Shown here piece by piece: positions 1-64,000 of a stretch of 64,000 nucleotides of DNA. A model generated the notes under the pieces. The model saw only the letters and a program-made list of their open reading frames with translations. It made no database searches and was not told where the DNA came from. The position numbers and the translations under genes are program-made. Source of the DNA: Lachnospiraceae bacterium (GTDB taxonomy: Bacteria > Bacillota > Clostridia > Lachnospirales > Lachnospiraceae); NCBI GenBank assembly GCA_024698145.1, contig JAILRO010000016.1:1-64000 (forward strand). The letters run 5' to 3'. Each line of letters starts with the position of its first letter. The stretch's first letter is position 1.

Positions 1-870
1 GCAGAATGGACCGCAATTCCTTACTCATTAGAACTTCATCCGGGCAATGGACAAATCGATGAGATTGATACTTCTTATCGTAGTGAAGAGATAAGTGAAG
101 AATACATCTACTACAAAGATTACGACGCAGATGATGAAGATTTTACGCTTCCTACACCACACAAGGATTACTACACCTTCTGTGGTTGGCACAAAGAAAG
201 TATCACCGGAGATGTTATAAATAAAATTGTCAGTGGATCTTTTGGTGATTTGGATTTATTTGCTGAATACGAGCCAACCAACTACACAATTAGCCTTAAC
301 GCAGATGGTGGTGTTATCAATAACAAAACATTTACCAAGGCTTCTGACAGCACGATATACACAGCAAACTACAACATAGAATCCGAAGATGTAGAACTTC
401 CAACAGCGACCAAGCAAGGTTATACTTTCGACGGATGGTATGCTGAAAATGCAGAAAGCAAAACAACTTCTGTAGCAAAAGGTTCAAACGGCAACAAGTC
501 ATACAAAGCAAAATGGACACCTAATGCAATTACAGATCCCCAACCGGTATCGAAATCTAATGCTAAGCCGATTACAGATTCAATCACACCGGTTGTTGCG
601 CCAAAACAAGAAACTTCACAACCGGAAGCGACAACCAATACGACAAAAACATACAGAATCACTTATGTTCTTTACCGTGGTAAGAACAACAAGAAAAATC
701 CGAAAAAATATACAGCCGGAAAAGGATTGAAAAAATTATATGCTCCTTCGAAAAAAGGATATAAGTTTGTTGGATGGTTCAAGGACAAGAAGAAAAAGAA
801 GAAAATTGCAAGTATTAGCAAAAAAACTATAGGTCCTGTTACCATTTATGCAAAGTGGAAAAAGAAATAA
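1..870 (+). CDS. InlB-repeat surface protein, C-terminal part (5' end outside window)
   Basis: The reading frame is open from the first base, so this is the last 289 residues of a longer protein. It holds at least three copies of the InlB/Listeria-Bacteroides type repeat, each ending in a G-[YF]-x-F-x-G-W strand (YTFCGWHK, GYTFDGWYA, GYKFVGWF) followed by an A-[KE]-[WY] strand. A Thr/Pro/Gln-rich linker lies between repeats two and three, and the protein ends in a Lys-rich AKWKKK tail without an LPXTG sorting signal. Such repeats occur in secreted or wall-associated adhesin-like proteins of Lachnospiraceae. The signal peptide and any N-terminal functional domain lie outside the window, so only the repeat region can be described. 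Confidence 0.85.
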   Translation, partial: AEWTAIPYSLELHPGNGQIDEIDTSYRSEEISEEYIYYKDYDADDEDFTLPTPHKDYYTFCGWHKESITGDVINKIVSGSFGDLDLFAEYEPTNYTISLNADGGVINNKTFTKASDSTIYTANYNIESEDVELPTATKQGYTFDGWYAENAESKTTSVAKGSNGNKSYKAKWTPNAITDPQPVSKSNAKPITDSITPVVAPKQETSQPEATTNTTKTYRITYVLYRGKNNKKNPKKYTAGKGLKKLYAPSKKGYKFVGWFKDKKKKKKIASISKKTIGPVTIYAKWKKK

Positions 871-883
871 TTATTAAAACCAA

Positions 884-950
884 AAAGAGGCTATCGCACC
901 GGATAATCATTGAGGGGTCACCTCACATATCATCCGGACGAAGCCTCTTT
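884..950. terminator. Bidirectional Rho-independent terminator
   Basis: AAAGAGGCT pairs with AAGCCTCTTT across a loop that itself contains a CCGGAT/ATCCGG pair. T runs flank the stem on both strands. It separates the convergent surface-protein gene and the minus-strand operon that ends at 964. Confidence 0.8.
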
Positions 951-963
951 AATTTTCTCTAAT

Positions 964-1578
964 TCACTCCAATGAAAGTTCGGCAACTCCTGCCTTACTA
1001 AGTCCAATCGCTCCTAAAAGGTAGCATCCCTGCGCAAGCATATTGACGCCCTCGGCAATCCAGTTCATCGATGACGCCGCAAAATCTCTTGACGAAAGAT
1101 AACCCATTCCAAGAGAGAATATGAATGAAAGAACGAACACAATAACAAGTGACGGTTTCTTAAGTTTAACCGCAAGACGACTTAGCACATAATACATTAG
1201 TGCAAGTCCTACAACGGTAAATCCAACAAAAAGAAATGTTCCTGAAAACACCGGCGGTGCCGCAGCAAGCACTACCTTTTGTTTGTGGAAAAGCATAGCC
1301 ATAAGCCCTATTCCCGCAAGCAGAAAACCAATGGACATTGTCGGGAAGAACAGTGTCCTTAACGATTCAAAATCGCACACTCCCGCTGCATATAAAAGCT
1401 TATACAGTGCCTTCAAAAAACCCGCGCACACACAATTAATCGTTCCCGCTGCAAAAAGCGCGAATGCACCCTTGCTCATCATATGATACAGTTTCCTCTG
1501 CAATATAACCGAGCCTACTGCAAACATGGCAACCGGTATAAAATCGGCAAGCGCCATAGGTATCGTGTAATGATTCAT
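964..1578 (-). CDS. Six-TM integral membrane protein of unknown function
   Basis: This 204-residue protein is almost entirely hydrophobic, with about six predicted membrane spans separated by short basic loops. I recognise no family motif. The start is supported by a GGGAGG ribosome binding site. It is the last gene of a three-gene minus-strand operon, 13 bp after the DUF1295 protein, so it probably works with that membrane protein and the NAD(P)-binding protein. A role in lipid or small-molecule metabolism at the membrane is only an inference from these neighbours. Confidence 0.6.
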   Translation of the reverse strand: MNHYTIPMALADFIPVAMFAVGSVILQRKLYHMMSKGAFALFAAGTINCVCAGFLKALYKLLYAAGVCDFESLRTLFFPTMSIGFLLAGIGLMAMLFHKQKVVLAAAPPVFSGTFLFVGFTVVGLALMYYVLSRLAVKLKKPSLVIVFVLSFIFSLGMGYLSSRDFAASSMNWIAEGVNMLAQGCYLLGAIGLSKAGVAELSLE

Positions 1579-1591
1579 TTAGCGCCTCCCT

Positions 1592-2398
1592 TTACCCCTG
1601 CTTCTTATTTAAATGATAAAGCGGTATAAGCGGAATGATGATAGGTGTCTTATCAGCATATTCGTTATATGCTGCGTCATTGCCGTAGCGTGCCATCTGA
1701 CGTTTCTCAAGACGCATCGCACCGTTGAACATAATAAGCACGATACAAACGTATGCAATAATTGCCATGATCCACTGACCGATACCCGCATATGTCGATA
1801 TTCCCGCAACAAAAACACCGGTCCAGAATATTATCTCACCAAGGTAGTTAGGACATCTTACAATCTTGAAAAGTCCCTTGGTTGCAACCATATTCGGATT
1901 TTCCTTTTTCTGTTTTGACTTCTGCATATCAGATAAAGACTCAAGTATAAGACCAAGTATTGATATAACGATACCTACAAGCGGCAAAGTTGTATCCTTT
2001 GAATCGTTAAAATAACGATAAAACATAGGGCTTACCTGTGCCATATAAAGTATAGCCACGCTTACCCATATCGAAATGCTGACGAATATAGGAAGCTTCT
2101 TGCCGTCGCCGGTAACCTCATTAAGTGTCTTTCTGTAGGCTGCATTTTTCACTTCTCTAACAACCAAAAAGCCCGAAAGCCTTGCACCGTATGCGATAAA
2201 CAAAAGCATCTGTACTGCCGCAAGCCAGACAACACCTTCTGCCCAGCCGTTCATCATCGTAAGAATAAATACTGTAATTCCACCACCGGCTATAGCAAAG
2301 CCGTATCCTATAGAAAGGAAATACACGTATTTATAAAAACCTACCGCACATAATACGGCACACACAATCAATATAATAAGTAAGTAATTCCAACCCAT
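1592..2398 (-). CDS. DUF1295 / steroid 5-alpha-reductase-like membrane protein
   Basis: This 268-residue polytopic membrane protein has about seven hydrophobic segments. Near residues 175-193 it carries GLFKIVRCPNYLGEI, the short motif typical of the DUF1295 family, which is related to steroid 5-alpha-reductases and isoprenylcysteine methyltransferases. In that superfamily the motif lies on the cytosolic face and helps bind NADPH or S-adenosylmethionine. The substrate is unknown. An AAAGGAGA site overlapping the end of the upstream NAD(P)-binding gene supports the start and translational coupling. The family call is firm; the reaction is not known. Confidence 0.75.
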   Translation of the reverse strand: MGWNYLLIILIVCAVLCAVGFYKYVYFLSIGYGFAIAGGGITVFILTMMNGWAEGVVWLAAVQMLLFIAYGARLSGFLVVREVKNAAYRKTLNEVTGDGKKLPIFVSISIWVSVAILYMAQVSPMFYRYFNDSKDTTLPLVGIVISILGLILESLSDMQKSKQKKENPNMVATKGLFKIVRCPNYLGEIIFWTGVFVAGISTYAGIGQWIMAIIAYVCIVLIMFNGAMRLEKRQMARYGNDAAYNEYADKTPIIIPLIPLYHLNKKQG

Positions 2399-2411
2399 CT
2401 TCGATTCTCCT

Positions 2412-3254
2412 TTACTTAAAGTTCTCTTTGATATACTCTTTGAAACTCATGTCTCCGTACTCGGTACTTCCGACCATTTCCTGTGTAAGAGTCCATTTTG
2501 AAAAACGAAGAATCGCTTCCTTGCCGTTACCTTTTAACTTATTAATAAATGCAAGAACATCAAAAAGCCATGCCGGTGCTCGCTTAATCACAGGCTCCTT
2601 ACCGGCAGCTTCAAAACACATGTTGGCAATCTCCTCATAAGAATATGTCTCCTTGCCACCAACCTCATACATCTTGTTTTCATCAAGCATATGTTTAACG
2701 ATGAAATCTCCGAAATCTTCTGTTGAAATAACATTGGCATGCACCGGCTTCTTGCCCAGAAGTGTTACTGCACCCTTTTCAATCATCGGTGAAAATACAT
2801 GGATTATGTCATAGAAATAGCCTGTCGGTCTGTGAATTACATATGTTATGCCACTCTTCTTAAGCTCTTCCTCAAAAAGATATTTCGCATGCAACATAGG
2901 TACCTTCGGCGCAAGATCCGCCTTAATAACCGAGATATAGGTGAAGTTCTTAACTCCGGCTGCTTTAGCCTCATTAAGAAGATTAAGATTACCCTGATAA
3001 TCAATGTCGTAATTAGTCACTGTAGCCGAACCCTTGGTAAGGCCTACTGTCGTAATAACAGCATCCGCTCCGTCGCAGACACCTTTAAGTGTTTCTGGCT
3101 TGGTTACATCAACCTTGATAAATGTGTAATTATCCGTTACACCGATGTCTCTCTGCATCATATCAAGAGCAACAACCTCGTAACCTTCCTTATTGAGCGC
3201 ACGAAAAACATCAGCGCCCAGATTACCGTACGCTCCGGCAAGAACAACTTTCAT
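2412..3254 (-). CDS. Atypical SDR / NmrA-like NAD(P)-binding protein
   Basis: The 280-residue protein opens with a beta strand and a GAYGNLG dinucleotide-binding loop (Gly7, Gly10, Gly13), followed by an acidic residue after the second strand (ALD) and VDVTKPETL, the usual layout of extended or atypical short-chain dehydrogenases. The HAKYLFEEELKKSG segment in the middle resembles NmrA-like and NDUFA9-like members, which often bind NAD(P) in redox sensing or modify quinone or lipid substrates. It is the first gene of a three-gene operon with two membrane proteins. AAGGAGG lies just upstream of the ATG. No classical YxxxK pair was identified with confidence, so catalysis is uncertain. Confidence 0.75.
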   Translation of the reverse strand: MKVVLAGAYGNLGADVFRALNKEGYEVVALDMMQRDIGVTDNYTFIKVDVTKPETLKGVCDGADAVITTVGLTKGSATVTNYDIDYQGNLNLLNEAKAAGVKNFTYISVIKADLAPKVPMLHAKYLFEEELKKSGITYVIHRPTGYFYDIIHVFSPMIEKGAVTLLGKKPVHANVISTEDFGDFIVKHMLDENKMYEVGGKETYSYEEIANMCFEAAGKEPVIKRAPAWLFDVLAFINKLKGNGKEAILRFSKWTLTQEMVGSTEYGDMSFKEYIKENFK

Positions 3255-3272
3255 ATAAAACCCTCCTTAAAC

Positions 3273-3290
3273 AGTGAATTTTCATTCACT
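3273..3290 (-). promoter_or_regulatory. Possible operator upstream of the SDR operon
   Basis: A perfect inverted repeat, AGTGAAT-TTTC-ATTCACT, lies about 20 bp upstream of the SDR start codon. Its size and position fit a dimeric repressor of TetR, MarR or HxlR type, but no such regulator is encoded next to it. It could also be a weak leader hairpin. Confidence 0.4.
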
Positions 3291-3351
3291 TTTACTACAT
3301 TTATTTTCTCATATACACTATTCCAATGCAACTGTTTTTTCCTATAACAAT

Positions 3352-3381
3352 TTGCCAAATATACACCCCCTATGTTATAAT
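3352..3381 (+). promoter_or_regulatory. Sigma-70-type promoter of the Cache histidine kinase
   Basis: TTGCCA (3352-3357) and TATAAT (3376-3381) are 18 bp apart, with TG one base before the -10 (extended -10). The kinase start codon is about 60 bp downstream. Confidence 0.65.
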
Positions 3382-3444
3382 ATGTGCATATTTTTTACAC
3401 TGTAACACTATGACAAATGTTTGGTAGTAAGGAATTAATGTATT

Positions 3445-6441
3445 ATGGGGAAAAAGCAAACTAATTCAATTCAGGATAAAACATTTCCGATTATTGAAAT
3501 CATCAGACATTACGGGTTCTCACGCGCAGTAATCTTCATGATTCTTGCGCTCTTCTTTGCTTCGCTCATTATCGGATACAATACCCTCTTAAGTTCATAT
3601 GCAAGGAAAAGTATATTAGAACAGGGCGAACTTAACGCCTCTAATCTTGCCAAGGAAGTTGAACTTTATCTTTCTACGGGATGCGATATTATCGAGCTTA
3701 ATTCAAACGTAACCAATTCAATGCTTGAAAACAACGCGTCCTCCGAGGAAATTCTTGAATACATAACCACACAAACTGATATGATTCACAATTCAATTCT
3801 TCCTGAGACTACCGGTTTGTACGGTTGTTTTAACGGACAATTCTTGGACGGTTCCGGCTGGGACCCGGGTCCGGATTTCGATCCGGAATCAAGGCCATGG
3901 TATATTGAGGCGGTTGCCAACAAAGGCAGTTGCGCTCTTATCAACCCTTACTTAGATCTCGATACCGGTGATATCGTTTTATCGATTGCACAGACTCTTC
4001 CCAATGACAAAGACGTCATTTCGTTAGACCTTACCTTAAGTAAGATTCAGGAGCTTTTGCAAAACTATGCTATAGACGAGAAAAACACTACAAGAATGAT
4101 TGTAAGTAACAACGGCATGGTTGTTGCCCACTCAGACGAAGAGGAACTTGGTAAGAACTACATAGAAGAAACCGAAAGTTTCGGCGCATTTGTACTGCAT
4201 AATTGTAACAGGCACAGAGAAAGATCATTTGATATTTCTTATAAGGGCATGAGCTACAACGTGTGTTCAATACCGATAGGCAACGGCTGGCGAAGCATCT
4301 CTATAGTCAAATCAAGAAACGTGTACCGACCACTTAAGATTATGTTGTTTGTCAGCGTTCTCGCAATTATTTTTACGTTCATTATCTTCTCGATAATCAC
4401 CGTAAGAACAGGTAAGCGAACATTAGTTGCAGACAACTTAAGTAATATACTTAGTTCTTCCGCTGATATTTACATGTCTCTTTGTGATCTTGATGTAATC
4501 AATAACACCGCTGTGGGAATCAAGAACGTTAACCCGGCTATAGCCAAAGCGGTTGAAGCCTGTGACAACAACATGAAAGAAATCTTCCTGGGCATTATGC
4601 AGGGACTTCCGGAAAGCCCCACCAAGCAACGTGCCATTGATTTTACCGATCTTTCTACAATAGACGAAAGAATGAAAGACAACAATATAGAAACAATCGA
4701 GTACTTAAGTTACGGTGACATATGGGTTAGAGCGCGACTTATCGTGTCCAAGCGGACCCCTGAAGGCAAAGTTTCACACGTTCTTTGGATGCTTGAGAAC
4801 ATTAACGACGAGAAGAAAGAACGCGACAAGCTCATCGATATGTCCGACCGTGCGGTTGCTGCAAGCGAAGCCAAATCAGCCTTCCTTTCTAACATGTCGC
4901 ACGAGATTAGAACGCCTATTAACGCGATTCTCGGCATGAACGAGATGGTACTTAGAGAGTGCGATGACGAAAGTATAATTGGCTACTCACACAACATCCA
5001 ATCCGCCGGTAACACTCTTCTTGGTTTGGTAAATGATATCCTTGACTTTTCAAAGATTGAGTCCGGCAAAATGGAAATTATTCCGGTAGATTACGACCTT
5101 GCTTCGGTACTTAACGACCTTGTTAATATGATAACGCCAAGACTTGAATCGAAAGGACTTGAGCTTATCCTCGATATAGACAAAACGGTCCCTCACCTTT
5201 TACACGGTGATGACGTAAGAATCAGACAGGTAATAACCAACATTCTAACCAATGCCGCCAAATACACCGAAAAAGGAAGCGTTACGTTATCTGTTTCTTA
5301 TTCCAAAGCATCCGATGACGACAATTTGATTTCTCTTAATGTTGCGGTCAAAGATACCGGTATCGGAATCAAGGAAGAAGACATGAACAAACTCTTCTCT
5401 GAGTTTGAAAGAATCGAGGAGAAACGCAACCGTACAATTGAAGGTACGGGACTTGGTATGGCGATAACCCAAAGCATACTTTCCATGATGGACAGCGAAT
5501 TAGTTGTAGAGAGCATATATGGACAGGGTTCTGTATTTTCGTTTGAGCTTGTACAGCATGTAAGAGACTTTGAACAGCTTGGTGACTATGAGGAAACATT
5601 TAAACAAGCTGTAACTACGAAAGAGAAATACTACGGCAAGTTCACCGCGCCGGATGCAAGGATTCTTGTTGTCGATGATACATCAATGAATATCCTTGTG
5701 TTCACAAGCCTGTTAAAGCCTACAAACATGACCATTGACACGGCAGGGAGTGGTGATGAAGGAATTGCATTTGCTCTTGCAAACAAATACGACATAATCT
5801 TCTTAGACCACATGATGCCCAAAAAAGATGGTATCGAAACGCTTCATGAGCTCATGGAGCACGATGATAATCCCAACAAGGATACACCGATTATCTGTCT
5901 TACCGCTAACGCAATACAGGGTGCGCGCGAACAATATCTCGAGGCCGGTTTTGATGATTACCTGACAAAACCTATTGATTCACAAAACCTTGAGAATATG
6001 ATATTAGCACACCTTCCGAAAAACCTTGTTATACCTATCGAGGAAGAAACAGCAGAGGAAGAGCATACTGTTAAGCAAACAGACGAAGATGCGTTCCTCC
6101 CGGATTTCATTTTCACGATTATTGATTTGAACACCATTTGCGGAATCAAGAACTGCTTTGGTTCAGAGAAAATGTACATGAAGGCTCTTATCGCTTTTGC
6201 CAAGACTATGGAGCCGATGATTACATCTACCGTCAACTATAAGGAAACCGGCGACATGGAGGATGTTCTTATCAACATTAAGACAATCAAAGCTGCTGCG
6301 GAAATGATAGGAGCCGATTGGATAGCCAATATCGCGTATGACATCGAGGAAGACCCCGAAAGCGATGAACTTGACGAAATGCTACACGAACTGTTCGACA
6401 GTTGCAGACAACTGTGTAGCCACCTTGCACCACTGTTATAA
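3445..6441 (+). CDS. Cache-domain hybrid sensor histidine kinase with receiver and degenerate Hpt
   Basis: This 998-residue protein has a membrane span near residues 28-50, an extracellular double-Cache-like sensor (about 55-290, containing the DPESRPWYIEA signature) and a second span near 298-320. A PAS-like linker, HisKA (SHEIRTPIN, phospho-accepting His486), HATPase (N box NAAKYTEKG, G1 DTGIGI, G2 GTGLGMAI), a receiver domain (Asp788 in FLDHMMPKKDG) and a C-terminal helical Hpt-like domain follow. In the Hpt region the expected HxLK motif reads KTIK, with Lys946 at the position of the phospho-accepting His, so a complete phosphorelay to Hpt looks impossible. Cache domains sense small extracellular ligands such as amino acids or organic acids; the ligand here is unknown. 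The gene stands alone. AAGGA precedes the ATG. Confidence 0.88.
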   Translation: MGKKQTNSIQDKTFPIIEIIRHYGFSRAVIFMILALFFASLIIGYNTLLSSYARKSILEQGELNASNLAKEVELYLSTGCDIIELNSNVTNSMLENNASSEEILEYITTQTDMIHNSILPETTGLYGCFNGQFLDGSGWDPGPDFDPESRPWYIEAVANKGSCALINPYLDLDTGDIVLSIAQTLPNDKDVISLDLTLSKIQELLQNYAIDEKNTTRMIVSNNGMVVAHSDEEELGKNYIEETESFGAFVLHNCNRHRERSFDISYKGMSYNVCSIPIGNGWRSISIVKSRNVYRPLKIMLFVSVLAIIFTFIIFSIITVRTGKRTLVADNLSNILSSSADIYMSLCDLDVINNTAVGIKNVNPAIAKAVEACDNNMKEIFLGIMQGLPESPTKQRAIDFTDLSTIDERMKDNNIETIEYLSYGDIWVRARLIVSKRTPEGKVSHVLWMLENINDEKKERDKLIDMSDRAVAASEAKSAFLSNMSHEIRTPINAILGMNEMVLRECDDESIIGYSHNIQSAGNTLLGLVNDILDFSKIESGKMEIIPVDYDLASVLNDLVNMITPRLESKGLELILDIDKTVPHLLHGDDVRIRQVITNILTNAAKYTEKGSVTLSVSYSKASDDDNLISLNVAVKDTGIGIKEEDMNKLFSEFERIEEKRNRTIEGTGLGMAITQSILSMMDSELVVESIYGQGSVFSFELVQHVRDFEQLGDYEETFKQAVTTKEKYYGKFTAPDARILVVDDTSMNILVFTSLLKPTNMTIDTAGSGDEGIAFALANKYDIIFLDHMMPKKDGIETLHELMEHDDNPNKDTPIICLTANAIQGAREQYLEAGFDDYLTKPIDSQNLENMILAHLPKNLVIPIEEETAEEEHTVKQTDEDAFLPDFIFTIIDLNTICGIKNCFGSEKMYMKALIAFAKTMEPMITSTVNYKETGDMEDVLINIKTIKAAAEMIGADWIANIAYDIEEDPESDELDEMLHELFDSCRQLCSHLAPLL

Positions 6442-6448
6442 TAAACCA

Positions 6449-6493
6449 AAAGCCCGACGATATCCCATATCGGATACCATCGGGCCTTTCTTA
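6449..6493. terminator. Bidirectional Rho-independent terminator
   Basis: AAAGCCCGA...TCGGGCCTTT forms a long interrupted hairpin that also contains ATATCC/GGATA pairs. T tracts occur on both strands. It separates the convergent kinase and HMGL-type synthase genes. Confidence 0.8.
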
Positions 6494-6507
6494 TTTAACA
6501 TGAAACA

Positions 6508-7869
6508 TCAAGAGAATTCGTGATACTTAGCTATCATTTCATCATCACTGATTATTGTGATTCGTCCATTGTCATATTCGCTTGTAACCCATTCGGATAT
6601 TTTCTGAATAATCGGTGCAGTCTTAGGAAGCTCTGCTTCACCAAGTTTCTTTCTGTAATCATTAACCCAAAAACCGATTCCCGCAACACCGGATGTAGCT
6701 GTTATCGACACCTTCGGTGGACGGTTAAGAATTGTCTCCGTATCGAAAATATTGTATATTTCAGGGTCTTTCATCATTCCGTCCGCATGAATACCTGCTC
6801 TTGTCAGGTTGAAGTTAGAACCAACAAAAGGTGTCATCGGCGGAAGATTATAATTAGTCTCATTCTGAATATACTCGGCAATCTCGGTTATAACCTGTGT
6901 ATTCATTCCGTTGAGATGTCCTCGAAGTGATGCATACTCAAAGACCATAGCCTCAAGGGGAACATTACCTGTACGCTCTCCTATTCCGAGCAATGAACAG
7001 TTAACCGCAGACGCACCATACATCCAGGCGGTTGTTGCATTGACAACTCCCTTGTAGAAATCATTATGTCCATGCCACTCTATCATTTCAGACGGAACAT
7101 CTGCATGATGCTGAAGACCATAAATGATTCCGGATACGCTTCGCGGAAGCGCAGCACCGGGATACGGTACTCCATAACCCATCGTATCACAGGCACGAAT
7201 CTTAATCGGCACACCGCTTTCTCTTGAAAGTTCCATCAACTTGTTGGCAAATGGAACGACGAAACCATAGAAATCCGCACGGGTGATATCCTCAAAATGA
7301 CATCTCGGGCGAAGTCCTGCCTCGATACAATCTGATACAATTCCTAAATATTTATCAAGTGCCTGTGCACGCGTAAGTCCCATCTTATGGAAGATGTGGT
7401 AATCCGAACATGACACAAGAACACCTGTCTCTTTCACACCAATCGATTTGACAAGTTCAAAATCTTTCTTATTGGCACGAATCCACGTGGTAATCTCAGG
7501 GAACTCATAATCAAGTTCCATACACTTCTCAAGAGCCGCTCTGTCCTTCTCAGAATACACAAAGAACTCAGTCTGTCTTATCATACCCTGCTTGCCGCCT
7601 AACTTGTGCAAGAGCTTGTATATGTGAACCATCTGCTCTGTTGTATACGGAGTTCTTGACTGCTGCCCATCACGAAATGATGTGTCGGTTATGAAAATGT
7701 CCTCCGGCATATTCTCGGGAACTCTACGATAGTTGAACGCAATCTTAGGAGTCTCGGTGTACGGGAACATTTCACGGAAAAGCTCAGGCTCATTAACATC
7801 CTGCAACTGATAGATGTATGGATCCTGCTCAAGTTTCAGTGTTTTGTCACTAAGTCTAATGTGTTTCAT
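6508..7869 (-). CDS. HMGL-family acyl transferase, probable Re-citrate synthase
   Basis: This 453-residue protein belongs to the 2-isopropylmalate/homocitrate synthase (HMGL) family. DTSFRDGQQS near residue 62 is the metal- and acid-binding strand, with Gln-Gln in place of the usual Glu-Gln. HGHND supplies the metal-binding histidines, and SLLGIGERTGN is the other conserved loop. There is no C-terminal leucine-regulatory domain, which argues against LeuA and citramalate synthase. Length and overall sequence flavour match the Re-specific citrate synthase described from Clostridium kluyveri, which condenses acetyl-CoA and oxaloacetate to citrate in anaerobes lacking GltA. AGAGGAG precedes the ATG. 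It is monocistronic. Homocitrate or another 2-alkylmalate as product cannot be excluded. Confidence 0.7.
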   Translation of the reverse strand: MKHIRLSDKTLKLEQDPYIYQLQDVNEPELFREMFPYTETPKIAFNYRRVPENMPEDIFITDTSFRDGQQSRTPYTTEQMVHIYKLLHKLGGKQGMIRQTEFFVYSEKDRAALEKCMELDYEFPEITTWIRANKKDFELVKSIGVKETGVLVSCSDYHIFHKMGLTRAQALDKYLGIVSDCIEAGLRPRCHFEDITRADFYGFVVPFANKLMELSRESGVPIKIRACDTMGYGVPYPGAALPRSVSGIIYGLQHHADVPSEMIEWHGHNDFYKGVVNATTAWMYGASAVNCSLLGIGERTGNVPLEAMVFEYASLRGHLNGMNTQVITEIAEYIQNETNYNLPPMTPFVGSNFNLTRAGIHADGMMKDPEIYNIFDTETILNRPPKVSITATSGVAGIGFWVNDYRKKLGEAELPKTAPIIQKISEWVTSEYDNGRITIISDDEMIAKYHEFS

Positions 7870-8065
7870 GACTATTCTCCTCTGTCATATAACATTTTTG
7901 CAATGGCGTATATGGATCATTTCATATAACCATAACTAAAATAAGTATATCCCTTAAAAAAAGTATTGTAAAGTGTAAAATGATTTGTGGAAAAACGTGA
8001 AAAAATATGATATCATATTAGTTATTAATGGGGATTACTTTTTATTTGTATTATGGGGGATACCA

Positions 8066-9478
8066 ATGAACGGGAAAAAACTCAAAAAAAAAAAAATGAA
8101 ATCTATATCGTTCAGACTACCACTGCTTGTAATATTAAGCAGTATTCTTATTATGCTTTCCATAATTCCAACCATATATTTTCGAGTCAAAAATGATATG
8201 ATAGAGGACTATTCTAGTCTTGGTCGCGGCATTACCAATTTCATGGCATCCGACGTTGATGGCGATAAGGTTGATGAATATATTTCCAAAAACTTTGAGA
8301 TGGATGAATATAATCAAATAATCAGTAATTTCCAAAGACTCAAAGAGAATTATCCGGATGTTTTGTACGTGTACGTGTATCGTTATACCAAAGACGGTGT
8401 AACCGTTGTTATTGATATAGACAGCGAAAACGGTAAGTTAGACGCCGACCCGCCGGGAACAGTCTTACCAATCGACGAGGCTACTCTTCCGTATATCGAC
8501 GATTTCTGTGCCGGCAGACAAACTCCCGCAATTCTGGGAAATACTGCCGACGGATACCTGCTGTCATATGAGGCACCGGTCTTTGACAGCAATGGCAACT
8601 ATCAATGCCACGTAGGAATAGATTTTTCCATGGCAAAGATTAAGAAACAAAGTCTTAAAATGGTTGCAAGCATTCTTACCGTTATCTATGTAATAATGTT
8701 TATGATAATGGTTTTTGACGTCCTTATGATTAAAAAGCGAATCATCGGACCAATTAACAGCATTGCCAAATGTACACACAAGTTCTCCTACACAACAGCC
8801 AAAGAACGTATGCGTAATATTCAACTCATGGAGAGTCTCAACATCAATACAGGAGATGAAATTGAAGAACTCTATTCTGATTTCCTGTCGGTACTCAAGG
8901 AAAGCGTGTACTACATTACCAACTATGGTAAGGCAAAGCTTGATATTCAAGATAAGGAGAAGACAATTGGCGAGATAAGACAGGTCGCTTACATGGATTC
9001 TTTAACAGGGCTCGGCAACAAAGCAGGACTTATCAAAGACACAGAACAATTAAAAAGCGATATAGCTTCGGGCAATGCAACATTTGCCGTTGTAATGTTA
9101 GATGTTAACAATTTGAAATATGTTAATGATACTTTCGGTCACGAAGCCGGCGATGCGTATATTAAGAACTGTAGCGCAATGATGAGTAGCGAATATTCCA
9201 ACAGCCAGGTATATCGTCTCGGCGGTGACGAGTTTGTCGTTGTTCTTACCGGAGACGAATACGTGAAACGTAACGAGCACTATCTGCGAATTACAAAGGC
9301 GTTCATTAAGTCCTACGAGCAACCGGACAAAGAACCTTTCGAGAGATATTCTGCTTCCGTTGGAATGTCGGATTACAGACAGGGCGACGAAAGCTTTGAA
9401 CAGGTATTAAAAAGAGCCGACGAAGCCATGTACGAATACAAAGTCAAGTTCAAAGAAAAACATGGCAGTTACAGATAA
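8066..9478 (+). CDS. Membrane-anchored diguanylate cyclase (GGDEF)
   Basis: Two membrane spans (about residues 12-35 and 195-218 from this start) frame an extracellular sensor region of roughly 160 residues. A HAMP-like linker, a short helix and a GGDEF domain with an intact RLGGDEF active site (GGDEF at residues 386-390) follow. It should make cyclic di-GMP from two GTP in response to an external signal. The RxxD inhibitory site expected just before GGDEF is absent, so product inhibition is unlikely. I chose the ATG at 8066 because GGGGGAT lies just upstream; an upstream in-frame ATG at 7985 has no ribosome binding site. A run of 13 A residues at 8084-8096 sits just inside the gene. Confidence 0.85.
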   Translation: MNGKKLKKKKMKSISFRLPLLVILSSILIMLSIIPTIYFRVKNDMIEDYSSLGRGITNFMASDVDGDKVDEYISKNFEMDEYNQIISNFQRLKENYPDVLYVYVYRYTKDGVTVVIDIDSENGKLDADPPGTVLPIDEATLPYIDDFCAGRQTPAILGNTADGYLLSYEAPVFDSNGNYQCHVGIDFSMAKIKKQSLKMVASILTVIYVIMFMIMVFDVLMIKKRIIGPINSIAKCTHKFSYTTAKERMRNIQLMESLNINTGDEIEELYSDFLSVLKESVYYITNYGKAKLDIQDKEKTIGEIRQVAYMDSLTGLGNKAGLIKDTEQLKSDIASGNATFAVVMLDVNNLKYVNDTFGHEAGDAYIKNCSAMMSSEYSNSQVYRLGGDEFVVVLTGDEYVKRNEHYLRITKAFIKSYEQPDKEPFERYSASVGMSDYRQGDESFEQVLKRADEAMYEYKVKFKEKHGSYR

Positions 9479-9493
9479 CGGTATAATAATTAA

Positions 9494-9530
9494 GCGAAGT
9501 AAATGATTTCTCATCTGCTTCGCTTTTCTT
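9494..9530. terminator. Rho-independent terminator after the GGDEF gene
   Basis: GCGAAG...CTTCGC with an inner AAATGA/TCAT pair is followed by TTTTCTTT. It lies directly between the GGDEF gene and the convergent Rpn-like gene. Confidence 0.7.
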
Positions 9531-10501
9531 TACTGCAATACTTTCTTATATTCTTCAAAAATCTTATCTACATCATAATCAGGCGAAAACTTAACCGCCA
9601 CATCATACATCGGTTTTATTGCATCAACCTCTTCTTCCAAATCATCTGCGATTTGTTCGAGGTCCTTGCCCTTGGCGAGTTTTTTGCAGATCTGTCTTAG
9701 AAGTTGTTCTGCCCTTCCTTCTGTTTTTCCTTCTTCTCTTCCAACACGTATTCCATCCGCTCTGTACGATGCAATAGTACGTTCATAATCCTGCCTTGCC
9801 TCACACTGCATGCGTATCTTCTCATCATCTGAAAGTTTCTTAAGACGTACCACCGTTCCTGCTATATACTCATTATTCTGTGCCAACATCTTGATCTCCT
9901 CCCACGTTGTGGCTTTGAAAAACTTGGCCCACTCATACAATTCTTTCGGTTCCTTACCAATAGAATCATCTTCTATTGCCTTTAATTGTAACACGCGTAT
10001 AGACATTTTGTCACTATATATTTCATGGTTCTTGCGATTCATGAACACGTACTCCGAATAGAAATCGTGCGCCTCATTCGGTAGCCAGAAATCAAGTATT
10101 CCTATGTGATACGTAGGCAACACATCACCATATTCTTCGCCTGCTGACAGACTATCGAATATTCGGCAAAGGTATACAAGCGATCGATCAATCCAGTCTT
10201 TAAAATATGACACCTGCAATTCAATGTTGATAATTCTGGAATTATTAAGCTTCAGTTTCAAATCGAGTATACATGTCTTATCGTCGACCGCCTGTCCGAG
10301 CTCTATCGGATTGAGTGTCTCGATATCAACTATACTATCCACAGGTATTTCGAGAAGTGCCGCAAGCAAACCTCGTAGAGCATACTCGTTATCCTGTAAC
10401 ACTGCCTTAAACATATAATCGTTACGCATCGTATAACGCAGTTCACCCTTAGGCAGAGTCTCTAACTCCCTCTTAATATCTATTAAATTTTCTCCTGTCA
10501 T
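9530..10501 (-). CDS. Rpn / PD-(D/E)XK nuclease family transposase-like protein
   Basis: The 323-residue protein carries the D-x13-E-x-Q core of the PD-(D/E)XK nuclease fold: Asp80 in TCILDLKLKL and Glu94/Gln96 in INIELQVSYF. The conserved TMRNDYMFKAVLQD opening and RSLVYLCRIFD helix are typical of the Rpn family (recombination-promoting nucleases, often annotated as PD-(D/E)XK transposases). The C-terminal third is a Glu/Lys-rich coiled-coil region (GREEGKTEGRAEQLL). These proteins are common, multicopy and of uncertain biological role. I see no terminal inverted repeats or target duplication, so it is annotated as a gene and not as a transposon. AAAGGAAC precedes the ATG. Confidence 0.8.
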   Translation of the reverse strand: MTGENLIDIKRELETLPKGELRYTMRNDYMFKAVLQDNEYALRGLLAALLEIPVDSIVDIETLNPIELGQAVDDKTCILDLKLKLNNSRIINIELQVSYFKDWIDRSLVYLCRIFDSLSAGEEYGDVLPTYHIGILDFWLPNEAHDFYSEYVFMNRKNHEIYSDKMSIRVLQLKAIEDDSIGKEPKELYEWAKFFKATTWEEIKMLAQNNEYIAGTVVRLKKLSDDEKIRMQCEARQDYERTIASYRADGIRVGREEGKTEGRAEQLLRQICKKLAKGKDLEQIADDLEEEVDAIKPMYDVAVKFSPDYDVDKIFEEYKKVLQ

Positions 10502-10867
10502 TAAATGTTCCTTTCCTTGGTAGAATTATTTTCAACGTACGTTCAATACAATTATTCTATGGCAGGAAATTATAAACATCAATGGAATTTCTTTGAGAAA
10601 TTTAAGAGAATTTCGGAGAGTTTGTACTTTTACTGTCTAATTATGAACAAAAGTACATAAATCAAAATAAAAGTACAAAACTTTGTGTACGTGCGTACAG
10701 AATCAGAAAAGCGAAGTGAATTACTTTATCCTAACTAATAATTTTGAAAATATTTTTTTAAAAATCTATCAAAATGACATCCCATGTCATCCACTCGTCA
10801 TATACTCACAAACAACATATTTTTTAAGCACATTGGTCTATGGCTAATTACGAAAGGAGTTTTTATC
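10502..10867. other. Intergenic region with repeated GTAC boxes
   Basis: These 366 bp carry no convincing gene. They contain a perfect AACGTACGTT palindrome (10534-10543) close to the start of the Rpn-like gene. Between 10622 and 10699 there are four TTGTAC/GTACAA-type boxes, including AAAAGTACAAAA at 10669-10680. The same 12-mer occurs upstream of the Tad operon (47914-47925). The region probably holds the divergent promoters of both flanking genes, but no clear -35/-10 pair could be fixed. Confidence 0.4.
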
Positions 10868-12181
10868 ATGGATAATTCAAAACCAAAGAAAGCAACATTA
10901 AAAATGAAAAATCACACAATCAATTCTCTTCAGGAATTAAGAGACAACTTTGATCCTGAAACCATTCTCAAAAAACACAGCAATGGGAAGCTTGCAAAAT
11001 GGCTTAATCAAAACTATTACGAAAATGAAGCCTTTGCGGTCTCAAATATTGATCCCGATAGTGATACCTGTCTGCAAGATCTTTGCAACGCTTTAGGCGT
11101 TGAATACTCATTGCTTCTTTATTTTAGTAATGAGGAAAAAGCCCTCATACCCGAGAAAGAGAAACTATTATCAACTATAACCACTGATACCAAGATATTA
11201 CAACAGCCCTATCTTGTAGCAACTTCACAAGCCGAACTTGCATCATTACTTGATAAAAATGCCAACTTAATATATCTATGTAACAACACATTCTCTATTC
11301 CTATCTCTGTCCCCAACAAAACATATATAGGTGTCGGAAATGATGTTGTAATAGAGAACCCATTTACAAAAGTTCAATACGAGCGCGCAGGAATAATCAT
11401 AAAAAACATCAATCTTCCTGAAAAAGAAGACCCCAATACAATTGAAATAGCAAGGTCAGCTGCAAAGTACTATGGTTATGATGACTTTGCTGACGGTCAC
11501 AGTTCTTTGGCATTAAAATATCACGAAGCATTAAAAGTTAAACCGTTGATTGCGAAAAAAACGTTGGAGCTTATTATCCCTGACACGGCTGCCTATTATG
11601 ACAGCTATTGTTCTTGCGAAAATGCTGCCGAATCAATTCTCAAAAACGTGCATAAAAAAGCAAACAGCCTTTTCGATCCGGAAAGCAAAAACTCTCTTGC
11701 CAAGGAATGCTCAAAGCATTATAGCGATATTATCAAAAGCACCTTTGAGGATGACCTCTCAACATTAAGAGAGACAAGCATAAATAATAACGCTGAAGAA
11801 GCTTACAACAAATTGTGTAAGCTCATTAACAAGAGCAAATCAAAGTTGAAAAAACGCTACGACTGTGAACTTGTAGAGGATGCTGAATTCTACGAAATAT
11901 ATGATCTTGATTATTTTGTAGATCAAGTGGATATAGATAGTATCCAATTAGATGATTCAGATTACGAATTCCCGGACATACTTTTTAAAGTTATTGATTA
12001 TCTCTGTGATACATCCACCAAATACATTATATCCGACATTCACTCTTCCTTTGACGAGTTACGTTCAGATATGGATGATCACACACTGACATTCTATAAA
12101 TATGCGCATCGAGAATATAATCGATACGTGCTTAAAATAGAAAAATGTCTTGATGAAATTGCCGGTTACAACGAAAAATAA
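10868..12181 (+). CDS. Orphan 437-residue cytoplasmic protein, function unknown
   Basis: I do not recognise this protein. The ATG at 10868 is preceded by AAAGGAG with good spacing; an in-frame ATG at 10784 lacks one. Residues about 15-60 form a motif-like block (LQELRDNF, then NGKLAKWLNQNYYENEA) similar in flavour to a short helical segment I have seen in various Lachnospiraceae and Bacteroidetes proteins, but I cannot name a family. The rest is mainly alpha-helical and acidic, with no signal peptide or membrane span. It stands alone between the Rpn-like gene and the nine-gene island. Confidence 0.6.
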   Translation: MDNSKPKKATLKMKNHTINSLQELRDNFDPETILKKHSNGKLAKWLNQNYYENEAFAVSNIDPDSDTCLQDLCNALGVEYSLLLYFSNEEKALIPEKEKLLSTITTDTKILQQPYLVATSQAELASLLDKNANLIYLCNNTFSIPISVPNKTYIGVGNDVVIENPFTKVQYERAGIIIKNINLPEKEDPNTIEIARSAAKYYGYDDFADGHSSLALKYHEALKVKPLIAKKTLELIIPDTAAYYDSYCSCENAAESILKNVHKKANSLFDPESKNSLAKECSKHYSDIIKSTFEDDLSTLRETSINNNAEEAYNKLCKLINKSKSKLKKRYDCELVEDAEFYEIYDLDYFVDQVDIDSIQLDDSDYEFPDILFKVIDYLCDTSTKYIISDIHSSFDELRSDMDDHTLTFYKYAHREYNRYVLKIEKCLDEIAGYNEK

Positions 12182-12204
12182 CATAACCCCAAACCATTAT
12201 TTCC

Positions 12205-12230
12205 AAAGCCAGGACTTACGTCTTGGCTTT
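12205..12230. terminator. Bidirectional terminator
   Basis: AAAGCCA-GGAC-TTAC-GTCT-TGGCTTT with flanking A/T runs separates the orphan gene from the convergent end of the nine-gene island. Confidence 0.75.
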
Positions 12231-12231
12231 A

Positions 12232-13242
12232 TTAATATCGCTCTAACATCCCCAATATCTCTTGTTTTATCTGCTGCCGCAAAGATTCCGGCTTTAACAC
12301 CTCCACTTTATTCCCCTGACTAAGTAACCACATAACAATACCTTTACCATATACTTCAGCTTCAATCACAAAACACCCCTCTGTTTTGTTAATAACCCTG
12401 GCTGTCGGCAAACGATCTAAAACTGCCTCCGGATTTTTCCCATAATAATTCAGCGTCAGTTTTATCAATTCGCCCGGATACATAAACTGAACACGTTTCC
12501 TGAATTCACCTTCTTCAAATCTCGAACCATATTCAACTCGGAACTTTTCTCCGGTTACTTTATATGATTTAATTCTATCAAAACGAAACACAGTAGGGTA
12601 ATCGTATTTTTTTACCAATTTACCAACTTTGTCTCGTTCAACTATATAAGCATTGAGATAAAAATAATATTCAGAAAACAATATCGCCACAGGTTCTACG
12701 ATTCTTTTAACTGTATCATCCGGCGAATCTGCCCTTGAATACTCCAATTCAAGCACATTGTGCTCCTTGATATCCTCGCCAATACACCACAACTTATCTT
12801 TTAAAACAGATTTATGACGAAGCTCTATGTAATGATAGTTTTCATTAGAAATCAGATCTCTTACAAGCTTCATATTTTTCAAAGGGACACACCCTTCGAT
12901 AAGCTTTGACAAGATGTCATTCATTTCTTTCTTGGTAAATGCTCTACTCTCCAATAATATCTTGGAAACTGCGAAAATCTCGCTATTGGTCATAGCAGAA
13001 GATTTGCCACCCTTCATAACAAAACCTTTTTTAATTCTGTCATATACAACTTCTACCCCATCAGAAGAATCATCTACTGCTCTTTCAGAAAGGAATGCAC
13101 GAATACCATCTATGTCGCGTTGAATAGATCTTTCATCCACACCAAACCTTTCGGCCTCCTCGGATTTGTTTATGACACGACCTTCCTGAAGACGGGAATA
13201 TATTGATAATACACGTTCTTTTTTGTATGGTTTGTTATTCAT
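12232..13242 (-). CDS. WYL-domain transcriptional regulator
   Basis: The 336-residue protein has an N-terminal winged-helix HTH (about residues 5-60: KKERVLSIYSRL, then RFGVDERSIQRDIDGIRAFL) followed by a WYL domain and a C-terminal WCX-like extension. WYL proteins bind nucleic-acid ligands, and many control defence or DNA-damage genes. It is the last gene of the minus-strand island, 40 bp after the TerB-like gene. I chose the ATG at 13242 (MNNKPYKKERV) because the HTH begins there; the longer frame to 13323 would overlap the preceding gene. Its association with an AAA ATPase, a TerB-like protein and an EEP protein suggests a regulated conflict or stress system. Confidence 0.8.
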   Translation of the reverse strand: MNNKPYKKERVLSIYSRLQEGRVINKSEEAERFGVDERSIQRDIDGIRAFLSERAVDDSSDGVEVVYDRIKKGFVMKGGKSSAMTNSEIFAVSKILLESRAFTKKEMNDILSKLIEGCVPLKNMKLVRDLISNENYHYIELRHKSVLKDKLWCIGEDIKEHNVLELEYSRADSPDDTVKRIVEPVAILFSEYYFYLNAYIVERDKVGKLVKKYDYPTVFRFDRIKSYKVTGEKFRVEYGSRFEEGEFRKRVQFMYPGELIKLTLNYYGKNPEAVLDRLPTARVINKTEGCFVIEAEVYGKGIVMWLLSQGNKVEVLKPESLRQQIKQEILGMLERY

Positions 13243-13282
13243 AGAAATCACCAACTCGTATATCTTATTAATAATAACTATA

Positions 13283-13687
13283 TTATATTTCAAGAATATA
13301 ATTCGATATTCTTCTAAAAACATTTGAATACTCTATCAACAACTCATACATTTTATCTTGCTGTTCGGTCGTTACAGAAAAAGACTCCGCCAAATTATAT
13401 ACGAATTCCTTTTCTGTTTCATCATATACAGAATCTGATATCATTATTCCGATAATCTCAAACACTATTACTTTCCTTGTTTTTTCATCACATATATCAT
13501 TTAAACAAGCAATAATCTCTGTTGTTTTTAAATCTGTTTCATAAACTGGTTTGATTCCCATCTCTATTCCATAAGCCTTCAGCATATTTTTCTCTTCTAG
13601 TTCAACTATTCCATTCGCCTCTGCTGCTTTTATTGCTAAGTTCATAAAAAGATTTTTTTGTTCACTATTCAATAAGTGTAGAAACAT
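13283..13687 (-). CDS. TerB-like small protein
   Basis: This 134-residue all-helical protein resembles TerB/DjlA-type domains: a first helix pair LAIKAAEANGIVELEEKNML, then VIVFEIIGIMISDSVYDETEKEFVYNLAESF with the acidic residues that follow each helix in this family. TerB-like proteins are thought to bind metals and to act at the membrane with AAA ATPases and other Ter partners. The start lies 23 bp inside the upstream ATPase gene, which implies translational coupling; AAAGAGG directly abuts the ATG, so the exact start could be slightly downstream. The assignment is by pattern only. Confidence 0.6.
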   Translation of the reverse strand: MFLHLLNSEQKNLFMNLAIKAAEANGIVELEEKNMLKAYGIEMGIKPVYETDLKTTEIIACLNDICDEKTRKVIVFEIIGIMISDSVYDETEKEFVYNLAESFSVTTEQQDKMYELLIEYSNVFRRISNYILEI

Positions 13688-14999
13688 CCTCTTTTTCCCC
13701 TTTCTCTTCTTTTTTCTTTAATTTTTCAGCCAACGCTTTTTTTAACAAATCAGAACTCTTTGTATGGTCTGTAGCTTCACGTAGTGCTTTTTTTTCAATT
13801 TCTATCCTTTCGCAAGCATTAACAAAATCATTTTGATAAACTATGTTCTGCTTTGCTAATGCTGCAGAAACACACGCAGACACAACCGCATTACGTATCT
13901 CTCTTCCAGCAAATTCATACTTTTGCGCCAAAACTTCTGTATCAACATCTTGAGCTAACGGAATGTTTAAAATATGTATTTCTCCATCATCCAATGGTTT
14001 GATATGAACATCCCAAATCTTTTTTCGAGTTTTTTCATCCGGAACTTTAAATTCTACACTAATCAACCTAGTAAGAAATGCTTGATCATAGTTAACTATC
14101 AAATTGGTTGCAAAAATAACAATCCCTCGAAACTCTTCTAAACATATTAAAAGCTGACTTCGCATTGAGTTAATTGCCTGTTCCGACCCCTGTGACACAC
14201 TTGTCAATCTCTTGGAAAGAAGCGAATCCGCTTCGTCAAAAAACAAAACCGAATCATTTTTTTTTGCCGCCAAGAAAATCGCCTTGACCATCTTTGGTCC
14301 TTCCCCATGATACTTGCTTTCTACATCTGCATAACTCACCTTTAAAATTTTCTTTCCTAATTTGTGCGCTATTGCTTCGGCAGCCATAGTTTTTCCTGTT
14401 CCCGAAGGTCCGTAAAAACTTAATGAAGTGGATGGATGAGGTTGAATCTCATATAATCCCCACTCATTAAATACTTTGTTCTCACATTCAAGTATACCAA
14501 CCGCCTCCTCTATCTTTTCCAGAACATCTGCCGGAAGAATAACTCTGTCAAATGAATATAACGGTTCAACTGGTATATATTGCTTAGATTTCTGCTCATA
14601 GTCAAATTCATCATAATTTGAATTATTTCCTTTACTTCTCAGCACTGACTCTTTTCTTATTAATTCGTCAACATCACAGGAATCATTAAGTTTCACGGAC
14701 AAGGAATCTTTATCAACAGCAACACCTGCACGCACGAGAGATTTAATAGCACTTGTCTTAAAATTGACTATACGCTTTCCCATATTCGACTTCATTTTAT
14801 TCGACGATACAATAATCGCAATTTTTTCCCTATCGGGTGAGTTTGGAAGTCTTTCTTCCAAAAGTTTTAGATTAATATCAGCATCTTTTTTTTCAATATC
14901 AAGAAGACGTCCCGCCATATATAAATCATTATACAGCAATTCCTTATCTCCTTTTATATCGTTTAAACTGACTCGTTCAAACAGAACAACAATATCCAT
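13665..14999 (-). CDS. Classical AAA ATPase of the nine-gene island
   Basis: The 444-residue protein has an N-terminal domain of about 150 residues that I cannot assign. One AAA module follows: Walker A GPSGTGKT (197-204), a pore-loop-like SKYHGEG (228-234), Walker B VLFFDEAD (251-258) and FLTRLISVEF holding a candidate arginine finger. The SKY-x-GE signature is that of the classical AAA clade (Vps4/CDC48/FtsH-like), so it probably remodels or unfolds a protein partner. The tail is Lys/Glu-rich. It follows the 123-residue membrane protein by 3 bp and overlaps the TerB-like gene. A GGGGG site precedes the ATG. The substrate is unknown; the island's other proteins are the obvious candidates. 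Confidence 0.82.
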   Translation of the reverse strand: MDIVVLFERVSLNDIKGDKELLYNDLYMAGRLLDIEKKDADINLKLLEERLPNSPDREKIAIIVSSNKMKSNMGKRIVNFKTSAIKSLVRAGVAVDKDSLSVKLNDSCDVDELIRKESVLRSKGNNSNYDEFDYEQKSKQYIPVEPLYSFDRVILPADVLEKIEEAVGILECENKVFNEWGLYEIQPHPSTSLSFYGPSGTGKTMAAEAIAHKLGKKILKVSYADVESKYHGEGPKMVKAIFLAAKKNDSVLFFDEADSLLSKRLTSVSQGSEQAINSMRSQLLICLEEFRGIVIFATNLIVNYDQAFLTRLISVEFKVPDEKTRKKIWDVHIKPLDDGEIHILNIPLAQDVDTEVLAQKYEFAGREIRNAVVSACVSAALAKQNIVYQNDFVNACERIEIEKKALREATDHTKSSDLLKKALAEKLKKKEEKGEKEDVSTLIE

Positions 15000-15002
15000 T
15001 TA

Positions 15003-15374
15003 TTATACCCCCACAACAATCATTCCTTTTTGTTGCTTAATCCTCACTTCAAAATTCTCATTACAACCTTCTGCATAAATACCTTCATATTCTCCAATCT
15101 CGCCATTCTCGTCAACAAGCGCACTAACATACGGAGTTTTCTCACACATTCTTTCAAGTTCTTCCATAGATAACTCATCCGAGGCATCTGCTTTATTTTT
15201 CAGATAATCGTCCACCACTTCCCTCGTATCTGCAAATGCAACCTTTTGATTTTTTTTATTCTTTAATTTTTTTGCAACATACTCTTTTAGCCATTTTCCT
15301 CCCATCAGAGCTACAGTAATTATTACCATAGTTTCAATAGCAGCCAATAATCCAATCAAAAACAGTAAACCCAT
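15003..15374 (-). CDS. Membrane-anchored small protein with shared C-terminal tail
   Basis: This 123-residue protein begins with one membrane span (LLFLIGLLAAIETMVIITVAL), continues with a Lys-rich stretch (KKLKNKKNQK) and ends in a short domain finishing NFEVRIKQQKGMIVVGV. That end resembles the last residues of two other island proteins (NFQAVLFERNGMIKVN and NLQANLIEQDGMMVVTE), suggesting a degenerate copy of a common domain. The topology predicts a short N-terminal anchor and a cytoplasmic C-terminus. GGGGGAT precedes the ATG. It sits 14 bp after the 894-residue gene and 3 bp before the AAA ATPase gene. Function unknown. Confidence 0.6.
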   Translation of the reverse strand: MGLLFLIGLLAAIETMVIITVALMGGKWLKEYVAKKLKNKKNQKVAFADTREVVDDYLKNKADASDELSMEELERMCEKTPYVSALVDENGEIGEYEGIYAEGCNENFEVRIKQQKGMIVVGV

Positions 15375-15388
15375 AATACAATCCCCCT

Positions 15389-18073
15389 TTAATTTACTTT
15401 TATCATTCCGTTGCGTTCAAATAAAACTGCTTGAAAATTCGAATCTATTGAATCAAATCTCACAACTCTAAGCCCAAGAATATCTCCTGAATTATTATCG
15501 TAAAAATATTGGAGCAAGTTTTTTTCTTCATCAAGATTATCTTCAAAGTGATATCCCAAATGATCCAATACATCATCGGTAGGTACGGCGTATATTTTTG
15601 TTACACCAGTTGCCATAGCCTCTTCTTTTTCCACAAACCACTTGTTAAGTAGTTTAGGAGTAATTGTCCCCTCGATATACTCTACCTTCTCATCAATATT
15701 TTTTACAAATCTACTTCCTAATTGCTTTATAATGTCAAACAAAATATTTACATCAAATGACAACGTCTTGTACTCTCTAGTTAATACGATCTCATTTCTG
15801 TAAAGTAAGATAGCATCACTCTTAAGCTTCACCTCTCCATACGGTGTAAGACTCTTAACCCTGTCCTTCACTATAGAGACTATACCATCCGTAGTAAAAA
15901 CCAAATCAAATTTTCGATTAGTGTTGTCCTTTAGAATCATCAATGCATGCCCTCTTACATCCGGATGGTTAACAAAGGTTGTGCTCATGAAATATCCATT
16001 GAATTCCGGATATCCACTAAAATAAATTGATGTCTGGGTATTTTTCAAATCTATACTACTCATCTTTTCTTTGATAAACATTGTCATTTCAGTCACAAAT
16101 TCTGCATTTTTCTTTTGTGCAACTGCATTAGCTCCAAATAGCTGAGGTGTAAAAGGTTCTTTTGTTTTGTCAAATAAATGTATGGTTTCTGCATCCTTAT
16201 TAACGATAATTGCAGGTTGTTCTAATTCATTATTCAAGCAAAATAATATTAAATTACTTTCCATATATGAAATCTCATTAATATTAGCAGCTTCAATCTG
16301 TCCCATCGCAAAATGTGAAATGAGCCTAAACGCATTTTCTACAATTTGTCTAAGCGTAATTGTTTGCGAAACAAAATATGCATTAATCATGAATTCCCCT
16401 CTGTTCATAGCTTCTTGTAATTGATTTATATCGTCTTTTTTATTGATTATTTGCCTTCTTATTTCATCTTTTACCTCTTGCTCCAATGTGTAATCAGAAA
16501 ACAAAGGGGAATCAAAAAGATTTGTAACCATTTCATTTAAAATATCCAAAAGATTCAACTCATATCCTATCTCTCTCATTCTTTGCTGATAGCGCTCTCT
16601 CTTAGTTACGTTTGCAAATACACGTCTGGCTTGTGCCCTTCTTTCCGCTTTCGCCTTTGGAGTATCTAGAAAAAAAGAAGTTGAATAATATGTTGCATTA
16701 TCAAAAATTGATGTAATCTTATTCCACTCAATTACATACTTATCTAAAAATTCATCGAGAACAATCTTATACTTCATTTTTAAAACCGATTTTTGTTTGC
16801 CTCCAAACTCAGCTTGCAATATTTCTAAATCCTCATTATCTTGAGGCATAGGATACAAATAATCAACATCTATACGACTAGACAAGATTTCATAATCTAT
16901 TCTATTATGTTCATAAACATAAATACTACTAAGTAATTGAGCATTTATAATACTATTGTAATCTTCATTCACAAGGAGTCTCAAAATCCTCGAGGCTTTT
17001 TTTTGTTCGCCAATCTTCAGATATGCAATAGCACATAATTCGAGAATATCATTTTGATTCTTTGACGTTTTAACAGCACTGTCTATAAGTTCATTTACTT
17101 TATCCACATTCGTGTTATTATCCAAAAGTAACAAATCAGCATACTCTAATGCGCATGAAGCGGCTAACTGATCCTCTCGCATAATGTTAAATCTATTTAA
17201 TTCTTGGTATTTTTCAAAATACTCAAGTGCCTTATCACGATATACTAATCTTGTCTCATCAGTGAGAGCTAAATCACTTGACCTCGAGATATAATTAGCT
17301 ACATTTCCAATAAAATACCAAAACGGAGGATATGCTTCAAAATCTTCCTTTATTGATTCCAAACGCTCATATTTTCGCATCTCATCTTGATCCATTAAAA
17401 TCCTGTTATATTGTGTAATTTGTTTTTCTGTTAGTCTATAACCATCAGGGAAACCATATGCATCAGCAAGTCTCCACGCAGTGTCGAATAATTCTCTTCT
17501 CAACCCATTAAACTGTTCAATTGCTGTCTTCTGTAGTTCCCAATTTTTTCTCTCTAATTCAATACCATACTCCACTTTATTCCGACGATAATTCATATAA
17601 CCTATTCCAACTTGAGAAGCAAGAGAAATTGCCATAGTCATAGGTTTCCCACCTGCTACAATCAATCCAAAATTTGGTATTGCTGTCCATATAGCATTTT
17701 TTATTTTTTGCTGATATTCTTTCTCTATCATCTCCTTTTCGCCTTCTTCAATCCTAAAGTATGTAATTGTATCAAGTAGTTGTTTTAAAATCTGTAACAA
17801 CGCCTCATCTTTAGGAATCTGCTCTAAATTCAGGTTGTTTAATATCGTTTCATATTCCTGTTCCAAAACATTTATATCATCATAATCAATAATCTGGGAA
17901 ATAGAAACCGTACACATATTCAACGCGTACGCAACTTTTATCTTCTCCTCATCTGTAGTACCTACACTCTTCTTTCTTAACGAAGGATTGGCAATTGAAC
18001 TCAATATCAATTGACGTGTTTCCTCATTAGCCTCTATGTACTCTGTAATTTTATTAATTATCTTATCCTCCAT
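15389..18073 (-). CDS. 894-residue island protein: hydrophobic patch, TPR-like region and shared C-terminal domain
   Basis: No family was recognised. Visible parts: an acidic helical N-terminus (1-125), a hydrophobic Gly-rich segment (about 128-155, NFGLIVAGGK...MAISLASQVGIGYMNY) that could insert in or touch the membrane, and a long helical region. A TPR-like tract follows (about 245-375, with repeated A-L-E-Y-A and ELCAIAYLKIGEQKKA patterns), then a middle region and a final domain at 804-894. That domain aligns closely with residues 68-159 of the small membrane protein at 18447-18926: both share a WF near the start, LGY, a YFYD/VFYD-x2-SG turn, and a final GM-x-x-V. It is the largest gene of the island and could be a scaffold or sensor. 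Confidence 0.6.
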   Translation of the reverse strand: MEDKIINKITEYIEANEETRQLILSSIANPSLRKKSVGTTDEEKIKVAYALNMCTVSISQIIDYDDINVLEQEYETILNNLNLEQIPKDEALLQILKQLLDTITYFRIEEGEKEMIEKEYQQKIKNAIWTAIPNFGLIVAGGKPMTMAISLASQVGIGYMNYRRNKVEYGIELERKNWELQKTAIEQFNGLRRELFDTAWRLADAYGFPDGYRLTEKQITQYNRILMDQDEMRKYERLESIKEDFEAYPPFWYFIGNVANYISRSSDLALTDETRLVYRDKALEYFEKYQELNRFNIMREDQLAASCALEYADLLLLDNNTNVDKVNELIDSAVKTSKNQNDILELCAIAYLKIGEQKKASRILRLLVNEDYNSIINAQLLSSIYVYEHNRIDYEILSSRIDVDYLYPMPQDNEDLEILQAEFGGKQKSVLKMKYKIVLDEFLDKYVIEWNKITSIFDNATYYSTSFFLDTPKAKAERRAQARRVFANVTKRERYQQRMREIGYELNLLDILNEMVTNLFDSPLFSDYTLEQEVKDEIRRQIINKKDDINQLQEAMNRGEFMINAYFVSQTITLRQIVENAFRLISHFAMGQIEAANINEISYMESNLILFCLNNELEQPAIIVNKDAETIHLFDKTKEPFTPQLFGANAVAQKKNAEFVTEMTMFIKEKMSSIDLKNTQTSIYFSGYPEFNGYFMSTTFVNHPDVRGHALMILKDNTNRKFDLVFTTDGIVSIVKDRVKSLTPYGEVKLKSDAILLYRNEIVLTREYKTLSFDVNILFDIIKQLGSRFVKNIDEKVEYIEGTITPKLLNKWFVEKEEAMATGVTKIYAVPTDDVLDHLGYHFEDNLDEEKNLLQYFYDNNSGDILGLRVVRFDSIDSNFQAVLFERNGMIKVN

Positions 18074-18090
18074 AACACCCTCCCATATTC

Positions 18091-18429
18091 CTAGAGAAAA
18101 ATTTCCTCACCTATTTCAATATCATCTGCTATATCATCATAATCATCTATATCGACATCACCAATAGGCTCATCAAACTCATCCAATATCTGAAAACTAA
18201 ACGTCTCTCCTGTCTCAACTTTTCCTTTATATTTTGCTTTAAATGCGTTCATAAAGAATGCTTCATTTTTTTCTTCATCAACTAAATCAACATTTTGCTC
18301 CTCTATTTTTTTATTTATTTCCTCTTTTATGGATTCTCTCGTTAGAACTTTATACACACCATACAATGCTAATCCTGCCGCTCCTGCAAACGCGGCGCCA
18401 ACGACTACTCTGGTAAGCAATCCTATCAT
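18091..18429 (-). CDS. Small single-span membrane protein with acidic tail
   Basis: The 112-residue protein has an N-terminal Gly/Ala-rich span (VVVGAAFAGAAGLALYGVYKVL), a charged middle and a strikingly acidic C-terminus (DVDIDDYDDIADDIEIGEEIFL). GGGGGAAAG precedes the ATG. It lies 17 bp from both neighbours, so it is cotranscribed with the other membrane-anchored island proteins. No family was recognised. The acidic tail could bind a basic partner or divalent metal, but this is inference only. Confidence 0.6.
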   Translation of the reverse strand: MIGLLTRVVVGAAFAGAAGLALYGVYKVLTRESIKEEINKKIEEQNVDLVDEEKNEAFFMNAFKAKYKGKVETGETFSFQILDEFDEPIGDVDIDDYDDIADDIEIGEEIFL

Positions 18430-18446
18430 AACTTTCCCCCTTATTT

Positions 18447-18926
18447 TTATTCAGTAACAACCATCATACCGTCTTGTTCAATTAAATTTGCTTGTAGATT
18501 AGATTCAATATTTGTAAAACTTACTAGCCGAATCTTGTACACTTCTCCTGACTCATCATCATAGAATACTTGTACTAAATTTGTGTCCAAATCGAAATTA
18601 TAATCCCCATAATAACCAAGTCCTCTCATATTATCGAACGTAGGTGTTACAATAATCATCTTCGCATTTTTAGGAACAGAATTACGATTATCCTTAAACC
18701 AAGTTGTTAATTCTCTAGCCGTCAATAATTCGATATGCACTTGGCGAGACAATAATTCATGAAGCTTATTTTCTTGTTCTTCTTTTTTCCGGATTTTCTC
18801 CGCAAAAATATCATCTTCTTTCAAGTCAGATTTCTTAGAATGGTACTTTAACAAACAATAACCACCATAACAAATAGCCGCACCAACAATCACTCCACTT
18901 CCAACCGCCAAAACTTCTTTCATCAT
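18447..18926 (-). CDS. Membrane-anchored protein carrying the shared island domain
   Basis: This 159-residue protein has one N-terminal span (VLAVGSGVIVGAAICYGGYCLL), a Lys/Glu-rich helix (about 30-60) and a domain at 68-159 that closely matches the C-terminus of the 894-residue island protein. Shared positions include TTWF/NKWF, TP-T/VPT, LGYYG/LGYHF, NL-x-Q-x-FYD-x-x-SG, the strand L/VVSF/RF, and the terminal NGM/DGM-x-x-V. A GAGAGG site precedes the ATG pair. It follows the EEP gene by 22 bp. The domain may be an uncharacterised ligand-binding or interaction module. Confidence 0.6.
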   Translation of the reverse strand: MMKEVLAVGSGVIVGAAICYGGYCLLKYHSKKSDLKEDDIFAEKIRKKEEQENKLHELLSRQVHIELLTARELTTWFKDNRNSVPKNAKMIIVTPTFDNMRGLGYYGDYNFDLDTNLVQVFYDDESGEVYKIRLVSFTNIESNLQANLIEQDGMMVVTE

Positions 18927-18948
18927 ATGTACTACCTCTCTTTCAATA

Positions 18949-19965
18949 TTATTTAATGTCGATTTCCATTGCTATTGGGACATGATCTGATACACTTTTT
19001 AAGTAAGCATCAAAATCATCTCCACAGTATTTACGTACAGCATCAACTCTTTTTACTTTCATTTTCAAACCTTCAAATTGGCTTTCTTCAAACGAAAAAT
19101 GATCATAATCGTGCGCATAGCCTCTTGATTCTTCAATATCAGGGTTGTCATCAGAAGCTCGCAGTGTTGTATACTCATACTGCACAGTTTTCACTTGCCT
19201 TTTTCCCCATCTAGTGGATTCAATTATGTCATTCTCATCAGCCAAAAGTGATGCAGGTTTGGGATATGGTGCTTTGCCTTGCGATCGTCTTTTAACATTT
19301 ACCTTTTTTCTTGCTTCATCCTTCCATGAACGCCATAATTCGACATTGTAATCACCCATTATCAGAGTATATGATGGCATTCCATTTCCATACTCACCGT
19401 ATCTCCTGTCAGATATCTGTGGATAAATATCTTTTATCAAAACATCTAATTCCCTCTGTCGAATACTCCTGTCAAGCATAGTATCTTTTCCATAAAAAGT
19501 ATGTATACACAAAAGTCTGAACTCTATCCACGGACCTCCTTCTATAGTTCCTGCTGGTGTAAATCTTGCATAGTAAGGTCTTCTTTGCATATATTCTTTA
19601 CTCAAACGACATATCCTCGGATAAAATGTTCTTTTCCGACCATCCATCGTATTTACGGTAGCAAGCCTTAATCTACGTCTATTCCACACAAATGCATAAC
19701 CCTCGTTTCTTGTATCTGTGAGCTGTGTTTCTGCATTCGCCCATTGAAAATCCCAATCATCTCCCAACTCCATCAAAACAGATTTTTTTGCAAAATCTGG
19801 CGATGTAAATGCTTTTCCCTCACTAAGAACCTCTTGTAAAGCTACAACGTCAAACTGCTCTCGTCTTATAATTTCAGCAATTTTTTTTAAATCTCTTTCA
19901 TTTTTTTCGCCCATTGCTGACAATCCAAGATTTCTCAAATTAAAAGAGCCAATCTTATAACCCAT
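18949..19965 (-). CDS. DNase-I-like endonuclease/exonuclease/phosphatase (EEP) protein
   Basis: The 338-residue protein shows the complete EEP active-site series: SFNLRN (residues 7-12), VALQEV with the metal-binding Glu45, LIMGDYNVELW in the middle, and SDHVPIAMEI with Asp327-His328 at the end. The fold cleaves phosphodiester or phosphomonoester bonds in DNA, RNA, phosphoinositides or lipids; DNase I and exonuclease III are members. There is no signal peptide, so it acts in the cytoplasm. It is the first enzyme gene of the island, 75 bp after the HTH gene. In this context it could be an effector nuclease, but a housekeeping phosphatase role cannot be ruled out from sequence. Confidence 0.82.
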   Translation of the reverse strand: MGYKIGSFNLRNLGLSAMGEKNERDLKKIAEIIRREQFDVVALQEVLSEGKAFTSPDFAKKSVLMELGDDWDFQWANAETQLTDTRNEGYAFVWNRRRLRLATVNTMDGRKRTFYPRICRLSKEYMQRRPYYARFTPAGTIEGGPWIEFRLLCIHTFYGKDTMLDRSIRQRELDVLIKDIYPQISDRRYGEYGNGMPSYTLIMGDYNVELWRSWKDEARKKVNVKRRSQGKAPYPKPASLLADENDIIESTRWGKRQVKTVQYEYTTLRASDDNPDIEESRGYAHDYDHFSFEESQFEGLKMKVKRVDAVRKYCGDDFDAYLKSVSDHVPIAMEIDIK

Positions 19966-20040
19966 ACATTCACCATCTTCCCCAAAGTGTTTTAGAATAT
20001 AATCATTACTTTTTGACTATAGATAAAAAAATACTATCTC

Positions 20041-20364
20041 CTACTCCTTCGCTATCTGCCTCACCCTCCTATCACTTATACCCAATACACTAGCAATTTC
20101 TCTAGCAGTTTCCGTTCCGTAGTTTTTGTTAATATACTCCTTCATATATTCTTTAGAATATAGTTTCTGTGGAAACGAAACTGTCTGCCCCTTTAATAGC
20201 TCATATATTTTTTCTACATCCCTCGGATTTGAAAGGACTTGTGCAATCTCCCCGTAAACTGATGTGTATTTTTTATAATCACTTTTTCCTTTCAATTCTT
20301 CAGTGCCCCCGTGTTTATTTACCATATATTTTACCATTCTCCTTCTATCGCTAACAAAATGCAC
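20041..20364 (-). CDS. Small HTH protein heading the island
   Basis: The 107-residue frame ends in a clear helix-turn-helix (ETAREIASVLGISDRRVRQIAKE, about residues 85-107); the rest is basic and helical. The first start is a GTG at 20364 abutting AGGAAGA; ATGs at 20337 and 20325 are alternatives, and AAGGAG lies before them. A perfect inverted repeat (20367-20389) lies immediately upstream, between a promoter and the start, as expected for an autoregulated repressor. It probably controls the nine-gene island. The family was not identified. Confidence 0.6.
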   Translation of the reverse strand: MHFVSDRRRMVKYMVNKHGGTEELKGKSDYKKYTSVYGEIAQVLSNPRDVEKIYELLKGQTVSFPQKLYSKEYMKEYINKNYGTETAREIASVLGISDRRVRQIAKE

Positions 20365-20366
20365 TC

Positions 20367-20389
20367 TTCCTATGTATCTATCATAGGAA
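20367..20389. promoter_or_regulatory. Operator candidate upstream of the island HTH gene
   Basis: TTCCTATG-TATCTAT-CATAGGAA is a perfect 8-bp-arm inverted repeat located between the -10 box (20397-20402, minus strand) and the HTH start codon. Binding here would block transcription initiation or early elongation of the island. Confidence 0.6.
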
Positions 20390-20396
20390 TATTACC

Positions 20397-20425
20397 TATA
20401 TAAATTTCCTAATCACAGAAAACAA
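20397..20425 (-). promoter_or_regulatory. Promoter candidate of the nine-gene island
   Basis: On the minus strand TTGTTT (20425-20420) and TATATA (20402-20397) are 17 bp apart. The predicted start of transcription falls at the inverted repeat 20367-20389. Confidence 0.5.
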
Positions 20426-20519
20426 TTCCTCAACTTAGAGATTATTTCATTCATAACACATATAATCTTCTATTAGAATAGACTTGTAATAAACACGCCT
20501 CAAATTGTAATAATTACTG

Positions 20520-20548
20520 TTGACTTTCATATAAATATGAATTAGACT
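20520..20548 (+). promoter_or_regulatory. Promoter candidate of the ATPase_2 gene
   Basis: TTGACT (20520-20525) and TAGACT (20543-20548) are separated by 17 bp. The repeat boxes at 20561-20628 begin about where transcription would start. Confidence 0.5.
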
Positions 20549-20560
20549 GAATTTAAAAAG

Positions 20561-20628
20561 TTATAACCAGTTATAACCAGGGTTCAAAAGTTATAACCAG
20601 TTATAACCAGGAATCAAAACTTATAACC
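20561..20628 (+). repeat. TTATAACCAG direct-repeat array (iteron-like)
   Basis: The 10-mer TTATAACCAG occurs at 20561, 20571, 20591 and 20601, and a partial TTATAACC copy lies at 20621. The arrangement is a 30-bp unit (two 10-mers plus a 10-bp spacer) repeated 2.3 times. Centre-to-centre spacing of 10 bp puts all copies on the same DNA face, as for cooperative repressor or replication-initiator boxes. It lies in the predicted leader of the ATPase gene starting at 20664. Confidence 0.75.
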
Positions 20629-20663
20629 GAAAACAATCATTCTTTAACTGGGAGGAACGACTT

Positions 20664-21716
20664 ATGCCTAATCCATTTACATTATCATTTGGAATCGAGC
20701 CAAGAGAATATATATCAAGAACACAACAGACATCCGAGATTATTAATTCATTTATGAGCGAAACACCATCCAACTATATGTATATGCTTTCCGGAATACG
20801 AGGCAGTGGAAAGACTGTAATGCTGACAAATATAATTGAAACATTTGAGAAAGAAAAGGATTGGATCGTAATTAACGTATCACCCGATGTTGATATCCTC
20901 AACGCCATTGCTGCCAATCTGTACAGTAGAAAAAGCATACACACTCTGTTTACAAACGCCAAGATTGACTTGTCCGGTCTTGGAATAGGCATCTCAATAG
21001 AGAACGCCACTCCTATCTTCGATATTTCCGTTGCGCTTGAGGAACTTCTGACAGAATTAAAAAAGAAGCATTATAAAGTATTGATTGCCATCGATGAAAT
21101 CGTCAACAACAACAATGTCAAAGTATTTACCGGCATTTATCAGATTCTACTACGCAAAAAATTACCACTTTTTTTGCTTATGACCGGACTATATGAAAAC
21201 ATCAATGTTTTGCAAAACGAGAAGACATTGACATTCTTGTATCGTGCGCCAAAGATATACCTTGAACCATTAAGCTCATTTTCGATTGCACAAAGTTACA
21301 AAAGCATTCTAAATGTCGACGAGTCAACCGCCAAGGAAATGGCAAAGCTTACAAGTGGTTACGCATACGCATATCAGGTATTGGGATATCTCTATTGGGA
21401 TAAAATCACAGAGAAGAAAAAATGCGGTGGAGTTGACGACTTAATAATCGATTATGACCGTACATTGAGTGAATATGTATACGAGAAAATATGGTTTGAG
21501 CTTCCTGATACAGAGAAAAAAATAGTGTCTCTTCTCGTTGAAAACGGGGAGATGAAGAACAAAGAAATCCGCGATGCACTGTCCTTATCTGACAGTCAGA
21601 TGTCGGTATACAGAGATCGCCTCAAAAGAAAAGGCCTTATTGATGTTTCAAGATACGGCTATCTTGCGCTTAATCTGCCACGTTTTGACGCCATAGCAAA
21701 GTTTTGGATTGATTAA
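20664..21716 (+). CDS. ATPase_2 (STAND-like) P-loop ATPase with C-terminal winged helix
   Basis: The 350-residue protein opens with PREYISRTQQTSEIINSF, the typical lead-in of ATPase_2 proteins. Walker A GIRGSGKT (44-51), Walker B VLIAIDE (139-145) and an LLMTGLYENI sensor segment follow. The C-terminus (about 270-345) forms a winged-helix-like domain (KEIRDALSLSDSQMSVYRDRLKRKGLIDV). Such proteins act as ATP-dependent switches in transcription or stress responses. GGGAGG precedes the ATG. It is the first gene of a plus-strand group and sits behind a repeat array that it could itself recognise through its winged helix. Whether it belongs functionally to the LRR/kinase genes is not certain. Confidence 0.75.
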   Translation: MPNPFTLSFGIEPREYISRTQQTSEIINSFMSETPSNYMYMLSGIRGSGKTVMLTNIIETFEKEKDWIVINVSPDVDILNAIAANLYSRKSIHTLFTNAKIDLSGLGIGISIENATPIFDISVALEELLTELKKKHYKVLIAIDEIVNNNNVKVFTGIYQILLRKKLPLFLLMTGLYENINVLQNEKTLTFLYRAPKIYLEPLSSFSIAQSYKSILNVDESTAKEMAKLTSGYAYAYQVLGYLYWDKITEKKKCGGVDDLIIDYDRTLSEYVYEKIWFELPDTEKKIVSLLVENGEMKNKEIRDALSLSDSQMSVYRDRLKRKGLIDVSRYGYLALNLPRFDAIAKFWID

Positions 21717-21757
21717 ATTTTTAACATCTACAAATGAGGATTGTGGAGGTGACGCCT

Positions 21758-23824
21758 ATGAAAACAGAAAAAAATATTAAGAACTGCATATCGTTATCAC
21801 TCGTCATACGCACACTATTACTTTTATTCTGTCTTTGTAACTATATGACGTTTACTTGTCATGCTACCGAAACCACAGTAATTTCCGGCAACTGCGGAGG
21901 TGAAGGCGATGGTTCGAATGTTACATGGACTTATTCTGACCACACGCTCACAATATCTGGAACGGGAAAAATGGTAGCCTTAAATGAAATCCATAATGAA
22001 ATGATATCTCCGGATATTTTAGACATAAATAAAGTTTCCCATATTGTAATAGAAGATGGTGTTACCGATGTTGGCAATTACTGTTTTTTTCATTTTCATA
22101 ATGTCACTGATGTTACTCTTCCAAACAGTGTTACCCGAATAGGAAGTTTCTCATTTGCAGGTTGTTATAAATTGGAAAACTCCGGACTTACCAACAATGT
22201 AAAAATTATTGAAGATCACGCATATTCTGCTTGTGAGTCACTTACAAACTTTACTTTACCATCAAGCGTCACATATATCGGTGACTACGTATTTAGTGGT
22301 TGTGAAGAGTTGACCGAATTTACAATTAACAATCATATTGAACACATTGGCGATTATTGTTTTTCGTGTTGTCCTTTTCTAACAACCGTTACAATAAATA
22401 ACAAGACCACCGGTAACTTTACCTTTGCGGGTTGTCAAAGACTTAAAAAAGTTACTTTGACCTCATCTGTGAAAGAAATCGGTTCGGATGCCTTTTCAGG
22501 ATGCTCGAATCTTTCAGAAATAAATTTCCCTAATAACGTCGACACTATCCAAGCATGTGCTTTCGAGAATTGCGGTAGCCTTGCAATGAAAATCGACTTG
22601 TCTAATTTCAAATATATAGCTCCTTGTGCATTTCGAGGAAGTGCAATAACACAAATAATTCTCCCAACAAATTTAACAACAATTCCCGATAATCTCGTGT
22701 TTGGATGTACCAATATTACATCTATCGACATCCCTACTTCTGTAACAACGATTGAATATAACGCTTTTCGTGAGTGCGAGAATCTTAGACATATTATGCT
22801 ATCAGACAACATCACAACAATCGGTAAAAACGCATTTACTAAAGACTATTCCATAATTCACTGTTCGACAGCTGCTCAGATAAAATACTGCAAAAAATAT
22901 GAGTACACATATATGGATAATTCTTTTCCTGTTGACATTTCCGGTGCAGATGCCACTATTAATGATTTAGAATATAACTACTCAGCAAATTCCATGGATC
23001 CCGAGACTACTGTTACATACACCTATGACGAGCAGAACATTGTGCTTCGCAATAAAATGGATTACAAAGAAACATTTGTCAAGGATTCTGAAAAGGGAAC
23101 TCTAGATGTATACATAGAAGGTATCGGTTGGTTTACTGGAAGTATTCACAAAACATATTATTACTACGAACAACCTGAGAATCACAACCCCGACGATAAT
23201 AACGACACTCCTTCCGCCGGCACCACTACCAGTCCTGACGATGATGAAGAAAAACCAACAACAGGCGGTAATAACTCCGGTAACAGCACGGACAAGCAAC
23301 AAGTGAATAACACTCCAAATACTAACCAGACGAACAACAACAATAAGACTATCGTTGATAGTAATACCGAATATCTTATCAATCATGCATATTACAGAAT
23401 AACCGGCAAAAATACTGTCATGTTTTTAAGGCCTGACAAAACTACATACAAAACAATTACCATTCCGGATTCTGTACGCATCAACAAAAGGACATATAAG
23501 GTTACAAAAGTAGCAGACAGAGCCTGCTACAAAAACAAGAAATTAACCACAGTTAATATAGGTAATAACATATCTGATATCGGCAATCATGCTTTTGCCA
23601 ATTGTTCTTCCTTAACCGGTATACGCTTTGGCAAAAAAGTTAAAAAATTGGGACTCAAAGTTCTGTATAACGACAGAAAACTAAAACGCATAACCTTCAA
23701 AGGAACAAAAATCAAATCGATTGGCAAATGCACTTTCAAAAATGTGCCATACTCCGTTAGCATTGTCGTTCCAAACAGCAAGGTCAAAACCTATTCAAAG
23801 CTGATTAATTCTGCAAGCAAATAA
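21758..23824 (+). CDS. BspA-type leucine-rich-repeat surface protein
   Basis: The ATG at 21758 follows GGAGGTGA and gives 688 residues. An N-terminal signal sequence (about 12-38, LSLVIRTLLLLFCLCNYMTF) leads into many BspA/LRR_5 repeats with the recurring pattern I-x2-x-A-F-x-x-C-x-x-L (for example IGDYVFSGCEELTEF and IGSDAFSGCSNLSEI). A low-complexity Asp/Asn/Thr/Pro linker occupies about 460-520. The C-terminal part resumes LRR_5 repeats (ACYKNKKLTTVNIG, AFANCSSLTGIRFG). These proteins are secreted or surface-exposed and are associated with adhesion. It sits directly before a LytTR-FHA/FHA/kinase set 12 bp away and is probably cotranscribed. No wall-sorting signal is visible. Confidence 0.82.
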   Translation: MKTEKNIKNCISLSLVIRTLLLLFCLCNYMTFTCHATETTVISGNCGGEGDGSNVTWTYSDHTLTISGTGKMVALNEIHNEMISPDILDINKVSHIVIEDGVTDVGNYCFFHFHNVTDVTLPNSVTRIGSFSFAGCYKLENSGLTNNVKIIEDHAYSACESLTNFTLPSSVTYIGDYVFSGCEELTEFTINNHIEHIGDYCFSCCPFLTTVTINNKTTGNFTFAGCQRLKKVTLTSSVKEIGSDAFSGCSNLSEINFPNNVDTIQACAFENCGSLAMKIDLSNFKYIAPCAFRGSAITQIILPTNLTTIPDNLVFGCTNITSIDIPTSVTTIEYNAFRECENLRHIMLSDNITTIGKNAFTKDYSIIHCSTAAQIKYCKKYEYTYMDNSFPVDISGADATINDLEYNYSANSMDPETTVTYTYDEQNIVLRNKMDYKETFVKDSEKGTLDVYIEGIGWFTGSIHKTYYYYEQPENHNPDDNNDTPSAGTTTSPDDDEEKPTTGGNNSGNSTDKQQVNNTPNTNQTNNNNKTIVDSNTEYLINHAYYRITGKNTVMFLRPDKTTYKTITIPDSVRINKRTYKVTKVADRACYKNKKLTTVNIGNNISDIGNHAFANCSSLTGIRFGKKVKKLGLKVLYNDRKLKRITFKGTKIKSIGKCTFKNVPYSVSIVVPNSKVKTYSKLINSASK

Positions 23825-23835
23825 AAGGTGAAATA

Positions 23836-24534
23836 ATGAACGGTAACATTTACACAAATGATAAAAATGAAATAATGTTTGGTTTCTCTTGTGGTGGACA
23901 TTACTATCATATTCTTCTTAAGGACATTCTCTACTTTGAAAGTGCAGGGCGCAAATGTATCCTTCACACATCAGAGGGCATGACTACCTACAGCTTCTAC
24001 GGAAAATTAGGCGATGTCGCAGAGACACTTTCAGATTACGGCTTTACCAGATGCCATCAGAGTTACCTTGTATCGGTTGCTCACGCGACAGCCTATCACA
24101 AAGGATATATCACCGTAGGCGGGTATCCTATCTCTGTCAGCGAAAAGTATCGAAGGAACATCATTGACCTTTTTTGCGATAATCAATCAACCGAATATCT
24201 CACAGACAAAAATGGCAAAACCGTCGGTGTTTTGGTATGTATTAGCGGTCAATATAAAGGCTCGATAATAAGGATATATCCTGATATTACTTACGAAATC
24301 GGAAGAGACGAAAAAGAATGTGAAATAGTAATCCGTCTCCCTTATGTGAGCAGAAAACATTTATCGCTTACATATCGCAATGACGGAACTTATGAAATAA
24401 ACGACCACTCGCATAACGGAACATACCTTATCCACGAGGATGACCGTGCAGAGAAATTAACTGCAGATAATATCGTGCCATCTGGTTCTGTCATATGCTT
24501 CGGAGACCATTCACTGCAATATCGTCTTATTTAA
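23836..24534 (+). CDS. LytTR DNA-binding domain fused to an FHA domain
   Basis: Residues about 15-115 form a LytTR DNA-binding domain (ILYFESAGRKCILHT, then FTRCHQSYLVSVAHA and SEKYRRNI). Residues about 130-232 form an FHA domain with EIGR at 154-157, VSRKH at 171-175 and NGT at 194-196. LytTR domains usually follow a receiver domain; here a phosphothreonine-binding FHA domain replaces it. This suggests a transcription factor that answers to Ser/Thr phosphorylation, presumably by the kinase encoded two genes downstream. AAAGGTGA precedes the ATG. The architecture is unusual to me; both domain calls are well supported by motifs. Confidence 0.8.
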   Translation: MNGNIYTNDKNEIMFGFSCGGHYYHILLKDILYFESAGRKCILHTSEGMTTYSFYGKLGDVAETLSDYGFTRCHQSYLVSVAHATAYHKGYITVGGYPISVSEKYRRNIIDLFCDNQSTEYLTDKNGKTVGVLVCISGQYKGSIIRIYPDITYEIGRDEKECEIVIRLPYVSRKHLSLTYRNDGTYEINDHSHNGTYLIHEDDRAEKLTADNIVPSGSVICFGDHSLQYRLI

Positions 24535-24544
24535 GGAGAAACAT

Positions 24545-25066
24545 ATGAATCTTATCAAATGCCCTAATAACCATTTTTACAATGCTGATCATTTTCCTTC
24601 CTGCCCTCATTGTGCCAACACTGATTCTTCAGACAGCACTAATAACAACACAAACGAATCTGATATAAACACCTCTCCTGTAGAACGTAACATCGAAGAA
24701 ATGCAGTCGCAGAATAAACATATGTTAGCCGGCTGGCTCGTGTGTATAGACGGAGCAGAATACGGCAAATACTATCCTCTTTTCTGCGGAAGTAACGCTA
24801 TAGGACGTGGTGCAAATATGGATGTACAAATAACATCAGACGAAGAAATCAGCAGACAAACACATGCAGAAATTATATATGATGCTGACCGCATCACCTA
24901 TTCTATAGTAGTTAACCGAAGTTCCAATCCGGTATATGTTAACGGGGCAATAATTACCACTGATACAGACAAACCATTTCCACTTCAGGACAGAGACCGC
25001 ATTCGAATCGGCTCTCATACATTTATATTAGCAACATTTTGCAACAACGATTTCTCATGGAGGTAA
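24545..25066 (+). CDS. Zinc-ribbon plus FHA-domain protein
   Basis: The 173-residue protein begins with KCPNNHFYN...CPHC (Cys6, His10, Cys20, Cys23), a compact zinc-ribbon-like segment. An Asn/Ser/Asp-rich linker and an FHA domain (about 62-170, with AIGRGANMDV and an SRQTH variant of the SxxH motif) follow. FHA domains read phosphothreonine; the altered SxxH spacing may change specificity. AAGGAG precedes the ATG, 10 bp after the LytTR-FHA gene. It is probably a substrate or adaptor of the downstream kinase. Confidence 0.75.
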   Translation: MNLIKCPNNHFYNADHFPSCPHCANTDSSDSTNNNTNESDINTSPVERNIEEMQSQNKHMLAGWLVCIDGAEYGKYYPLFCGSNAIGRGANMDVQITSDEEISRQTHAEIIYDADRITYSIVVNRSSNPVYVNGAIITTDTDKPFPLQDRDRIRIGSHTFILATFCNNDFSWR

Positions 25067-25071
25067 TTAGC

Positions 25072-26619
25072 ATGTCACAGGACAAGCTGTCACACACACT
25101 TCCAACCGGATATATTCTTCATGACATTTTCGAAATCGAAAGCGTAATCGGCGAAGGAGGTTTCGGAATTACTTATCGTGCAAAAAATCTTGCAGCAAAA
25201 CCACAAGACAAATCCACAACTTCCGATATATCGCATGTAGCTATCAAAGAGTATTATCCCCTTGGCGTTGCCACCAGAGATACTCACAATGACAATCCTT
25301 ATGCGGTTACTCATTACAAAGGCGAGCTGGAAATCGCATTTAATAAAGGTCTGGATCGCTTCAGACAAGAAGCCTACCTCCTCAAGGAATTTGAGGATTT
25401 GGACAGTATCGTAACAGTTCTGGATATCTTTGAGGAAAACAATACAACTTATATTGTAATGGAATACATAGAAGGACTTACTATAAAGAAGCTTGTCGAG
25501 CAGGAAGGACTCCTGCCTTATCCCGAGTTTATGGAACTTATCACCCCATTACTCCATGACATAAGTCGTATCCACAACAAAGGGCTTATCCACAGGGATA
25601 TAAGTCCCGACAATCTGCTGATTGGAACCGACAATCGGTTACATCTTATAGACTTCGGTTCTGCCAACCACAATAACCTTAAAATCACAAAAACATTTAC
25701 CGTTATATTAAAAGCCGGCTACGCTCCACCCGAGCAATACTCGCCGAAAGGCAAAATCGGTCCCTGGACAGATGTTTACGGTCTGTGTGCGGTTTTTTAT
25801 TTTGCACTTACCGGTCACACACCAACCGATTCTCTCCAAAGAATGCAGATAAAGGAATCGGAAACTCACGATAATGATATTGAAAATGATCTTAAACATG
25901 CCATTGACCTACCTCCACATGCAGCACACGTTATTGCGCAGGGATTAAGTCTTTCTTACAAAGAGCGCTATCCTTCTGTGCAAATGCTATACAACGCATT
26001 GACAACGCCTCCCGTCAGAGACGACAACGTCACAGCAATGCACATCCACGAAGACAAGCCAAAAGTCAAACGTACGTACAAAACACCCGTATTGTTTGCA
26101 TGCATTTTCGCTCTTTTCACTATTGTATTACTTGTGAATTATTATCACACCAAGGATTTGTCGAATATTAAAATGGAAAGCAATCTTAGTTTTACCAATG
26201 AAAATCTGATTCCAGCATCAGGACATTTAACATCGTTACATAATTATATAGAAGATTATTCAAAAGAAATCGAAAAACAATATAAAATATTAAATATGAT
26301 TGACATGGTTGGGACAAACCTTACAGATGCCAAAAATAATCTAAACGAATTGGATTCAAACATTGAAGTCAATACGACAAGTGATTACAGCGATGCATAT
26401 CCCAAAGATACCGTTATTTCACAAAGTATTGCTCCCAATACACAATTTACCAGAGGTAATATTTCAAGAATTACCTTAACCATAAGTCTTGGCACAAAGC
26501 CTGTTAACAAAACCGCCCAAAGCAGCAACGGCAAATCAAGTAAAAGCAATAAGAAATCCTATAACGTTACAGGCACCAAAAAGGATGATGGATACACCAC
26601 CATCCACATCGGTGATTGA
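25072..26619 (+). CDS. Membrane Ser/Thr protein kinase with PASTA-like domain
   Basis: The ATG at 25072 follows GGAGG and gives 515 residues. The cytoplasmic kinase domain shows the glycine loop GEGGFGITYRA, VAIK (Lys59), a catalytic loop HRDISPDNLL (Asp176, with Ser replacing the usual Lys of HRDxKxxN) and LIDFGSA (Asp194). A membrane span near 338-358 is followed by an extracellular part with one PASTA-like repeat (about 415-480: VGTNLTDAKNNL, ending ITLTISLG) and a Ser/Lys/Asn-rich tail. PASTA kinases sense peptidoglycan fragments or lipid II. No PppL/Stp phosphatase is next to it. It probably phosphorylates one or both FHA proteins encoded upstream. The Ser in the catalytic loop is unusual but may not abolish activity. 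Confidence 0.82.
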   Translation: MSQDKLSHTLPTGYILHDIFEIESVIGEGGFGITYRAKNLAAKPQDKSTTSDISHVAIKEYYPLGVATRDTHNDNPYAVTHYKGELEIAFNKGLDRFRQEAYLLKEFEDLDSIVTVLDIFEENNTTYIVMEYIEGLTIKKLVEQEGLLPYPEFMELITPLLHDISRIHNKGLIHRDISPDNLLIGTDNRLHLIDFGSANHNNLKITKTFTVILKAGYAPPEQYSPKGKIGPWTDVYGLCAVFYFALTGHTPTDSLQRMQIKESETHDNDIENDLKHAIDLPPHAAHVIAQGLSLSYKERYPSVQMLYNALTTPPVRDDNVTAMHIHEDKPKVKRTYKTPVLFACIFALFTIVLLVNYYHTKDLSNIKMESNLSFTNENLIPASGHLTSLHNYIEDYSKEIEKQYKILNMIDMVGTNLTDAKNNLNELDSNIEVNTTSDYSDAYPKDTVISQSIAPNTQFTRGNISRITLTISLGTKPVNKTAQSSNGKSSKSNKKSYNVTGTKKDDGYTTIHIGD

Positions 26620-26760
26620 GCTCATTTTCACTATTTGTGCCTTTCATTTACAACGACAACTATATGTTGTGTTCGGAGGGCAAGTTCAGGATTGTATACA
26701 ATTTTGCCCATTGCAGAATTATTGATTTTTCTAGGTTTTTGAGATTTTTTTGATTTTTAG

Positions 26761-26806
26761 ACCGCATTTTTTGTACTTGAAAAAATACAATAAATGCGGT
26801 TTTTTC
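26761..26806 (+). terminator. Rho-independent terminator upstream of pfl
   Basis: ACCGCATTT/AAATGCGGT with an inner TTGTA/TACAA pair is followed by TTTTTT. It would end transcripts from the kinase cluster before the pfl promoter. Confidence 0.8.
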
Positions 26807-26808
26807 CG

Positions 26809-26837
26809 TTGACGTGTATACAATTTAAAACTATAAT
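26809..26837 (+). promoter_or_regulatory. Strong pfl promoter
   Basis: TTGACG (26809-26814) and TATAAT (26832-26837) are exactly 17 bp apart. A TGTATACA palindrome occupies the spacer, so a repressor bound there would directly block RNA polymerase. Confidence 0.8.
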
Positions 26838-26849
26838 GAAAGCATGAAG

Positions 26850-26878
26850 AGACTACCGACCGGTAACTCTTGGTAGTC
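26850..26878 (+). promoter_or_regulatory. pfl 5' leader hairpin
   Basis: GACTACC and GGTAGTC form a perfect 7-bp stem right after the predicted transcription start, about 40 nt before the start codon. It may stabilise the highly expressed pfl mRNA or serve as a regulatory element. Confidence 0.45.
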
Positions 26879-26915
26879 ATCATAATTTTATATTTCAAAG
26901 GAGGATTTTTTAATC

Positions 26916-28961
26916 ATGATGAAATCGGAAGCATGGAATGGTTTCAATGGCGGAAACTGGGAGAGGTTCGTCGACGTACGTGACTTTATTCAGAAGAACT
27001 ACACTCCATATGAAGGTGATGACACTTTCTTAACAGGCCCTACACAGAACACAAAGGATCTTTGGGCACAGGTTATGGATCTTACAAAGAAGGAAAGAGA
27101 AGCAGGCGGTGTGCTTGATATGGATACAAAGGTTGTTTCTACTTTAACTTCTCACGGTGCAGGATATCTTGATAAGGACAAAGAGACAATCGTTGGTTTC
27201 CAGACAGATGCTCCTTTCAAGAGAGGAATGAACGTATACGGTGGACTTCGTATGGCTATGAAGGCTTGCGAGGATAACGGATACAAAGTTGACGATGAAA
27301 TCGTAGAGTTCTTCTCTAAGCATAGAAAGACACATAACGAAGGTGTATTCGACGTTTACGATGCTGAGATCAGAAGATGCCGTACAAACCATATCGTAAC
27401 AGGACTTCCGGATGCTTACGGACGTGGACGTATCATCGGCGACTACAGAAGAGTTGCTCTTTACGGTACAGATTTACTTATCGAGGATAAGTTAGCACAG
27501 AAGGAATCATTTGGTACAGTTTACACTGATGATGTAATCAGAGGTAAAGAAGAGATTTCAGAGCAGATCAAGGCTCTTAAGGAATTAACAAAGATGGCAA
27601 GCTTCTACGGCTTCGATATTTCTAAGCCTGCTACAAACGTACAGGAAGCTATCCAGTGGACATACTTCGGTTATCTTGGAGCAGTTAAGGAGCAGAACGG
27701 TGCTGCAATGTCACTTGGACGTACAGCTACATTCTTAGACTGCTACGCTGAGAGAGACTTGAAGGCTGGTAAGTTTACTGAGGAGCAGATTCAGGAGTTC
27801 GTTGATCACTTCGTAATGAAGCTTCGTTGCGTTAAGTTTGCTCGTACACCTGAGTACAACCAGATCTTCGCTGGTGACCCGGTTTGGGTAACAGAGTCAT
27901 TAGGTGGTATGGGTGTTGACGGACGTACACTTGTTTCTAAGATGAGCTTCCGTTACCTTAACACTCTTAACAACTTAGGTACAGCACCGGAGCCGAACTT
28001 AACAGTTCTCTGGTCAACACGTCTTCCTCTTGGATGGAAGCAATTCTGTGCTAAGATGTCAATCAAGTCATCTTCTATCCAGTACGAGAATGATGATATG
28101 ATGAGACCTATCCACGGTGATGACTACGGTATCGCTTGCTGCGTATCTTCAATGGTTATCGGTAAAGAGATGCAGTTCTTCGGAGCTCGTGCAAACCTTG
28201 CAAAATGTCTCCTTTACGCTATCAACGGTGGTGTTGATGAGTGTACAGGCGTACAGGTAGGTCCTAAGTACCGTCCTGTAGAGGGTGACGTTCTTGATTA
28301 TGATGATGTAATGGCTAAGTTCGACGACATGATGGAATGGCTTGCTAAAGTTTACGTTAGCGCACTTAACATCATCCACTATATGCATGACAAGTATGCT
28401 TATGAGAGAATCCAGATGGCTTTACATGATAGAGACGTTAAGAGATACTTCGCAACAGGTGTTGCAGGTCTTTCAATCGTTGCTGACTCATTATCAGCAA
28501 TCAAGTACGCTAAGGTTAAGCCGGTTCGTAACGAGCAGGGTATCGTAGTAAGCTACGAGACAGAGGGAGACTTCCCTAAATATGGTAACAACGATGATCG
28601 TGTTGATGAGATTGCTACTTACATTGTTACAACATTCATGGATAAGATCAGAAAACAACACGTTTACAGAAATGGTGTTCCTACACAGTCAATCCTTACA
28701 ATTACTTCTAACGTAACATATGGTAAGAATACTGGTGACACACCTTGTGGACGTAAGCATGGTGCACCATTCGCACCTGGTGCTAACCCACTTCACAAGA
28801 GAGATACTCACGGTGCAGTAGCTTCACTTGCATCAGTTGCTAAGATTCCTTTCAAGGATGCTCAGGATGGTATTTCTAATACATTCTCAATCATCCCTGG
28901 AGCTCTTGGTAAAGAGGATCAGGTATTTGCAGGAGATATCGATATCGACCTTAGCAAATAA
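26916..28961 (+). CDS. pflB: Pyruvate formate-lyase barrel protein lacking the glycyl radical domain
   Basis: This protein matches PFL along its full 681 residues, including the N-terminal [10 protein letters not shown] and the catalytic [10 protein letters not shown] with Cys408-Cys409 (Cys418-Cys419 in the E. coli enzyme). It stops after [16 protein letters not shown], where E. coli PflB continues for about 70 residues with the glycyl radical domain. That missing part is encoded two genes downstream (29271-29516); 681 plus 81 residues gives the length of a normal PFL of about 760. PFL converts pyruvate and CoA to acetyl-CoA and formate. Codon use is strongly biased (AAG, CTT, GTT), as expected for a very highly expressed gene. 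AAAGGAGG precedes the ATG pair. It needs the radical domain in trans and PflA. Confidence 0.93.
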
Positions 28962-29005
28962 TTAACAGGTAAACGCATACAGAAACAGTTCGTGGAGGTA
29001 TAGTT

Positions 29006-29221
29006 ATGGAAGATAAGAATCAGGTAGATGACATTGTAGCTATGTTAGATAACATGATGGGCAACGGTCACGGACATGTAAATGTTTCTGTGGATGATAC
29101 CGTTGCAGCAGGCGAGAAATCCGAGGTTACACTCGGTTGTACCGATTGTGCCAAGGGTGACCTCGCATGCAGCGTTCCTACTCTCATGGAGGGTATGGAT
29201 GAAGAACTTCAACAGGATTAA
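29006..29221 (+). CDS. Small Cys-containing relative of the PFL radical domain
   Basis: This 71-residue protein lies between the PFL barrel gene and the radical-domain gene. Its first half (QVDDIVAMLDNMMGNGHGHVNVSVDD) lines up with the opening of the downstream protein ([27 protein letters not shown]). The RVSGYAV radical loop is absent; instead the second half holds GCTDCAKGDLAC (C-x2-C-x6-C). A GGAGG site precedes the ATG. I know no named family of this form. It could be a structural stand-in or placeholder for the radical domain, a redox or metal-sensing subunit, or a regulator of PFL assembly. All of these are inference; the homology of the first half is visible directly. Confidence 0.75.
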   Translation: MEDKNQVDDIVAMLDNMMGNGHGHVNVSVDDTVAAGEKSEVTLGCTDCAKGDLACSVPTLMEGMDEELQQD

Positions 29222-29270
29222 TCCTGTTGTAACAAATATCGTATAATTATAATTAAAGGAGGACGATGTA

Positions 29271-29516
29271 ATGGCAGCAACCAATACACAGCAGATCGAT
29301 AACTTAGTTAACATGTTAGACGGATATGTAGCAGAAGGTGGATATCACCTTAATGTTAACGTACTTAACCGTGAGACATTATTAGACGCTCAGGCTCATC
29401 CTGAAAACTACCCACAGCTTACAATCCGTGTTTCAGGATACGCTGTTAACTTCATCAAGTTAACACCTGAACAGCAGGCAGACGTTATCTCAAGAACATT
29501 CCATGAGTCTATGTAA
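29271..29516 (+). CDS. Detached C-terminal glycyl radical domain of PFL
   Basis: The 81-residue protein is the missing end of [39 protein letters not shown] and the terminal [17 protein letters not shown] match the last part of E. coli PflB (GGQHLNVNVMNREMLLDA and so on). Gly56 in RVSGYAV corresponds to the radical-bearing Gly734. Small free glycyl radical domains are known as GrcA/YfiD, which patch oxygen-cleaved PFL, but there they accompany an intact PFL. Here the barrel protein has no such domain, so this subunit should be essential. AAAGGAGG precedes the ATG, and the gene ends at a terminator. It must be activated by PflA. Confidence 0.9.
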
Positions 29517-29543
29517 TTAACTTCGAGATAAACTATATTTCAT

Positions 29544-29575
29544 ACAGGCAAGGACGACGTCCTTGCCTGTTCTTT
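29544..29575 (+). terminator. Terminator of the split pfl operon
   Basis: ACAGGCAAGGAC-GAC-GTCCTTGCCTGT is a perfect 12-bp hairpin followed by TCTTT. It ends the three-gene pfl transcript before the structured region. Confidence 0.85.
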
Positions 29576-29631
29576 ACTATATTACTGTTTAATGCACTTT
29601 TATTCCTAACAAACGCGTATAGATTATCAGA

Positions 29632-29996
29632 TGTATGAATATCCTGTATCCAGGTGAAACGCACTAAGAGGTTGTAAGTACCTTTCAGATGTCACAGGAT
29701 ATTTCATACACAGATAATTTCACGCTGTTTCTTCATGTAGGAAAGTGCATCAAACTAGCTGATGCGAGCCGTAGACAAGTTTCGTGCCGCGTCCGTTTAG
29801 GGACATTTTTTGAAACTTCAACCTGTATATCAGGCGTCAAATTATGTTGCGGTATCCATAAGCAGGTGCTCATAAGACGCCGGCACTTAACGAACACGAA
29901 GTGTGAGTTTAGTACCGCTGCGTTCTTATACGCAGCGCAAGCGGCCTGCGTTGGAACTGCAATCATAAGAGACGCTTAAAAACAATTAGAAGTTTC
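29632..29996 (+). ncRNA. Putative large structured RNA between the split pfl genes and pflA
   Basis: About 365 nt fold into many stems that can be read directly. TGTATGAATATCCTGT (29632-29647) pairs with ACAGGATATTTCATACA (29694-29710), one bulged base. GCATCA/TGATGC is at 29747-29765, GTCC/GGAC at 29791-29804, and GGCGTC/GACGCC (29833-29838 with 29876-29881) encloses TTATG/CATAA. CACTT/AAGTG is at 29884-29903 and GCTGCGT/ACGCAGC at 29917-29936. A long-range GAAACTTC/GAAGTTTC pair (29812-29819 with 29989-29996) closes the 3' half. No known consensus (RNase P, tmRNA, SRP, 6S, ZTP or other riboswitch) was recognised. A weak TATAGA box lies at 29618. There is no terminator at the 3' end, so it may be a free RNA or the leader of pflA. 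Confidence 0.65.
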
Positions 29997-30047
29997 ACTC
30001 GAAAAATGTAACTAAACAGCAATTATATTATGAAAAGAGGTGACACA

Positions 30048-30806
30048 ATGATAGGACACATTCATTCGATAGAGACCTGCGGTACAGTTGACGGTCCCGG
30101 AATGCGATACGTTGTATTCTTCAAGGGATGTCCGATGCGCTGCAAATATTGTCACAATCCCGATACCTGGGAACCCGGTGGTGGCGAGGAACATACTGTT
30201 GAAGATTTGATGGCTCAGTATGAAACTTTAAAACCGTTCTATAAGAATGGCGGTATTACTGCTACCGGTGGCGAGCCTTTGATGCAGATGGATTTCTTAA
30301 TTGAACTTTTCGAAGCTGCCAAGGCCAAAGATATCCATACTTGTCTTGATACTTCAGGTGTGATTTTCCATAGAGATAACCCTGAACTTCTTGCAAAGTT
30401 TGACAGACTTATGAAGGTGACTGACCTTGTAATGTTAGACATCAAGCATATAGATCCGGATGAGCATATGGAATTATGCAAACAGCCTAACGACAACATA
30501 CTTGATTTCGCAAAGTATATTGATGAGAAAGGGGTTGATATCTGGATAAGACATGTGCTTGTCAAAGATATCACTTACATTGATAAATACCTTGATGCTG
30601 TAGGATATTTCATAGGTGGACTTAAACATCTTAAGGCATTAGATGTTCTTCCTTATCATAATATGGGTGAAGTTAAGTATGAGAAGCTTGGTATGGAATA
30701 CCCATTAAAAGGCATGGAACCTTTGACAAACAATGATGCTATCAAGGCAAAACAGATTATTATAGACGGCATTAAAAGGCGTCGTGCAGAAGACGCCGTG
30801 TCCTAG
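30048..30806 (+). CDS. pflA: Pyruvate formate-lyase activating enzyme (radical SAM)
   Basis: The 252-residue protein is a radical SAM enzyme: GCPMRCKYCHNPDTW holds Cys28, Cys32 and Cys35 for the [4Fe-4S] cluster, and TATGGEPLMQ is the SAM-binding strand. VDGPGMRYVVFFKGC before the cluster motif is typical of PflA. It uses reduced ferredoxin or flavodoxin and SAM to abstract hydrogen from the PFL glycine, here Gly56 of the separate 81-residue protein. The ATG at 30048 follows AGAGGTG; an ATG at 30030 has no site. It is separated from the pfl genes by a terminator and the structured region, in contrast to the usual direct pflB-pflA linkage, and it is followed by a ferredoxin gene. Confidence 0.93.
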   Translation: MIGHIHSIETCGTVDGPGMRYVVFFKGCPMRCKYCHNPDTWEPGGGEEHTVEDLMAQYETLKPFYKNGGITATGGEPLMQMDFLIELFEAAKAKDIHTCLDTSGVIFHRDNPELLAKFDRLMKVTDLVMLDIKHIDPDEHMELCKQPNDNILDFAKYIDEKGVDIWIRHVLVKDITYIDKYLDAVGYFIGGLKHLKALDVLPYHNMGEVKYEKLGMEYPLKGMEPLTNNDAIKAKQIIIDGIKRRRAEDAVS

Positions 30807-30834
30807 GCTTGTTGATTATATATGCAAAATTAAC

Positions 30835-30863
30835 TTGATATATCCTTCAACATGCTTTACAAT
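30835..30863 (+). promoter_or_regulatory. Promoter candidate of the ferredoxin gene
   Basis: TTGATA (30835-30840) and TACAAT (30858-30863) are 17 bp apart, about 60 bp before the ferredoxin start. Confidence 0.5.
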
Positions 30864-30921
30864 ATAATTGTTGATAATTTGAATTTTAATTATTAATATA
30901 TAACGAAGGAGGAATACAATT

Positions 30922-31092
30922 ATGGCATTCGTAATTAGTGACGCTTGTATCTCATGTGGTTCATGCGCAGGTTCTTGTCCTGTTGGTGCTATCGCTGAGG
31001 GAGACGGCAAGTTCGAGATTAACCCTGATACATGTATTTCATGTGGTTCATGTGCAGGTTCTTGCCCTGTTGGTGCTATCGCTGAGGAGTAA
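30922..31092 (+). CDS. 2[4Fe-4S] ferredoxin, 56 residues
   Basis: The protein is a clostridial-type ferredoxin with two CISCGSCAGSCPVGAI motifs, each supplying four cysteines (C-x2-C-x2-C-x3-CP) for two [4Fe-4S] clusters. The two halves are nearly identical at both protein and DNA level, a visible internal duplication. AAGGAGG precedes the ATG, and a strong terminator follows. It carries electrons at low potential between pyruvate or hydrogen metabolism and partner enzymes. Next to pflA it is a plausible reductant for PFL activation, although a general role is equally likely. The length is standard for the family. Confidence 0.95.
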   Translation: MAFVISDACISCGSCAGSCPVGAIAEGDGKFEINPDTCISCGSCAGSCPVGAIAEE

Positions 31093-31108
31093 TCCGAATA
31101 TAGTACTG

Positions 31109-31140
31109 AAAAAGGATTGGCTTTTTGCCAATCCTTTTTT
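31109..31140. terminator. Terminator after the ferredoxin gene
   Basis: AAAAAGGATTGGC-TTTT-GCCAATCCTTTTTT is a perfect hairpin with T tracts on both strands, shared with the convergent gene ending at 31153. Confidence 0.9.
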
Positions 31141-31152
31141 CGTGCCCATTTA

Positions 31153-33699
31153 TCATCTAACATAACTTATGAATACATTGCCACTCTTCATTATCTTTTC
31201 TTCGAATTCTTTTCTGTCTTCGACAATATCTTTCTCCTCAAGCGGATTAATATATCTGACCTTCTGTCCATTGTAACTTGTAACGAGCACATAAGTACCA
31301 TCACCAAATCTAGTAATAACAGGTGCTTCCTTGCAGAGATAATATAATCCGTTTTCGAAATCACAACCTGTTATATCCGCGCCCTGACGTCCAACGTATT
31401 TAAGTATTACCTCTTCTGTCGGAAGTCCTGATGAAATGTCCTCTTTCATCGCGGCATATTCAGGATTCTTTTCCTCATACACACCCATCATGTATATGCA
31501 TGCAGGAAGTGTCTCCTCAATGTCCTCAACATGATATAACCTTATTTTATCTGCAACGGTATGATAATCCTTGACTGCGATTTTTCTCCAAAGAATAATT
31601 CCGTCAGCATCTGTAACTACTCCCGCATTCTCATACGCAGTTCTTACGGCAGCATTTAAACTCAAGTAATCCGTCATATAATGACCCTGTCCAAAAGCGT
31701 AGAACTTCGGATTAATATGGTCAAATGATATCTTAACTCTTGTATCTTTATCAGAAACTGCTTCTTTTGTGATTACGAGTTTCGGCTTTTCTGCAATATA
31801 TATTCCCGAAGGAAATGAGAGATATAACTGGTTATACGCATTGTCAGTGTACTTATAGTTGTAGGATATCTTGCCCGGATCCTCATCCTGCTTATATGTT
31901 ATGAAATCCTGCGCAGCTTCCTGGAACTCCCCGCCCAACTTTTTGGCTCTCTCAAGGTACACAACTCCATTTTCTGCACGGGCACTCATGACAAAAAGTC
32001 CCGAATCGCTGTAAGTTTTTACAACTTTATTGTTAGCATCTATAAGGTCTATGGATGCAATCGGACAAATGACCGTTTTATCCAACGCAACTACAATATC
32101 CTCTTCCTTGACTCTTCCAAGAACAAGGTCGCCCTGGACAAATCCAATAGCCTTAAGTCTGTCTGTTCCATCGGCAACGATCGTTCGCGTTTCATTGTTA
32201 TCAAGATTAAGTATCGTAACATCTGTTGTGTTTTCAGTAAGCAACGAATTAGGATACGCTATCAAGTGGTTGTCCTGTGACACGGCAACATTTTCATTCA
32301 AAACATCTTCTATAAATATCTCTGATGTAAGGTCGCTCGTGTTGACCTTAATTACACAATCATTGTCAAAGTAGAAAAACTCCTTATTGTCATTGTAATA
32401 CATAAGTGTTTCCATATCTTCTTTGATTATGTTATAAGGCTTATCATTCTCCACGAATATTAGCTCATCCACCTTGCCCTTGCCTACCTCATAACGACAC
32501 AGACTCATGCCGACTCTACCCTCGTGAACACCGCTGTTCATGTATCCATACACAACGAATATAACGTCGCCCGACTCCTCCATCCTGATAATCCGGATAT
32601 CATTGGCATCATAGGCTGCACGCTGGTCAGTATAGTTGGTCGACTGGCAAAATCCAAACACATTGGAAATAGTATTATTATTGTAATCGTAATACCAAAG
32701 CTGTCTCGCCTGAACGAACGCTACCTTTTTCTGATTCTCCGTTGCCATATATTGAAAATCATGACTGTCGGTTATACCTATTTTAAAATAATTTGCTGTA
32801 ATATTAACATTATCTGTTGTAAAAATTGATTCCTGTGTTCTGTTGTAATCAAGCAGATATACCGTTGTTTTGTTGACATATCTTACACGGTAATCTTCTG
32901 TGATAAAATAATTCTCCTGTACCCTGTTCTCCGTTGCCGATATAAGATACTTAAGCTGTATGATTGCGTAGCTGTCATCTATTTCCTTTATATCCGCAAT
33001 AGGTTTAGTTATTCTTGTTGGCTCAAGGTCAGCAAATGTTATCGTTTCAAAACTTGAATGAATATTAACGGAAGAAAGATAATCATTATTACCTTCCTCA
33101 TTCGGCTCAATACTCTTGGTAATTATTGTCTCTGCCTTACCTTTATCAAATATGGCATTGTTAAATCTATATACAAAATCAAGAAGACTTGCCGCATGGA
33201 AATCATTTTCCACAACAACCCTCGTATAATATCTGGCTGCAACCTCTTCTCCATTCATCGCTTTCACGACAAGTACATACTCGGTAAGCTCCTCTAACTT
33301 GGTACGAAAGGTTATGCTTAATTTGTCATATCCGTCTTCGCATACAGAATTACCTATAACATCATTCTCGATTAGGTCGCCCTGATACTGACTTCTTAAT
33401 TCGTACTCATAACCAGTGTTCTCCGTTTCGCCTTTTGTTGCCCACAAATTAATTGTCTGACCGTAATCCATCGGCGTTATCGTATCACGAAAATTAGTTG
33501 TTGTAACCTTACCGGTGTAACCGTGCAAAGTATTTATAAACTGGTCCTCATATCTTACATATACCAAAGGAACGGCCGACTGCTCCATTTCAGCTGAAAC
33601 CTCGTCCACGCCTGCATTATTTAATTGGTTTACTACAAATATAGTGCCAAAAAATATAATAACCAAAAAAATTATTCTGGCAACAAATCTTCCGTCCAT
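31153..33699 (-). CDS. Large membrane-anchored extracellular protein of unknown function
   Basis: This 848-residue protein has one N-terminal span (IIFLVIIFFGTIFVVNQL) and a very long, Tyr/Asn/Asp-rich extracytoplasmic region. Repeated short beta segments (for example QLWYYDYNNNTISNVFGF, VVYGYMNSGVHEGRVGMS, EFFYFDNDCVIKVN) suggest a propeller-like fold in the middle. No family was recognised. It lies 3 bp after a 149-residue protein that follows pfkA, so it belongs to a housekeeping transcription unit. GGAG precedes the ATG. A structural or polymer-binding envelope role is only a guess. Confidence 0.55.
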   Translation of the reverse strand: MDGRFVARIIFLVIIFFGTIFVVNQLNNAGVDEVSAEMEQSAVPLVYVRYEDQFINTLHGYTGKVTTTNFRDTITPMDYGQTINLWATKGETENTGYEYELRSQYQGDLIENDVIGNSVCEDGYDKLSITFRTKLEELTEYVLVVKAMNGEEVAARYYTRVVVENDFHAASLLDFVYRFNNAIFDKGKAETIITKSIEPNEEGNNDYLSSVNIHSSFETITFADLEPTRITKPIADIKEIDDSYAIIQLKYLISATENRVQENYFITEDYRVRYVNKTTVYLLDYNRTQESIFTTDNVNITANYFKIGITDSHDFQYMATENQKKVAFVQARQLWYYDYNNNTISNVFGFCQSTNYTDQRAAYDANDIRIIRMEESGDVIFVVYGYMNSGVHEGRVGMSLCRYEVGKGKVDELIFVENDKPYNIIKEDMETLMYYNDNKEFFYFDNDCVIKVNTSDLTSEIFIEDVLNENVAVSQDNHLIAYPNSLLTENTTDVTILNLDNNETRTIVADGTDRLKAIGFVQGDLVLGRVKEEDIVVALDKTVICPIASIDLIDANNKVVKTYSDSGLFVMSARAENGVVYLERAKKLGGEFQEAAQDFITYKQDEDPGKISYNYKYTDNAYNQLYLSFPSGIYIAEKPKLVITKEAVSDKDTRVKISFDHINPKFYAFGQGHYMTDYLSLNAAVRTAYENAGVVTDADGIILWRKIAVKDYHTVADKIRLYHVEDIEETLPACIYMMGVYEEKNPEYAAMKEDISSGLPTEEVILKYVGRQGADITGCDFENGLYYLCKEAPVITRFGDGTYVLVTSYNGQKVRYINPLEEKDIVEDRKEFEEKIMKSGNVFISYVR

Positions 33700-33702
33700 C
33701 TA

Positions 33703-34152
33703 TTATCTCCACTTTCCAATCAGCTTGTCATGCCGACGTCTTCTTACGTAAATATCATGACAAACCATAATCTGTATCATATCCATTAATTGTTGTTTGT
33801 TTTCATTATTATCGCCATATCCCATGGCATCATACACTTTCTTTGCAATCCCATACACGGTAACCGCATCCGGATACTCATGAAATATTGGACTGCCCTC
33901 ATATTCGTAGCGGTCTAAACACTCAGAAAGTACTACATCCGCAAGTCGCATTTGTAATGGATAGAGCCTTTTTATCTGCTCATAATCTTCAAGACAAACT
34001 TCCTCTTCCTTTAAAAAATCCGGATTCTTAGGAAAATAAGAATCCAGATTATAACGTAGACCCTGCATATACATTCCTTGCTCCTTAAAAAGTTTCCATG
34101 AAATATAATATGCAGGATCAAACCATATGGTGATTAAACCATTACTCGTCAC
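33703..34152 (-). CDS. Small protein downstream of pfkA, function unknown
   Basis: The frame is open upstream into pfkA. The GTG at 34152 overlaps the last pfkA codons and is the most economical start (VTSNGLITIWFDPAYYISWK); an ATG further upstream would overlap pfkA by more than 100 bp. The protein has about 149 residues, is mostly helical and ends in a very basic RRRRHDKLIGKWR. It is coupled to the large membrane protein 3 bp downstream, so the two probably act together. No family was recognised, and the start is uncertain because no good ribosome binding site is visible. Confidence 0.5.
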   Translation of the reverse strand: MTSNGLITIWFDPAYYISWKLFKEQGMYMQGLRYNLDSYFPKNPDFLKEEEVCLEDYEQIKRLYPLQMRLADVVLSECLDRYEYEGSPIFHEYPDAVTVYGIAKKVYDAMGYGDNNENKQQLMDMIQIMVCHDIYVRRRRHDKLIGKWR

Positions 34153-35218
34153 CGAAAGATATTCCGAGCGCTCTTGCATTCTGAACAATGCTGTCATCAG
34201 GTGAAACATATTTAAGCTTTCCTGCTGACTCCTCAAGCGCGATATCTGTAACATCATTGTCCTTAAGTACTACAAGTCTTCCGTACTTCTCTTCCTTAAT
34301 AAGTCCCGCTGCATACGCACCGAATCTTGAAGAAAGCACACGGTCAAATGCATTCGGACTGCCACCTCTTTGAGTATGTCCGGGAACTGCAACTCTGACC
34401 TCACAGCCACATGTATCCTTAATCTGATCTGCTATTTCATAAGCAACAGATGGGTATGGACGATTGGCAATTTTCTCTTTTCTCTTCTTCTTCGGAAGTG
34501 CAGCATCCTCTTTTGAAATAGCACCCTCAGCTACTGCGATAATAGAAAATCCCTTACCTTCTTTGCTTCTCTTGTCAAGCGCCTTACAAACACTATTGAT
34601 ATCGTATGGTATCTCCGGCAAAAGTATGATATCGGCTCCGCCGGCAATTCCGGCATGAAGTGTGATATGTCCTACTTTATGTCCCATGATTTCTACCAAA
34701 AATACTCTGTTATGAGAAGCTGCTGTTGTGTGAATACAGTCAATTGCTGCTGTAGCAATATCAACTGCCGACTGGAAACCGAATGTCATATCCGTTCCCC
34801 AAAGGTCATTGTCGATAGTCTTTGGAAGACCGATAACATTTAATCCCTCTTCACTTAAAAGGTTAGCTGTCTTTTGAGAGCCGTTACCACCAAGGACAAC
34901 AAGACAATCAAGTTTTAATTTCTTATAGGTCTCTTTCATGGCTTTAACTTTATCAATACCATCCTCTGTCGGCTGACCCATTAATTTAAACGGCTGACGC
35001 GAACTTCCAAGGATTGTACCACCTTTAGTAAGTATGCCCGAGAAATCTTCAGCCTTAAGAAGCTTGTAGTTGTTACGGATAAGTCCTTTGTAACCCTCGA
35101 GGAATCCGTAAATCTCAACGTCTTTGTACATGTTGCAAAGACCTTTTACCACACCACGCATTGTAGCATTTAATGCCTGACAATCGCCACCACTTGTTAA
35201 CATTCCAATTCTTTTCAT
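34142..35218 (-). CDS. pfkA: 6-phosphofructokinase with unusual active-site motif
   Basis: This 358-residue enzyme phosphorylates fructose 6-phosphate in glycolysis. PKTIDND (132-138) holds the catalytic Asp, and GGTILGSSR, MGHKVGHITL and PGHTQRGGSP are conserved PFK motifs. The phosphoryl-donor loop reads GGNGS (110-114), where ATP-type enzymes have GGDGS and PPi-type enzymes GGDDS. The Lys in PKTIDND is a feature of PPi-type and group III enzymes. Donor specificity therefore cannot be read off with confidence. AAAGGAAGG precedes the ATG. It lies downstream of recR and is transcribed in the same direction. Confidence 0.88.
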   Translation of the reverse strand: MKRIGMLTSGGDCQALNATMRGVVKGLCNMYKDVEIYGFLEGYKGLIRNNYKLLKAEDFSGILTKGGTILGSSRQPFKLMGQPTEDGIDKVKAMKETYKKLKLDCLVVLGGNGSQKTANLLSEEGLNVIGLPKTIDNDLWGTDMTFGFQSAVDIATAAIDCIHTTAASHNRVFLVEIMGHKVGHITLHAGIAGGADIILLPEIPYDINSVCKALDKRSKEGKGFSIIAVAEGAISKEDAALPKKKRKEKIANRPYPSVAYEIADQIKDTCGCEVRVAVPGHTQRGGSPNAFDRVLSSRFGAYAAGLIKEEKYGRLVVLKDNDVTDIALEESAGKLKYVSPDDSIVQNARALGISFGDE

Positions 35219-35238
35219 ACTAATACCTTCCTTTCTCT

Positions 35239-35835
35239 TTACATATCAACTCGTCCTTCAAGTGCTCTAAGTAGAGTAACTTCATCAATGTACTCCAAAT
35301 CTCCCCCAACGGGAATCCCCGAAGCAATTCGTGTTACCTTGATACCTGTAGGCTTCACAAGCTTGCTTATATACATTGCTGTTATTTCACCCTCGACACC
35401 GGAGTTCGTCGCTATAATCAGCTCATTTACATCACCACGTAGTCTGACTATAAGCTCTTTTAATTTGATATCATCCTGCCCAATACCAAGCTTTGGTGAA
35501 ATTGCACCGTGTAAAACGTGATAAACCCCATCGTATTTACCCGTTTTCTCATAAGCATTAAGGTCTCTTGGTGTCTCAACCACCATGATAGTGGAATGAT
35601 CCCTCGTGTTAGATGAACAGATAGGACATATCTCCTTATCCGTCAATGTGTAACACTCCTTGCAATAGCAGACATTCTCTTTTGCATCTACTATCGCACC
35701 TGCTAATGCTTTCACCTGGTCTTTCGGCATATTGATGATGTGATATGCCAGTCTCTGTGCGGATTTGCTTCCTATTCCCGGAAGCCTTCCCAATTCTTCA
35801 GTTAGACGATTAACCTGTTCACTGTATAGTTCCAT
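35239..35835 (-). CDS. recR: Recombination protein RecR
   Basis: The 198-residue protein has the RecR layout: an N-terminal HhH segment ([19 protein letters not shown]), a four-cysteine zinc finger ([19 protein letters not shown]) and a Toprim domain ([16 protein letters not shown]). It works with RecF and RecO in loading RecA at gaps. Its ATG overlaps the ybaB stop codon by one base, and it follows dnaX-ybaB in the conserved Firmicutes order dnaX-ybaB-recR. Confidence 0.97.
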
Positions 35836-36185
35836 TAGAACGGAAATCCTCCCAATCCACCCATGCCGCCGGTTATCTTGGCCATCTGGGAACTCTGATC
35901 CTCATCCTGCATGCGAATTGCCTCGTTAACTGCAGCAACTATTGCATCTTCAAGTGTTTCAACATCATCAGGATCTACAATATCCGGATCCAAATGAATC
36001 TCTGTGATTTCCTTTGTACCTGATATAACAACCTTAACTGCACCGCCACCTGCTGATGCCTCATAGGTCTTTTCCTCAAGTGCTTTTGCCTGCTCTTCCA
36101 TCTGCTTCTGCATTCTCTGAGCCTGCTTCATCAAATTGTTCATGTTTCCGGGCATTCCTCCGGGGAAACCTCCACGTTTTGCCAT
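35835..36185 (-). CDS. ybaB: YbaB/EbfC nucleoid-associated protein
   Basis: This 116-residue protein has an N-terminal Met/Gly-rich segment, a central amphipathic helix ([23 protein letters not shown]) and the conserved beta-strand pair containing [21 protein letters not shown]. YbaB proteins bind DNA as dimers; they are almost always encoded between dnaX and recR, as here. AGGAGG precedes the ATG. Confidence 0.95.
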
Positions 36186-36215
36186 TTTAAATGTCCTCCT
36201 GTTAAATAATATCTG

Positions 36216-37847
36216 TTATTCTTCTCTTATTGTCATATTAATCTTACTTAGATTGATACTATGCAAGTCTTCTTCTTTTAAACTTTTTTTCTGCTGACAG
36301 GTTATCTGCACATCCTTACCTGTTCTTTCTCCTATGAGACTTCTCAAGGTAGTTATGGTCTTTTCCTCACTAAGCCTTAAATATGCCATGTCGCCTTCTG
36401 TCGAGTGGTCAAATGATAAGACTATGGAACTCTGATCAGCTCCGACATTGATGCTCGCAAATCGAAGCATTGTTATTGTTCCTTTGCCTATAAGGCTTTG
36501 ACATTCCTCGTCTCTTTGTATCTCCTTAATGCTCTCCACGATACGTCCCATATCTTCATACTGAGCCGGAGTAAGCTCTCTTTTTAAAACCTCCTCCCTG
36601 TTAATGGAAGGGGATTCTTCTTTGACGGCAACCTCCTGTTTTCTGTTCTCAACAAGTGCCGCCCATTGTTCCTTGGAAAGATCGTATCCACTTTCCTCTA
36701 TCTTCTTCTCCAACGCACGAATACGTTCAAGTATCGAATCCTCATCAATCTCCATCTGCGGCGTCGTAAGTCTGATAACCGCCAGCTCTAACGCAACTCT
36801 CTTCTGTGCCGCATATCTCATGCTATTGGAAAGCTCCGAGAAAATGCGGATATAACGCATAAGCGCATTCATCTCCACAGACTGTGCAACACCCTTCATG
36901 CTTTCAAGATTATCGGAAGATAAATCAAGTTGATCCGTAACTCCGTCCGAAACCTTAATAAGCATAAGATTACGCATATACCATGTATAGTCTGTGACAA
37001 ACTGCGTAAGCTCTCTTCCCTGCCATACAACTTCATCAATCACCTCGAGCGCTGCCATCGTGTTACCCTTGACAACCTCGTCGGTCAACCTGTTAAACAC
37101 ATCGATATCAACAACGCCCAAAACCTCGAGCACATTATCATATGTGAGCTTCTCACCCAGATAAAATGAAATACACTGGTCTAACAAACTCAACGCATCA
37201 CGCATTGAGCCGTCAGCGGTTTTGGCTATATATCGTATCGCCTTCTCCTCCGCCTCGATACCCTCTCTTTGCAAGAGCTCATTTAACCTGTTATATATCG
37301 TATCAATACTGATTCGTCTGAAATCGTACTTCTGACATCTTGATAATATCGTAATCGGAATCTTGTGCGAATCCGTAGTCGCCATTATGAAAATAACATA
37401 AGACGGCGGTTCCTCAAGGGTTTTTAACAATGCGTTAAATGCCGGCCCTTGTATCTGGTGTGCCTCGTCAATGATGTACACCTTGTACTTTCCTTCTGTC
37501 GGAGAGTACTGCACGTCATCACGAATCTCTCTGATATTATCTATTCCGTTGTTAGAGGCCGCATCTATCTCCCTGACATTTAACGAACTTCCTGAAGATA
37601 TCGCCTTGCAGGATGCGCATTCATTACAGGGACTTCCGTCTTCTAAGGGGTGCTCACAATTGACAGCCTTTGCAAATATTCTCGCAACTGTCGTCTTACC
37701 GGTACCTCTTGTCCCACGAAAGATATACGCATGTCCGATACGGTCATGCGTAATCTGATTCTTAAGTGTGGTAACTATATGCTCCTGACCTTTGACTTCT
37801 TCAAATCCGTCAGGTCTCCATTTACGGTATAAGGCTTGATATGCCAT
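36216..37847 (-). CDS. dnaX: DNA polymerase III subunit gamma/tau
   Basis: The 543-residue protein has the clamp-loader AAA module: Walker A GTRGTGKTT (near residue 45), zinc-binding cysteines (C...CNECASC), Walker B VYIIDEAHQ and sensor 1 IMATTDSHKI with SRCQKYDFRR. The C-terminal region is the shorter tau-like part that contacts the polymerase. It loads the beta clamp as part of the Pol III holoenzyme. No programmed frameshift signal was seen. It heads the dnaX-ybaB-recR unit. AGGAAGTG precedes the ATG. Confidence 0.96.
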   Translation of the reverse strand: MAYQALYRKWRPDGFEEVKGQEHIVTTLKNQITHDRIGHAYIFRGTRGTGKTTVARIFAKAVNCEHPLEDGSPCNECASCKAISSGSSLNVREIDAASNNGIDNIREIRDDVQYSPTEGKYKVYIIDEAHQIQGPAFNALLKTLEEPPSYVIFIMATTDSHKIPITILSRCQKYDFRRISIDTIYNRLNELLQREGIEAEEKAIRYIAKTADGSMRDALSLLDQCISFYLGEKLTYDNVLEVLGVVDIDVFNRLTDEVVKGNTMAALEVIDEVVWQGRELTQFVTDYTWYMRNLMLIKVSDGVTDQLDLSSDNLESMKGVAQSVEMNALMRYIRIFSELSNSMRYAAQKRVALELAVIRLTTPQMEIDEDSILERIRALEKKIEESGYDLSKEQWAALVENRKQEVAVKEESPSINREEVLKRELTPAQYEDMGRIVESIKEIQRDEECQSLIGKGTITMLRFASINVGADQSSIVLSFDHSTEGDMAYLRLSEEKTITTLRSLIGERTGKDVQITCQQKKSLKEEDLHSINLSKINMTIREE

Positions 37848-37878
37848 TACTTCACTTCCTAACTGCTACTTTCGATAA

Positions 37879-38955
37879 TCAAGAAAATGTAAACAATTCG
37901 TCCATCATTCTCAATGTCTTGATCTTTCCTTTTACGGAAATCTCTCCTGCCATAAATCCACGCTGAAATGTTGTCTTGCCCTGCAGAATATCATCAAGAG
38001 ACCTTGTTGTGGTACGCAAAGTTACATCCGCCTCCTCGGCAGCAGCATAAAATGCCTTGACTTTCTCAGGCAGTGCTTCAATGTGTAATATTCTATTCTC
38101 ATCTGTAATTATTATCGCATATGAGGCAGAGAAATCCGAAGCCGGATGATAATTGTCAGTAAATGCCTTAATGTATTTGTCATTAGGCGAATCGTCTCGC
38201 TTCTCTCTGTCAAGCTGATGAGGCGACTCTTCAGGCTCGTCCTCTTCCTCTTGTAATTCCTGCTCTACTATCTCCGGACGAAGCATCTTCTTAAACATAG
38301 CAGACAACTCTTCTATGTCCTCTTTCTGTTGCTTCACATATGTCTCATCGCTTACGAACTTGGAAAGCTGCTCGCTCTCTGCAGGCGTAAGCTCTATTGT
38401 ACGAGTCTTTAAAATATTGGTCTTAACCGCAAGGTTACTTGTCGGAAGACTTTCACTCTTCTGATGAATAGTTCTATATAAAGTCTCCGTCTTTCTCTCT
38501 ATAATTCTTAAGTAGCTTTCGTTCTTCTCAAACTCATCAAGATTCTCAACATAAGCAACAAGACCCGTTGTAGGGATACCGCCTAATGTCTCCCATGCTT
38601 TGACAAGACTAAGCTCGGCATCTCTTTCTCCGTAGGTAGTCGCCATTACAACCGGCAGCATATAAACGCTGCTTAATTCGTGCTTATCCGCATACAGCCA
38701 GCACATATCAAGAAACTCCTGCATATACCCGCCGATACCAAACCACTCAACCGTAGTTGCAAGAATTACTCCATCTACACCCTTAAGAGTCGAAGGCAAC
38801 GTTGCAATTGCATTCTTGTCCTCAAAAATATTGTATCTTTCAACTTCGACACGAAGGTCTTTTAGAACCTCTGTCATCTTATTAATCACGTAAATTGTCG
38901 GGTCTTCAAGTAGGCCTCTTCCACCATAGTAAATGTTGATTTTCGTAATTCTCAC
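37879..38955 (-). CDS. Flavodoxin-like fold protein with C-terminal SCP2-type domain
   Basis: The N-terminal 170 residues look like a flavodoxin/NADPH-FMN-reductase fold (TKINIYYGGRG, VDGVILATTVEWFGIGGYMQEFLD, MLPVVMATTYGERDAE). An acidic Glu-rich linker (about 228-258) leads to a C-terminal SCP2-like lipid-binding domain (YAIIITDENRILHIEAL ending GEISVKGKIKTLRMMDELF). It may couple flavin chemistry to a hydrophobic ligand; the substrate is unknown. The start is odd. A stop codon lies just upstream, the GTG at 38955 overlaps the GGAGGTGA ribosome site itself, and the next well-spaced codon is ATT at 38949. Confidence 0.65.
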   Translation of the reverse strand: MRITKINIYYGGRGLLEDPTIYVINKMTEVLKDLRVEVERYNIFEDKNAIATLPSTLKGVDGVILATTVEWFGIGGYMQEFLDMCWLYADKHELSSVYMLPVVMATTYGERDAELSLVKAWETLGGIPTTGLVAYVENLDEFEKNESYLRIIERKTETLYRTIHQKSESLPTSNLAVKTNILKTRTIELTPAESEQLSKFVSDETYVKQQKEDIEELSAMFKKMLRPEIVEQELQEEEDEPEESPHQLDREKRDDSPNDKYIKAFTDNYHPASDFSASYAIIITDENRILHIEALPEKVKAFYAAAEEADVTLRTTTRSLDDILQGKTTFQRGFMAGEISVKGKIKTLRMMDELFTFS

Positions 38956-39037
38956 CTCCGATTAAACGAAATAAGCATATCCTATATAAGTATATCTGAA
39001 AACCGACATTTTTACAACAAGAATCGGAACAATTCTA

Positions 39038-40333
39038 TCAATTTTCGTACGCGACAAAAAACTCGCTCTCTCCAAATGAAATCATGTCGCCCTCTTCGAT
39101 TTTGTAATCCGTTCCGGGAGTTACGAGCTCACCGTTTAAGTAGGTTCCGTTAGTTGAATTAAGATCAATAAGATAAGCTCCATCCTCCTTATCCATGAGT
39201 TTTGCGTGCATGCGACTTATGCCCTTTTCCTTGAGTGTATAATCGCATCCATCCTCCATCGAACCAACAACAATGCTTTTATGTCCGAAGCATACGGGTT
39301 TTAGCCTCTCATCATTAAATGGTTTTAGACATAAATCGCCATGACATATCTCTTCGACAATGTTTTCCTCTTCGTAGGAGCTTGATAACAGAACCGTCTC
39401 TCCGCTGTATACTTCCTCATTTTTCATACCATCATCATTTATAACCAACGGCATTTCTTCTTGCTCTTTAGTCACATATTGCTTTTGATTCCAATACTCC
39501 TCCATCATTTCTTCAGGCGTTTCTTCTGTATCAATCTGCATATATACAATGCTCATACCAATAAGAACGGCCAGACCTATAAAAAGATATCCCATCTTTT
39601 CATACGTCAAGATATTCATGCAAAGTCCAATAAGCATAAGCACGTCAAAAACAGCTACAACAATCATGAGTTTCTTTGTAACATAGTGTAGCTTTATATT
39701 CACTTTTCTTTTATTTTTTTTCTTCTTCTCTACCACAAATGGTTCGTCATTAATTTCCTCAACCTGAGGTTCTTCTTTTAATATCTCCAATCTACCTTCT
39801 TCACTGATTCCTACACATTCCGCCTGATCCACCTTGAACCTCTCATCCGTTACTTGATTGTAAAACCGCAAAAGACACAGCATACCTTCCTCCTGCTTTT
39901 TATCCACATTTTGCAAAAGTACGGATAGAAAATCTTTGATTTCCTTTTCTTCCCCTTCCTTTTTCGGATAATACAAAAAAGAAAACTCACCGCTAGTAAC
40001 ATCCACGAAAATAAGATTTGGATCATATATTACCGAAAGTGGATCTAACAAAAACTCCTCACAGTTTTCCCACATTTGTTTAATACTTCTAACCATATGC
40101 CTAACCCGCTCCGACGAAAGAGACATATGTTGCAGTGCCAAAGACAGACTAACCCCGTGCCCCATTTCATAATATAACTTCTTATCCCCATCAACCTCTC
40201 TTGTTTCAAACGACAAAAAACACGGAACTTTTGTAGCTTTAAAAAGTTCTATTTCGTAAATGTCCTCTTCCTCCGACTCCCAATCAATCACCAGGAGCTT
40301 CCTCATTCCTTCCCTTATATAATTCGTCTGCAA
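39038..40333 (-). CDS. DUF6382-type membrane protein with C-terminal FHA domain (Tad operon)
   Basis: This 431-residue protein starts at a TTG preceded by AAGGAGGTGG at good spacing; the ATG at 40306 is an alternative. Residues about 1-190 match the DUF6382-type domain found with Tad operons (SVIYDPNLIFVD, KDFLSVLLQNVDKKQEEG). A Lys-rich stretch precedes two membrane spans (about 225-265). The last 95 residues are an FHA domain (SIVVGS, GISRMHAKLM, LNSTNGTYLNG). It is the last gene of the Tad operon and overlaps the preceding pseudopilin gene. It may dock phosphorylated proteins at the pilus machine. Confidence 0.78.
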   Translation of the reverse strand: MQTNYIREGMRKLLVIDWESEEEDIYEIELFKATKVPCFLSFETREVDGDKKLYYEMGHGVSLSLALQHMSLSSERVRHMVRSIKQMWENCEEFLLDPLSVIYDPNLIFVDVTSGEFSFLYYPKKEGEEKEIKDFLSVLLQNVDKKQEEGMLCLLRFYNQVTDERFKVDQAECVGISEEGRLEILKEEPQVEEINDEPFVVEKKKKNKRKVNIKLHYVTKKLMIVVAVFDVLMLIGLCMNILTYEKMGYLFIGLAVLIGMSIVYMQIDTEETPEEMMEEYWNQKQYVTKEQEEMPLVINDDGMKNEEVYSGETVLLSSSYEEENIVEEICHGDLCLKPFNDERLKPVCFGHKSIVVGSMEDGCDYTLKEKGISRMHAKLMDKEDGAYLIDLNSTNGTYLNGELVTPGTDYKIEEGDMISFGESEFFVAYEN

Positions 40334-40526
40334 TTAACTGCCACCTCCTTAACTCATTCGCTATATTTTTATCTTCCTCGTAACGTATTTCTGACGCAGC
40401 GTCTTCCTGTTTGGCACAATCCACCAACGACAAAACCATGTTGATATACAGAACCACACAACCGAGTATTATCGGAATTAACAACGTTATTTCGAGAACG
40501 GCGCTACCCTTATTTTTCTTTCTCAT
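40284..40526 (-). CDS. TadE-like pseudopilin
   Basis: From the ATG at 40526 (preceded by GAGGTGG) this is an 80-residue protein with KNKGSAVLEITLLIPIILGCVVLYINMVLS, the short basic leader plus hydrophobic helix with a Glu five residues in, as in TadE/TadF pseudopilins. The rest is a charged helix. A longer frame starts at a TTG (40550) without a suitable site. It lies between the larger TadE-like gene and the FHA gene, and it should be processed by the prepilin peptidase encoded at the start of the operon. Confidence 0.75.
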   Translation of the reverse strand: MRKKNKGSAVLEITLLIPIILGCVVLYINMVLSLVDCAKQEDAASEIRYEEDKNIANELRRWQLIADELYKGRNEEAPGD

Positions 40527-40537
40527 TTCTTCCACCT

Positions 40538-41278
40538 CTATCTTCCACAACGCGTGCAGGGTGACAATCCACCCACAGAACTTTTTCTCACTCGCATAAC
40601 CGTCCTCTTAAGACCAAGGCAATGCGGATTTGTGTGATAAACATCACCGGTTTTTGCAATATAGACTTTACCGCTTTCCACCTTTTTGTTTTTGCAAAAC
40701 GCACACGGCTCCATACGCCCGTGCCCATTTCGTTCCTCCACGCTAATATTTAGATGGCTACATCCTCTGCTTAAATGATACACAGACTCGTTAGGCGTTA
40801 CATAGACGTAATAATCCGCCTCGTTTCCATCTTCCTTGCCGTACCCAAGAAACGCTTTTTGCCTTACCTTGATACTTCGCGGCATATGAAATGATCCAAT
40901 AATTGGAGCATGAATATTAATGACAAATGATGCATTTGCCATGAAAACCTTCCTGTCGGTTGCATCCGGAAGCGCTGTCACAACAATCCCTTTTCTTCCT
41001 CCTGCAACCACCTTATCCACGAACTTAGCATTTTCAATATTCTTACAAAATTGCGTGTACAACACACCGGTGCACATTACACTTACTTCATCATTTTTTC
41101 TAATTCTGCTTTCAAGATAACAGTATTTTGAACTGTACACAGCCGCATCCGATAGGCTTTGGCATATACAACAATCCGCATATATCGTTGCTCCTATACA
41201 GAAAACAAACAGCATGAAAAACAAAAACAACGGCACCGTAATACATGCCTCAACTGTGGCCGAACCCCTGTTATTCAA
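40538..41278 (-). CDS. TadE-family pseudopilin with two Cys/His zinc-binding-like repeats
   Basis: Translation probably starts at a TTG at 41278 preceded by GGGAGGG. The N-terminus RGSATVEACITVPLFLFFMLF is a TadE signal (basic leader, Glu, hydrophobic helix). The unusual part is the C-terminus (about 155-246): two tandem copies of a VYH-x-x-x-x-C-x-x-L ... PC-x-x-C pattern (YHLSRGCSHL...EPCAFCK and YHTNPHCLGL...SPCTRCGR). Similar Cys/His modules in secreted Firmicutes proteins are thought to bind zinc. It is probably a minor pilus subunit carrying a metal-stabilised head. Confidence 0.75.
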   Translation of the reverse strand: MNNRGSATVEACITVPLFLFFMLFVFCIGATIYADCCICQSLSDAAVYSSKYCYLESRIRKNDEVSVMCTGVLYTQFCKNIENAKFVDKVVAGGRKGIVVTALPDATDRKVFMANASFVINIHAPIIGSFHMPRSIKVRQKAFLGYGKEDGNEADYYVYVTPNESVYHLSRGCSHLNISVEERNGHGRMEPCAFCKNKKVESGKVYIAKTGDVYHTNPHCLGLKRTVMRVRKSSVGGLSPCTRCGR

Positions 41279-41408
41279 GTTATCCCTCCCTCTTAAGTGG
41301 TTTACAAAAGCCCTTACAAGGTCAAATTGCTTGTGCTTGGAGATTTTTTTATTTTTTAGGGTATTACATCAAAACATCCGACAATGCAAGTGCTTTTGTA
41401 AGCCACCT
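41279..41408 (-). repeat. Long inverted repeat inside the Tad operon
   Basis: AGTGGTTTACAAAAGC (41296-41311) and GCTTTTGTAAGCCACCT (41392-41408) form a 15-16 bp stem with one G-U pair, enclosing about 80 nt. The right arm overlaps the stop codon of the upstream DUF5702 gene. No T tract follows on the minus strand, so it does not look like a terminator. It may be an mRNA processing or stabilising stem that sets different levels of the flanking genes, or a small palindromic element. Confidence 0.65.
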
Positions 41409-42867
41409 AATATTCGACCTTCTCTTCAAAATAATAGCTGTAAGATTCATCCTCTTCCTTACGAAAGAAATTATTGATTCGTGCCTCACCCTGAAAAATC
41501 AATTCACCGCACAAATTAACCACAGATAAATTCTCTTGTTTCAGATTCTTCTCTATGACATCCAACATTCGTGCATATGTAACATCTTTGCTTTCTTTTC
41601 GAAGCAACATAAGATACAGGTAATCCTTGTATGCCATGCCTGTCTCTTCCTTTATTCCATTACCGTCACAAAGCGTTTTCAAATCCGTCCTCCATTTATC
41701 CGGTGTCTTCACATAGGGAAGCTTTTCTCCATGCATCAACGCTCTGACCTCACTTATCGATTCCCCGTAAGACCAACATCCCATAAGCAGATATTTGACA
41801 ATCTCAACCATGGGCATCGTCCCTGTTGCAGTACATATCGCGGTTGCAAGCGTAAGCGCCTCGCCTTGCTTTGCCTCATCCTGCATAATACAAAGGTAAT
41901 TAACCGGCATCCTCGTCCATATAATCTCATTTAACACTGCTTCAAGATTGGCATAGTCATTGTCCTTACCCTTCAATATATACTCCGTTTCACATTTCAT
42001 ATCACTACCTTCCATCTCTTTTCCCTGATAGGAAAAATGGTCCAGCACATACGAAGCAAACGCAAGTTTTGAAGTCATCCCAAGACCCTTCCCACTACTT
42101 TCTTTTGCAATATCATCAAGCGCCTCCGTCATCTTACCGACATCGGAAAACGAGGCATCTTTATCCTCCTTTACCTCTTCTTTGTACTCACTTGAAGGCG
42201 AGTTTGAAAAGTCCTGTGGGTCTTTGGAAACTGTCGTCCCCTCCGGCAATACAAGTGCAAGCACCCCCAGACTTAAGTTGCTCTTTAATACATCTCTTGG
42301 ATCATCAACCTGTTCCTCATTCTTTTCAAAATGCTCCTCTTTCTCTTCCTCACTTACGTTATTATCTTCCGGAATAACCGTCGCATTTCTTTTGGTTGTG
42401 TCCGAAGCTTCACTAACCTCCTTCGAGTTGTCCATTACATTTTGTGGCAATTCAGTCGCCTTTTTAATGAGACCTTCCTTTGTCTCATATTCCGTAATCT
42501 GCTTTTTTAGTAATTTCATGTGATCATCCATAATTGTCTTTTTGCTCACAAGCGCCACATCTTTTAACGAGCACGAGTAAACTTCCTTATCAGCGTCAAG
42601 TGAAGCGATAACATAGTCTGCAAACTTCTCCTCTACCATGGCATCACTTCCCGTGCCGTATGTTGGGTCCATGAAAAGTAAATGATACCTCTCAAACAAA
42701 TCTCTGTTGTAATCTGCCATGATGCTGGTTCGTGCGCTATGAAGTACAGCTCTTATTTTCACGCGTCCGCAATATATTCTTACAACCTCCAGTGCAGTGA
42801 AGGTTAATACAAGCAACACTCCTATTATTAATGAATAAAAAACTGTAGTTTGTCCCCGGTTCTTCAT
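41407..42867 (-). CDS. DUF5702-type Tad-associated protein
   Basis: The 486-residue protein begins with a pseudopilin-like N-terminus (RGQTTVFYSLIIGVLLVLTFTALEVVRIYCG) and continues with a long extracytoplasmic region containing SARTSIMADYNRDLFERYHLLFMD, typical of DUF5702 proteins found in Firmicutes Tad loci. An acidic, Ser/Glu-rich linker occupies the middle (about 150-235). It is probably a large minor pilus or assembly component. GGGAGGTG precedes the ATG. It lies between the Flp pilin and the TadE-like gene. Confidence 0.8.
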   Translation of the reverse strand: MKNRGQTTVFYSLIIGVLLVLTFTALEVVRIYCGRVKIRAVLHSARTSIMADYNRDLFERYHLLFMDPTYGTGSDAMVEEKFADYVIASLDADKEVYSCSLKDVALVSKKTIMDDHMKLLKKQITEYETKEGLIKKATELPQNVMDNSKEVSEASDTTKRNATVIPEDNNVSEEEKEEHFEKNEEQVDDPRDVLKSNLSLGVLALVLPEGTTVSKDPQDFSNSPSSEYKEEVKEDKDASFSDVGKMTEALDDIAKESSGKGLGMTSKLAFASYVLDHFSYQGKEMEGSDMKCETEYILKGKDNDYANLEAVLNEIIWTRMPVNYLCIMQDEAKQGEALTLATAICTATGTMPMVEIVKYLLMGCWSYGESISEVRALMHGEKLPYVKTPDKWRTDLKTLCDGNGIKEETGMAYKDYLYLMLLRKESKDVTYARMLDVIEKNLKQENLSVVNLCGELIFQGEARINNFFRKEEDESYSYYFEEKVEY

Positions 42868-42909
42868 AGCACACCTCCCAAATCATTTCCGAAAATTGTT
42901 AACAGTTAC

Positions 42910-43083
42910 CTAATAAATTTTCTTTGCGCTTTCGTTAATAGATTTCCATATATTATTAACCAGCGTTGTTATCTGCTCTTTGAAAATAACTACCATCGCA
43001 ATCAGCACAACTATAATAAGAATTATTTCAACTACACCCATTCCGGATTCATCGTCGAAAAAATCCTTTAATACATTCCACAT
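42910..43083 (-). CDS. Flp-type pilin
   Basis: Starting at the ATG at 43083 (six bases after GGGGGTG) the protein has 57 residues: a short leader WNVLKDFFDDESGMG, then VVEIILIIVVLIAMVVIF, the hydrophobic N-terminal helix with Glu at position +3 after Gly. This is the usual Flp1 cleavage site recognised by the prepilin peptidase. The mature pilin of about 40 residues would be the major pilus subunit. It sits right after tadC in the operon. Confidence 0.85.
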   Translation of the reverse strand: MWNVLKDFFDDESGMGVVEIILIIVVLIAMVVIFKEQITTLVNNIWKSINESAKKIY

Positions 43084-43123
43084 TTTCATCACCCCCTTTC
43101 TCGAAACCATAAGTTTTGTCATT

Positions 43124-44452
43124 TTATGAGAAGCTTAAAAATGCCGGAATCATAATCACCAACATCACAATCAAAAGAAGCAATATCATTGGCCCCAACA
43201 ATTTGGTCCCAGCCTCCTCGCCCCTTTGCTTTGCAAGATTGATTCGTTCCGTCATGGCATTTCTCTCCTCCTGCTCTAACAGTGAAACCATACCCTTTGA
43301 CCCTTTTGTGACATTCTGCTCCAAAAGTGTCATGACTTTCACATAGCAGGGAAGCTTAAGCCTTCTTCCTAACCTGTAGTAGATTTCTCCCTCGGACATT
43401 CCAATATCAAAATCATTTAATGCCTTACCAAGACCTTCAATAAGTTGCAGTCTGTAGTCATCTCCCGTCTTTTTCTTATAGTCATCAACCATCATTTTGA
43501 AGATTCTTTTTATCTGCATCCCGGCACCGAGAAAAAGCACCAGCTCGTTTATAAACCAGGGATAAGAAAGCAACAGATTTCTTTTAATCAACAAATCATT
43601 ATTCTTCTTATCTTCCAACTCCTTAACGCCAAGCAAAACAACAACCACAATTCCAATCACCAGAATCGAAATAGCTTTTTTGCCACTATTATCAGAAAAT
43701 GCCATGCTTACGTTTTTATAACTTGACGGAAGCTCGAAACTTTCATCGTAAGACGATTTTTCTTCTTTATCCTTGTATAGTTTTGTGACCGCATCGACAT
43801 TTTCCTCCCACGCATTTTTATCCGGAGAAAAAACTGTCAATTCATAGTCCTTGCTCTTTGTAATGTCCTCGTATATAAGCGTTATATTCACAACCACACC
43901 GATTCCACTCAATATTTCTTCATTGGAAAAACCCTGTTCGAGCAGTGCATCCACATCATTTCTAACCTCGCCACTCTCATTAACAACACGATAATCTGAA
44001 GGCCTTACCTTAATTTCAAAAGGAAATTCCTCGTAAGGTAGTTCAACATTTATATTGCCTTTCACCTCATCAAGAGATGCGTTATCTCCTTTCAAATGTT
44101 CATCAAAATAAGCAAAGGAATTATCCATAAGACGCATTACTTCTTCCTTTTTTATCCTGACCGGCCTAACCGAAAGTTCAACTTCTCCCGAGTTTTTTTC
44201 ATCGTTTACAGAGAACGAATATGTCTTTTCGTCCTCATAAAACTTAGGTCTTTCAATATACAATTCTTTTGTTTTATTAAGGGTAAATGTGAAACTTAAA
44301 GTGTTGAAAATCAACAGAACAATTAATAGAATGTAATGATTCTTTATGTAACAGATAATCGAGTTGTTTGCACCGGGCTTTTTAACAAAACCAAAAAGCA
44401 TTGCTGCGATTATCAAAACAAACAATAAAAGATTTACAATTTGTATGTTCAA
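43124..44452 (-). CDS. tadC: TadC-like T2SS-F protein with a large extracytoplasmic insertion
   Basis: The 442-residue protein (TTG start at 44452 preceded by AAAGGGGTGG) ends in the GspF/TadC domain (about 290-442: SYPWFINELVLFLGAGM, QLIEGLGKALNDFDIGMSEGE, then MTERINLAKQRGEEAGTKLLGP and a terminal span). It is unusual in carrying about 190 extracytoplasmic residues (75-265) between two N-terminal spans and the F domain. TadC normally lacks such a domain. It forms the inner-membrane platform with TadB. The insertion may reach the peptidoglycan or pilus base. Confidence 0.8.
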   Translation of the reverse strand: MNIQIVNLLLFVLIIAAMLFGFVKKPGANNSIICYIKNHYILLIVLLIFNTLSFTFTLNKTKELYIERPKFYEDEKTYSFSVNDEKNSGEVELSVRPVRIKKEEVMRLMDNSFAYFDEHLKGDNASLDEVKGNINVELPYEEFPFEIKVRPSDYRVVNESGEVRNDVDALLEQGFSNEEILSGIGVVVNITLIYEDITKSKDYELTVFSPDKNAWEENVDAVTKLYKDKEEKSSYDESFELPSSYKNVSMAFSDNSGKKAISILVIGIVVVVLLGVKELEDKKNNDLLIKRNLLLSYPWFINELVLFLGAGMQIKRIFKMMVDDYKKKTGDDYRLQLIEGLGKALNDFDIGMSEGEIYYRLGRRLKLPCYVKVMTLLEQNVTKGSKGMVSLLEQEERNAMTERINLAKQRGEEAGTKLLGPMILLLLIVMLVIMIPAFLSFS

Positions 44453-44464
44453 TCAACCACCCCT

Positions 44465-45211
44465 TTACACAGGAATATCAATAATCTTAGAAGCCCAGAA
44501 GTCAGCTAAGTATATTCCCGCAAGAAAAACTGTCATAAGCATGATTCCCGGCAGATTATGATAAAGCACATTTAAAAAATCGCCGTTACTTAACCGCAGA
44601 TAAAAAAGCATTCCATACGGTGTAAGCAACATGATTTTTGCCTCGTATTTTTTTGCTGTAAGCATTGTTTCAATCTCCTGAAATAGTGCTCTTTTTTCCA
44701 AAAGACTTCTCACTGTCTTCTCAATAATCTTAATCAGATTACCCCCGCTTTTTTTTGCAGCACCCACAATATTGGCAAAGTTCTCTATATCCTCAACCCC
44801 ACTTCTGACACCAAACTCCTTTAGCAAATCTTCAATCGGTGCGTTGATTTTTAAGCCGTTGATTATTTCATCAACCTCTGCAAAAATCAACTCGTCCTTG
44901 TCGTACTGCATCAACAGATCTCGTCTTGCATCAACAAAAGCTCTCTCCAACGAATAACCTGCCGACAGCGAAGTAACCAATGCCTCCATCAGCGTTCCAA
45001 ATTGTTCACTAAGCTTCCTTATACGTTCTCTCTTCTTGTTCTCAATAAGTTTTCTATAATCCATGACAAAAAACGGAATCAATATAACGAACATATACAT
45101 CGAATCATAAAACAGATATCCGATTGTAACCGCCTTAATCAATACCGTAATCGCATATTCAGTTATATCTCTTGTAGTCGGTTGATACCTTGTGTAATCA
45201 ATTCTTTCCAC
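44465..45211 (-). CDS. tadB: TadB-like T2SS-F platform protein
   Basis: The 248-residue protein begins at a GTG (45211) preceded by AAAGGAGA. It carries two early spans and the T2SS-F domain (LSEQFGTLMEALVTSLSAGYSLERAF, IEDLLKEFGVRSGVEDIENFANIV, KKSGGNLIKIIEKT) followed by two terminal spans. It forms the membrane platform of the Tad apparatus with TadC and is driven by the CpaF ATPase. Compared with full-length TadB the N-terminal region is short. Confidence 0.85.
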   Translation of the reverse strand: MERIDYTRYQPTTRDITEYAITVLIKAVTIGYLFYDSMYMFVILIPFFVMDYRKLIENKKRERIRKLSEQFGTLMEALVTSLSAGYSLERAFVDARRDLLMQYDKDELIFAEVDEIINGLKINAPIEDLLKEFGVRSGVEDIENFANIVGAAKKSGGNLIKIIEKTVRSLLEKRALFQEIETMLTAKKYEAKIMLLTPYGMLFYLRLSNGDFLNVLYHNLPGIMLMTVFLAGIYLADFWASKIIDIPV

Positions 45212-45243
45212 ATGTCTTCTCCTTTTCCCAATTCATCTAAGCA

Positions 45244-46482
45244 TTAATTACAAAACTCGCAATCAGGTTCCTCCCCGCTTCTTTGAAGTTTATCCAAATT
45301 AATTAAACTTCCTGTTTTCTTAAGCGCTCCTTTTACCTTTCCGTCAGCCATCCCCTCATCGACAAATTCATATATTGTGTTAAGACATATTTCTCCGTTC
45401 TTAATCCCGGTTATCTCACAAACCTCTAATACCTTTCTCGAATTATCCCTTAACCTTCCTAAATGAACGACAATATCTATTGCCGCTGCAAGCTGTCCTC
45501 TTATCGCGGCAACCGGCATGTCATAACCCATAAGAATCATAGTCTCAAGACGTAGCATCATTTCCCTGGCCGAATTACCATGCCCCGTACTTAGACTGCC
45601 ATCATGTCCTGTAAGCATTGAGTTTGCCATGTCCATCGCTGCCGCATCTCTTACCTCGCCAACTATTATTCGTGTCGGTCTCATTCTAAGAGCCGTTTTA
45701 ATAAGTGCCGACATTGTAACCTCATTTTCGCCTTCAACATTCGCATTCCTCGTCTCTAATCTCACAAGATTCTCAAGGCCATGAAGTTGTAATTCCGCCG
45801 CATCTTCAATTGTTATTACACGGTCCGATTTTGGTATGTAATTGGATAAAACATTAAGAAATGTTGTCTTGCCGCTTCCTGTTCCTCCACTAATGAAAAT
45901 GTTATATTTTGCTCGCACAAGACTCCTCAAAAAAGAAGCACACTCCGCGGTTATCGAGCCCATATCAATAAGCCTTTCCATTGTGAAAAACTCCTTTGGA
46001 AACTTTCGAATAGTCATCACTGCACCATCAAGTGCAACCGGAGGAAGTACGATATTGACACGCGAACCATCCTTAAGCCTTGCATCTACTATCGGCACTG
46101 TTTCATTTACTATTCTGTTACACCCGCTTACAATCTGCTGGATAACATTGCGAAGTCTCTCCTCCGATGAAAACGCTTCCTCTACTCGAATGAGTTCACC
46201 GCGTTTTTCGATAAATATTTTGTCGCTGCCATTTATCATAATCTCCGAAATATCTTCATCTTCAAGGAACTGTGACAGCACATCAAGCCTTCTAAATACA
46301 TCAAACAATTCTTTCTTTAATTGCCGACGTTCCTCGATAGATACGTAAGTCTGTCTGCACCTTTTTATAATGGCTTCTTCTATACGCGAATTTATCTCTT
46401 CATCTGTCAGGTGTCCCATCCCACCAAGACTAACGAAAAGCTCCTCGGAAAGTCTTGCTTTTTCTTCTGTTAATCTGCTCAT
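45244..46482 (-). CDS. cpaF: CpaF/TadA secretion ATPase
   Basis: This 412-residue protein is the Tad assembly ATPase. It has an N-terminal domain with EDISEIMINGSDKIFIEKRG, then Walker A ISGGTGSGKTT (about 195-205), an Asp box (ITIEDAAELQL), Walker B (PTRIIVGEVRDAAAMDM) and a His box (GHDGSLSTGHGNS). It powers pilin polymerisation, probably as a hexamer. The ATG overlaps the cpaE stop codon by 4 bp. Confidence 0.95.
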   Translation of the reverse strand: MSRLTEEKARLSEELFVSLGGMGHLTDEEINSRIEEAIIKRCRQTYVSIEERRQLKKELFDVFRRLDVLSQFLEDEDISEIMINGSDKIFIEKRGELIRVEEAFSSEERLRNVIQQIVSGCNRIVNETVPIVDARLKDGSRVNIVLPPVALDGAVMTIRKFPKEFFTMERLIDMGSITAECASFLRSLVRAKYNIFISGGTGSGKTTFLNVLSNYIPKSDRVITIEDAAELQLHGLENLVRLETRNANVEGENEVTMSALIKTALRMRPTRIIVGEVRDAAAMDMANSMLTGHDGSLSTGHGNSAREMMLRLETMILMGYDMPVAAIRGQLAAAIDIVVHLGRLRDNSRKVLEVCEITGIKNGEICLNTIYEFVDEGMADGKVKGALKKTGSLINLDKLQRSGEEPDCEFCN

Positions 46483-47378
46483 TCCATCAATCTCCTTATA
46501 TACGCATGTGGCTCGTTTTTCATATCCAGAAAATATATTCTTTCAAGCATATCCTCCATATCACAAACCCTTAACACCTTCTCAAAATGTCCTTTCTTTC
46601 CAAACGAAATCTCATCATTTATGTACGGGACAACCACCTTATCAAAAGCAGAAAGCATGGAGAAATCCGTCATCACACCAAGCCCCATATCAAAAACAAC
46701 CCCTCTGTATCCGGGTATTTTTTCAAACACTTCAAAAAACCATTCCAAATCATTCCTATTCAGACCTCTTGTATCAAAAAAGGAAAATGGTGACGGAACC
46801 ACACCGTTTGACATCTGCAATATTTCTGTAACCTTATCTGCCTTTCTCTCTTTGACATAATAGAAAAAATCATCCGCACTATCGTTATCAACGTCCTTTA
46901 AGTAGCCGTAATCTTCCATTCCGACATACAGCCAGCCACCAATTCCCGATATAACATCGAGTAAAAGTGTTGTCTTACCACATCTCGACACTGGGGAATA
47001 CACTACAACGCAAGTCTTATTCTTAACCGCCAACATGCCAAGACTTTCCACTACTTTCCTTATCTCTTCGCATATCACCCGAGCATTCTGATATCGAAAC
47101 ACAAGACTTATTCCACCCTCTGCATATCGTTTACTTTCCTCCGAAGAGAGATATATACAATTTAACTGCGGATAATTTTCTTTTATGGATAACAGCTCTT
47201 CTTTATCCGTCGAAACAATCAGATCAAGCTTATTTTTCTCCAGACTTTCTTTGACAATATTTTTTTCTGTATAGCCACTTACTTTCCATCGGCTCTTACC
47301 ATCTTTGTTCATAAACACAGATAGTCTCGTCACATAAGAAAGTTCTTTATCATAGACACCTATTCTTACCTTGTCCAT
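46479..47378 (-). CDS. CpaE/TadZ-like localisation ATPase
   Basis: Starting at 47378 (ATG after GGGGGTG) the protein has 299 residues. An N-terminal receiver-like part precedes a MinD/ParA-type P-loop (VVYSPVSRCGKTTLLLDV near 133-150), in which the deviant Walker A Lys is not obvious (SRCGKTT). FDTRGL, VVFDMGLGV and VVVPYINDEISFG follow as further MinD-like strands. TadZ proteins place the Tad machine at a cell pole. It overlaps cpaF by 4 bp. Confidence 0.75.
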   Translation of the reverse strand: MDKVRIGVYDKELSYVTRLSVFMNKDGKSRWKVSGYTEKNIVKESLEKNKLDLIVSTDKEELLSIKENYPQLNCIYLSSEESKRYAEGGISLVFRYQNARVICEEIRKVVESLGMLAVKNKTCVVVYSPVSRCGKTTLLLDVISGIGGWLYVGMEDYGYLKDVDNDSADDFFYYVKERKADKVTEILQMSNGVVPSPFSFFDTRGLNRNDLEWFFEVFEKIPGYRGVVFDMGLGVMTDFSMLSAFDKVVVPYINDEISFGKKGHFEKVLRVCDMEDMLERIYFLDMKNEPHAYIRRLME

Positions 47379-47379
47379 G

Positions 47380-47811
47380 TCACACCCCCTTTTCAAACAA
47401 AGACAATATATAAATCACGCAAAACCCAACCATAATCGGTATCGAAAAATGAATTGTCTCACCTTTTTGTATTATCTTTTTGCCTGTAAATGCACGTGCC
47501 AAAAATACAACAATAATGTATGCTGCACCAATTACAAATGATGCTATTGTTACGTTTATTATCATTCTCGGAAAAAACATTGCCAAAACACAAAGTAGTT
47601 TTATATCTCCGGCCCCAAGACCTTTTATTAAATATAGTGGAAATAAAAGTAGAAAAAATACTAAAGACATTTTGAAACCGTCTGTTATAAGACTTATATC
47701 ACCGCTACAGACGTTTATTATTATTCCGGATATATACGCATACAGAAGAAGTTTATTCTCTATCTTCCCTCGCTTTCTATCCGTATAGACTGCTCTTAAA
47801 AGAGTAATCAT
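47380..47811 (-). CDS. cpaA: Prepilin peptidase (CpaA/TadV, A24 family)
   Basis: The 143-residue membrane protein has about five spans and the two A24 aspartates: one in the N-terminal YTDRKRGKIENKLL loop and one in LGAGDIKLL (GxGD motif). It cleaves the leader of Flp and TadE-type prepilins. It is the first gene of the Tad operon. The ATG at 47811 has no good ribosome site close by; GGTGAG lies about 25 nt upstream, so the start is not secure. Confidence 0.85.
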   Translation of the reverse strand: MITLLRAVYTDRKRGKIENKLLLYAYISGIIINVCSGDISLITDGFKMSLVFFLLLFPLYLIKGLGAGDIKLLCVLAMFFPRMIINVTIASFVIGAAYIIVVFLARAFTGKKIIQKGETIHFSIPIMVGFCVIYILSLFEKGV

Positions 47812-47873
47812 TATTATTGCTATTCGGATTCTCTCTCACCTTCTTTCTCTCTGATTCTTTGTTGTGATTCCGG

Positions 47874-47902
47874 ATTATAATACAAAAAAATCCCCTTGTC
47901 TA
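47874..47902 (-). promoter_or_regulatory. Promoter of the Tad operon
   Basis: On the minus strand TAGACA (47902-47897) and TATAAT (47879-47874) are 17 bp apart, about 60 bp before cpaA. GTAC boxes (47908-47925 and 47981-47997) lie directly upstream. Confidence 0.7.
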
Positions 47903-48012
47903 TAATTGTGTACAAAAGTACAAAATTTTCTAATTTGGTAGAAATTCAGCCTTATATTGTGTAAAAAAATACATAAAGTTATGTACTTTTTATGTACCTG
48001 ACACATATTTAC

Positions 48013-48042
48013 ACAAAAAAACAGCTCCCGAATCGGGAGCTG
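48013..48042 (-). terminator. Terminator of the second hybrid kinase
   Basis: CAGCTCCCG-ATT-CGGGAGCTG is followed on the minus strand by TTTTTTTGTG. It closes the transcription unit ending at 48056. Confidence 0.9.
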
Positions 48043-48055
48043 CCTAATTCAAATC

Positions 48056-49864
48056 TTATTCATCTGTTTCTACATACTTATTAAGTATTTCCACAACATC
48101 ATTCAAGTTGTATGGCTTTGCTATGTAATCATCAAGCTTTGCTTCAAGAATTCTTTCCTTGTCTCCGAACATCGCTCTAGCTGTTACGGCAATAATAGGA
48201 AGACGTTTTCTCTTCTCCTTAAACTCGATTTCACGGATTTCCTGAGTAGCTGCAAGACCATCCATAACCGGCATCTGAACATCGAAAAGTGCCGCCTTGT
48301 ATTCCTTCTGCTTGAAGAGTTCAACTGCTTTCTCACCGTTTTCTGCAATATCATATGAATAACCTGCCATACCAAGAAGCTTTCCGATAACCTGCTGGTT
48401 AACCGGCTCATCCTCTGCAACAAGGATTCTTGCTCTTGTATGTCCTGCAAGTGAGAATACTGCAGGCTCATTCTCTGCCTCTGCAGCAGCCTTCTCCTCC
48501 TCACTGATTTCTGCCGGTTTGATAATCTTTAATGGAATCTCTACGATAAATGTTGAGCCCAAGCCTTCTTTACTCTGTACGGTAATACTACCACCCATAA
48601 GCTCAACTATCTGCTTCGTAATAACAAGTCCAAGTCCTGAACCACCGTACTTTCTTGTATCAGAAGCATCAACCTGCGAAAATCTTATAAACAACTTATT
48701 CTTATCTGCATCCGAAATACCTATACCGGAATCGGCAACAGCAATTCGTAACTTAATCTTATCAAGCAAGTCATCAATACATGCAACCTTAACTCTTACG
48801 CCACCTTCACTTGTGAACTTAATTGCGTTAGAAAGCAAGCAGTTGAGCACCTGCTGTATTCTCTGCTCATCACCACGTACAAGCTTTGGAATATCACTAC
48901 CAAATGAACAATCAAGTGTAAGACCTTTGTTCTGTGCAATAGGTACCTGAGCAGCAATTGTTTCCTCAATAGCAGCACGAACATCAAAGTTCTCTTCACG
49001 AAGGTTATATTTACCTGCCTCAAGTTTAGAGATATCAAGGATATCGTTAATAAGTCTAAGCAATGTATCAGCACAATTTTTAGCTGTGGTTAAATTATCT
49101 CTATGATCTGCCTGCAAGTCTTCAGACATAAGTGTAAGCTGAAGCATTCCGAGAATTCCGTTAATAGGTGTACGAATCTCATGTGACATATTTGCAAGGA
49201 ACTCTGACTGTGTCTTGTATGCTGAATTGGCATCTTTGATAGCCTTTGAAAGCTTGTTCTCTGTTTCCTTCTGCTCGGTTATATCAATTACAACCATATT
49301 GATATAGTCAGCCTCTGACTTGTACATAACGGTGTTAAACACCTTATTGAGATTCTCCATTGTAATCTCAACCGCAAGAAGTTCTCCAAGTTTTGTTCCC
49401 GAATTGTTGTATGCCTCAAACCATGCATTTATATCCTGCAATACTTCAACACGACTTTCAGAAATTACCTTATTATAGTAATCGGAAATATCAAGATTGA
49501 ACATTCTTCCGAAAGTTTCATTGGCATCTGATATTTTATAGCCCAAGTTACGACCGGTCTGTGGATCTCTTAATATCTGTGCCTGTGCAAATCCAACAGG
49601 AAGATTCAAGAATAACTTCTTATACTTATCACTCTTCTGTGCCGATTCTTTTTCTTCGTCCTGAACCAGCTTAAGTATTACTACCGTCATACCAAGTCCG
49701 ATAATAATGATTGCGAGCATCGAGCCAACCAATGACGTTTTCGACTCCGAAACCTTGGTTATTACTGTAAGTGTCGCTGCTATAGCAATGATAATCTGTA
49801 ACGCAGCCAATACTCCGTAAATGATTTTGGCTCTAAATGTTCCGTTCTTTTTCACGTTGTCCAT
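48056..49864 (-). CDS. PAS-containing hybrid histidine kinase with receiver domain
   Basis: The 602-residue protein has two N-terminal spans with almost no external loop, a PAS-like domain (about 80-200: KLFLNLPVGFAQAQILRD, then VVIDITEQKE), HisKA (NMSHEIRTPING, His228), HATPase (NCLLSNAIKFTSEG, DSGIGIS, GSGLGLVIT) and a receiver domain (Asp528 in LFDVQMPVMDG). The absence of a sensor loop suggests it detects an internal or membrane signal. It is likely part of a phosphorelay whose Hpt and output are elsewhere. GGGGGT precedes the ATG. Confidence 0.9.
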   Translation of the reverse strand: MDNVKKNGTFRAKIIYGVLAALQIIIAIAATLTVITKVSESKTSLVGSMLAIIIIGLGMTVVILKLVQDEEKESAQKSDKYKKLFLNLPVGFAQAQILRDPQTGRNLGYKISDANETFGRMFNLDISDYYNKVISESRVEVLQDINAWFEAYNNSGTKLGELLAVEITMENLNKVFNTVMYKSEADYINMVVIDITEQKETENKLSKAIKDANSAYKTQSEFLANMSHEIRTPINGILGMLQLTLMSEDLQADHRDNLTTAKNCADTLLRLINDILDISKLEAGKYNLREENFDVRAAIEETIAAQVPIAQNKGLTLDCSFGSDIPKLVRGDEQRIQQVLNCLLSNAIKFTSEGGVRVKVACIDDLLDKIKLRIAVADSGIGISDADKNKLFIRFSQVDASDTRKYGGSGLGLVITKQIVELMGGSITVQSKEGLGSTFIVEIPLKIIKPAEISEEEKAAAEAENEPAVFSLAGHTRARILVAEDEPVNQQVIGKLLGMAGYSYDIAENGEKAVELFKQKEYKAALFDVQMPVMDGLAATQEIREIEFKEKRKRLPIIAVTARAMFGDKERILEAKLDDYIAKPYNLNDVVEILNKYVETDE

Positions 49865-49881
49865 GTCTTATAACCCCCGTT

Positions 49882-50775
49882 TTAAAATGTATTTACAAGA
49901 TCTTTAAGGTACTGTTGAAGTTTTCCCTGTAACTCTTCTTTCTCCAACGCATATTCAATAGTTGCTTTTATGAATCCGAATTTGTCGCCAACATCATATC
50001 GGGTTCCTTCAAAATCATAAGCATAAACCGACTGACTTATCATGAGATTCTTAATAGCATCCGTAAGCTGAATCTCTCCATTGGCTCCCGGTTCCTGTGT
50101 TTCCAGAAAATCAAATATTTCCGGTGTAAGAACATATCTTCCAAGAACCGCCATATTACTCGGCGCATCCTCTTTGGCGGGCTTTTCCACCATTGATCTT
50201 AGCTTGACTTTTCGATTCTCAAGACATTCCCCCTTGGCAGGCTCCACAATACCATACTTGCTCACATCATCATCCGGTACTGTCTGAACACCCACGATAG
50301 AAGCCTGAACCTTGTCGTATGCTTCAATCAACTGTTTTAATGCCGGTTTGCCGTCATGATTCTCGACTATGTCATCGCCTAACAATACTGCAAAAGGATC
50401 ATCACCGATAAATGATTTCGCGCACAAAATAGCATGTCCCAAACCCTTCGGTTCCTTCTGTCTTACATAATATATGTTAGCCATGTTGGCAATCCCACAT
50501 ATCATATTATACTCTTCCTTCTTGCCCGATTCAAGCAATCTGTTTTCCAATTCATAAGAGCGGTCAAAATGATTCTCCATACAATGTTTATTCGAATTGG
50601 TGATTATCAGTATTTCTTCAATCCCGCTTCGCACAGCCTCATCAACTATATACTGCACGGTAGGTTCATCCACGATAGGAAGCATTTCCTTTGGGATTGC
50701 TTTTGTCGCAGGAAGAAATCTTGTTCCCAGCCCCGCAGCCGGTATTACCGCTTTCTTAATCTCCCTTTTTTTCAT
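49882..50775 (-). CDS. galU: UTP-glucose-1-phosphate uridylyltransferase
   Basis: This 297-residue enzyme makes UDP-glucose for cell-envelope polysaccharides and glycolipids. It begins AVIPAAGLGTRFLPATKAIPKE (nucleotide-binding signature), and it contains FAVLLGDDIVEN (metal-binding Asp pair) and MVEKPAKEDAPSN. Length and motifs are standard. It overlaps the yfhO gene by 4 bp, so UDP-glucose supply and the YfhO-type envelope glycosylation protein are cotranscribed. Confidence 0.95.
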   Translation of the reverse strand: MKKREIKKAVIPAAGLGTRFLPATKAIPKEMLPIVDEPTVQYIVDEAVRSGIEEILIITNSNKHCMENHFDRSYELENRLLESGKKEEYNMICGIANMANIYYVRQKEPKGLGHAILCAKSFIGDDPFAVLLGDDIVENHDGKPALKQLIEAYDKVQASIVGVQTVPDDDVSKYGIVEPAKGECLENRKVKLRSMVEKPAKEDAPSNMAVLGRYVLTPEIFDFLETQEPGANGEIQLTDAIKNLMISQSVYAYDFEGTRYDVGDKFGFIKATIEYALEKEELQGKLQQYLKDLVNTF

Positions 50776-53396
50776 AATTCCGTTGATTCCGAAACGTCAC
50801 TTACAGGTAACACCTCGTCTTCTCGTTCCTCCTTTATCATAATTATAATAAATAAAATTATTCCTATTATAGTTATAACAAGTCCTTTCATAAGTCCCGG
50901 ACTTTGATATTTCAATACGACATTAACCTCTCCGGCAGGAAGCTTTGCACCAAGCAGTCCTCCAACCAATGACATCGTGTCAACCTCTTTGCCGTTGGCA
51001 TATATTTTCCATCCGTCTTCGTAAGGTATTGATGTAAAGAACACCTCATCCTCTCCGGCTTCGACCGTTCCTTTGATAACCGTATCCGTTGCCGATATAA
51101 TCTTCATTTGTCTTTGAGAAAGATTCTCATATACCTTATCAAACTCCGATTTCAAAAACTTCATAGGATAGCAGTAAAGTTCTCCCGACATATCCTGTCC
51201 ATCATTTAACTCAAATTGTATATCAACAAGCTGACCTTTCTTCATCTCTCCGACATGGAAAACCTGTCCCTGATAACGGTCATACGCACGCTCCTTGCCA
51301 TCAATAAGAAGCGCAACCTTATGAACATTGCTTCCCCTACAGCTTATATACAAATCCATATCCTCCGGAACTGTATATATCATATCACCTCTGGCACTTC
51401 CATTGGCTTTTTTGTAGGTTGCATTATTGTCATCAACGAGCGTAAGGTCCATATTGGTACCGTACACTGACACATTCATATCATCAAAAATCGAAACAAA
51501 TACAGGCTCAATTCCCGTAAGCGCGCCGCACAATTCATTCTGTACGGTAAATGGTCCATTGTCGTAAGTTTGGAATCCAAGAATGTCGTCATTGACCATG
51601 TATCCTATCGAAAGTGCATCCGGATTCTCGTAAACGGTTACTTCGCCGTCTTTCGTTTTGCCGGTGTCACACACTGTCATATCAGTATCAACATTAACAA
51701 AGTCATGCTGTCTTGTATATACATGTTTCACGCCAAAAAGCGAATTAGTCACAGGCGTTGCACCATAATAAAGATACTCATTGGCTCCTGTGTAAAAACC
51801 AAGATCCCCCATAACATCAACCATGTCTCCATTGACGGTTGAGCAGAATATTCCAAGACTCTTAAGGTTATACCATGTAGCCTCGTCAACAGAAATCGGC
51901 TGTAAAATATCTGAACGTGATAACATTTCCTTGCTCTCAACGCGATCTCTCACTTCAAAAATCTCTGCTGTATTACCATAATAATATTCCATATCAGAAC
52001 TTCCGTCCTGGTAAAATCCATAAAGTCCGTTTACTGCCATTTCAAATATTGCAGTTACCAACAAAAGCGTTGCAAAGAACTCTCTCTTTACCTTTACCTG
52101 ACAATATACTCCCATGAATACGAGATACATTGTAAGAAGTGCCGCCGTTATAATGTAGCATTTATTCTCATAGGTAACCTCTGCGTTAAAATAACAGTAT
52201 ATTACGAATAGCATAGATAACGTATACGAAATCAAAACCATCGGTAAAATCAATTGTTCTCTCTTAAGGTAAACCTCGTAAGCCATCAACAGAAGAATAA
52301 ACACATATAAAAATGCGAATCTGTTGGGGATTCCGTACTGGTTGTGAAATCCATGCCAGATATAATTAAGCTTCACGTTATTGAAGCTTATGATAAACAT
52401 TATTTCAATAATCGCATAAATGATCTTTTTGGCTAATGATATGTCCCTGATAAAGAAGAACATAATCGCAAAAAGGATAGTTATAATTCCGCAATAAAGG
52501 TTCGTTCCGGCATCGCCAATCTGATTGGTAAGCACCTCCGAACAAAACATATGCGATCTTAACGTGTCTGCAAACTTGCCGTAAAACTCCCATTTAGGAA
52601 ACTCAAACTCTGCCGACGCCGTCGTCATTATTCCCTTGTACGCCGGGAGAAGCACTACCGCTCCCATCGCCGCTGCAACAAGCGATGATATTGCAAACTT
52701 AATTCCCTTTAACACGAAGTCATTAACATCCTTATAAGAAAGTGTGAAGAACCATATGATAAGGAACATGCATATCATAAAGCTTATATAGTAGTTACAG
52801 ATAAAACCGTACAAAAGCGCAAGAATGTACATCTTGCTTTTGCCCTCATTGTGAAGCTTCTGCATTCCAAGCATTATTAGAGGAAAGATCAGAATACAAT
52901 CGAGCCACATAAGGTTCCAATAATATCCAACCACATAACTTGAAAATGCATAAAGCAGGGCAAATGGTACTACCCCGATATTCTTGTTGGGCTTGCCTGT
53001 CCAGTGAACAAGCATGTACGCGAAAGTAAATGCCGACACAATAATCTTTAATGAGATTATTATATTAATTGCCATCGGCAAATGTGCCTTTGAAAAAAAC
53101 AATATAATGAAGCTAAATGGGCTCGACAAATAATACGACCACAAGGACAAAAAGTTGTTGCCCATTCCTATATCAAAAGTATACTGAATATCATTAATAT
53201 GTTTAAGCTTATCCTGATATTCCGAAAAAAACGGTAAATACTGATGAACTCCGTCAACCACTATAAGGCATCTGCCGCCAAATGGTCCTATTTTACCTAT
53301 TATCCATGCACCTAACATCATACCGAAAGCCAAAGCTATGGTTAAGATGTAGACATACTTATCTTTTATAAAGTCCTTTATACTATTGCTGTTCAT
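50772..53396 (-). CDS. YfhO-family membrane protein
   Basis: The 874-residue protein has about twelve membrane spans in its first 440 residues, a long extracytoplasmic region and a final span near 845 (LVITIIGIILFIIIMI). Near the start, GGRCLIVVDGVHQYLPFFSEYQDKL and GNNFLSLWSYYLSSPF are typical of YfhO proteins. In Bacillus and Listeria YfhO-type proteins help glycosylate lipoteichoic acid, and galU directly downstream fits that role. The start has only a weak ribosome site. Confidence 0.88.
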   Translation of the reverse strand: MNSNSIKDFIKDKYVYILTIALAFGMMLGAWIIGKIGPFGGRCLIVVDGVHQYLPFFSEYQDKLKHINDIQYTFDIGMGNNFLSLWSYYLSSPFSFIILFFSKAHLPMAINIIISLKIIVSAFTFAYMLVHWTGKPNKNIGVVPFALLYAFSSYVVGYYWNLMWLDCILIFPLIMLGMQKLHNEGKSKMYILALLYGFICNYYISFMICMFLIIWFFTLSYKDVNDFVLKGIKFAISSLVAAAMGAVVLLPAYKGIMTTASAEFEFPKWEFYGKFADTLRSHMFCSEVLTNQIGDAGTNLYCGIITILFAIMFFFIRDISLAKKIIYAIIEIMFIISFNNVKLNYIWHGFHNQYGIPNRFAFLYVFILLLMAYEVYLKREQLILPMVLISYTLSMLFVIYCYFNAEVTYENKCYIITAALLTMYLVFMGVYCQVKVKREFFATLLLVTAIFEMAVNGLYGFYQDGSSDMEYYYGNTAEIFEVRDRVESKEMLSRSDILQPISVDEATWYNLKSLGIFCSTVNGDMVDVMGDLGFYTGANEYLYYGATPVTNSLFGVKHVYTRQHDFVNVDTDMTVCDTGKTKDGEVTVYENPDALSIGYMVNDDILGFQTYDNGPFTVQNELCGALTGIEPVFVSIFDDMNVSVYGTNMDLTLVDDNNATYKKANGSARGDMIYTVPEDMDLYISCRGSNVHKVALLIDGKERAYDRYQGQVFHVGEMKKGQLVDIQFELNDGQDMSGELYCYPMKFLKSEFDKVYENLSQRQMKIISATDTVIKGTVEAGEDEVFFTSIPYEDGWKIYANGKEVDTMSLVGGLLGAKLPAGEVNVVLKYQSPGLMKGLVITIIGIILFIIIMIKEEREDEVLPVSDVSESTEL

Positions 53397-53424
53397 TGTT
53401 CTGTTCCAATCTATGTTATTTGCG

Positions 53425-54216
53425 TCAATCCATATAAGTTAAAATCTTTTCGTAAGACAGCTTTCCGCCGAACAAATCGAGTGCACTTCCGATGGTTACG
53501 TCTATCTTACCATTTGAAAGTCTTTTCAATTCCTCGATATCTTCATAACTTCCAACACCGCCGGCATAAGTTATAGGGATATCACATGCTCCCGCTAATA
53601 AACTAACCAATTCCTTCTCTACTCCGGAAGCCTTGCCCTCAACATCAACCGCATGAACCAAAAACTCATCGGCATATTGCGAAAGCTTAACCAAAAGCTC
53701 CTTCGAAAGAGGTTGTTTGGTGAAGTTCTGCCACCTGTCTGTAACTATATAATAGCCATCCTCATAATCAGGATCGTTTTCTTTCTTTTTGCAGGATAAA
53801 TCCAATACTAAATGTTCCCGACCCACCATGTCCAAAAGTTTTTCAAGGCGTTCATAATCTATCATACCGTCACGGAATACATATGAGGTCACGATTATAT
53901 GGGATGCACCCATTTCAAGGAAACTTCTTGCATTATCCGCAGTGATGCCACCGCCTATCTGAAGTCCGTTAGGATATGCAGATAGAGCAAGTTGTGCCTG
54001 CCTGATATCAGCCTCATACTCCGGTGTCCCGCACTTGTTAAGTAGTATTATATGTCCGCCTCTTATTCCACTCTGCTTATAGAAATTAGCGTAAAATGCT
54101 GCATCCTGTTCCGAAACAAAGTTCTCCAACACAAAGTTCTTATTGTCTGTGAGGCTTCCCCCAACAATCTGCTTGACTTGTCCGTTGTGTATGTCTATAC
54201 ATGGTCGAAATTTCAT
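53425..54216 (-). CDS. hisA: Eukaryotic-type HisA (ProFAR isomerase)
   Basis: The 263-residue TIM-barrel protein opens with FRPCIDIHNGQVKQIVGG and includes GLQIGGGITADNARSFLEMGA and the C-terminal ITYAGGVGSYEDIEEL phosphate-binding strands. These and the length match the fungal/plant form of HisA (yeast His6) more than the usual bacterial HisA of about 240 residues. HisA carries out the fourth step of histidine synthesis. No other his gene is nearby; it follows the yfhO unit on the same strand. AAAGGAT precedes the ATG. Confidence 0.8.
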   Translation of the reverse strand: MKFRPCIDIHNGQVKQIVGGSLTDNKNFVLENFVSEQDAAFYANFYKQSGIRGGHIILLNKCGTPEYEADIRQAQLALSAYPNGLQIGGGITADNARSFLEMGASHIIVTSYVFRDGMIDYERLEKLLDMVGREHLVLDLSCKKKENDPDYEDGYYIVTDRWQNFTKQPLSKELLVKLSQYADEFLVHAVDVEGKASGVEKELVSLLAGACDIPITYAGGVGSYEDIEELKRLSNGKIDVTIGSALDLFGGKLSYEKILTYMD

Positions 54217-54286
54217 TATTGTTATCCTTTATTTCAAAATATAAAACCGCAATTTCAATTGTAACACTTTTTGCTGATAAATACAA

Positions 54287-54469
54287 TCAAATACGCTTAT
54301 CAAACCCACACTTATTTTTGGATTTCTTTCTGCAATCTCCTTTTGTACTTCCGCACGGAAAACAACTGTTTAATTCGCGCTCCACCACACACAATCTGCT
54401 CAACATTTTTTTCACTATCGAATGCGACTCTTCAAGGTCATATAATATCTGGGACAGCTTTTCACCCAT
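54287..54469 (-). CDS. Small cysteine-containing protein behind a terminator
   Basis: From the ATG at 54469 the protein has 60 residues: an amphipathic helix (LSQILYDLEESHSIVKKMLSRL) and a Cys-rich basic end (CFPCGSTKGDCRKKSKNKC). Its ribosome site GGGTGG is the 3' arm of the trmB terminator hairpin and is separated from the ATG by the T tract. Translation would therefore require read-through of the terminator and opening of the hairpin. The protein looks coding, but the expression signal is unusual. Function unknown. Confidence 0.45.
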   Translation of the reverse strand: MGEKLSQILYDLEESHSIVKKMLSRLCVVERELNSCFPCGSTKGDCRKKSKNKCGFDKRI

Positions 54470-54470
54470 G

Positions 54471-54515
54471 AAAAAACCACCCTGCATAGCTTTGTGCTTA
54501 TTATATGCAAGGTGG
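54471..54515 (-). terminator. Terminator after trmB
   Basis: On the minus strand CCACCTTGCATA pairs with TATGCAGGGTGG and is followed by TTTTTTC. It lies between trmB and the 60-residue gene and sequesters that gene's ribosome site. Confidence 0.75.
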
Positions 54516-54528
54516 TTAATAATGTTCT

Positions 54529-55170
54529 TTATTTTTGTTTTATTTCCATACGACAAATAGGATTACCCAGCGCTACAAACTTAGTCTCATATTCTGTCAT
54601 TATATTACCTTCAACATACTCTGAGTTGTGAAGGTCAAAGGTGTGATTTAATAATTCCCAGTTAGTGGCAAGCTCAACCTGCTCAAGAGAGAAATCAAAG
54701 AGTGGACGATTATCCGTCTTAAAAATCACATGTCCGTCCTTTTTTAAAATCTTCTCATATCTTTCAAGGAACTGAACTGATGTAAGTCTTCTCTTTGCAT
54801 GTCGATCCTTTGGCCACGGATCTGAGAAGTTAAGATATATTCTGCCAACCTCATCCTTGTCAAAGACATCCGCAATATACTCTGCCTCCATGCGGATGAA
54901 CCTGATATTAGGAAGTTGTTCCTCGTCCTGCTTTTCCAAAGCTCTTACAAGCACCGAAGAGTATTTCTCTATTCCGACATAGTTGATATCGGGATTAAGT
55001 CGTGCATGCTCCATAATAAACTGACCTTTACCCATACCAATCTCTATGTAAATCGGATTATCATTACCAAAAATCTCTTTCCATTTTCCCTTTTGTTCGG
55101 TTTCATTTTTTACTGTAAATGGGCTTTCTGCAATCACATCTCTTGAACCCGGCACGTTTCTAAGTCGCAT
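54529..55170 (-). CDS. trmB: tRNA (guanine-N7-)-methyltransferase
   Basis: This 213-residue enzyme methylates G46 of tRNA. YIEIGMGKGQFI is the SAM-binding loop, and NFSDPWPKDRHAKRRL is the diagnostic TrmB segment with catalytic Asp. The C-terminus contains YVEGNIMTEYETKF, also typical. CGAGGATG precedes the ATG. AAAAGTTATAA-type repeats lie in its promoter region. Confidence 0.96.
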   Translation of the reverse strand: MRLRNVPGSRDVIAESPFTVKNETEQKGKWKEIFGNDNPIYIEIGMGKGQFIMEHARLNPDINYVGIEKYSSVLVRALEKQDEEQLPNIRFIRMEAEYIADVFDKDEVGRIYLNFSDPWPKDRHAKRRLTSVQFLERYEKILKKDGHVIFKTDNRPLFDFSLEQVELATNWELLNHTFDLHNSEYVEGNIMTEYETKFVALGNPICRMEIKQK

Positions 55171-55195
55171 AATATAACATCCTCGTTTCTTTTAT

Positions 55196-55245
55196 AACTA
55201 TTTGTCTCTTTTATAAGTTTTTATAACTTTTTATAACTTTTGTCA
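55196..55245 (-). repeat. TTATAA repeats in the trmB upstream region
   Basis: On the minus strand AAAAGTTATAA occurs twice in tandem and a related AAAACTTATAA follows, just after TTGACA (55245-55240). They overlap the promoter region of trmB and share the AGTTATAA core with the array at 20561-20628. This may be simple AT-rich promoter sequence. Confidence 0.35.
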
Positions 55246-55255
55246 ATGCGAAACA

Positions 55256-55293
55256 TAACAAAACCCCTTTAAGTAGATATCTGCTCAAAGGGG
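55256..55293 (-). terminator. Terminator of the BIG2 surface-protein gene
   Basis: On the minus strand CCCCTTTGAGCA-GATATC-TACTTAAAGGGG is followed by TTTTGTT. Confidence 0.85.
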
Positions 55294-55342
55294 CTTTGGT
55301 TAGTTATATAGAAGTTTTATGACCATATCTGATGTATAGCAT

Positions 55343-57619
55343 TTATCCTCTATTATAGGACTCATACTCTTCTTCAGTAATTTCTGTTTTTGTTTCTACC
55401 TTATTGACTGTAGCTTTTACAACAGCATTGGTATCTTTTTTAATATTAAATGTTGTTACATATTTGTATGTTACCTTATAATACTTATATTCTTCTGATT
55501 CTACTGATTCTACTGGCACTGCTTCAATACGAGTATTAGGGTATGTCTCAAGATTATACTCACCGGCTTTAAAATATATATATCCTCCATATCCGGCAAA
55601 ATCATCACCATTATACCATTTGCAATCCGAGATGGCGCGTCCAATAGCTTCATCCTCTGATTCAAGTGTTACAGGATAAATATCTAACTTAAAATCAAAA
55701 TCTGATGTTGTCTTTGTAAATGTCTGATTGTATAAGTATTTCGTTGTCTGTGCATAATCAGAATGCATATCATAAGATCTCATTCTTTCAAATATTACTT
55801 CACCCTTTGGCACAGCCTTTACTGCTTTTACTGCTTTTTCAGGTACCAATTCCACCATTTTGTCATTAATCTCATTGCTAATTACTATGTCATAAGTTCC
55901 AGGCAGCATTTCAAATGAATATATTCCACCGGATTCCGTATCAAAACTCCTTTCACAGTCATTATCTTTACTGATAAACTCTACACTGACACCTGAAATT
56001 GGATTACCTACAGCATCTGTAACTTTACCTGATACTGTGATTGATTGTTTTACATGAATTGTCAATGTAAACTCGCATGATTTAATATTTTCAACACTAG
56101 TAGCTACATCAGCCGCATCAAAAGCTTTAATCTTAATTACATAATCACCCGGGTTATTTATTAATCCACTTACATATCCTGAATTGTAATAAGTCGTACC
56201 ATCGTAATTTACCTGGAAGTCTTCAGGAAAATCCACTCCTGTATCTGCATCATCGTCTACCTGATAATAATAGTTGCCAGATCCTCCGGCTACAGGCGGT
56301 ACATCTAAATAGAAATGGTTTCCTGCATAAACTGTTTCTTCAGTAGATTCAGCAATAAGGCTATCTTTTGTGTACACAAGGAAGTTGACAATGTATGTTT
56401 TTGTATTTCCAAGCTCATCTGTTGCCTTTATTGTAGTAACTGTTTTCCCTGCTTTTGTAAAAGTTCCCTTTACTTCAATACCATTATACTTATTCTCCTT
56501 ATAAGTTAACCCTTCAGGCAAATTACTTACCTCATATGTGATATATCCCTCACCGTCTTCTCCAAAGTGAAAACTGCGTGAAAAACTTGAATAAAGTTCT
56601 TTTTTATAGGTTTCTGTAGAAACATAAGCAGCAGTACCTTCCTCGTACTGCGCCTCCATTGTCTTAACATCACCTGTAAGTGTAGATACAGTTATCTGAA
56701 CATACTCACCTTCTTCAATATGGCTTGCTGATGTAAGAGCAACAGTATGGTTGATACCATCCTTTGTAGTAAGACTTTCAATAGCAAGTGTTTTGTTATA
56801 TGAACCTTTTGCAGATCTCTTTACCTTCAATACAACATCTGAAACACTAACATTGTATGCACTGTCTAATGCGAATGTAAGCTCATTTCCATTTACAACC
56901 GCAAACTTTGCAAGATTAACTTTTGCTACAGGGTTTTCCGGTGTCTTTGGTGTTTCCGGTGTCTTTGGTGTCTCCGGTGTCTTTGGAGCTTCAGCAGCTA
57001 CTACTGTAACTGTGTATGTAGCTTTCTTCTTAGAACCGTCGATAGCTGCTGCTGTAACAGTTGCCGATCCTACAGCTACTGCTGTAACTTCACCGCTTTT
57101 ACTTACAGTTGCAACTTTCTCATTTGACGAAGACCAAACTACTGTCTGATCTGCACCTTTCTTTGCCTTAACAGTTGCCTTTAATGCTACTTTATCTCCA
57201 ACCTTAAGTGTTCCTGAAGTTTCATTAAGTGTTATGGATTTAACCTGCCCCTTCTTAACAACAACTTTAATGGTTGCTTTTTTATTTGCATCTTTCTTAG
57301 AAGTTACTGTAATTTTTGTCTTTCCTGCTTTCTTACCTAAAACCACGCCACTGCTTGATACTTTTGCGATTTTAGAGTTATCACTCTTGTACTTAACCTT
57401 CTTGTTAGCACTATTTGACGGCGTAACTGCCACTGTTGTCGTAAGTTTGGCCTTTTTGCCAACTGCAACAACAACTTCCTTCGTGCTTCCTGTTGCAGCA
57501 CTTGCAACCGTTACTTTACTTACTTTTACCTTGGCTGCCGAAGCCGGAACCGAAGGTACAACGGAAGCAAGCATTACCATAGCCAATGCTGTGGCTGCGA
57601 TTTTCTTGATACTCTTCAT
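55343..57619 (-). CDS. Secreted multi-domain BIG2 surface protein
   Basis: The 758-residue protein has a signal peptide (IAATALAMVMLASVVPSVPASA). Two BIG2 (bacterial Ig-like) domains follow (about 32-122 and 126-206, each ending ATVTAA or KITVTSKK). A PKTPET repeat linker (about 215-232) leads to a beta-rich region including an Ig-like ITYEVSNLPEGLTY segment, and a carboxypeptidase-regulatory-like domain (about 535-610, TVSGKVTDAVGNPISGVSVEF) precedes a C-terminal beta region. No wall-sorting motif is present. It is likely a secreted adhesin or polymer-binding protein. AGGAGG precedes the ATG, and a long hairpin lies in its leader. Confidence 0.85.
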   Translation of the reverse strand: MKSIKKIAATALAMVMLASVVPSVPASAAKVKVSKVTVASAATGSTKEVVVAVGKKAKLTTTVAVTPSNSANKKVKYKSDNSKIAKVSSSGVVLGKKAGKTKITVTSKKDANKKATIKVVVKKGQVKSITLNETSGTLKVGDKVALKATVKAKKGADQTVVWSSSNEKVATVSKSGEVTAVAVGSATVTAAAIDGSKKKATYTVTVVAAEAPKTPETPKTPETPKTPENPVAKVNLAKFAVVNGNELTFALDSAYNVSVSDVVLKVKRSAKGSYNKTLAIESLTTKDGINHTVALTSASHIEEGEYVQITVSTLTGDVKTMEAQYEEGTAAYVSTETYKKELYSSFSRSFHFGEDGEGYITYEVSNLPEGLTYKENKYNGIEVKGTFTKAGKTVTTIKATDELGNTKTYIVNFLVYTKDSLIAESTEETVYAGNHFYLDVPPVAGGSGNYYYQVDDDADTGVDFPEDFQVNYDGTTYYNSGYVSGLINNPGDYVIKIKAFDAADVATSVENIKSCEFTLTIHVKQSITVSGKVTDAVGNPISGVSVEFISKDNDCERSFDTESGGIYSFEMLPGTYDIVISNEINDKMVELVPEKAVKAVKAVPKGEVIFERMRSYDMHSDYAQTTKYLYNQTFTKTTSDFDFKLDIYPVTLESEDEAIGRAISDCKWYNGDDFAGYGGYIYFKAGEYNLETYPNTRIEAVPVESVESEEYKYYKVTYKYVTTFNIKKDTNAVVKATVNKVETKTEITEEEYESYNRG

Positions 57620-57642
57620 TTCATAATCCTCCTTTATTTTCC

Positions 57643-57696
57643 GGTTTTACCGTATTTAACCTGACAATTTTACTTGTCATTAACATACGGAAAACC
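57643..57696 (-). promoter_or_regulatory. Long 5' leader hairpin of the BIG2 gene
   Basis: On the minus strand GGTTTT-CCGTAT-TAA-TGACAA pairs with TTGTCA-TTA-ATACGG-AAAACC, giving an extended palindrome of about 54 bp that starts right after the predicted transcription start (promoter 57739-57711) and ends just before the ribosome site. It is a good candidate for an mRNA-stabilising or regulatory 5' structure. Confidence 0.65.
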
Positions 57697-57710
57697 TCAT
57701 TTAACGTGTA

Positions 57711-57739
57711 ATTATACAACATTCTATAATCAAAAACAA
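57711..57739 (-). promoter_or_regulatory. Promoter of the BIG2 surface-protein gene
   Basis: TTGTTT and TATAAT on the minus strand are separated by 17 bp. Confidence 0.65.
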
Positions 57740-57755
57740 TAACGGTTACGAAATT

Positions 57756-58178
57756 TTAACCGAAATTAACCGGCAAATCATAATTTTCTATCTTGACTGC
57801 AATCCATGGATAACTTACCAGCCCTTTTTCAAGTCCAACGTTATCATCACTTGTCAGATCCGTCTCAACATATATCGCATTTTCAGTCAGGTAAAGAGAC
57901 GAGACGACAACGTTTAAATCTCTTCTATCCTGTGCTCCATAACCCACAACAATATAGAGATAATCGTTCGTTCTGTAGGTGAACTTACACGGTTCCTTTT
58001 TCTTGTCATTTATAATATCAGTTAGTTCATGCGGAAGCCCCCTCTCGTCACAGACAAGATAATCAAGGTCCCTAACTTTTTTCTCGCTGTTTTTGTTAAA
58101 CTCACAACCCACAAGCGAAGCCACTAGAAAAGCAGCCAACATAATAATATGTACAAGTTTGTAAGTTTTTTTACTCAT
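57756..58178 (-). CDS. Small lipoprotein of unknown function
   Basis: From the ATG at 58178 the protein has 140 residues. LVHIIMLAAFLVASLVGC is a lipoprotein signal with the lipobox LVGC, so it is anchored in the membrane by a lipidated Cys. The rest is a small beta-rich domain (YLYIVVGYGAQDRRDLNVVV) resembling PrcB-like or similar folds, without a firm match. GGTGAAAG precedes the ATG. It is separated from the SleB-like gene by a terminator. Confidence 0.65.
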   Translation of the reverse strand: MSKKTYKLVHIIMLAAFLVASLVGCEFNKNSEKKVRDLDYLVCDERGLPHELTDIINDKKKEPCKFTYRTNDYLYIVVGYGAQDRRDLNVVVSSLYLTENAIYVETDLTSDDNVGLEKGLVSYPWIAVKIENYDLPVNFG

Positions 58179-58242
58179 ACTTTCACCAACTCTTTCTTCT
58201 CCATTTATCCATGCCTTATAAAACATTTCCTATATTATATAT

Positions 58243-58270
58243 GAAAAGCCCGGTCACAAAAATGACCGGA
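58243..58270 (-). terminator. Terminator after the SleB-like gene
   Basis: CCGGTCA-TTTTTG-TGACCGG followed by GCTTTTC on the minus strand; the T tract is short. Confidence 0.6.
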
Positions 58271-58296
58271 CTTCCCATAACACACACTATTTTTCT

Positions 58297-58980
58297 CTAT
58301 TTGAATTGGTGATTTCCTAAAGTAAATTTTGCATGAGAGAGATATCTTGAAAAATACAAAAGATTTTTAAGATCCTTTTCCTTACCGTCTTTTCTAACGG
58401 TTGTGGAACCCTCAAGCACTTCCTTCGCTGCTCTTAGACAGCTTGGCATCTCGCCTTTGAACTTATCGTTTTTTGCATATTTATCATACTTCTCAAGTGC
58501 CTTGCTAAGCGCTCCGTTTCTTACCGGAGAGAACTGACCTCTCTGGTATATTACCTCTTTGATTGTATCCGGGAAATCTTTGTCCTTTTTCCTGTTCATT
58601 ACAACGATTCCCACTGCTTTTTGTCCTGCGTAGCTTTCGCCTCTTGCTTCACAATAAATGATACAAGTCATATAACGAAGTTCTGCTTTACTGTATTTTA
58701 ATTTTTTGTCTTCTTCTTTTTTGACAATTCTCCGGGCTGTTGCCACTTCTTTTTTTACTGACTGCGTTGTACTTTCCGTCGAAGCTACTGTCTGCAATAG
58801 TGATTTGTTACTTCTGCCTGTTAATTTAATTCTGTTCTTCTTTTTTGCTTTGTTGCTGCGGTTAATAGTTACATTCTCTTTCGTAGTAGCTTTGGTTGCT
58901 GCATGTGTTGAAAAACAAATCATGAATGATAACATCATACATGCTGCAATTACGGTTACTATTCTTTTCATTACTATCAC
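58297..58980 (-). CDS. SleB-like cell wall hydrolase
   Basis: The 227-residue protein has a signal peptide (VTVIAACMMLSFMICFSTHAA), a Lys/Thr-rich linker and a C-terminal hydrolase domain of the SleB/Hydrolase_2 type (about 105-225: YMTCIIYCEARGESYAGQKAVGIVVMNR, QRGQFSPVRNG, CLRAAKEVLEG). SleB cleaves muramic-lactam-containing spore cortex, but related proteins also act on vegetative wall. Translation may begin at the GTG at 58980 or the ATG at 58971; GGAG is 4 or 13 bases away, respectively. Confidence 0.85.
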   Translation of the reverse strand: MIVMKRIVTVIAACMMLSFMICFSTHAATKATTKENVTINRSNKAKKKNRIKLTGRSNKSLLQTVASTESTTQSVKKEVATARRIVKKEEDKKLKYSKAELRYMTCIIYCEARGESYAGQKAVGIVVMNRKKDKDFPDTIKEVIYQRGQFSPVRNGALSKALEKYDKYAKNDKFKGEMPSCLRAAKEVLEGSTTVRKDGKEKDLKNLLYFSRYLSHAKFTLGNHQFK

Positions 58981-59133
58981 ACTACTCCTTTTCTTTTTAA
59001 TGTTACAAAATTGTTTTTATTTTTTGTGGGTTTGAAACACTTTAGTAACATTTATGTAACATATTATACACGACTTTTCAATTATGTCAACCCCTTTTTA
59101 TTTTTATGTCAACTTAAAACGCTTTTTTCGCAT

Positions 59134-59173
59134 AAAAAATACAGGTTGCAACTCTTTTCCGAGTCGAACCTGT
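59134..59173 (-). terminator. Terminator after atpZ
   Basis: ACAGGTTCGACTCGG...GAGTTGCAACCTGT on the minus strand is followed by ATTTTTT. Confidence 0.8.
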
Positions 59174-59202
59174 AACATTTTTGTAATATTTTGTCCGGTT
59201 AA

Positions 59203-59433
59203 TTATTTCTCATCATCTTTTCTATATGTGCTTTCAAAAAGATTCTTTCTTCCGAGAAACTTGCATATTACGTTATAGCAGGTCTTGTAACCACCCGCCA
59301 CTCCGAGTATCAGGAAAAAGATAAAGAGATTGGTTCCAAAGAAATAATCGATAAAATAACCTATGATACCACTTATAAATATTGCCGTCAGCATTGATAT
59401 TGCAAGCTGCGTTATTAAAGCCAGCATTTTCAT
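59203..59433 (-). CDS. atpZ: AtpZ/AtpI-type small membrane protein
   Basis: Starting at the ATG at 59433 (preceded by AAAGGAAT) the protein has 76 residues and two spans (LITQLAISMLTAIFISGIIGYFIDYFFG and FIFFLILGVAGGYKTCYNVI), the layout of AtpZ/AtpI, which assist F0F1-ATPase assembly or magnesium transport. No ATP synthase operon is adjacent. It lies 35 bp after rpiB. Confidence 0.75.
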   Translation of the reverse strand: MKMLALITQLAISMLTAIFISGIIGYFIDYFFGTNLFIFFLILGVAGGYKTCYNVICKFLGRKNLFESTYRKDDEK

Positions 59434-59468
59434 AGACTTATTCCTTTCCACCGTTACTTACGAATAAT

Positions 59469-59900
59469 TTAATCTTCCTCTAACATATTGATACGTCTTA
59501 CGTGTCGCTCCTCATTTGAGAATGGGGTATCCAAAAACGCATCCACAATCTTTAATGCAGGGCCGATTCCGACAACTCTTCCACCCATAGCAAGCATATT
59601 GGCATCATTGTGAAGCCTTGTTGCTTCCGCAGAAAATACATCGTGACAAAGTGCTGCACGAATGCCCTTTATCTTGTTAGCTGCAATCGAGATTCCGATT
59701 CCGGTACCACATATAAGTATTCCTCTTTCGCACTCACCTGAAGCAACCGCACGTGCTGCCTTCTTACCAAACACCGGATAATCCACGGAATCCTCTGAAT
59801 AAGTTCCAAAATCCTTGTATTCAAGTCCTCTTTCCTCCAGATGCTTCTTAACTTCCTGCATCAATTTGTAGCCTGCCTGATCACAACCTAAAGCTATCAT
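59469..59900 (-). CDS. rpiB: Ribose 5-phosphate isomerase B
   Basis: The 143-residue protein has the RpiB signature: GCDQAGYKLMQEVKKHLEE at the N-terminus, YPVFGKKAARAVASGECERGILICGTGIGI with the catalytic Cys of CGTG, and LCHDVFSAEATRLHNDANMLAMG. It interconverts ribose 5-phosphate and ribulose 5-phosphate; some members act on allose or galactose 6-phosphates. It probably shares a transcript with atpZ. Confidence 0.95.
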   Translation of the reverse strand: MIALGCDQAGYKLMQEVKKHLEERGLEYKDFGTYSEDSVDYPVFGKKAARAVASGECERGILICGTGIGISIAANKIKGIRAALCHDVFSAEATRLHNDANMLAMGGRVVGIGPALKIVDAFLDTPFSNEERHVRRINMLEED

Positions 59901-60115
59901 AATTTTTCCTTTCTTATTATATAGTAGTTTTTTCTAATAGTTTGTCTTTTCGGTGCCCATATTACCATATTTACATTAATATATCAACTCAATATGAGCG
60001 GCTCGCACGCCTTTAGTCTTTTATTTAGGTAATATTTGTAGTATGATGTGTTCATAAAATGTATTTTACGTCAGCATAGGCGCTGAACATTTATGAGGAA
60101 TATCGGAGGTAAGAC

Positions 60116-60787
60116 ATGTATCAGATACTAGTTGTAGAAGATAACGCAGACTATCAGGAATTACTGGTCAATTTTTTGTCAAATGCAGGATTTTCCGTTA
60201 ATGCAGTTGACGACGGGCTTCTTGCCATCGACGCTATGGAAGAAAGAGAGTACGATCTTGTAATCCTCGATATCATGTTGCCCAAGCTTGATGGCTTTAC
60301 CCTTTGCGAACTTATCCGCAAAAAAAATGATGTTCCTATCGTGATGCTTACAGCAAAGTTTTCAGAAGAGGATCAGCTTAAAGGCTACCAGCTCAAGGTG
60401 GACGAATACATTTCCAAAACAACTTCTATGCCTGTAATCGTAAGCAAGGTTGAGGCTATACTTCGAAGAAGCGGACGAGTTACCGCCAGCGAGACACTAT
60501 CCATGAATGGTATTGTCCTAGACGAGCACACACACACAGTAACGATTGACGGAGGCGCAGTCGAATTTACTCTAAAAGAGTTCGACATCCTGTCAGAACT
60601 TATGAAGGCTAATGGCGGCGTTGTCACAAGGAAAACTCTACTCTCAAAATTATGGGATTACGAGTATTACGAAGATACAAGAATTGTAGACACACATATC
60701 AAGAATATCAGACGAAAGCTCGGTAATAACGACTGCATAGAAACCGTGCGTGGTATCGGCTATAAAATGACGGAGCTTATAAAATGA
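60116..60787 (+). CDS. OmpR-family response regulator
   Basis: The 223-residue protein has a receiver domain (ILVVEDNADYQ, phospho-accepting Asp52 in LVILDIMLPKLDG, conserved Lys in YISKT) and a winged-helix DNA-binding domain (FTLKEFDILSELMKANGG, then DTRIVDTHIKNIRRKLG). Its stop overlaps the kinase start by 4 bp. It probably controls the ABC transporter encoded downstream. GGAGGTAAG precedes the ATG. Confidence 0.93.
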   Translation: MYQILVVEDNADYQELLVNFLSNAGFSVNAVDDGLLAIDAMEEREYDLVILDIMLPKLDGFTLCELIRKKNDVPIVMLTAKFSEEDQLKGYQLKVDEYISKTTSMPVIVSKVEAILRRSGRVTASETLSMNGIVLDEHTHTVTIDGGAVEFTLKEFDILSELMKANGGVVTRKTLLSKLWDYEYYEDTRIVDTHIKNIRRKLGNNDCIETVRGIGYKMTELIK

Positions 60788-62103
60788 AAAATCTTACAAT
60801 CAAAACATTTCTGATGTTTCTTACTATGGCATGTTTCATTATGGGCGCTGTTTATTTGACGTTCTACATCTTAACGCCCTATGCCGGTAAAAAGAAATAT
60901 CAATCCTATATAAAAACAAAATCCACAGAACTTGCCAATAGATGTATGTTAGAGGAAAAAGCAGAAGCTGAAAATATGATATACACCTTTGCTTCGCGGT
61001 CGGGAGCCAAGGTGCGTTTGATCACAGCGGATACATATAAGAAGCAAGAGCATATTGCAAATGACATGACATACCCTTTACGCTTTGCAGATGATGCGAA
61101 GGAGTACGTGCTTTTAGTCACAGTAAGTACAGAGCGCACCGAGGATTATAAGCGACAGACGTTAATAAGCCTACCGATTGCATTTGCCATCGCATTAATC
61201 TTATCATTTGCCGGTGCAAAGCTTACATCTTATTACTTGAAACGTCCTATCGTAAGAATGAGCAAGATTGCACAGGCGATGGCTGAACAGAATTTTGACT
61301 GGTACTGCCCGGACGAGCGTGACGACGAGATAGGTGCACTTGCCAAAAGCCTGAACACTCTGTCTGATGAACTGTCGGCCGCGCTAGAACGACTAAACGA
61401 CAAGAATCTTTATTTGAAAAATGAAATAGCCCTGGAGAAAGAGCGCGAGCGACGCAGGATGCTGTTCTTTGCCGGAGTGTCACACGAGTTAAAAACTCCA
61501 ATCTCGGTTGTAATCGGACAGATAGACGGCATGCGTGCGGGAATCGGTGTCTATAAAGACCGCGACAAATATCTTGCAAAATGCAGCGATACGCTCAACG
61601 AACTGGTTGGTTTCATCAATGAGATTCTGCTCGTATCTCACATCGATATAGGGGATACGAACAATATGCAAGCCGTTAAGATAGACAGAATCCTGGACGA
61701 AACTATTGCTATCTATGACGGACTGATTACGGAGAAAAATATACATCTCGACTATCAGGTGCCGGACAATGTTGATTTTCGTGGCGATGAAAAACTGCTC
61801 GCCAAGGCACTGGGCAACATTCTTGGAAACGCCTTTAATTACACTCCAAACGGCGGAACCGTCAAGGTCGGACTTTCAACATCACAAGATGGCAAGGTAA
61901 AACTTAATGTTACTAACTTTCCTGCGCACATTGATGACAAGCATTTGCCACATTTGTTTGAAGCCTTCTACCACGGCGATACAAAAAACACTGCCGGAAG
62001 CGGACTTGGTCTTTACATAACCGGCATGGTACTGTCAATGTTTGGCGCAGAATACAGTATTTCCAATACCGATGGCGGTGTAGAGTTTCGGATTACCCAG
62101 TAA
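60784..62103 (+). CDS. Sensor histidine kinase of the two-component pair
   Basis: This 439-residue kinase has two spans (about 7-27 and 130-152) around an extracellular region of about 100 residues, a HAMP linker (YYLKRPIVRMSKIAQAMAEQNF), HisKA (FAGVSHELKTPIS, His234) and HATPase (NILGNAFNYTPNGG, GSGLGLYIT). It phosphorylates the OmpR-type regulator encoded immediately upstream. The external signal is unknown; small-loop kinases next to ABC transporters often sense peptide antibiotics. Confidence 0.92.
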   Translation: MKNLTIKTFLMFLTMACFIMGAVYLTFYILTPYAGKKKYQSYIKTKSTELANRCMLEEKAEAENMIYTFASRSGAKVRLITADTYKKQEHIANDMTYPLRFADDAKEYVLLVTVSTERTEDYKRQTLISLPIAFAIALILSFAGAKLTSYYLKRPIVRMSKIAQAMAEQNFDWYCPDERDDEIGALAKSLNTLSDELSAALERLNDKNLYLKNEIALEKERERRRMLFFAGVSHELKTPISVVIGQIDGMRAGIGVYKDRDKYLAKCSDTLNELVGFINEILLVSHIDIGDTNNMQAVKIDRILDETIAIYDGLITEKNIHLDYQVPDNVDFRGDEKLLAKALGNILGNAFNYTPNGGTVKVGLSTSQDGKVKLNVTNFPAHIDDKHLPHLFEAFYHGDTKNTAGSGLGLYITGMVLSMFGAEYSISNTDGGVEFRITQ

Positions 62104-62171
62104 CAGGCAAACCAACTACACACAAACTCCACATTTCCCACAGATACACTACAAGAAATATATGTTATAAA

Positions 62172-62214
62172 GGTAGAGTCAGAGAATGATAAATGACTCT
62201 GCCTTTTATATTAT
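62172..62214 (+). terminator. Terminator between the kinase and ABC genes
   Basis: GGTAGAGTCA and TGACTCTGCC form a stem with one G-U pair, followed by TTTTATATTATTTT. The ABC genes may be read through it or from a promoter in the preceding spacer. Confidence 0.7.
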
Positions 62215-62234
62215 TTTAGAAAAGAGGAATCATT

Positions 62235-63104
62235 ATGCAAATTGATATTAACGACGTAACCATGATTTACCCTTCCGGCAAGAAGGCTCTGTCAAATGTA
62301 AGTTTTTCAGTAGAAAGCCCTGACTTTGTCGGAATATTAGGACCTAACGGTGCCGGCAAATCAACACTTATGAAGCTGATGACAGCGGGACTTATAGAAA
62401 CAAAAGGAAACATTTTAGTTGACGGTGAAAAGCTTCTTGATAATGAGCAGGAATTTAAGCGCAGATTAGGTTATTTGCCACAGACATTTGGACTTTTAGA
62501 AGAGCTAACCGTTTGGCAGTTCCTTGATTATATGGCAGCCCTAAAGAACATTAAAGGAAAATCCGAAATCGAATGGGCTCTTGAAAAGACAGGTCTTGCA
62601 GATAATAGGAAAGCAAGAATTAGCAGTCTTTCCGGTGGACAAAAACAACGCGTTGGAATCGCACAGGCTATACTTGGTCAACCTGAAATAATGATTTTGG
62701 ACGAGCCAACTGTAGGACTTGATCCTGAAGAGCGAGTTCGTTTCAGAAACATTTTTTCAGAACTTTCAAGCGACAAAATTGTGTTTTTATCTACACATAT
62801 CGTGGACGATGTGCAAGCAGTTTGTAATCGAGTCTTGGTAATCTACGGCGGTAAAATTCTTTACGACGGAAGTCCGGCGGAACTTATCGAACAGACCACT
62901 GATCACGTAGGGACTTATGTTCGCCGGATAGACGATGTGATTCCAAAAGAATGCGAAATTGTCTCTAAAGTAAACACAAGAAACGGCGTGTTAACAAGGA
63001 TTGTAGGAGATAATTTGCCAGATTATGTAGAGAGATGTGAAGCTACTCTTGAAGATGCGTATCTCTACTGCATAAACTTTGGTGAGAAAAGAGGCGAATT
63101 ATGA
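62235..63104 (+). CDS. ABC transporter ATP-binding protein
   Basis: The 289-residue protein shows Walker A GPNGAGKST (36-44), signature SSLSGGQKQR, Walker B IMILDEPTVGLDPEE and the His switch STHI. It resembles CcmA/bacitracin-type exporters (BcrA-like). AAGAGGAA precedes the ATG, and its stop overlaps the permease start (ATGA). Together with the two-component genes upstream this looks like an antimicrobial or lipid exporter module. Confidence 0.92.
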   Translation: MQIDINDVTMIYPSGKKALSNVSFSVESPDFVGILGPNGAGKSTLMKLMTAGLIETKGNILVDGEKLLDNEQEFKRRLGYLPQTFGLLEELTVWQFLDYMAALKNIKGKSEIEWALEKTGLADNRKARISSLSGGQKQRVGIAQAILGQPEIMILDEPTVGLDPEERVRFRNIFSELSSDKIVFLSTHIVDDVQAVCNRVLVIYGGKILYDGSPAELIEQTTDHVGTYVRRIDDVIPKECEIVSKVNTRNGVLTRIVGDNLPDYVERCEATLEDAYLYCINFGEKRGEL

Positions 63105-64000
63105 AACAGACTATGAGACTAACCGGAGTCGAATTAAGACGACTCCTTATGAATAAAAAAACATATTTACTCATCGCCTTAAATATGGCATTTGTTGCTT
63201 TAGGATTTGTGTCTCCACTTAAAAATCTACTCAGCAACGTGTTGTCTGTATTTGCCGAGTCAGTAACTACCTCAAACATTATCTATCCCTTTTGTCTTGG
63301 CGGACTTGGTGGTTCTATCCTTTGGGGTATCGGCCTGATAATGGATGCCGACAGATTCAAAAGTAACGGAACTTCTCATATGGTAAATGCATATGCAGCC
63401 GGCAGAAAGATAACACTCGCAACATTATTTGCATACATGCTATGTGCGTTAATAACAACCATTCTCTCTGTAATAGTTTATCTTCCGGTCTGTAGCGCAA
63501 AAACCGAGTACTACTTCGATTTTGGAAGATATCTGATTTATACATTTACTGCAATGCTACCCGGTATTCTAATGACTCTGCTTGTGTGTGACGGTCTTTA
63601 TATGATTTCACAAAATATAAGTATTTCCGTCATTTTACTACTTATACTTACCGCAGCGCAGTTTACAAAAATTGCGTGCATGAACATTTTCTTTAGATGG
63701 AATATGCCACAGTTTATGAACGTATCAGATTCTTACGGTTCTTATGGTAACGTGAGATTCCAGATATACACCAGAGTTCTGTTGCTGTTTGTCGCAATAG
63801 GATTTCGGGCACTTGGCGTAATGTTTGCAAGACGATATCAGTATGGAATCATAAAATCTTTTGCAAAAAATTGCACAGAAATAAAAGGATTAATCCCGAT
63901 TGTTTTAGCATTTGCCATCGCTATAGTGATGATTGTTAAGGAGCCGTTCATCGACCACTCACCGGTCATGGCATATTCGAATGACTACAGTTATATGGAC
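63101..64000 (+). CDS. ABC transporter permease, N-terminal part (3' end outside window)
   Basis: The ATG at 63101 overlaps the stop of the ATP-binding gene, and the frame stays open to the window end (300 codons). At least six hydrophobic segments are visible (for example LLIALNMAFVALGFV, GGLGGSILWGIGLIM, ISISVILLLILTAAQ), in the layout of ABC-2-type or BcrB-like permeases. Its end lies outside the window. Confidence 0.85.
   Translation, partial: MKQTMRLTGVELRRLLMNKKTYLLIALNMAFVALGFVSPLKNLLSNVLSVFAESVTTSNIIYPFCLGGLGGSILWGIGLIMDADRFKSNGTSHMVNAYAAGRKITLATLFAYMLCALITTILSVIVYLPVCSAKTEYYFDFGRYLIYTFTAMLPGILMTLLVCDGLYMISQNISISVILLLILTAAQFTKIACMNIFFRWNMPQFMNVSDSYGSYGNVRFQIYTRVLLLFVAIGFRALGVMFARRYQYGIIKSFAKNCTEIKGLIPIVLAFAIAIVMIVKEPFIDHSPVMAYSNDYSYMD

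Follow-up and report, generated by a model that had tools for sequence, protein, structure and literature searches.

A putatively obligate split pyruvate formate-lyase in a Lachnospiraceae bacterium, with a free-standing radical domain and a conserved third small protein

Pyruvate formate-lyase (PFL), a central enzyme of anaerobic metabolism, turns pyruvate and CoA into formate and acetyl-CoA, of which it is one source for many gut anaerobes; in its textbook form it is a homodimer of a single chain. The activating enzyme PflA places a radical on a glycine of the enzyme, from which the radical moves to an active-site cysteine; oxygen cuts the chain at the radical, and small radical-domain proteins can replace the part that is lost (PMC12288474, in part). 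In Escherichia coli, PFL that has been cut at the radical glycine is rescued by YfiD, which requires PFL residues 696-733, and the N-terminal half of YfiD helps it to bind the cut enzyme (PMC8683613, in part). Most glycyl radical enzymes (GREs), PFL included, were described in 2025 as homodimers of one polypeptide, with the remark that more accessory subunits may be unrecognised (PMC12590467, in part).

The locus described here lies in a 64,000-nucleotide stretch of a Lachnospiraceae bacterium genome (assembly GCA_024698145.1, contig JAILRO010000016.1, positions 1 to 64,000 of the forward strand), hereafter the window, and encodes a PFL barrel, a small middle protein (MID) and a free-standing glycyl radical domain (GRD), with genes for PflA and a ferredoxin downstream (Table 1). 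The first three genes run head to tail, separated by 44 bases (barrel to MID) and 49 bases (MID to GRD), and each is preceded by a GGAGG-type ribosome site. They probably form one transcript, since a promoter-like site lies upstream and a terminator-like hairpin follows the GRD gene; in a consensus scan this promoter-like site is the best of 19 in the region, where shuffled sequences average 13.8 sites. No RNA elements were found in the operon at E ≤ 0.1. Of the 80 named loci, which are the best of 321 candidates found through MID, 43 likewise have a ferredoxin gene 3' of pflA on the same strand, and some end before reaching that position; the ferredoxin is a possible electron donor.

Table 1. 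Features of the split PFL locus, in coordinates of the 64,000-nucleotide window.
Feature	Position	Strand	Description
PFL barrel gene	26916-28961	+	681 aa, without radical domain
Barrel Cys pair C408/C409	codons 28137-28142	+	
Middle protein (MID) gene	29006-29221	+	71 aa, radical-domain-like N-terminus and Cys tail GCTDCAKGDLACSVPTLMEGMD
Radical-domain (GRD) gene	29271-29516	+	81 aa, RVSGYAV; NCBIfam GrcA3
Predicted radical Gly56 of GRD	codon 29436-29438	+	
Promoter-like site TTGACG-17-TATAAT	26809-26837	+	upstream of barrel gene; 11/12 consensus matches
Terminator-like hairpin, 12 pairs	29544-29570	+	3' of GRD gene
pflA, PFL-activating radical SAM enzyme	30030-30806	+	258 aa; TIGR02493 271.2 bits, cut-off 231.75
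Small 2[4Fe-4S] ferredoxin	30922-31092	+	56 aa; NF058577 86.3 bits, cut-off 65

The original prediction for this locus held that a 681-residue PFL ends before its radical domain and that a separate 81-residue protein is that domain, and on this the open reading frames and the profile matches agree. Against the 744-position model TIGR01255 (formate C-acetyltransferase; cut-off 994.2), the barrel scores 1087.7 bits with a match spanning positions 1-665, passing the curated PFL cut-off despite the missing 79 final positions; the GRD matches positions 662-744. The Pfam Gly_radical profile is likewise divided, with positions 1-50 falling on the barrel and 49-106 on the GRD, and the glycyl radical loop expected of TIGR01255 members is absent from the barrel chain and sits on the 81-residue protein. 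The two chains together come to 681 + 81 = 762 residues, against 759 in the E. coli chain 1h16, close to a normal single-chain PFL as had been foreseen. A407, C408 and C409 are invariant in all 24 aligned barrels, and the surrounding ACCVSSM is aligned as well. The predicted barrel structure has the PFL fold, with 2pfl as its best PDB match in a fold search (E 1e-57); the model, of pLDDT 63.9 from a 24-row alignment, was used solely to confirm the fold. The locus resembles single-chain PflB (E. coli 1h16; TIGR01255) in its adjacent Cys pair (C418/C419 in E. coli), its RVSGYA loop, the presence of PflA nearby and its nearly equal summed length, but differs from it in that the chain stops soon after ALGK, the radical domain is separate and a third small gene lies between the two.

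Barrel and GRD share one reading frame, which is the point in favour of a sequencing or assembly error that splits one normal gene. Nine in-frame stops lie between 28959 and 29270, however, the barrel's own included, so that a single sequencing error cannot join the two parts, and the restored frame across 28961-29271 that had been raised as an objection was checked and does not exist. Together with the genes' own ribosome sites and the recurrence of the arrangement in every one of the 80 named loci (those best among 321 candidates), these stops rule out a pseudogene and reduce an error to a negligible probability.

The genome assembly is 99.85% complete, in 71 contigs, and a search of it with PF02901 returns a single match, which is this split barrel. 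PF01228 matches two further places besides the GRD locus. Both of these Gly-radical frames carry Cys-x-x-Cys pairs followed near the end by TRRTCGYLG or ARRTCGYIG, a combination which we take to mark class III ribonucleotide reductases, and one of them adjoins an NrdG-like radical SAM open reading frame. They look like NrdD, the anaerobic (class III) ribonucleotide reductase, and a PFL hidden among them was rejected because neither matches PF02901 and both bear NrdD-like motifs. An intact full-length pflB elsewhere in the genome, against which the original prediction had been staked, was looked for in the 71-contig draft and no single-chain PFL was found.

Relatives were searched with the barrel as query at E ≤ 1e-60. 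No single-chain PFL was present in 77 of 80 searched genomes that encode MID, the exceptions being G132, G265 and G284; in G022, G060 and G129 the barrel itself was found in pieces only. These 80 were taken from 99 MID genomes after removal of ten with a completeness below 85% and of nine that were the second genome from their genus. A further 38 genomes comprised 36 with a split PFL and two single-chain controls, and 32 of the 36 had no single-chain form, which was present in G085, G296, G384 and G645. The survey of Lachnospiraceae for split PFLs and for single-chain pflB that had been suggested with the original prediction found the split in many genomes, with 109 of 116 split-PFL genomes holding no single-chain PFL and seven holding one. 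Because the sole PF02901 match in the genome is the split barrel, the other Gly-radical matches are NrdD-like and 109 of the 116 split genomes are without a single-chain form, the radical domain almost certainly works in trans, as was originally proposed. Of the accompanying claim that the enzyme is an obligate two-subunit PFL, the word obligate is well supported, within the 71-contig draft and by the same 109 genomes, but the count of two is not, as the conserved MID had been overlooked.

The GRD resembles GrcA/YfiD (TIGR04365) in being a free-standing radical domain, for which activation by PflA and radical transfer in trans would be expected here as well. GrcA differs in having an N-terminal half, absent here, and in rescuing the damaged product of an intact gene, of which none was found. 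Correspondingly, the GRD scores 104.1 bits against TIGR04365, below the cut-off of 170, over model positions 64-126 only, and the intact PFL expected in the same genome as a GrcA/YfiD protein is missing, the single PF02901 match being the split barrel. The GRD could still be read as a spare part of the GrcA type, serving an intact PFL encoded elsewhere, with the barrel gene as a truncated leftover. This reading can draw on the NCBIfam name of the domain, autonomous glycyl radical cofactor GrcA3 (NF038360; 159.7 bits, passing the cut-off of 158), on a second, solitary GRD gene in 12 MID genomes and on the seven of 116 split genomes that also hold a single-chain PFL. It is nevertheless very improbable: neither this genome nor 109 of the 116 split genomes yielded an intact PFL, the 23 aligned barrels stay 75-99% identical to that of the window, and the whole-genome searches for a single-chain PFL were taken to rule it out. 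The 78-position GrcA3 model itself covers the radical domain only, and neither barrel nor MID.

Two recent PDB chains named 'Formate acetyltransferase', 38lb (739 aa) and 38la (687 aa), are the barrel's best sequence matches, at 1108 and 1071 bits, and both are absent from the 33 PDB matches of the radical domain. Chain 38lb extends 54 residues past ALGK and has GECDMCE there, and 38la stops a short way beyond LGK; the two may be split barrels as they occur in nature or products of engineering. No MID-like chain was found in the PDB.

The gene between barrel and GRD had been taken as unrelated in the original prediction, which is where the present reading departs from it: judged from sequence comparisons, MID belongs to the system and is very likely a functional part of the enzyme. 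It matches no Pfam or NCBIfam family and scores 16.4 bits to GrcA3, far below the cut-off. Its tail has the pattern Cys-x5-Ala-Cys-x-x-Pro-Thr-Leu. Among 60 close MIDs, V11, M13, L14, D15, G23, H24, N26, G44, C45, D47, C48, C55, P58, T59, L60, G63 and D65 are invariant in all, and D15, G23, N26, C55, P58, T59 and D65 are invariant in 23 more diverse ones; the MIDs of L074 and L075 end before the AC-x-x-PT part. Purifying selection on MID is indicated by a median dN/dS of 0.08, from the 16 of 45 pairs that were usable (many being saturated); the GRD has a median of 0.074, from 42 of 45 pairs.

The first ~35 residues of MID are related to the start of the GRD, the radical-domain-like part being at about residues 6-30. 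GRD queries match MID in some relatives, the MID and GRD profiles match each other reciprocally in many, and the MID profile finds both the window's own GRD (E 1.3e-6) and, in many single-chain PFLs, the corresponding segment. As read from the alignment, this GRD-like part corresponds to about residues 684-711 of E. coli PFL, a stretch with HLNVNV before the radical loop. An AlphaFold2 (AF2) model of MID alone contains helices at 4-19 and 64-68 and nothing more, at low confidence (pLDDT 58.7), which might be as expected of a part folding on a partner. Like the Fe-S subunits of benzylsuccinate synthase (BSS) and 4-hydroxyphenylacetate decarboxylase (HPAD), MID is a small protein encoded with a glycyl radical enzyme; unlike those subunits, which bind [4Fe-4S], it combines a radical-domain-like N-terminus with conserved Cys that number only two to three.

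MID is present in 99 of 397 genomes of the Lachnospiraceae, a family in which at least 335 of the 397 genomes have a radical-domain match of any kind. Elsewhere in the class, at least eight more families have radical domains encoded as separate genes among the matches listed; 16 loci were fetched from outside the family, and MID was found at 38 bits or more in four of the 16 genomes (G652, G543, G502 and G448). In a phylum sample of 299 genomes, the radical domains among the matches listed, except those of G000 and G180, lie mostly in frames of at least 741 aa; exceptions among these matches are G801 and G968, where they lie in frames of 198 and 252 aa. The order barrel-MID-GRD is kept in all 30 best-matching loci that were fetched, among them that of the window, and in all 80 named loci (again the best 80 of 321), the two sets overlapping in some contigs. 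The titles of the named loci are mostly Lachnospiraceae, with Coprococcus, Clostridium, Acetatifactor, Eubacterium, Lachnospira, Blautia, Eubacteriales, Clostridiales and, once, Bacteroidales. L096 and L098 have a broken barrel frame. Exceptions to the order are G543 (L181), where GRD precedes MID and a stop is flagged inside MID, and G002 and G282, where MID lies far from the barrel. A search of plasmids for MID gave no match.

A counterpart of the MID tail is found on the barrels themselves. Split barrels with an adjoining MID are 673-688 aa long, and complete ones without it mostly 691-711 aa, with 676-682 aa in L039, L047, L070 and L194. In most barrels without an adjoining MID, the C-terminus is a tail that resembles the one of MID, for example DCSNGACSTPTLFEGLD or ECGNQACNIPNIMESID. 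For comparison, 34 barrels without a linked MID were set against 86 with it (99 minus 13 duplicates), of which 33 and 85 tails were readable, the ends of L068 and L098 being unreadable by script. The tail contains Cys in 27 of the 33 barrels without a linked MID and in none of the 85 with one; the motif [AS]C-x(1,2)-P occurs in 22 of the 33, and a profile of the MID C-terminus scores at least 9 bits in 19 of the 33, in none of the 85 and in 3 of 6800 shuffled tails. The six Cys-less tails among the 33 are those of L039, L047, L189, L193 and L194, for which neither a Cys tail nor MID was found in the searches made, and of L070 (G002), where MID is encoded elsewhere in the genome. The tail of L068 (G282), read by eye, has one Cys directly after ALGKD and no AC-x-x-P, and MID is again elsewhere in the genome. 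Such a tail is missing from all 18 single-chain PFLs sampled, which also have no Cys in the stretch that runs from ALGK (or its equivalent) to the radical domain. Nothing resembling the radical domain is present in the cis tail of the barrel. Because a similar tail ends most split barrels that lack the middle gene, the Cys module seems to be required by split PFLs and to be suppliable either in cis or in trans.

A tree of 81 barrels, built by a quick method with 31 of 86 MID-type rows kept after thinning and pieces below 560 residues left out, places 62 of 63 split rows in one supported group (SH-aLRT 99), with L194 elsewhere. MID-type barrels as a single clade are rejected (AU p 1e-10), and the MID label changes 11 times on the tree, at least six times on starred branches. 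Since the MID-type barrels do not form one clade, the Cys module has, on this tree, changed place repeatedly, with MID and barrel tail replacing each other more than once. Four tree-aware independent pairs fall on starred branches, of which the tail is opposite to MID in one to three and the same in none, too few for significance. Three single-chain PFLs (L072, L073 and L199) are nested in the split group; their re-fusion from split ancestors is only suggested, because the test, run without L194, does not reject a single split clade (AU p 0.148).

The preferred reading, given a probability of about 0.75, is that the PFL is obligately split and assembled from the products of at least three genes; for the Cys module, guarding of the vacated site would be the likeliest, though a more doubtful, mechanism. 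The barrel subunit would hold the catalytic Cys pair, and PflA would put the glycyl radical on Gly56 of the GRD, which would deliver it in trans as a permanent, replaceable radical carrier. MID would be the third subunit, docking on the barrel via its GRD-like N-terminus and presenting to it a tail of two or three Cys. Such a tail, in cis or in trans, would act at the vacated radical-domain site, covering the GRD site and the active-site thiols while the GRD is away for activation or for replacement after cleavage by oxygen, and would be displaced by the GRD for catalysis. A thiol pair is favoured over a cluster because most tails and distant MIDs share only two Cys. The guard or stand-in role is proposed tentatively, at less than even odds; it is possible, if doubtful, that the radical domain is an exchangeable protein cofactor for which the Cys module stands in by plugging and protecting the thiyl-radical site when the domain is absent.

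The GRD aligns to YfiD residues 67-127 only and has no equivalent of the N-terminal half, which E. coli YfiD requires in order to bind the cut enzyme (PMC8683613, in part); another protein may therefore supply it, and MID, which is predicted to be mostly unstructured, could be such an adaptor. An adaptor would leave the conserved Cys pair unexplained, however, and the cis tail has no radical-domain-like part, and the adaptor role is considered rather unlikely. The occurrence of two conserved Cys beside a radical-domain-like docking part would also suit a controlled quencher, whose thiols reduce unproductive glycyl or thiyl radicals, or a half-site regulator, with MID occupying the second protomer's site so that one GRD is bound per dimer. 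A small BSS subunit that controls thiyl radical formation is known (PMC12590467, in part), but half-site reactivity of PFL itself is disputed (PMC12338860, in part), and the two variants jointly are considered clearly unlikely.

An Fe-S accessory subunit of the kind found in BSS and HPAD is improbable, even though MID is of similar size, Cys-rich and encoded beside a GRE, and C45, C48, C55 and H24 are invariant in 60 of 60 close MIDs. Distant MIDs and barrel tails mostly retain two Cys, MID has no match to such subunits in Pfam, NCBIfam or the PDB, and AF2 predicts no fold for it. Membership of MID in the BSS beta or gamma or the HPAD gamma subunits was rejected for want of a family match or a convincing PDB match, with two to three conserved Cys and no HiPIP-like fold in the AF2 model.

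No description of a split PFL, and no trace of MID or of a Cys module in cis or in trans, was found in the literature searched, the coverage of which excludes most subscription journals. The split itself may already be known to specialists, since NCBIfam already names GrcA3 and two PFL barrels lacking a radical domain are in the PDB. In many gut Clostridia, the radical-carrying end of PFL is thus a small protein of its own, and the third protein encoded with it belongs to a conserved family that has no Pfam or NCBIfam name. If the guarding role is true, the Cys module would be the price of a detachable radical; the module is absent from all 18 sampled single-chain PFLs, three of which are possibly re-fused. 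As its host's only PFL, the split enzyme would naturally separate radical storage from catalysis, so that radical transfer, exchange and oxygen damage could be studied by mixing parts, and would offer a natural system for the study of a swappable protein radical.

Some copies of MID, the 71-residue middle protein of the split PFL operon, terminate early or contain a flagged internal stop (loci L074 and L075; genomes G337, G087, G110, G170, and G543), and the Cys module may thus have been lost or degraded in places. Three single-chain PFLs without a Cys tail (L072, L073, and L199) nest within the split barrels in the tree of 81 barrels, a placement that is not significant, and possibly arose by re-fusion.

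A solitary protein of 64–70 residues, found in the genome that holds the window and with relatives at three further loci (L177, L178, and L179), has a MID-like N-terminus and a conserved tail that differs from that of MID (YHxGRCDVGSPxAxG). Its gene does not adjoin PFL at any of these loci and, in the window's own genome, has a gene for an AAA_14/DUF4143 protein on one side and one encoding a WYL-domain protein on the other. Within the window, the FHA-like and PASTA kinase genes lie immediately 5' of the PFL operon, and the putative Tad-type cluster comprises, as read by eye, a CpaF-like ATPase, TadB/C-like membrane proteins, and TadE-like prepilins.

Locations of additional features
Feature	Location	Strand	Remark
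Two FHA-like proteins and Ser/Thr kinase with PASTA domain	window 23836-26619		FHA-like by eye
Putative Tad-type pilus assembly cluster	window 40538-47396	minus	by eye
Shortened MID	L074 (genome G012)		ends ahead of AC-x-x-PT part
Shortened MID	L075 (genome G026)		ends ahead of AC-x-x-PT part
Solitary protein with MID-like N-terminus	L176:2998-3207, corresponding to about 46597-46806 on contig C21 of the window's own genome

Radical-domain-like proteins are also encoded in 1532 INPHARED phage records (E<=1e-10), named mostly as enterobacterial phages, with three faecal-sample contigs, at 70-81%, among the matches listed. Twelve genomes with a MID gene carry an additional, solitary radical-domain gene (L056-L067), with no barrel found within the fetched ~3–4 kb on each side. 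In L057, the adjoining gene resembles rubrerythrin by eye, hinting that the solitary second radical domain serves as a spare for oxygen stress.
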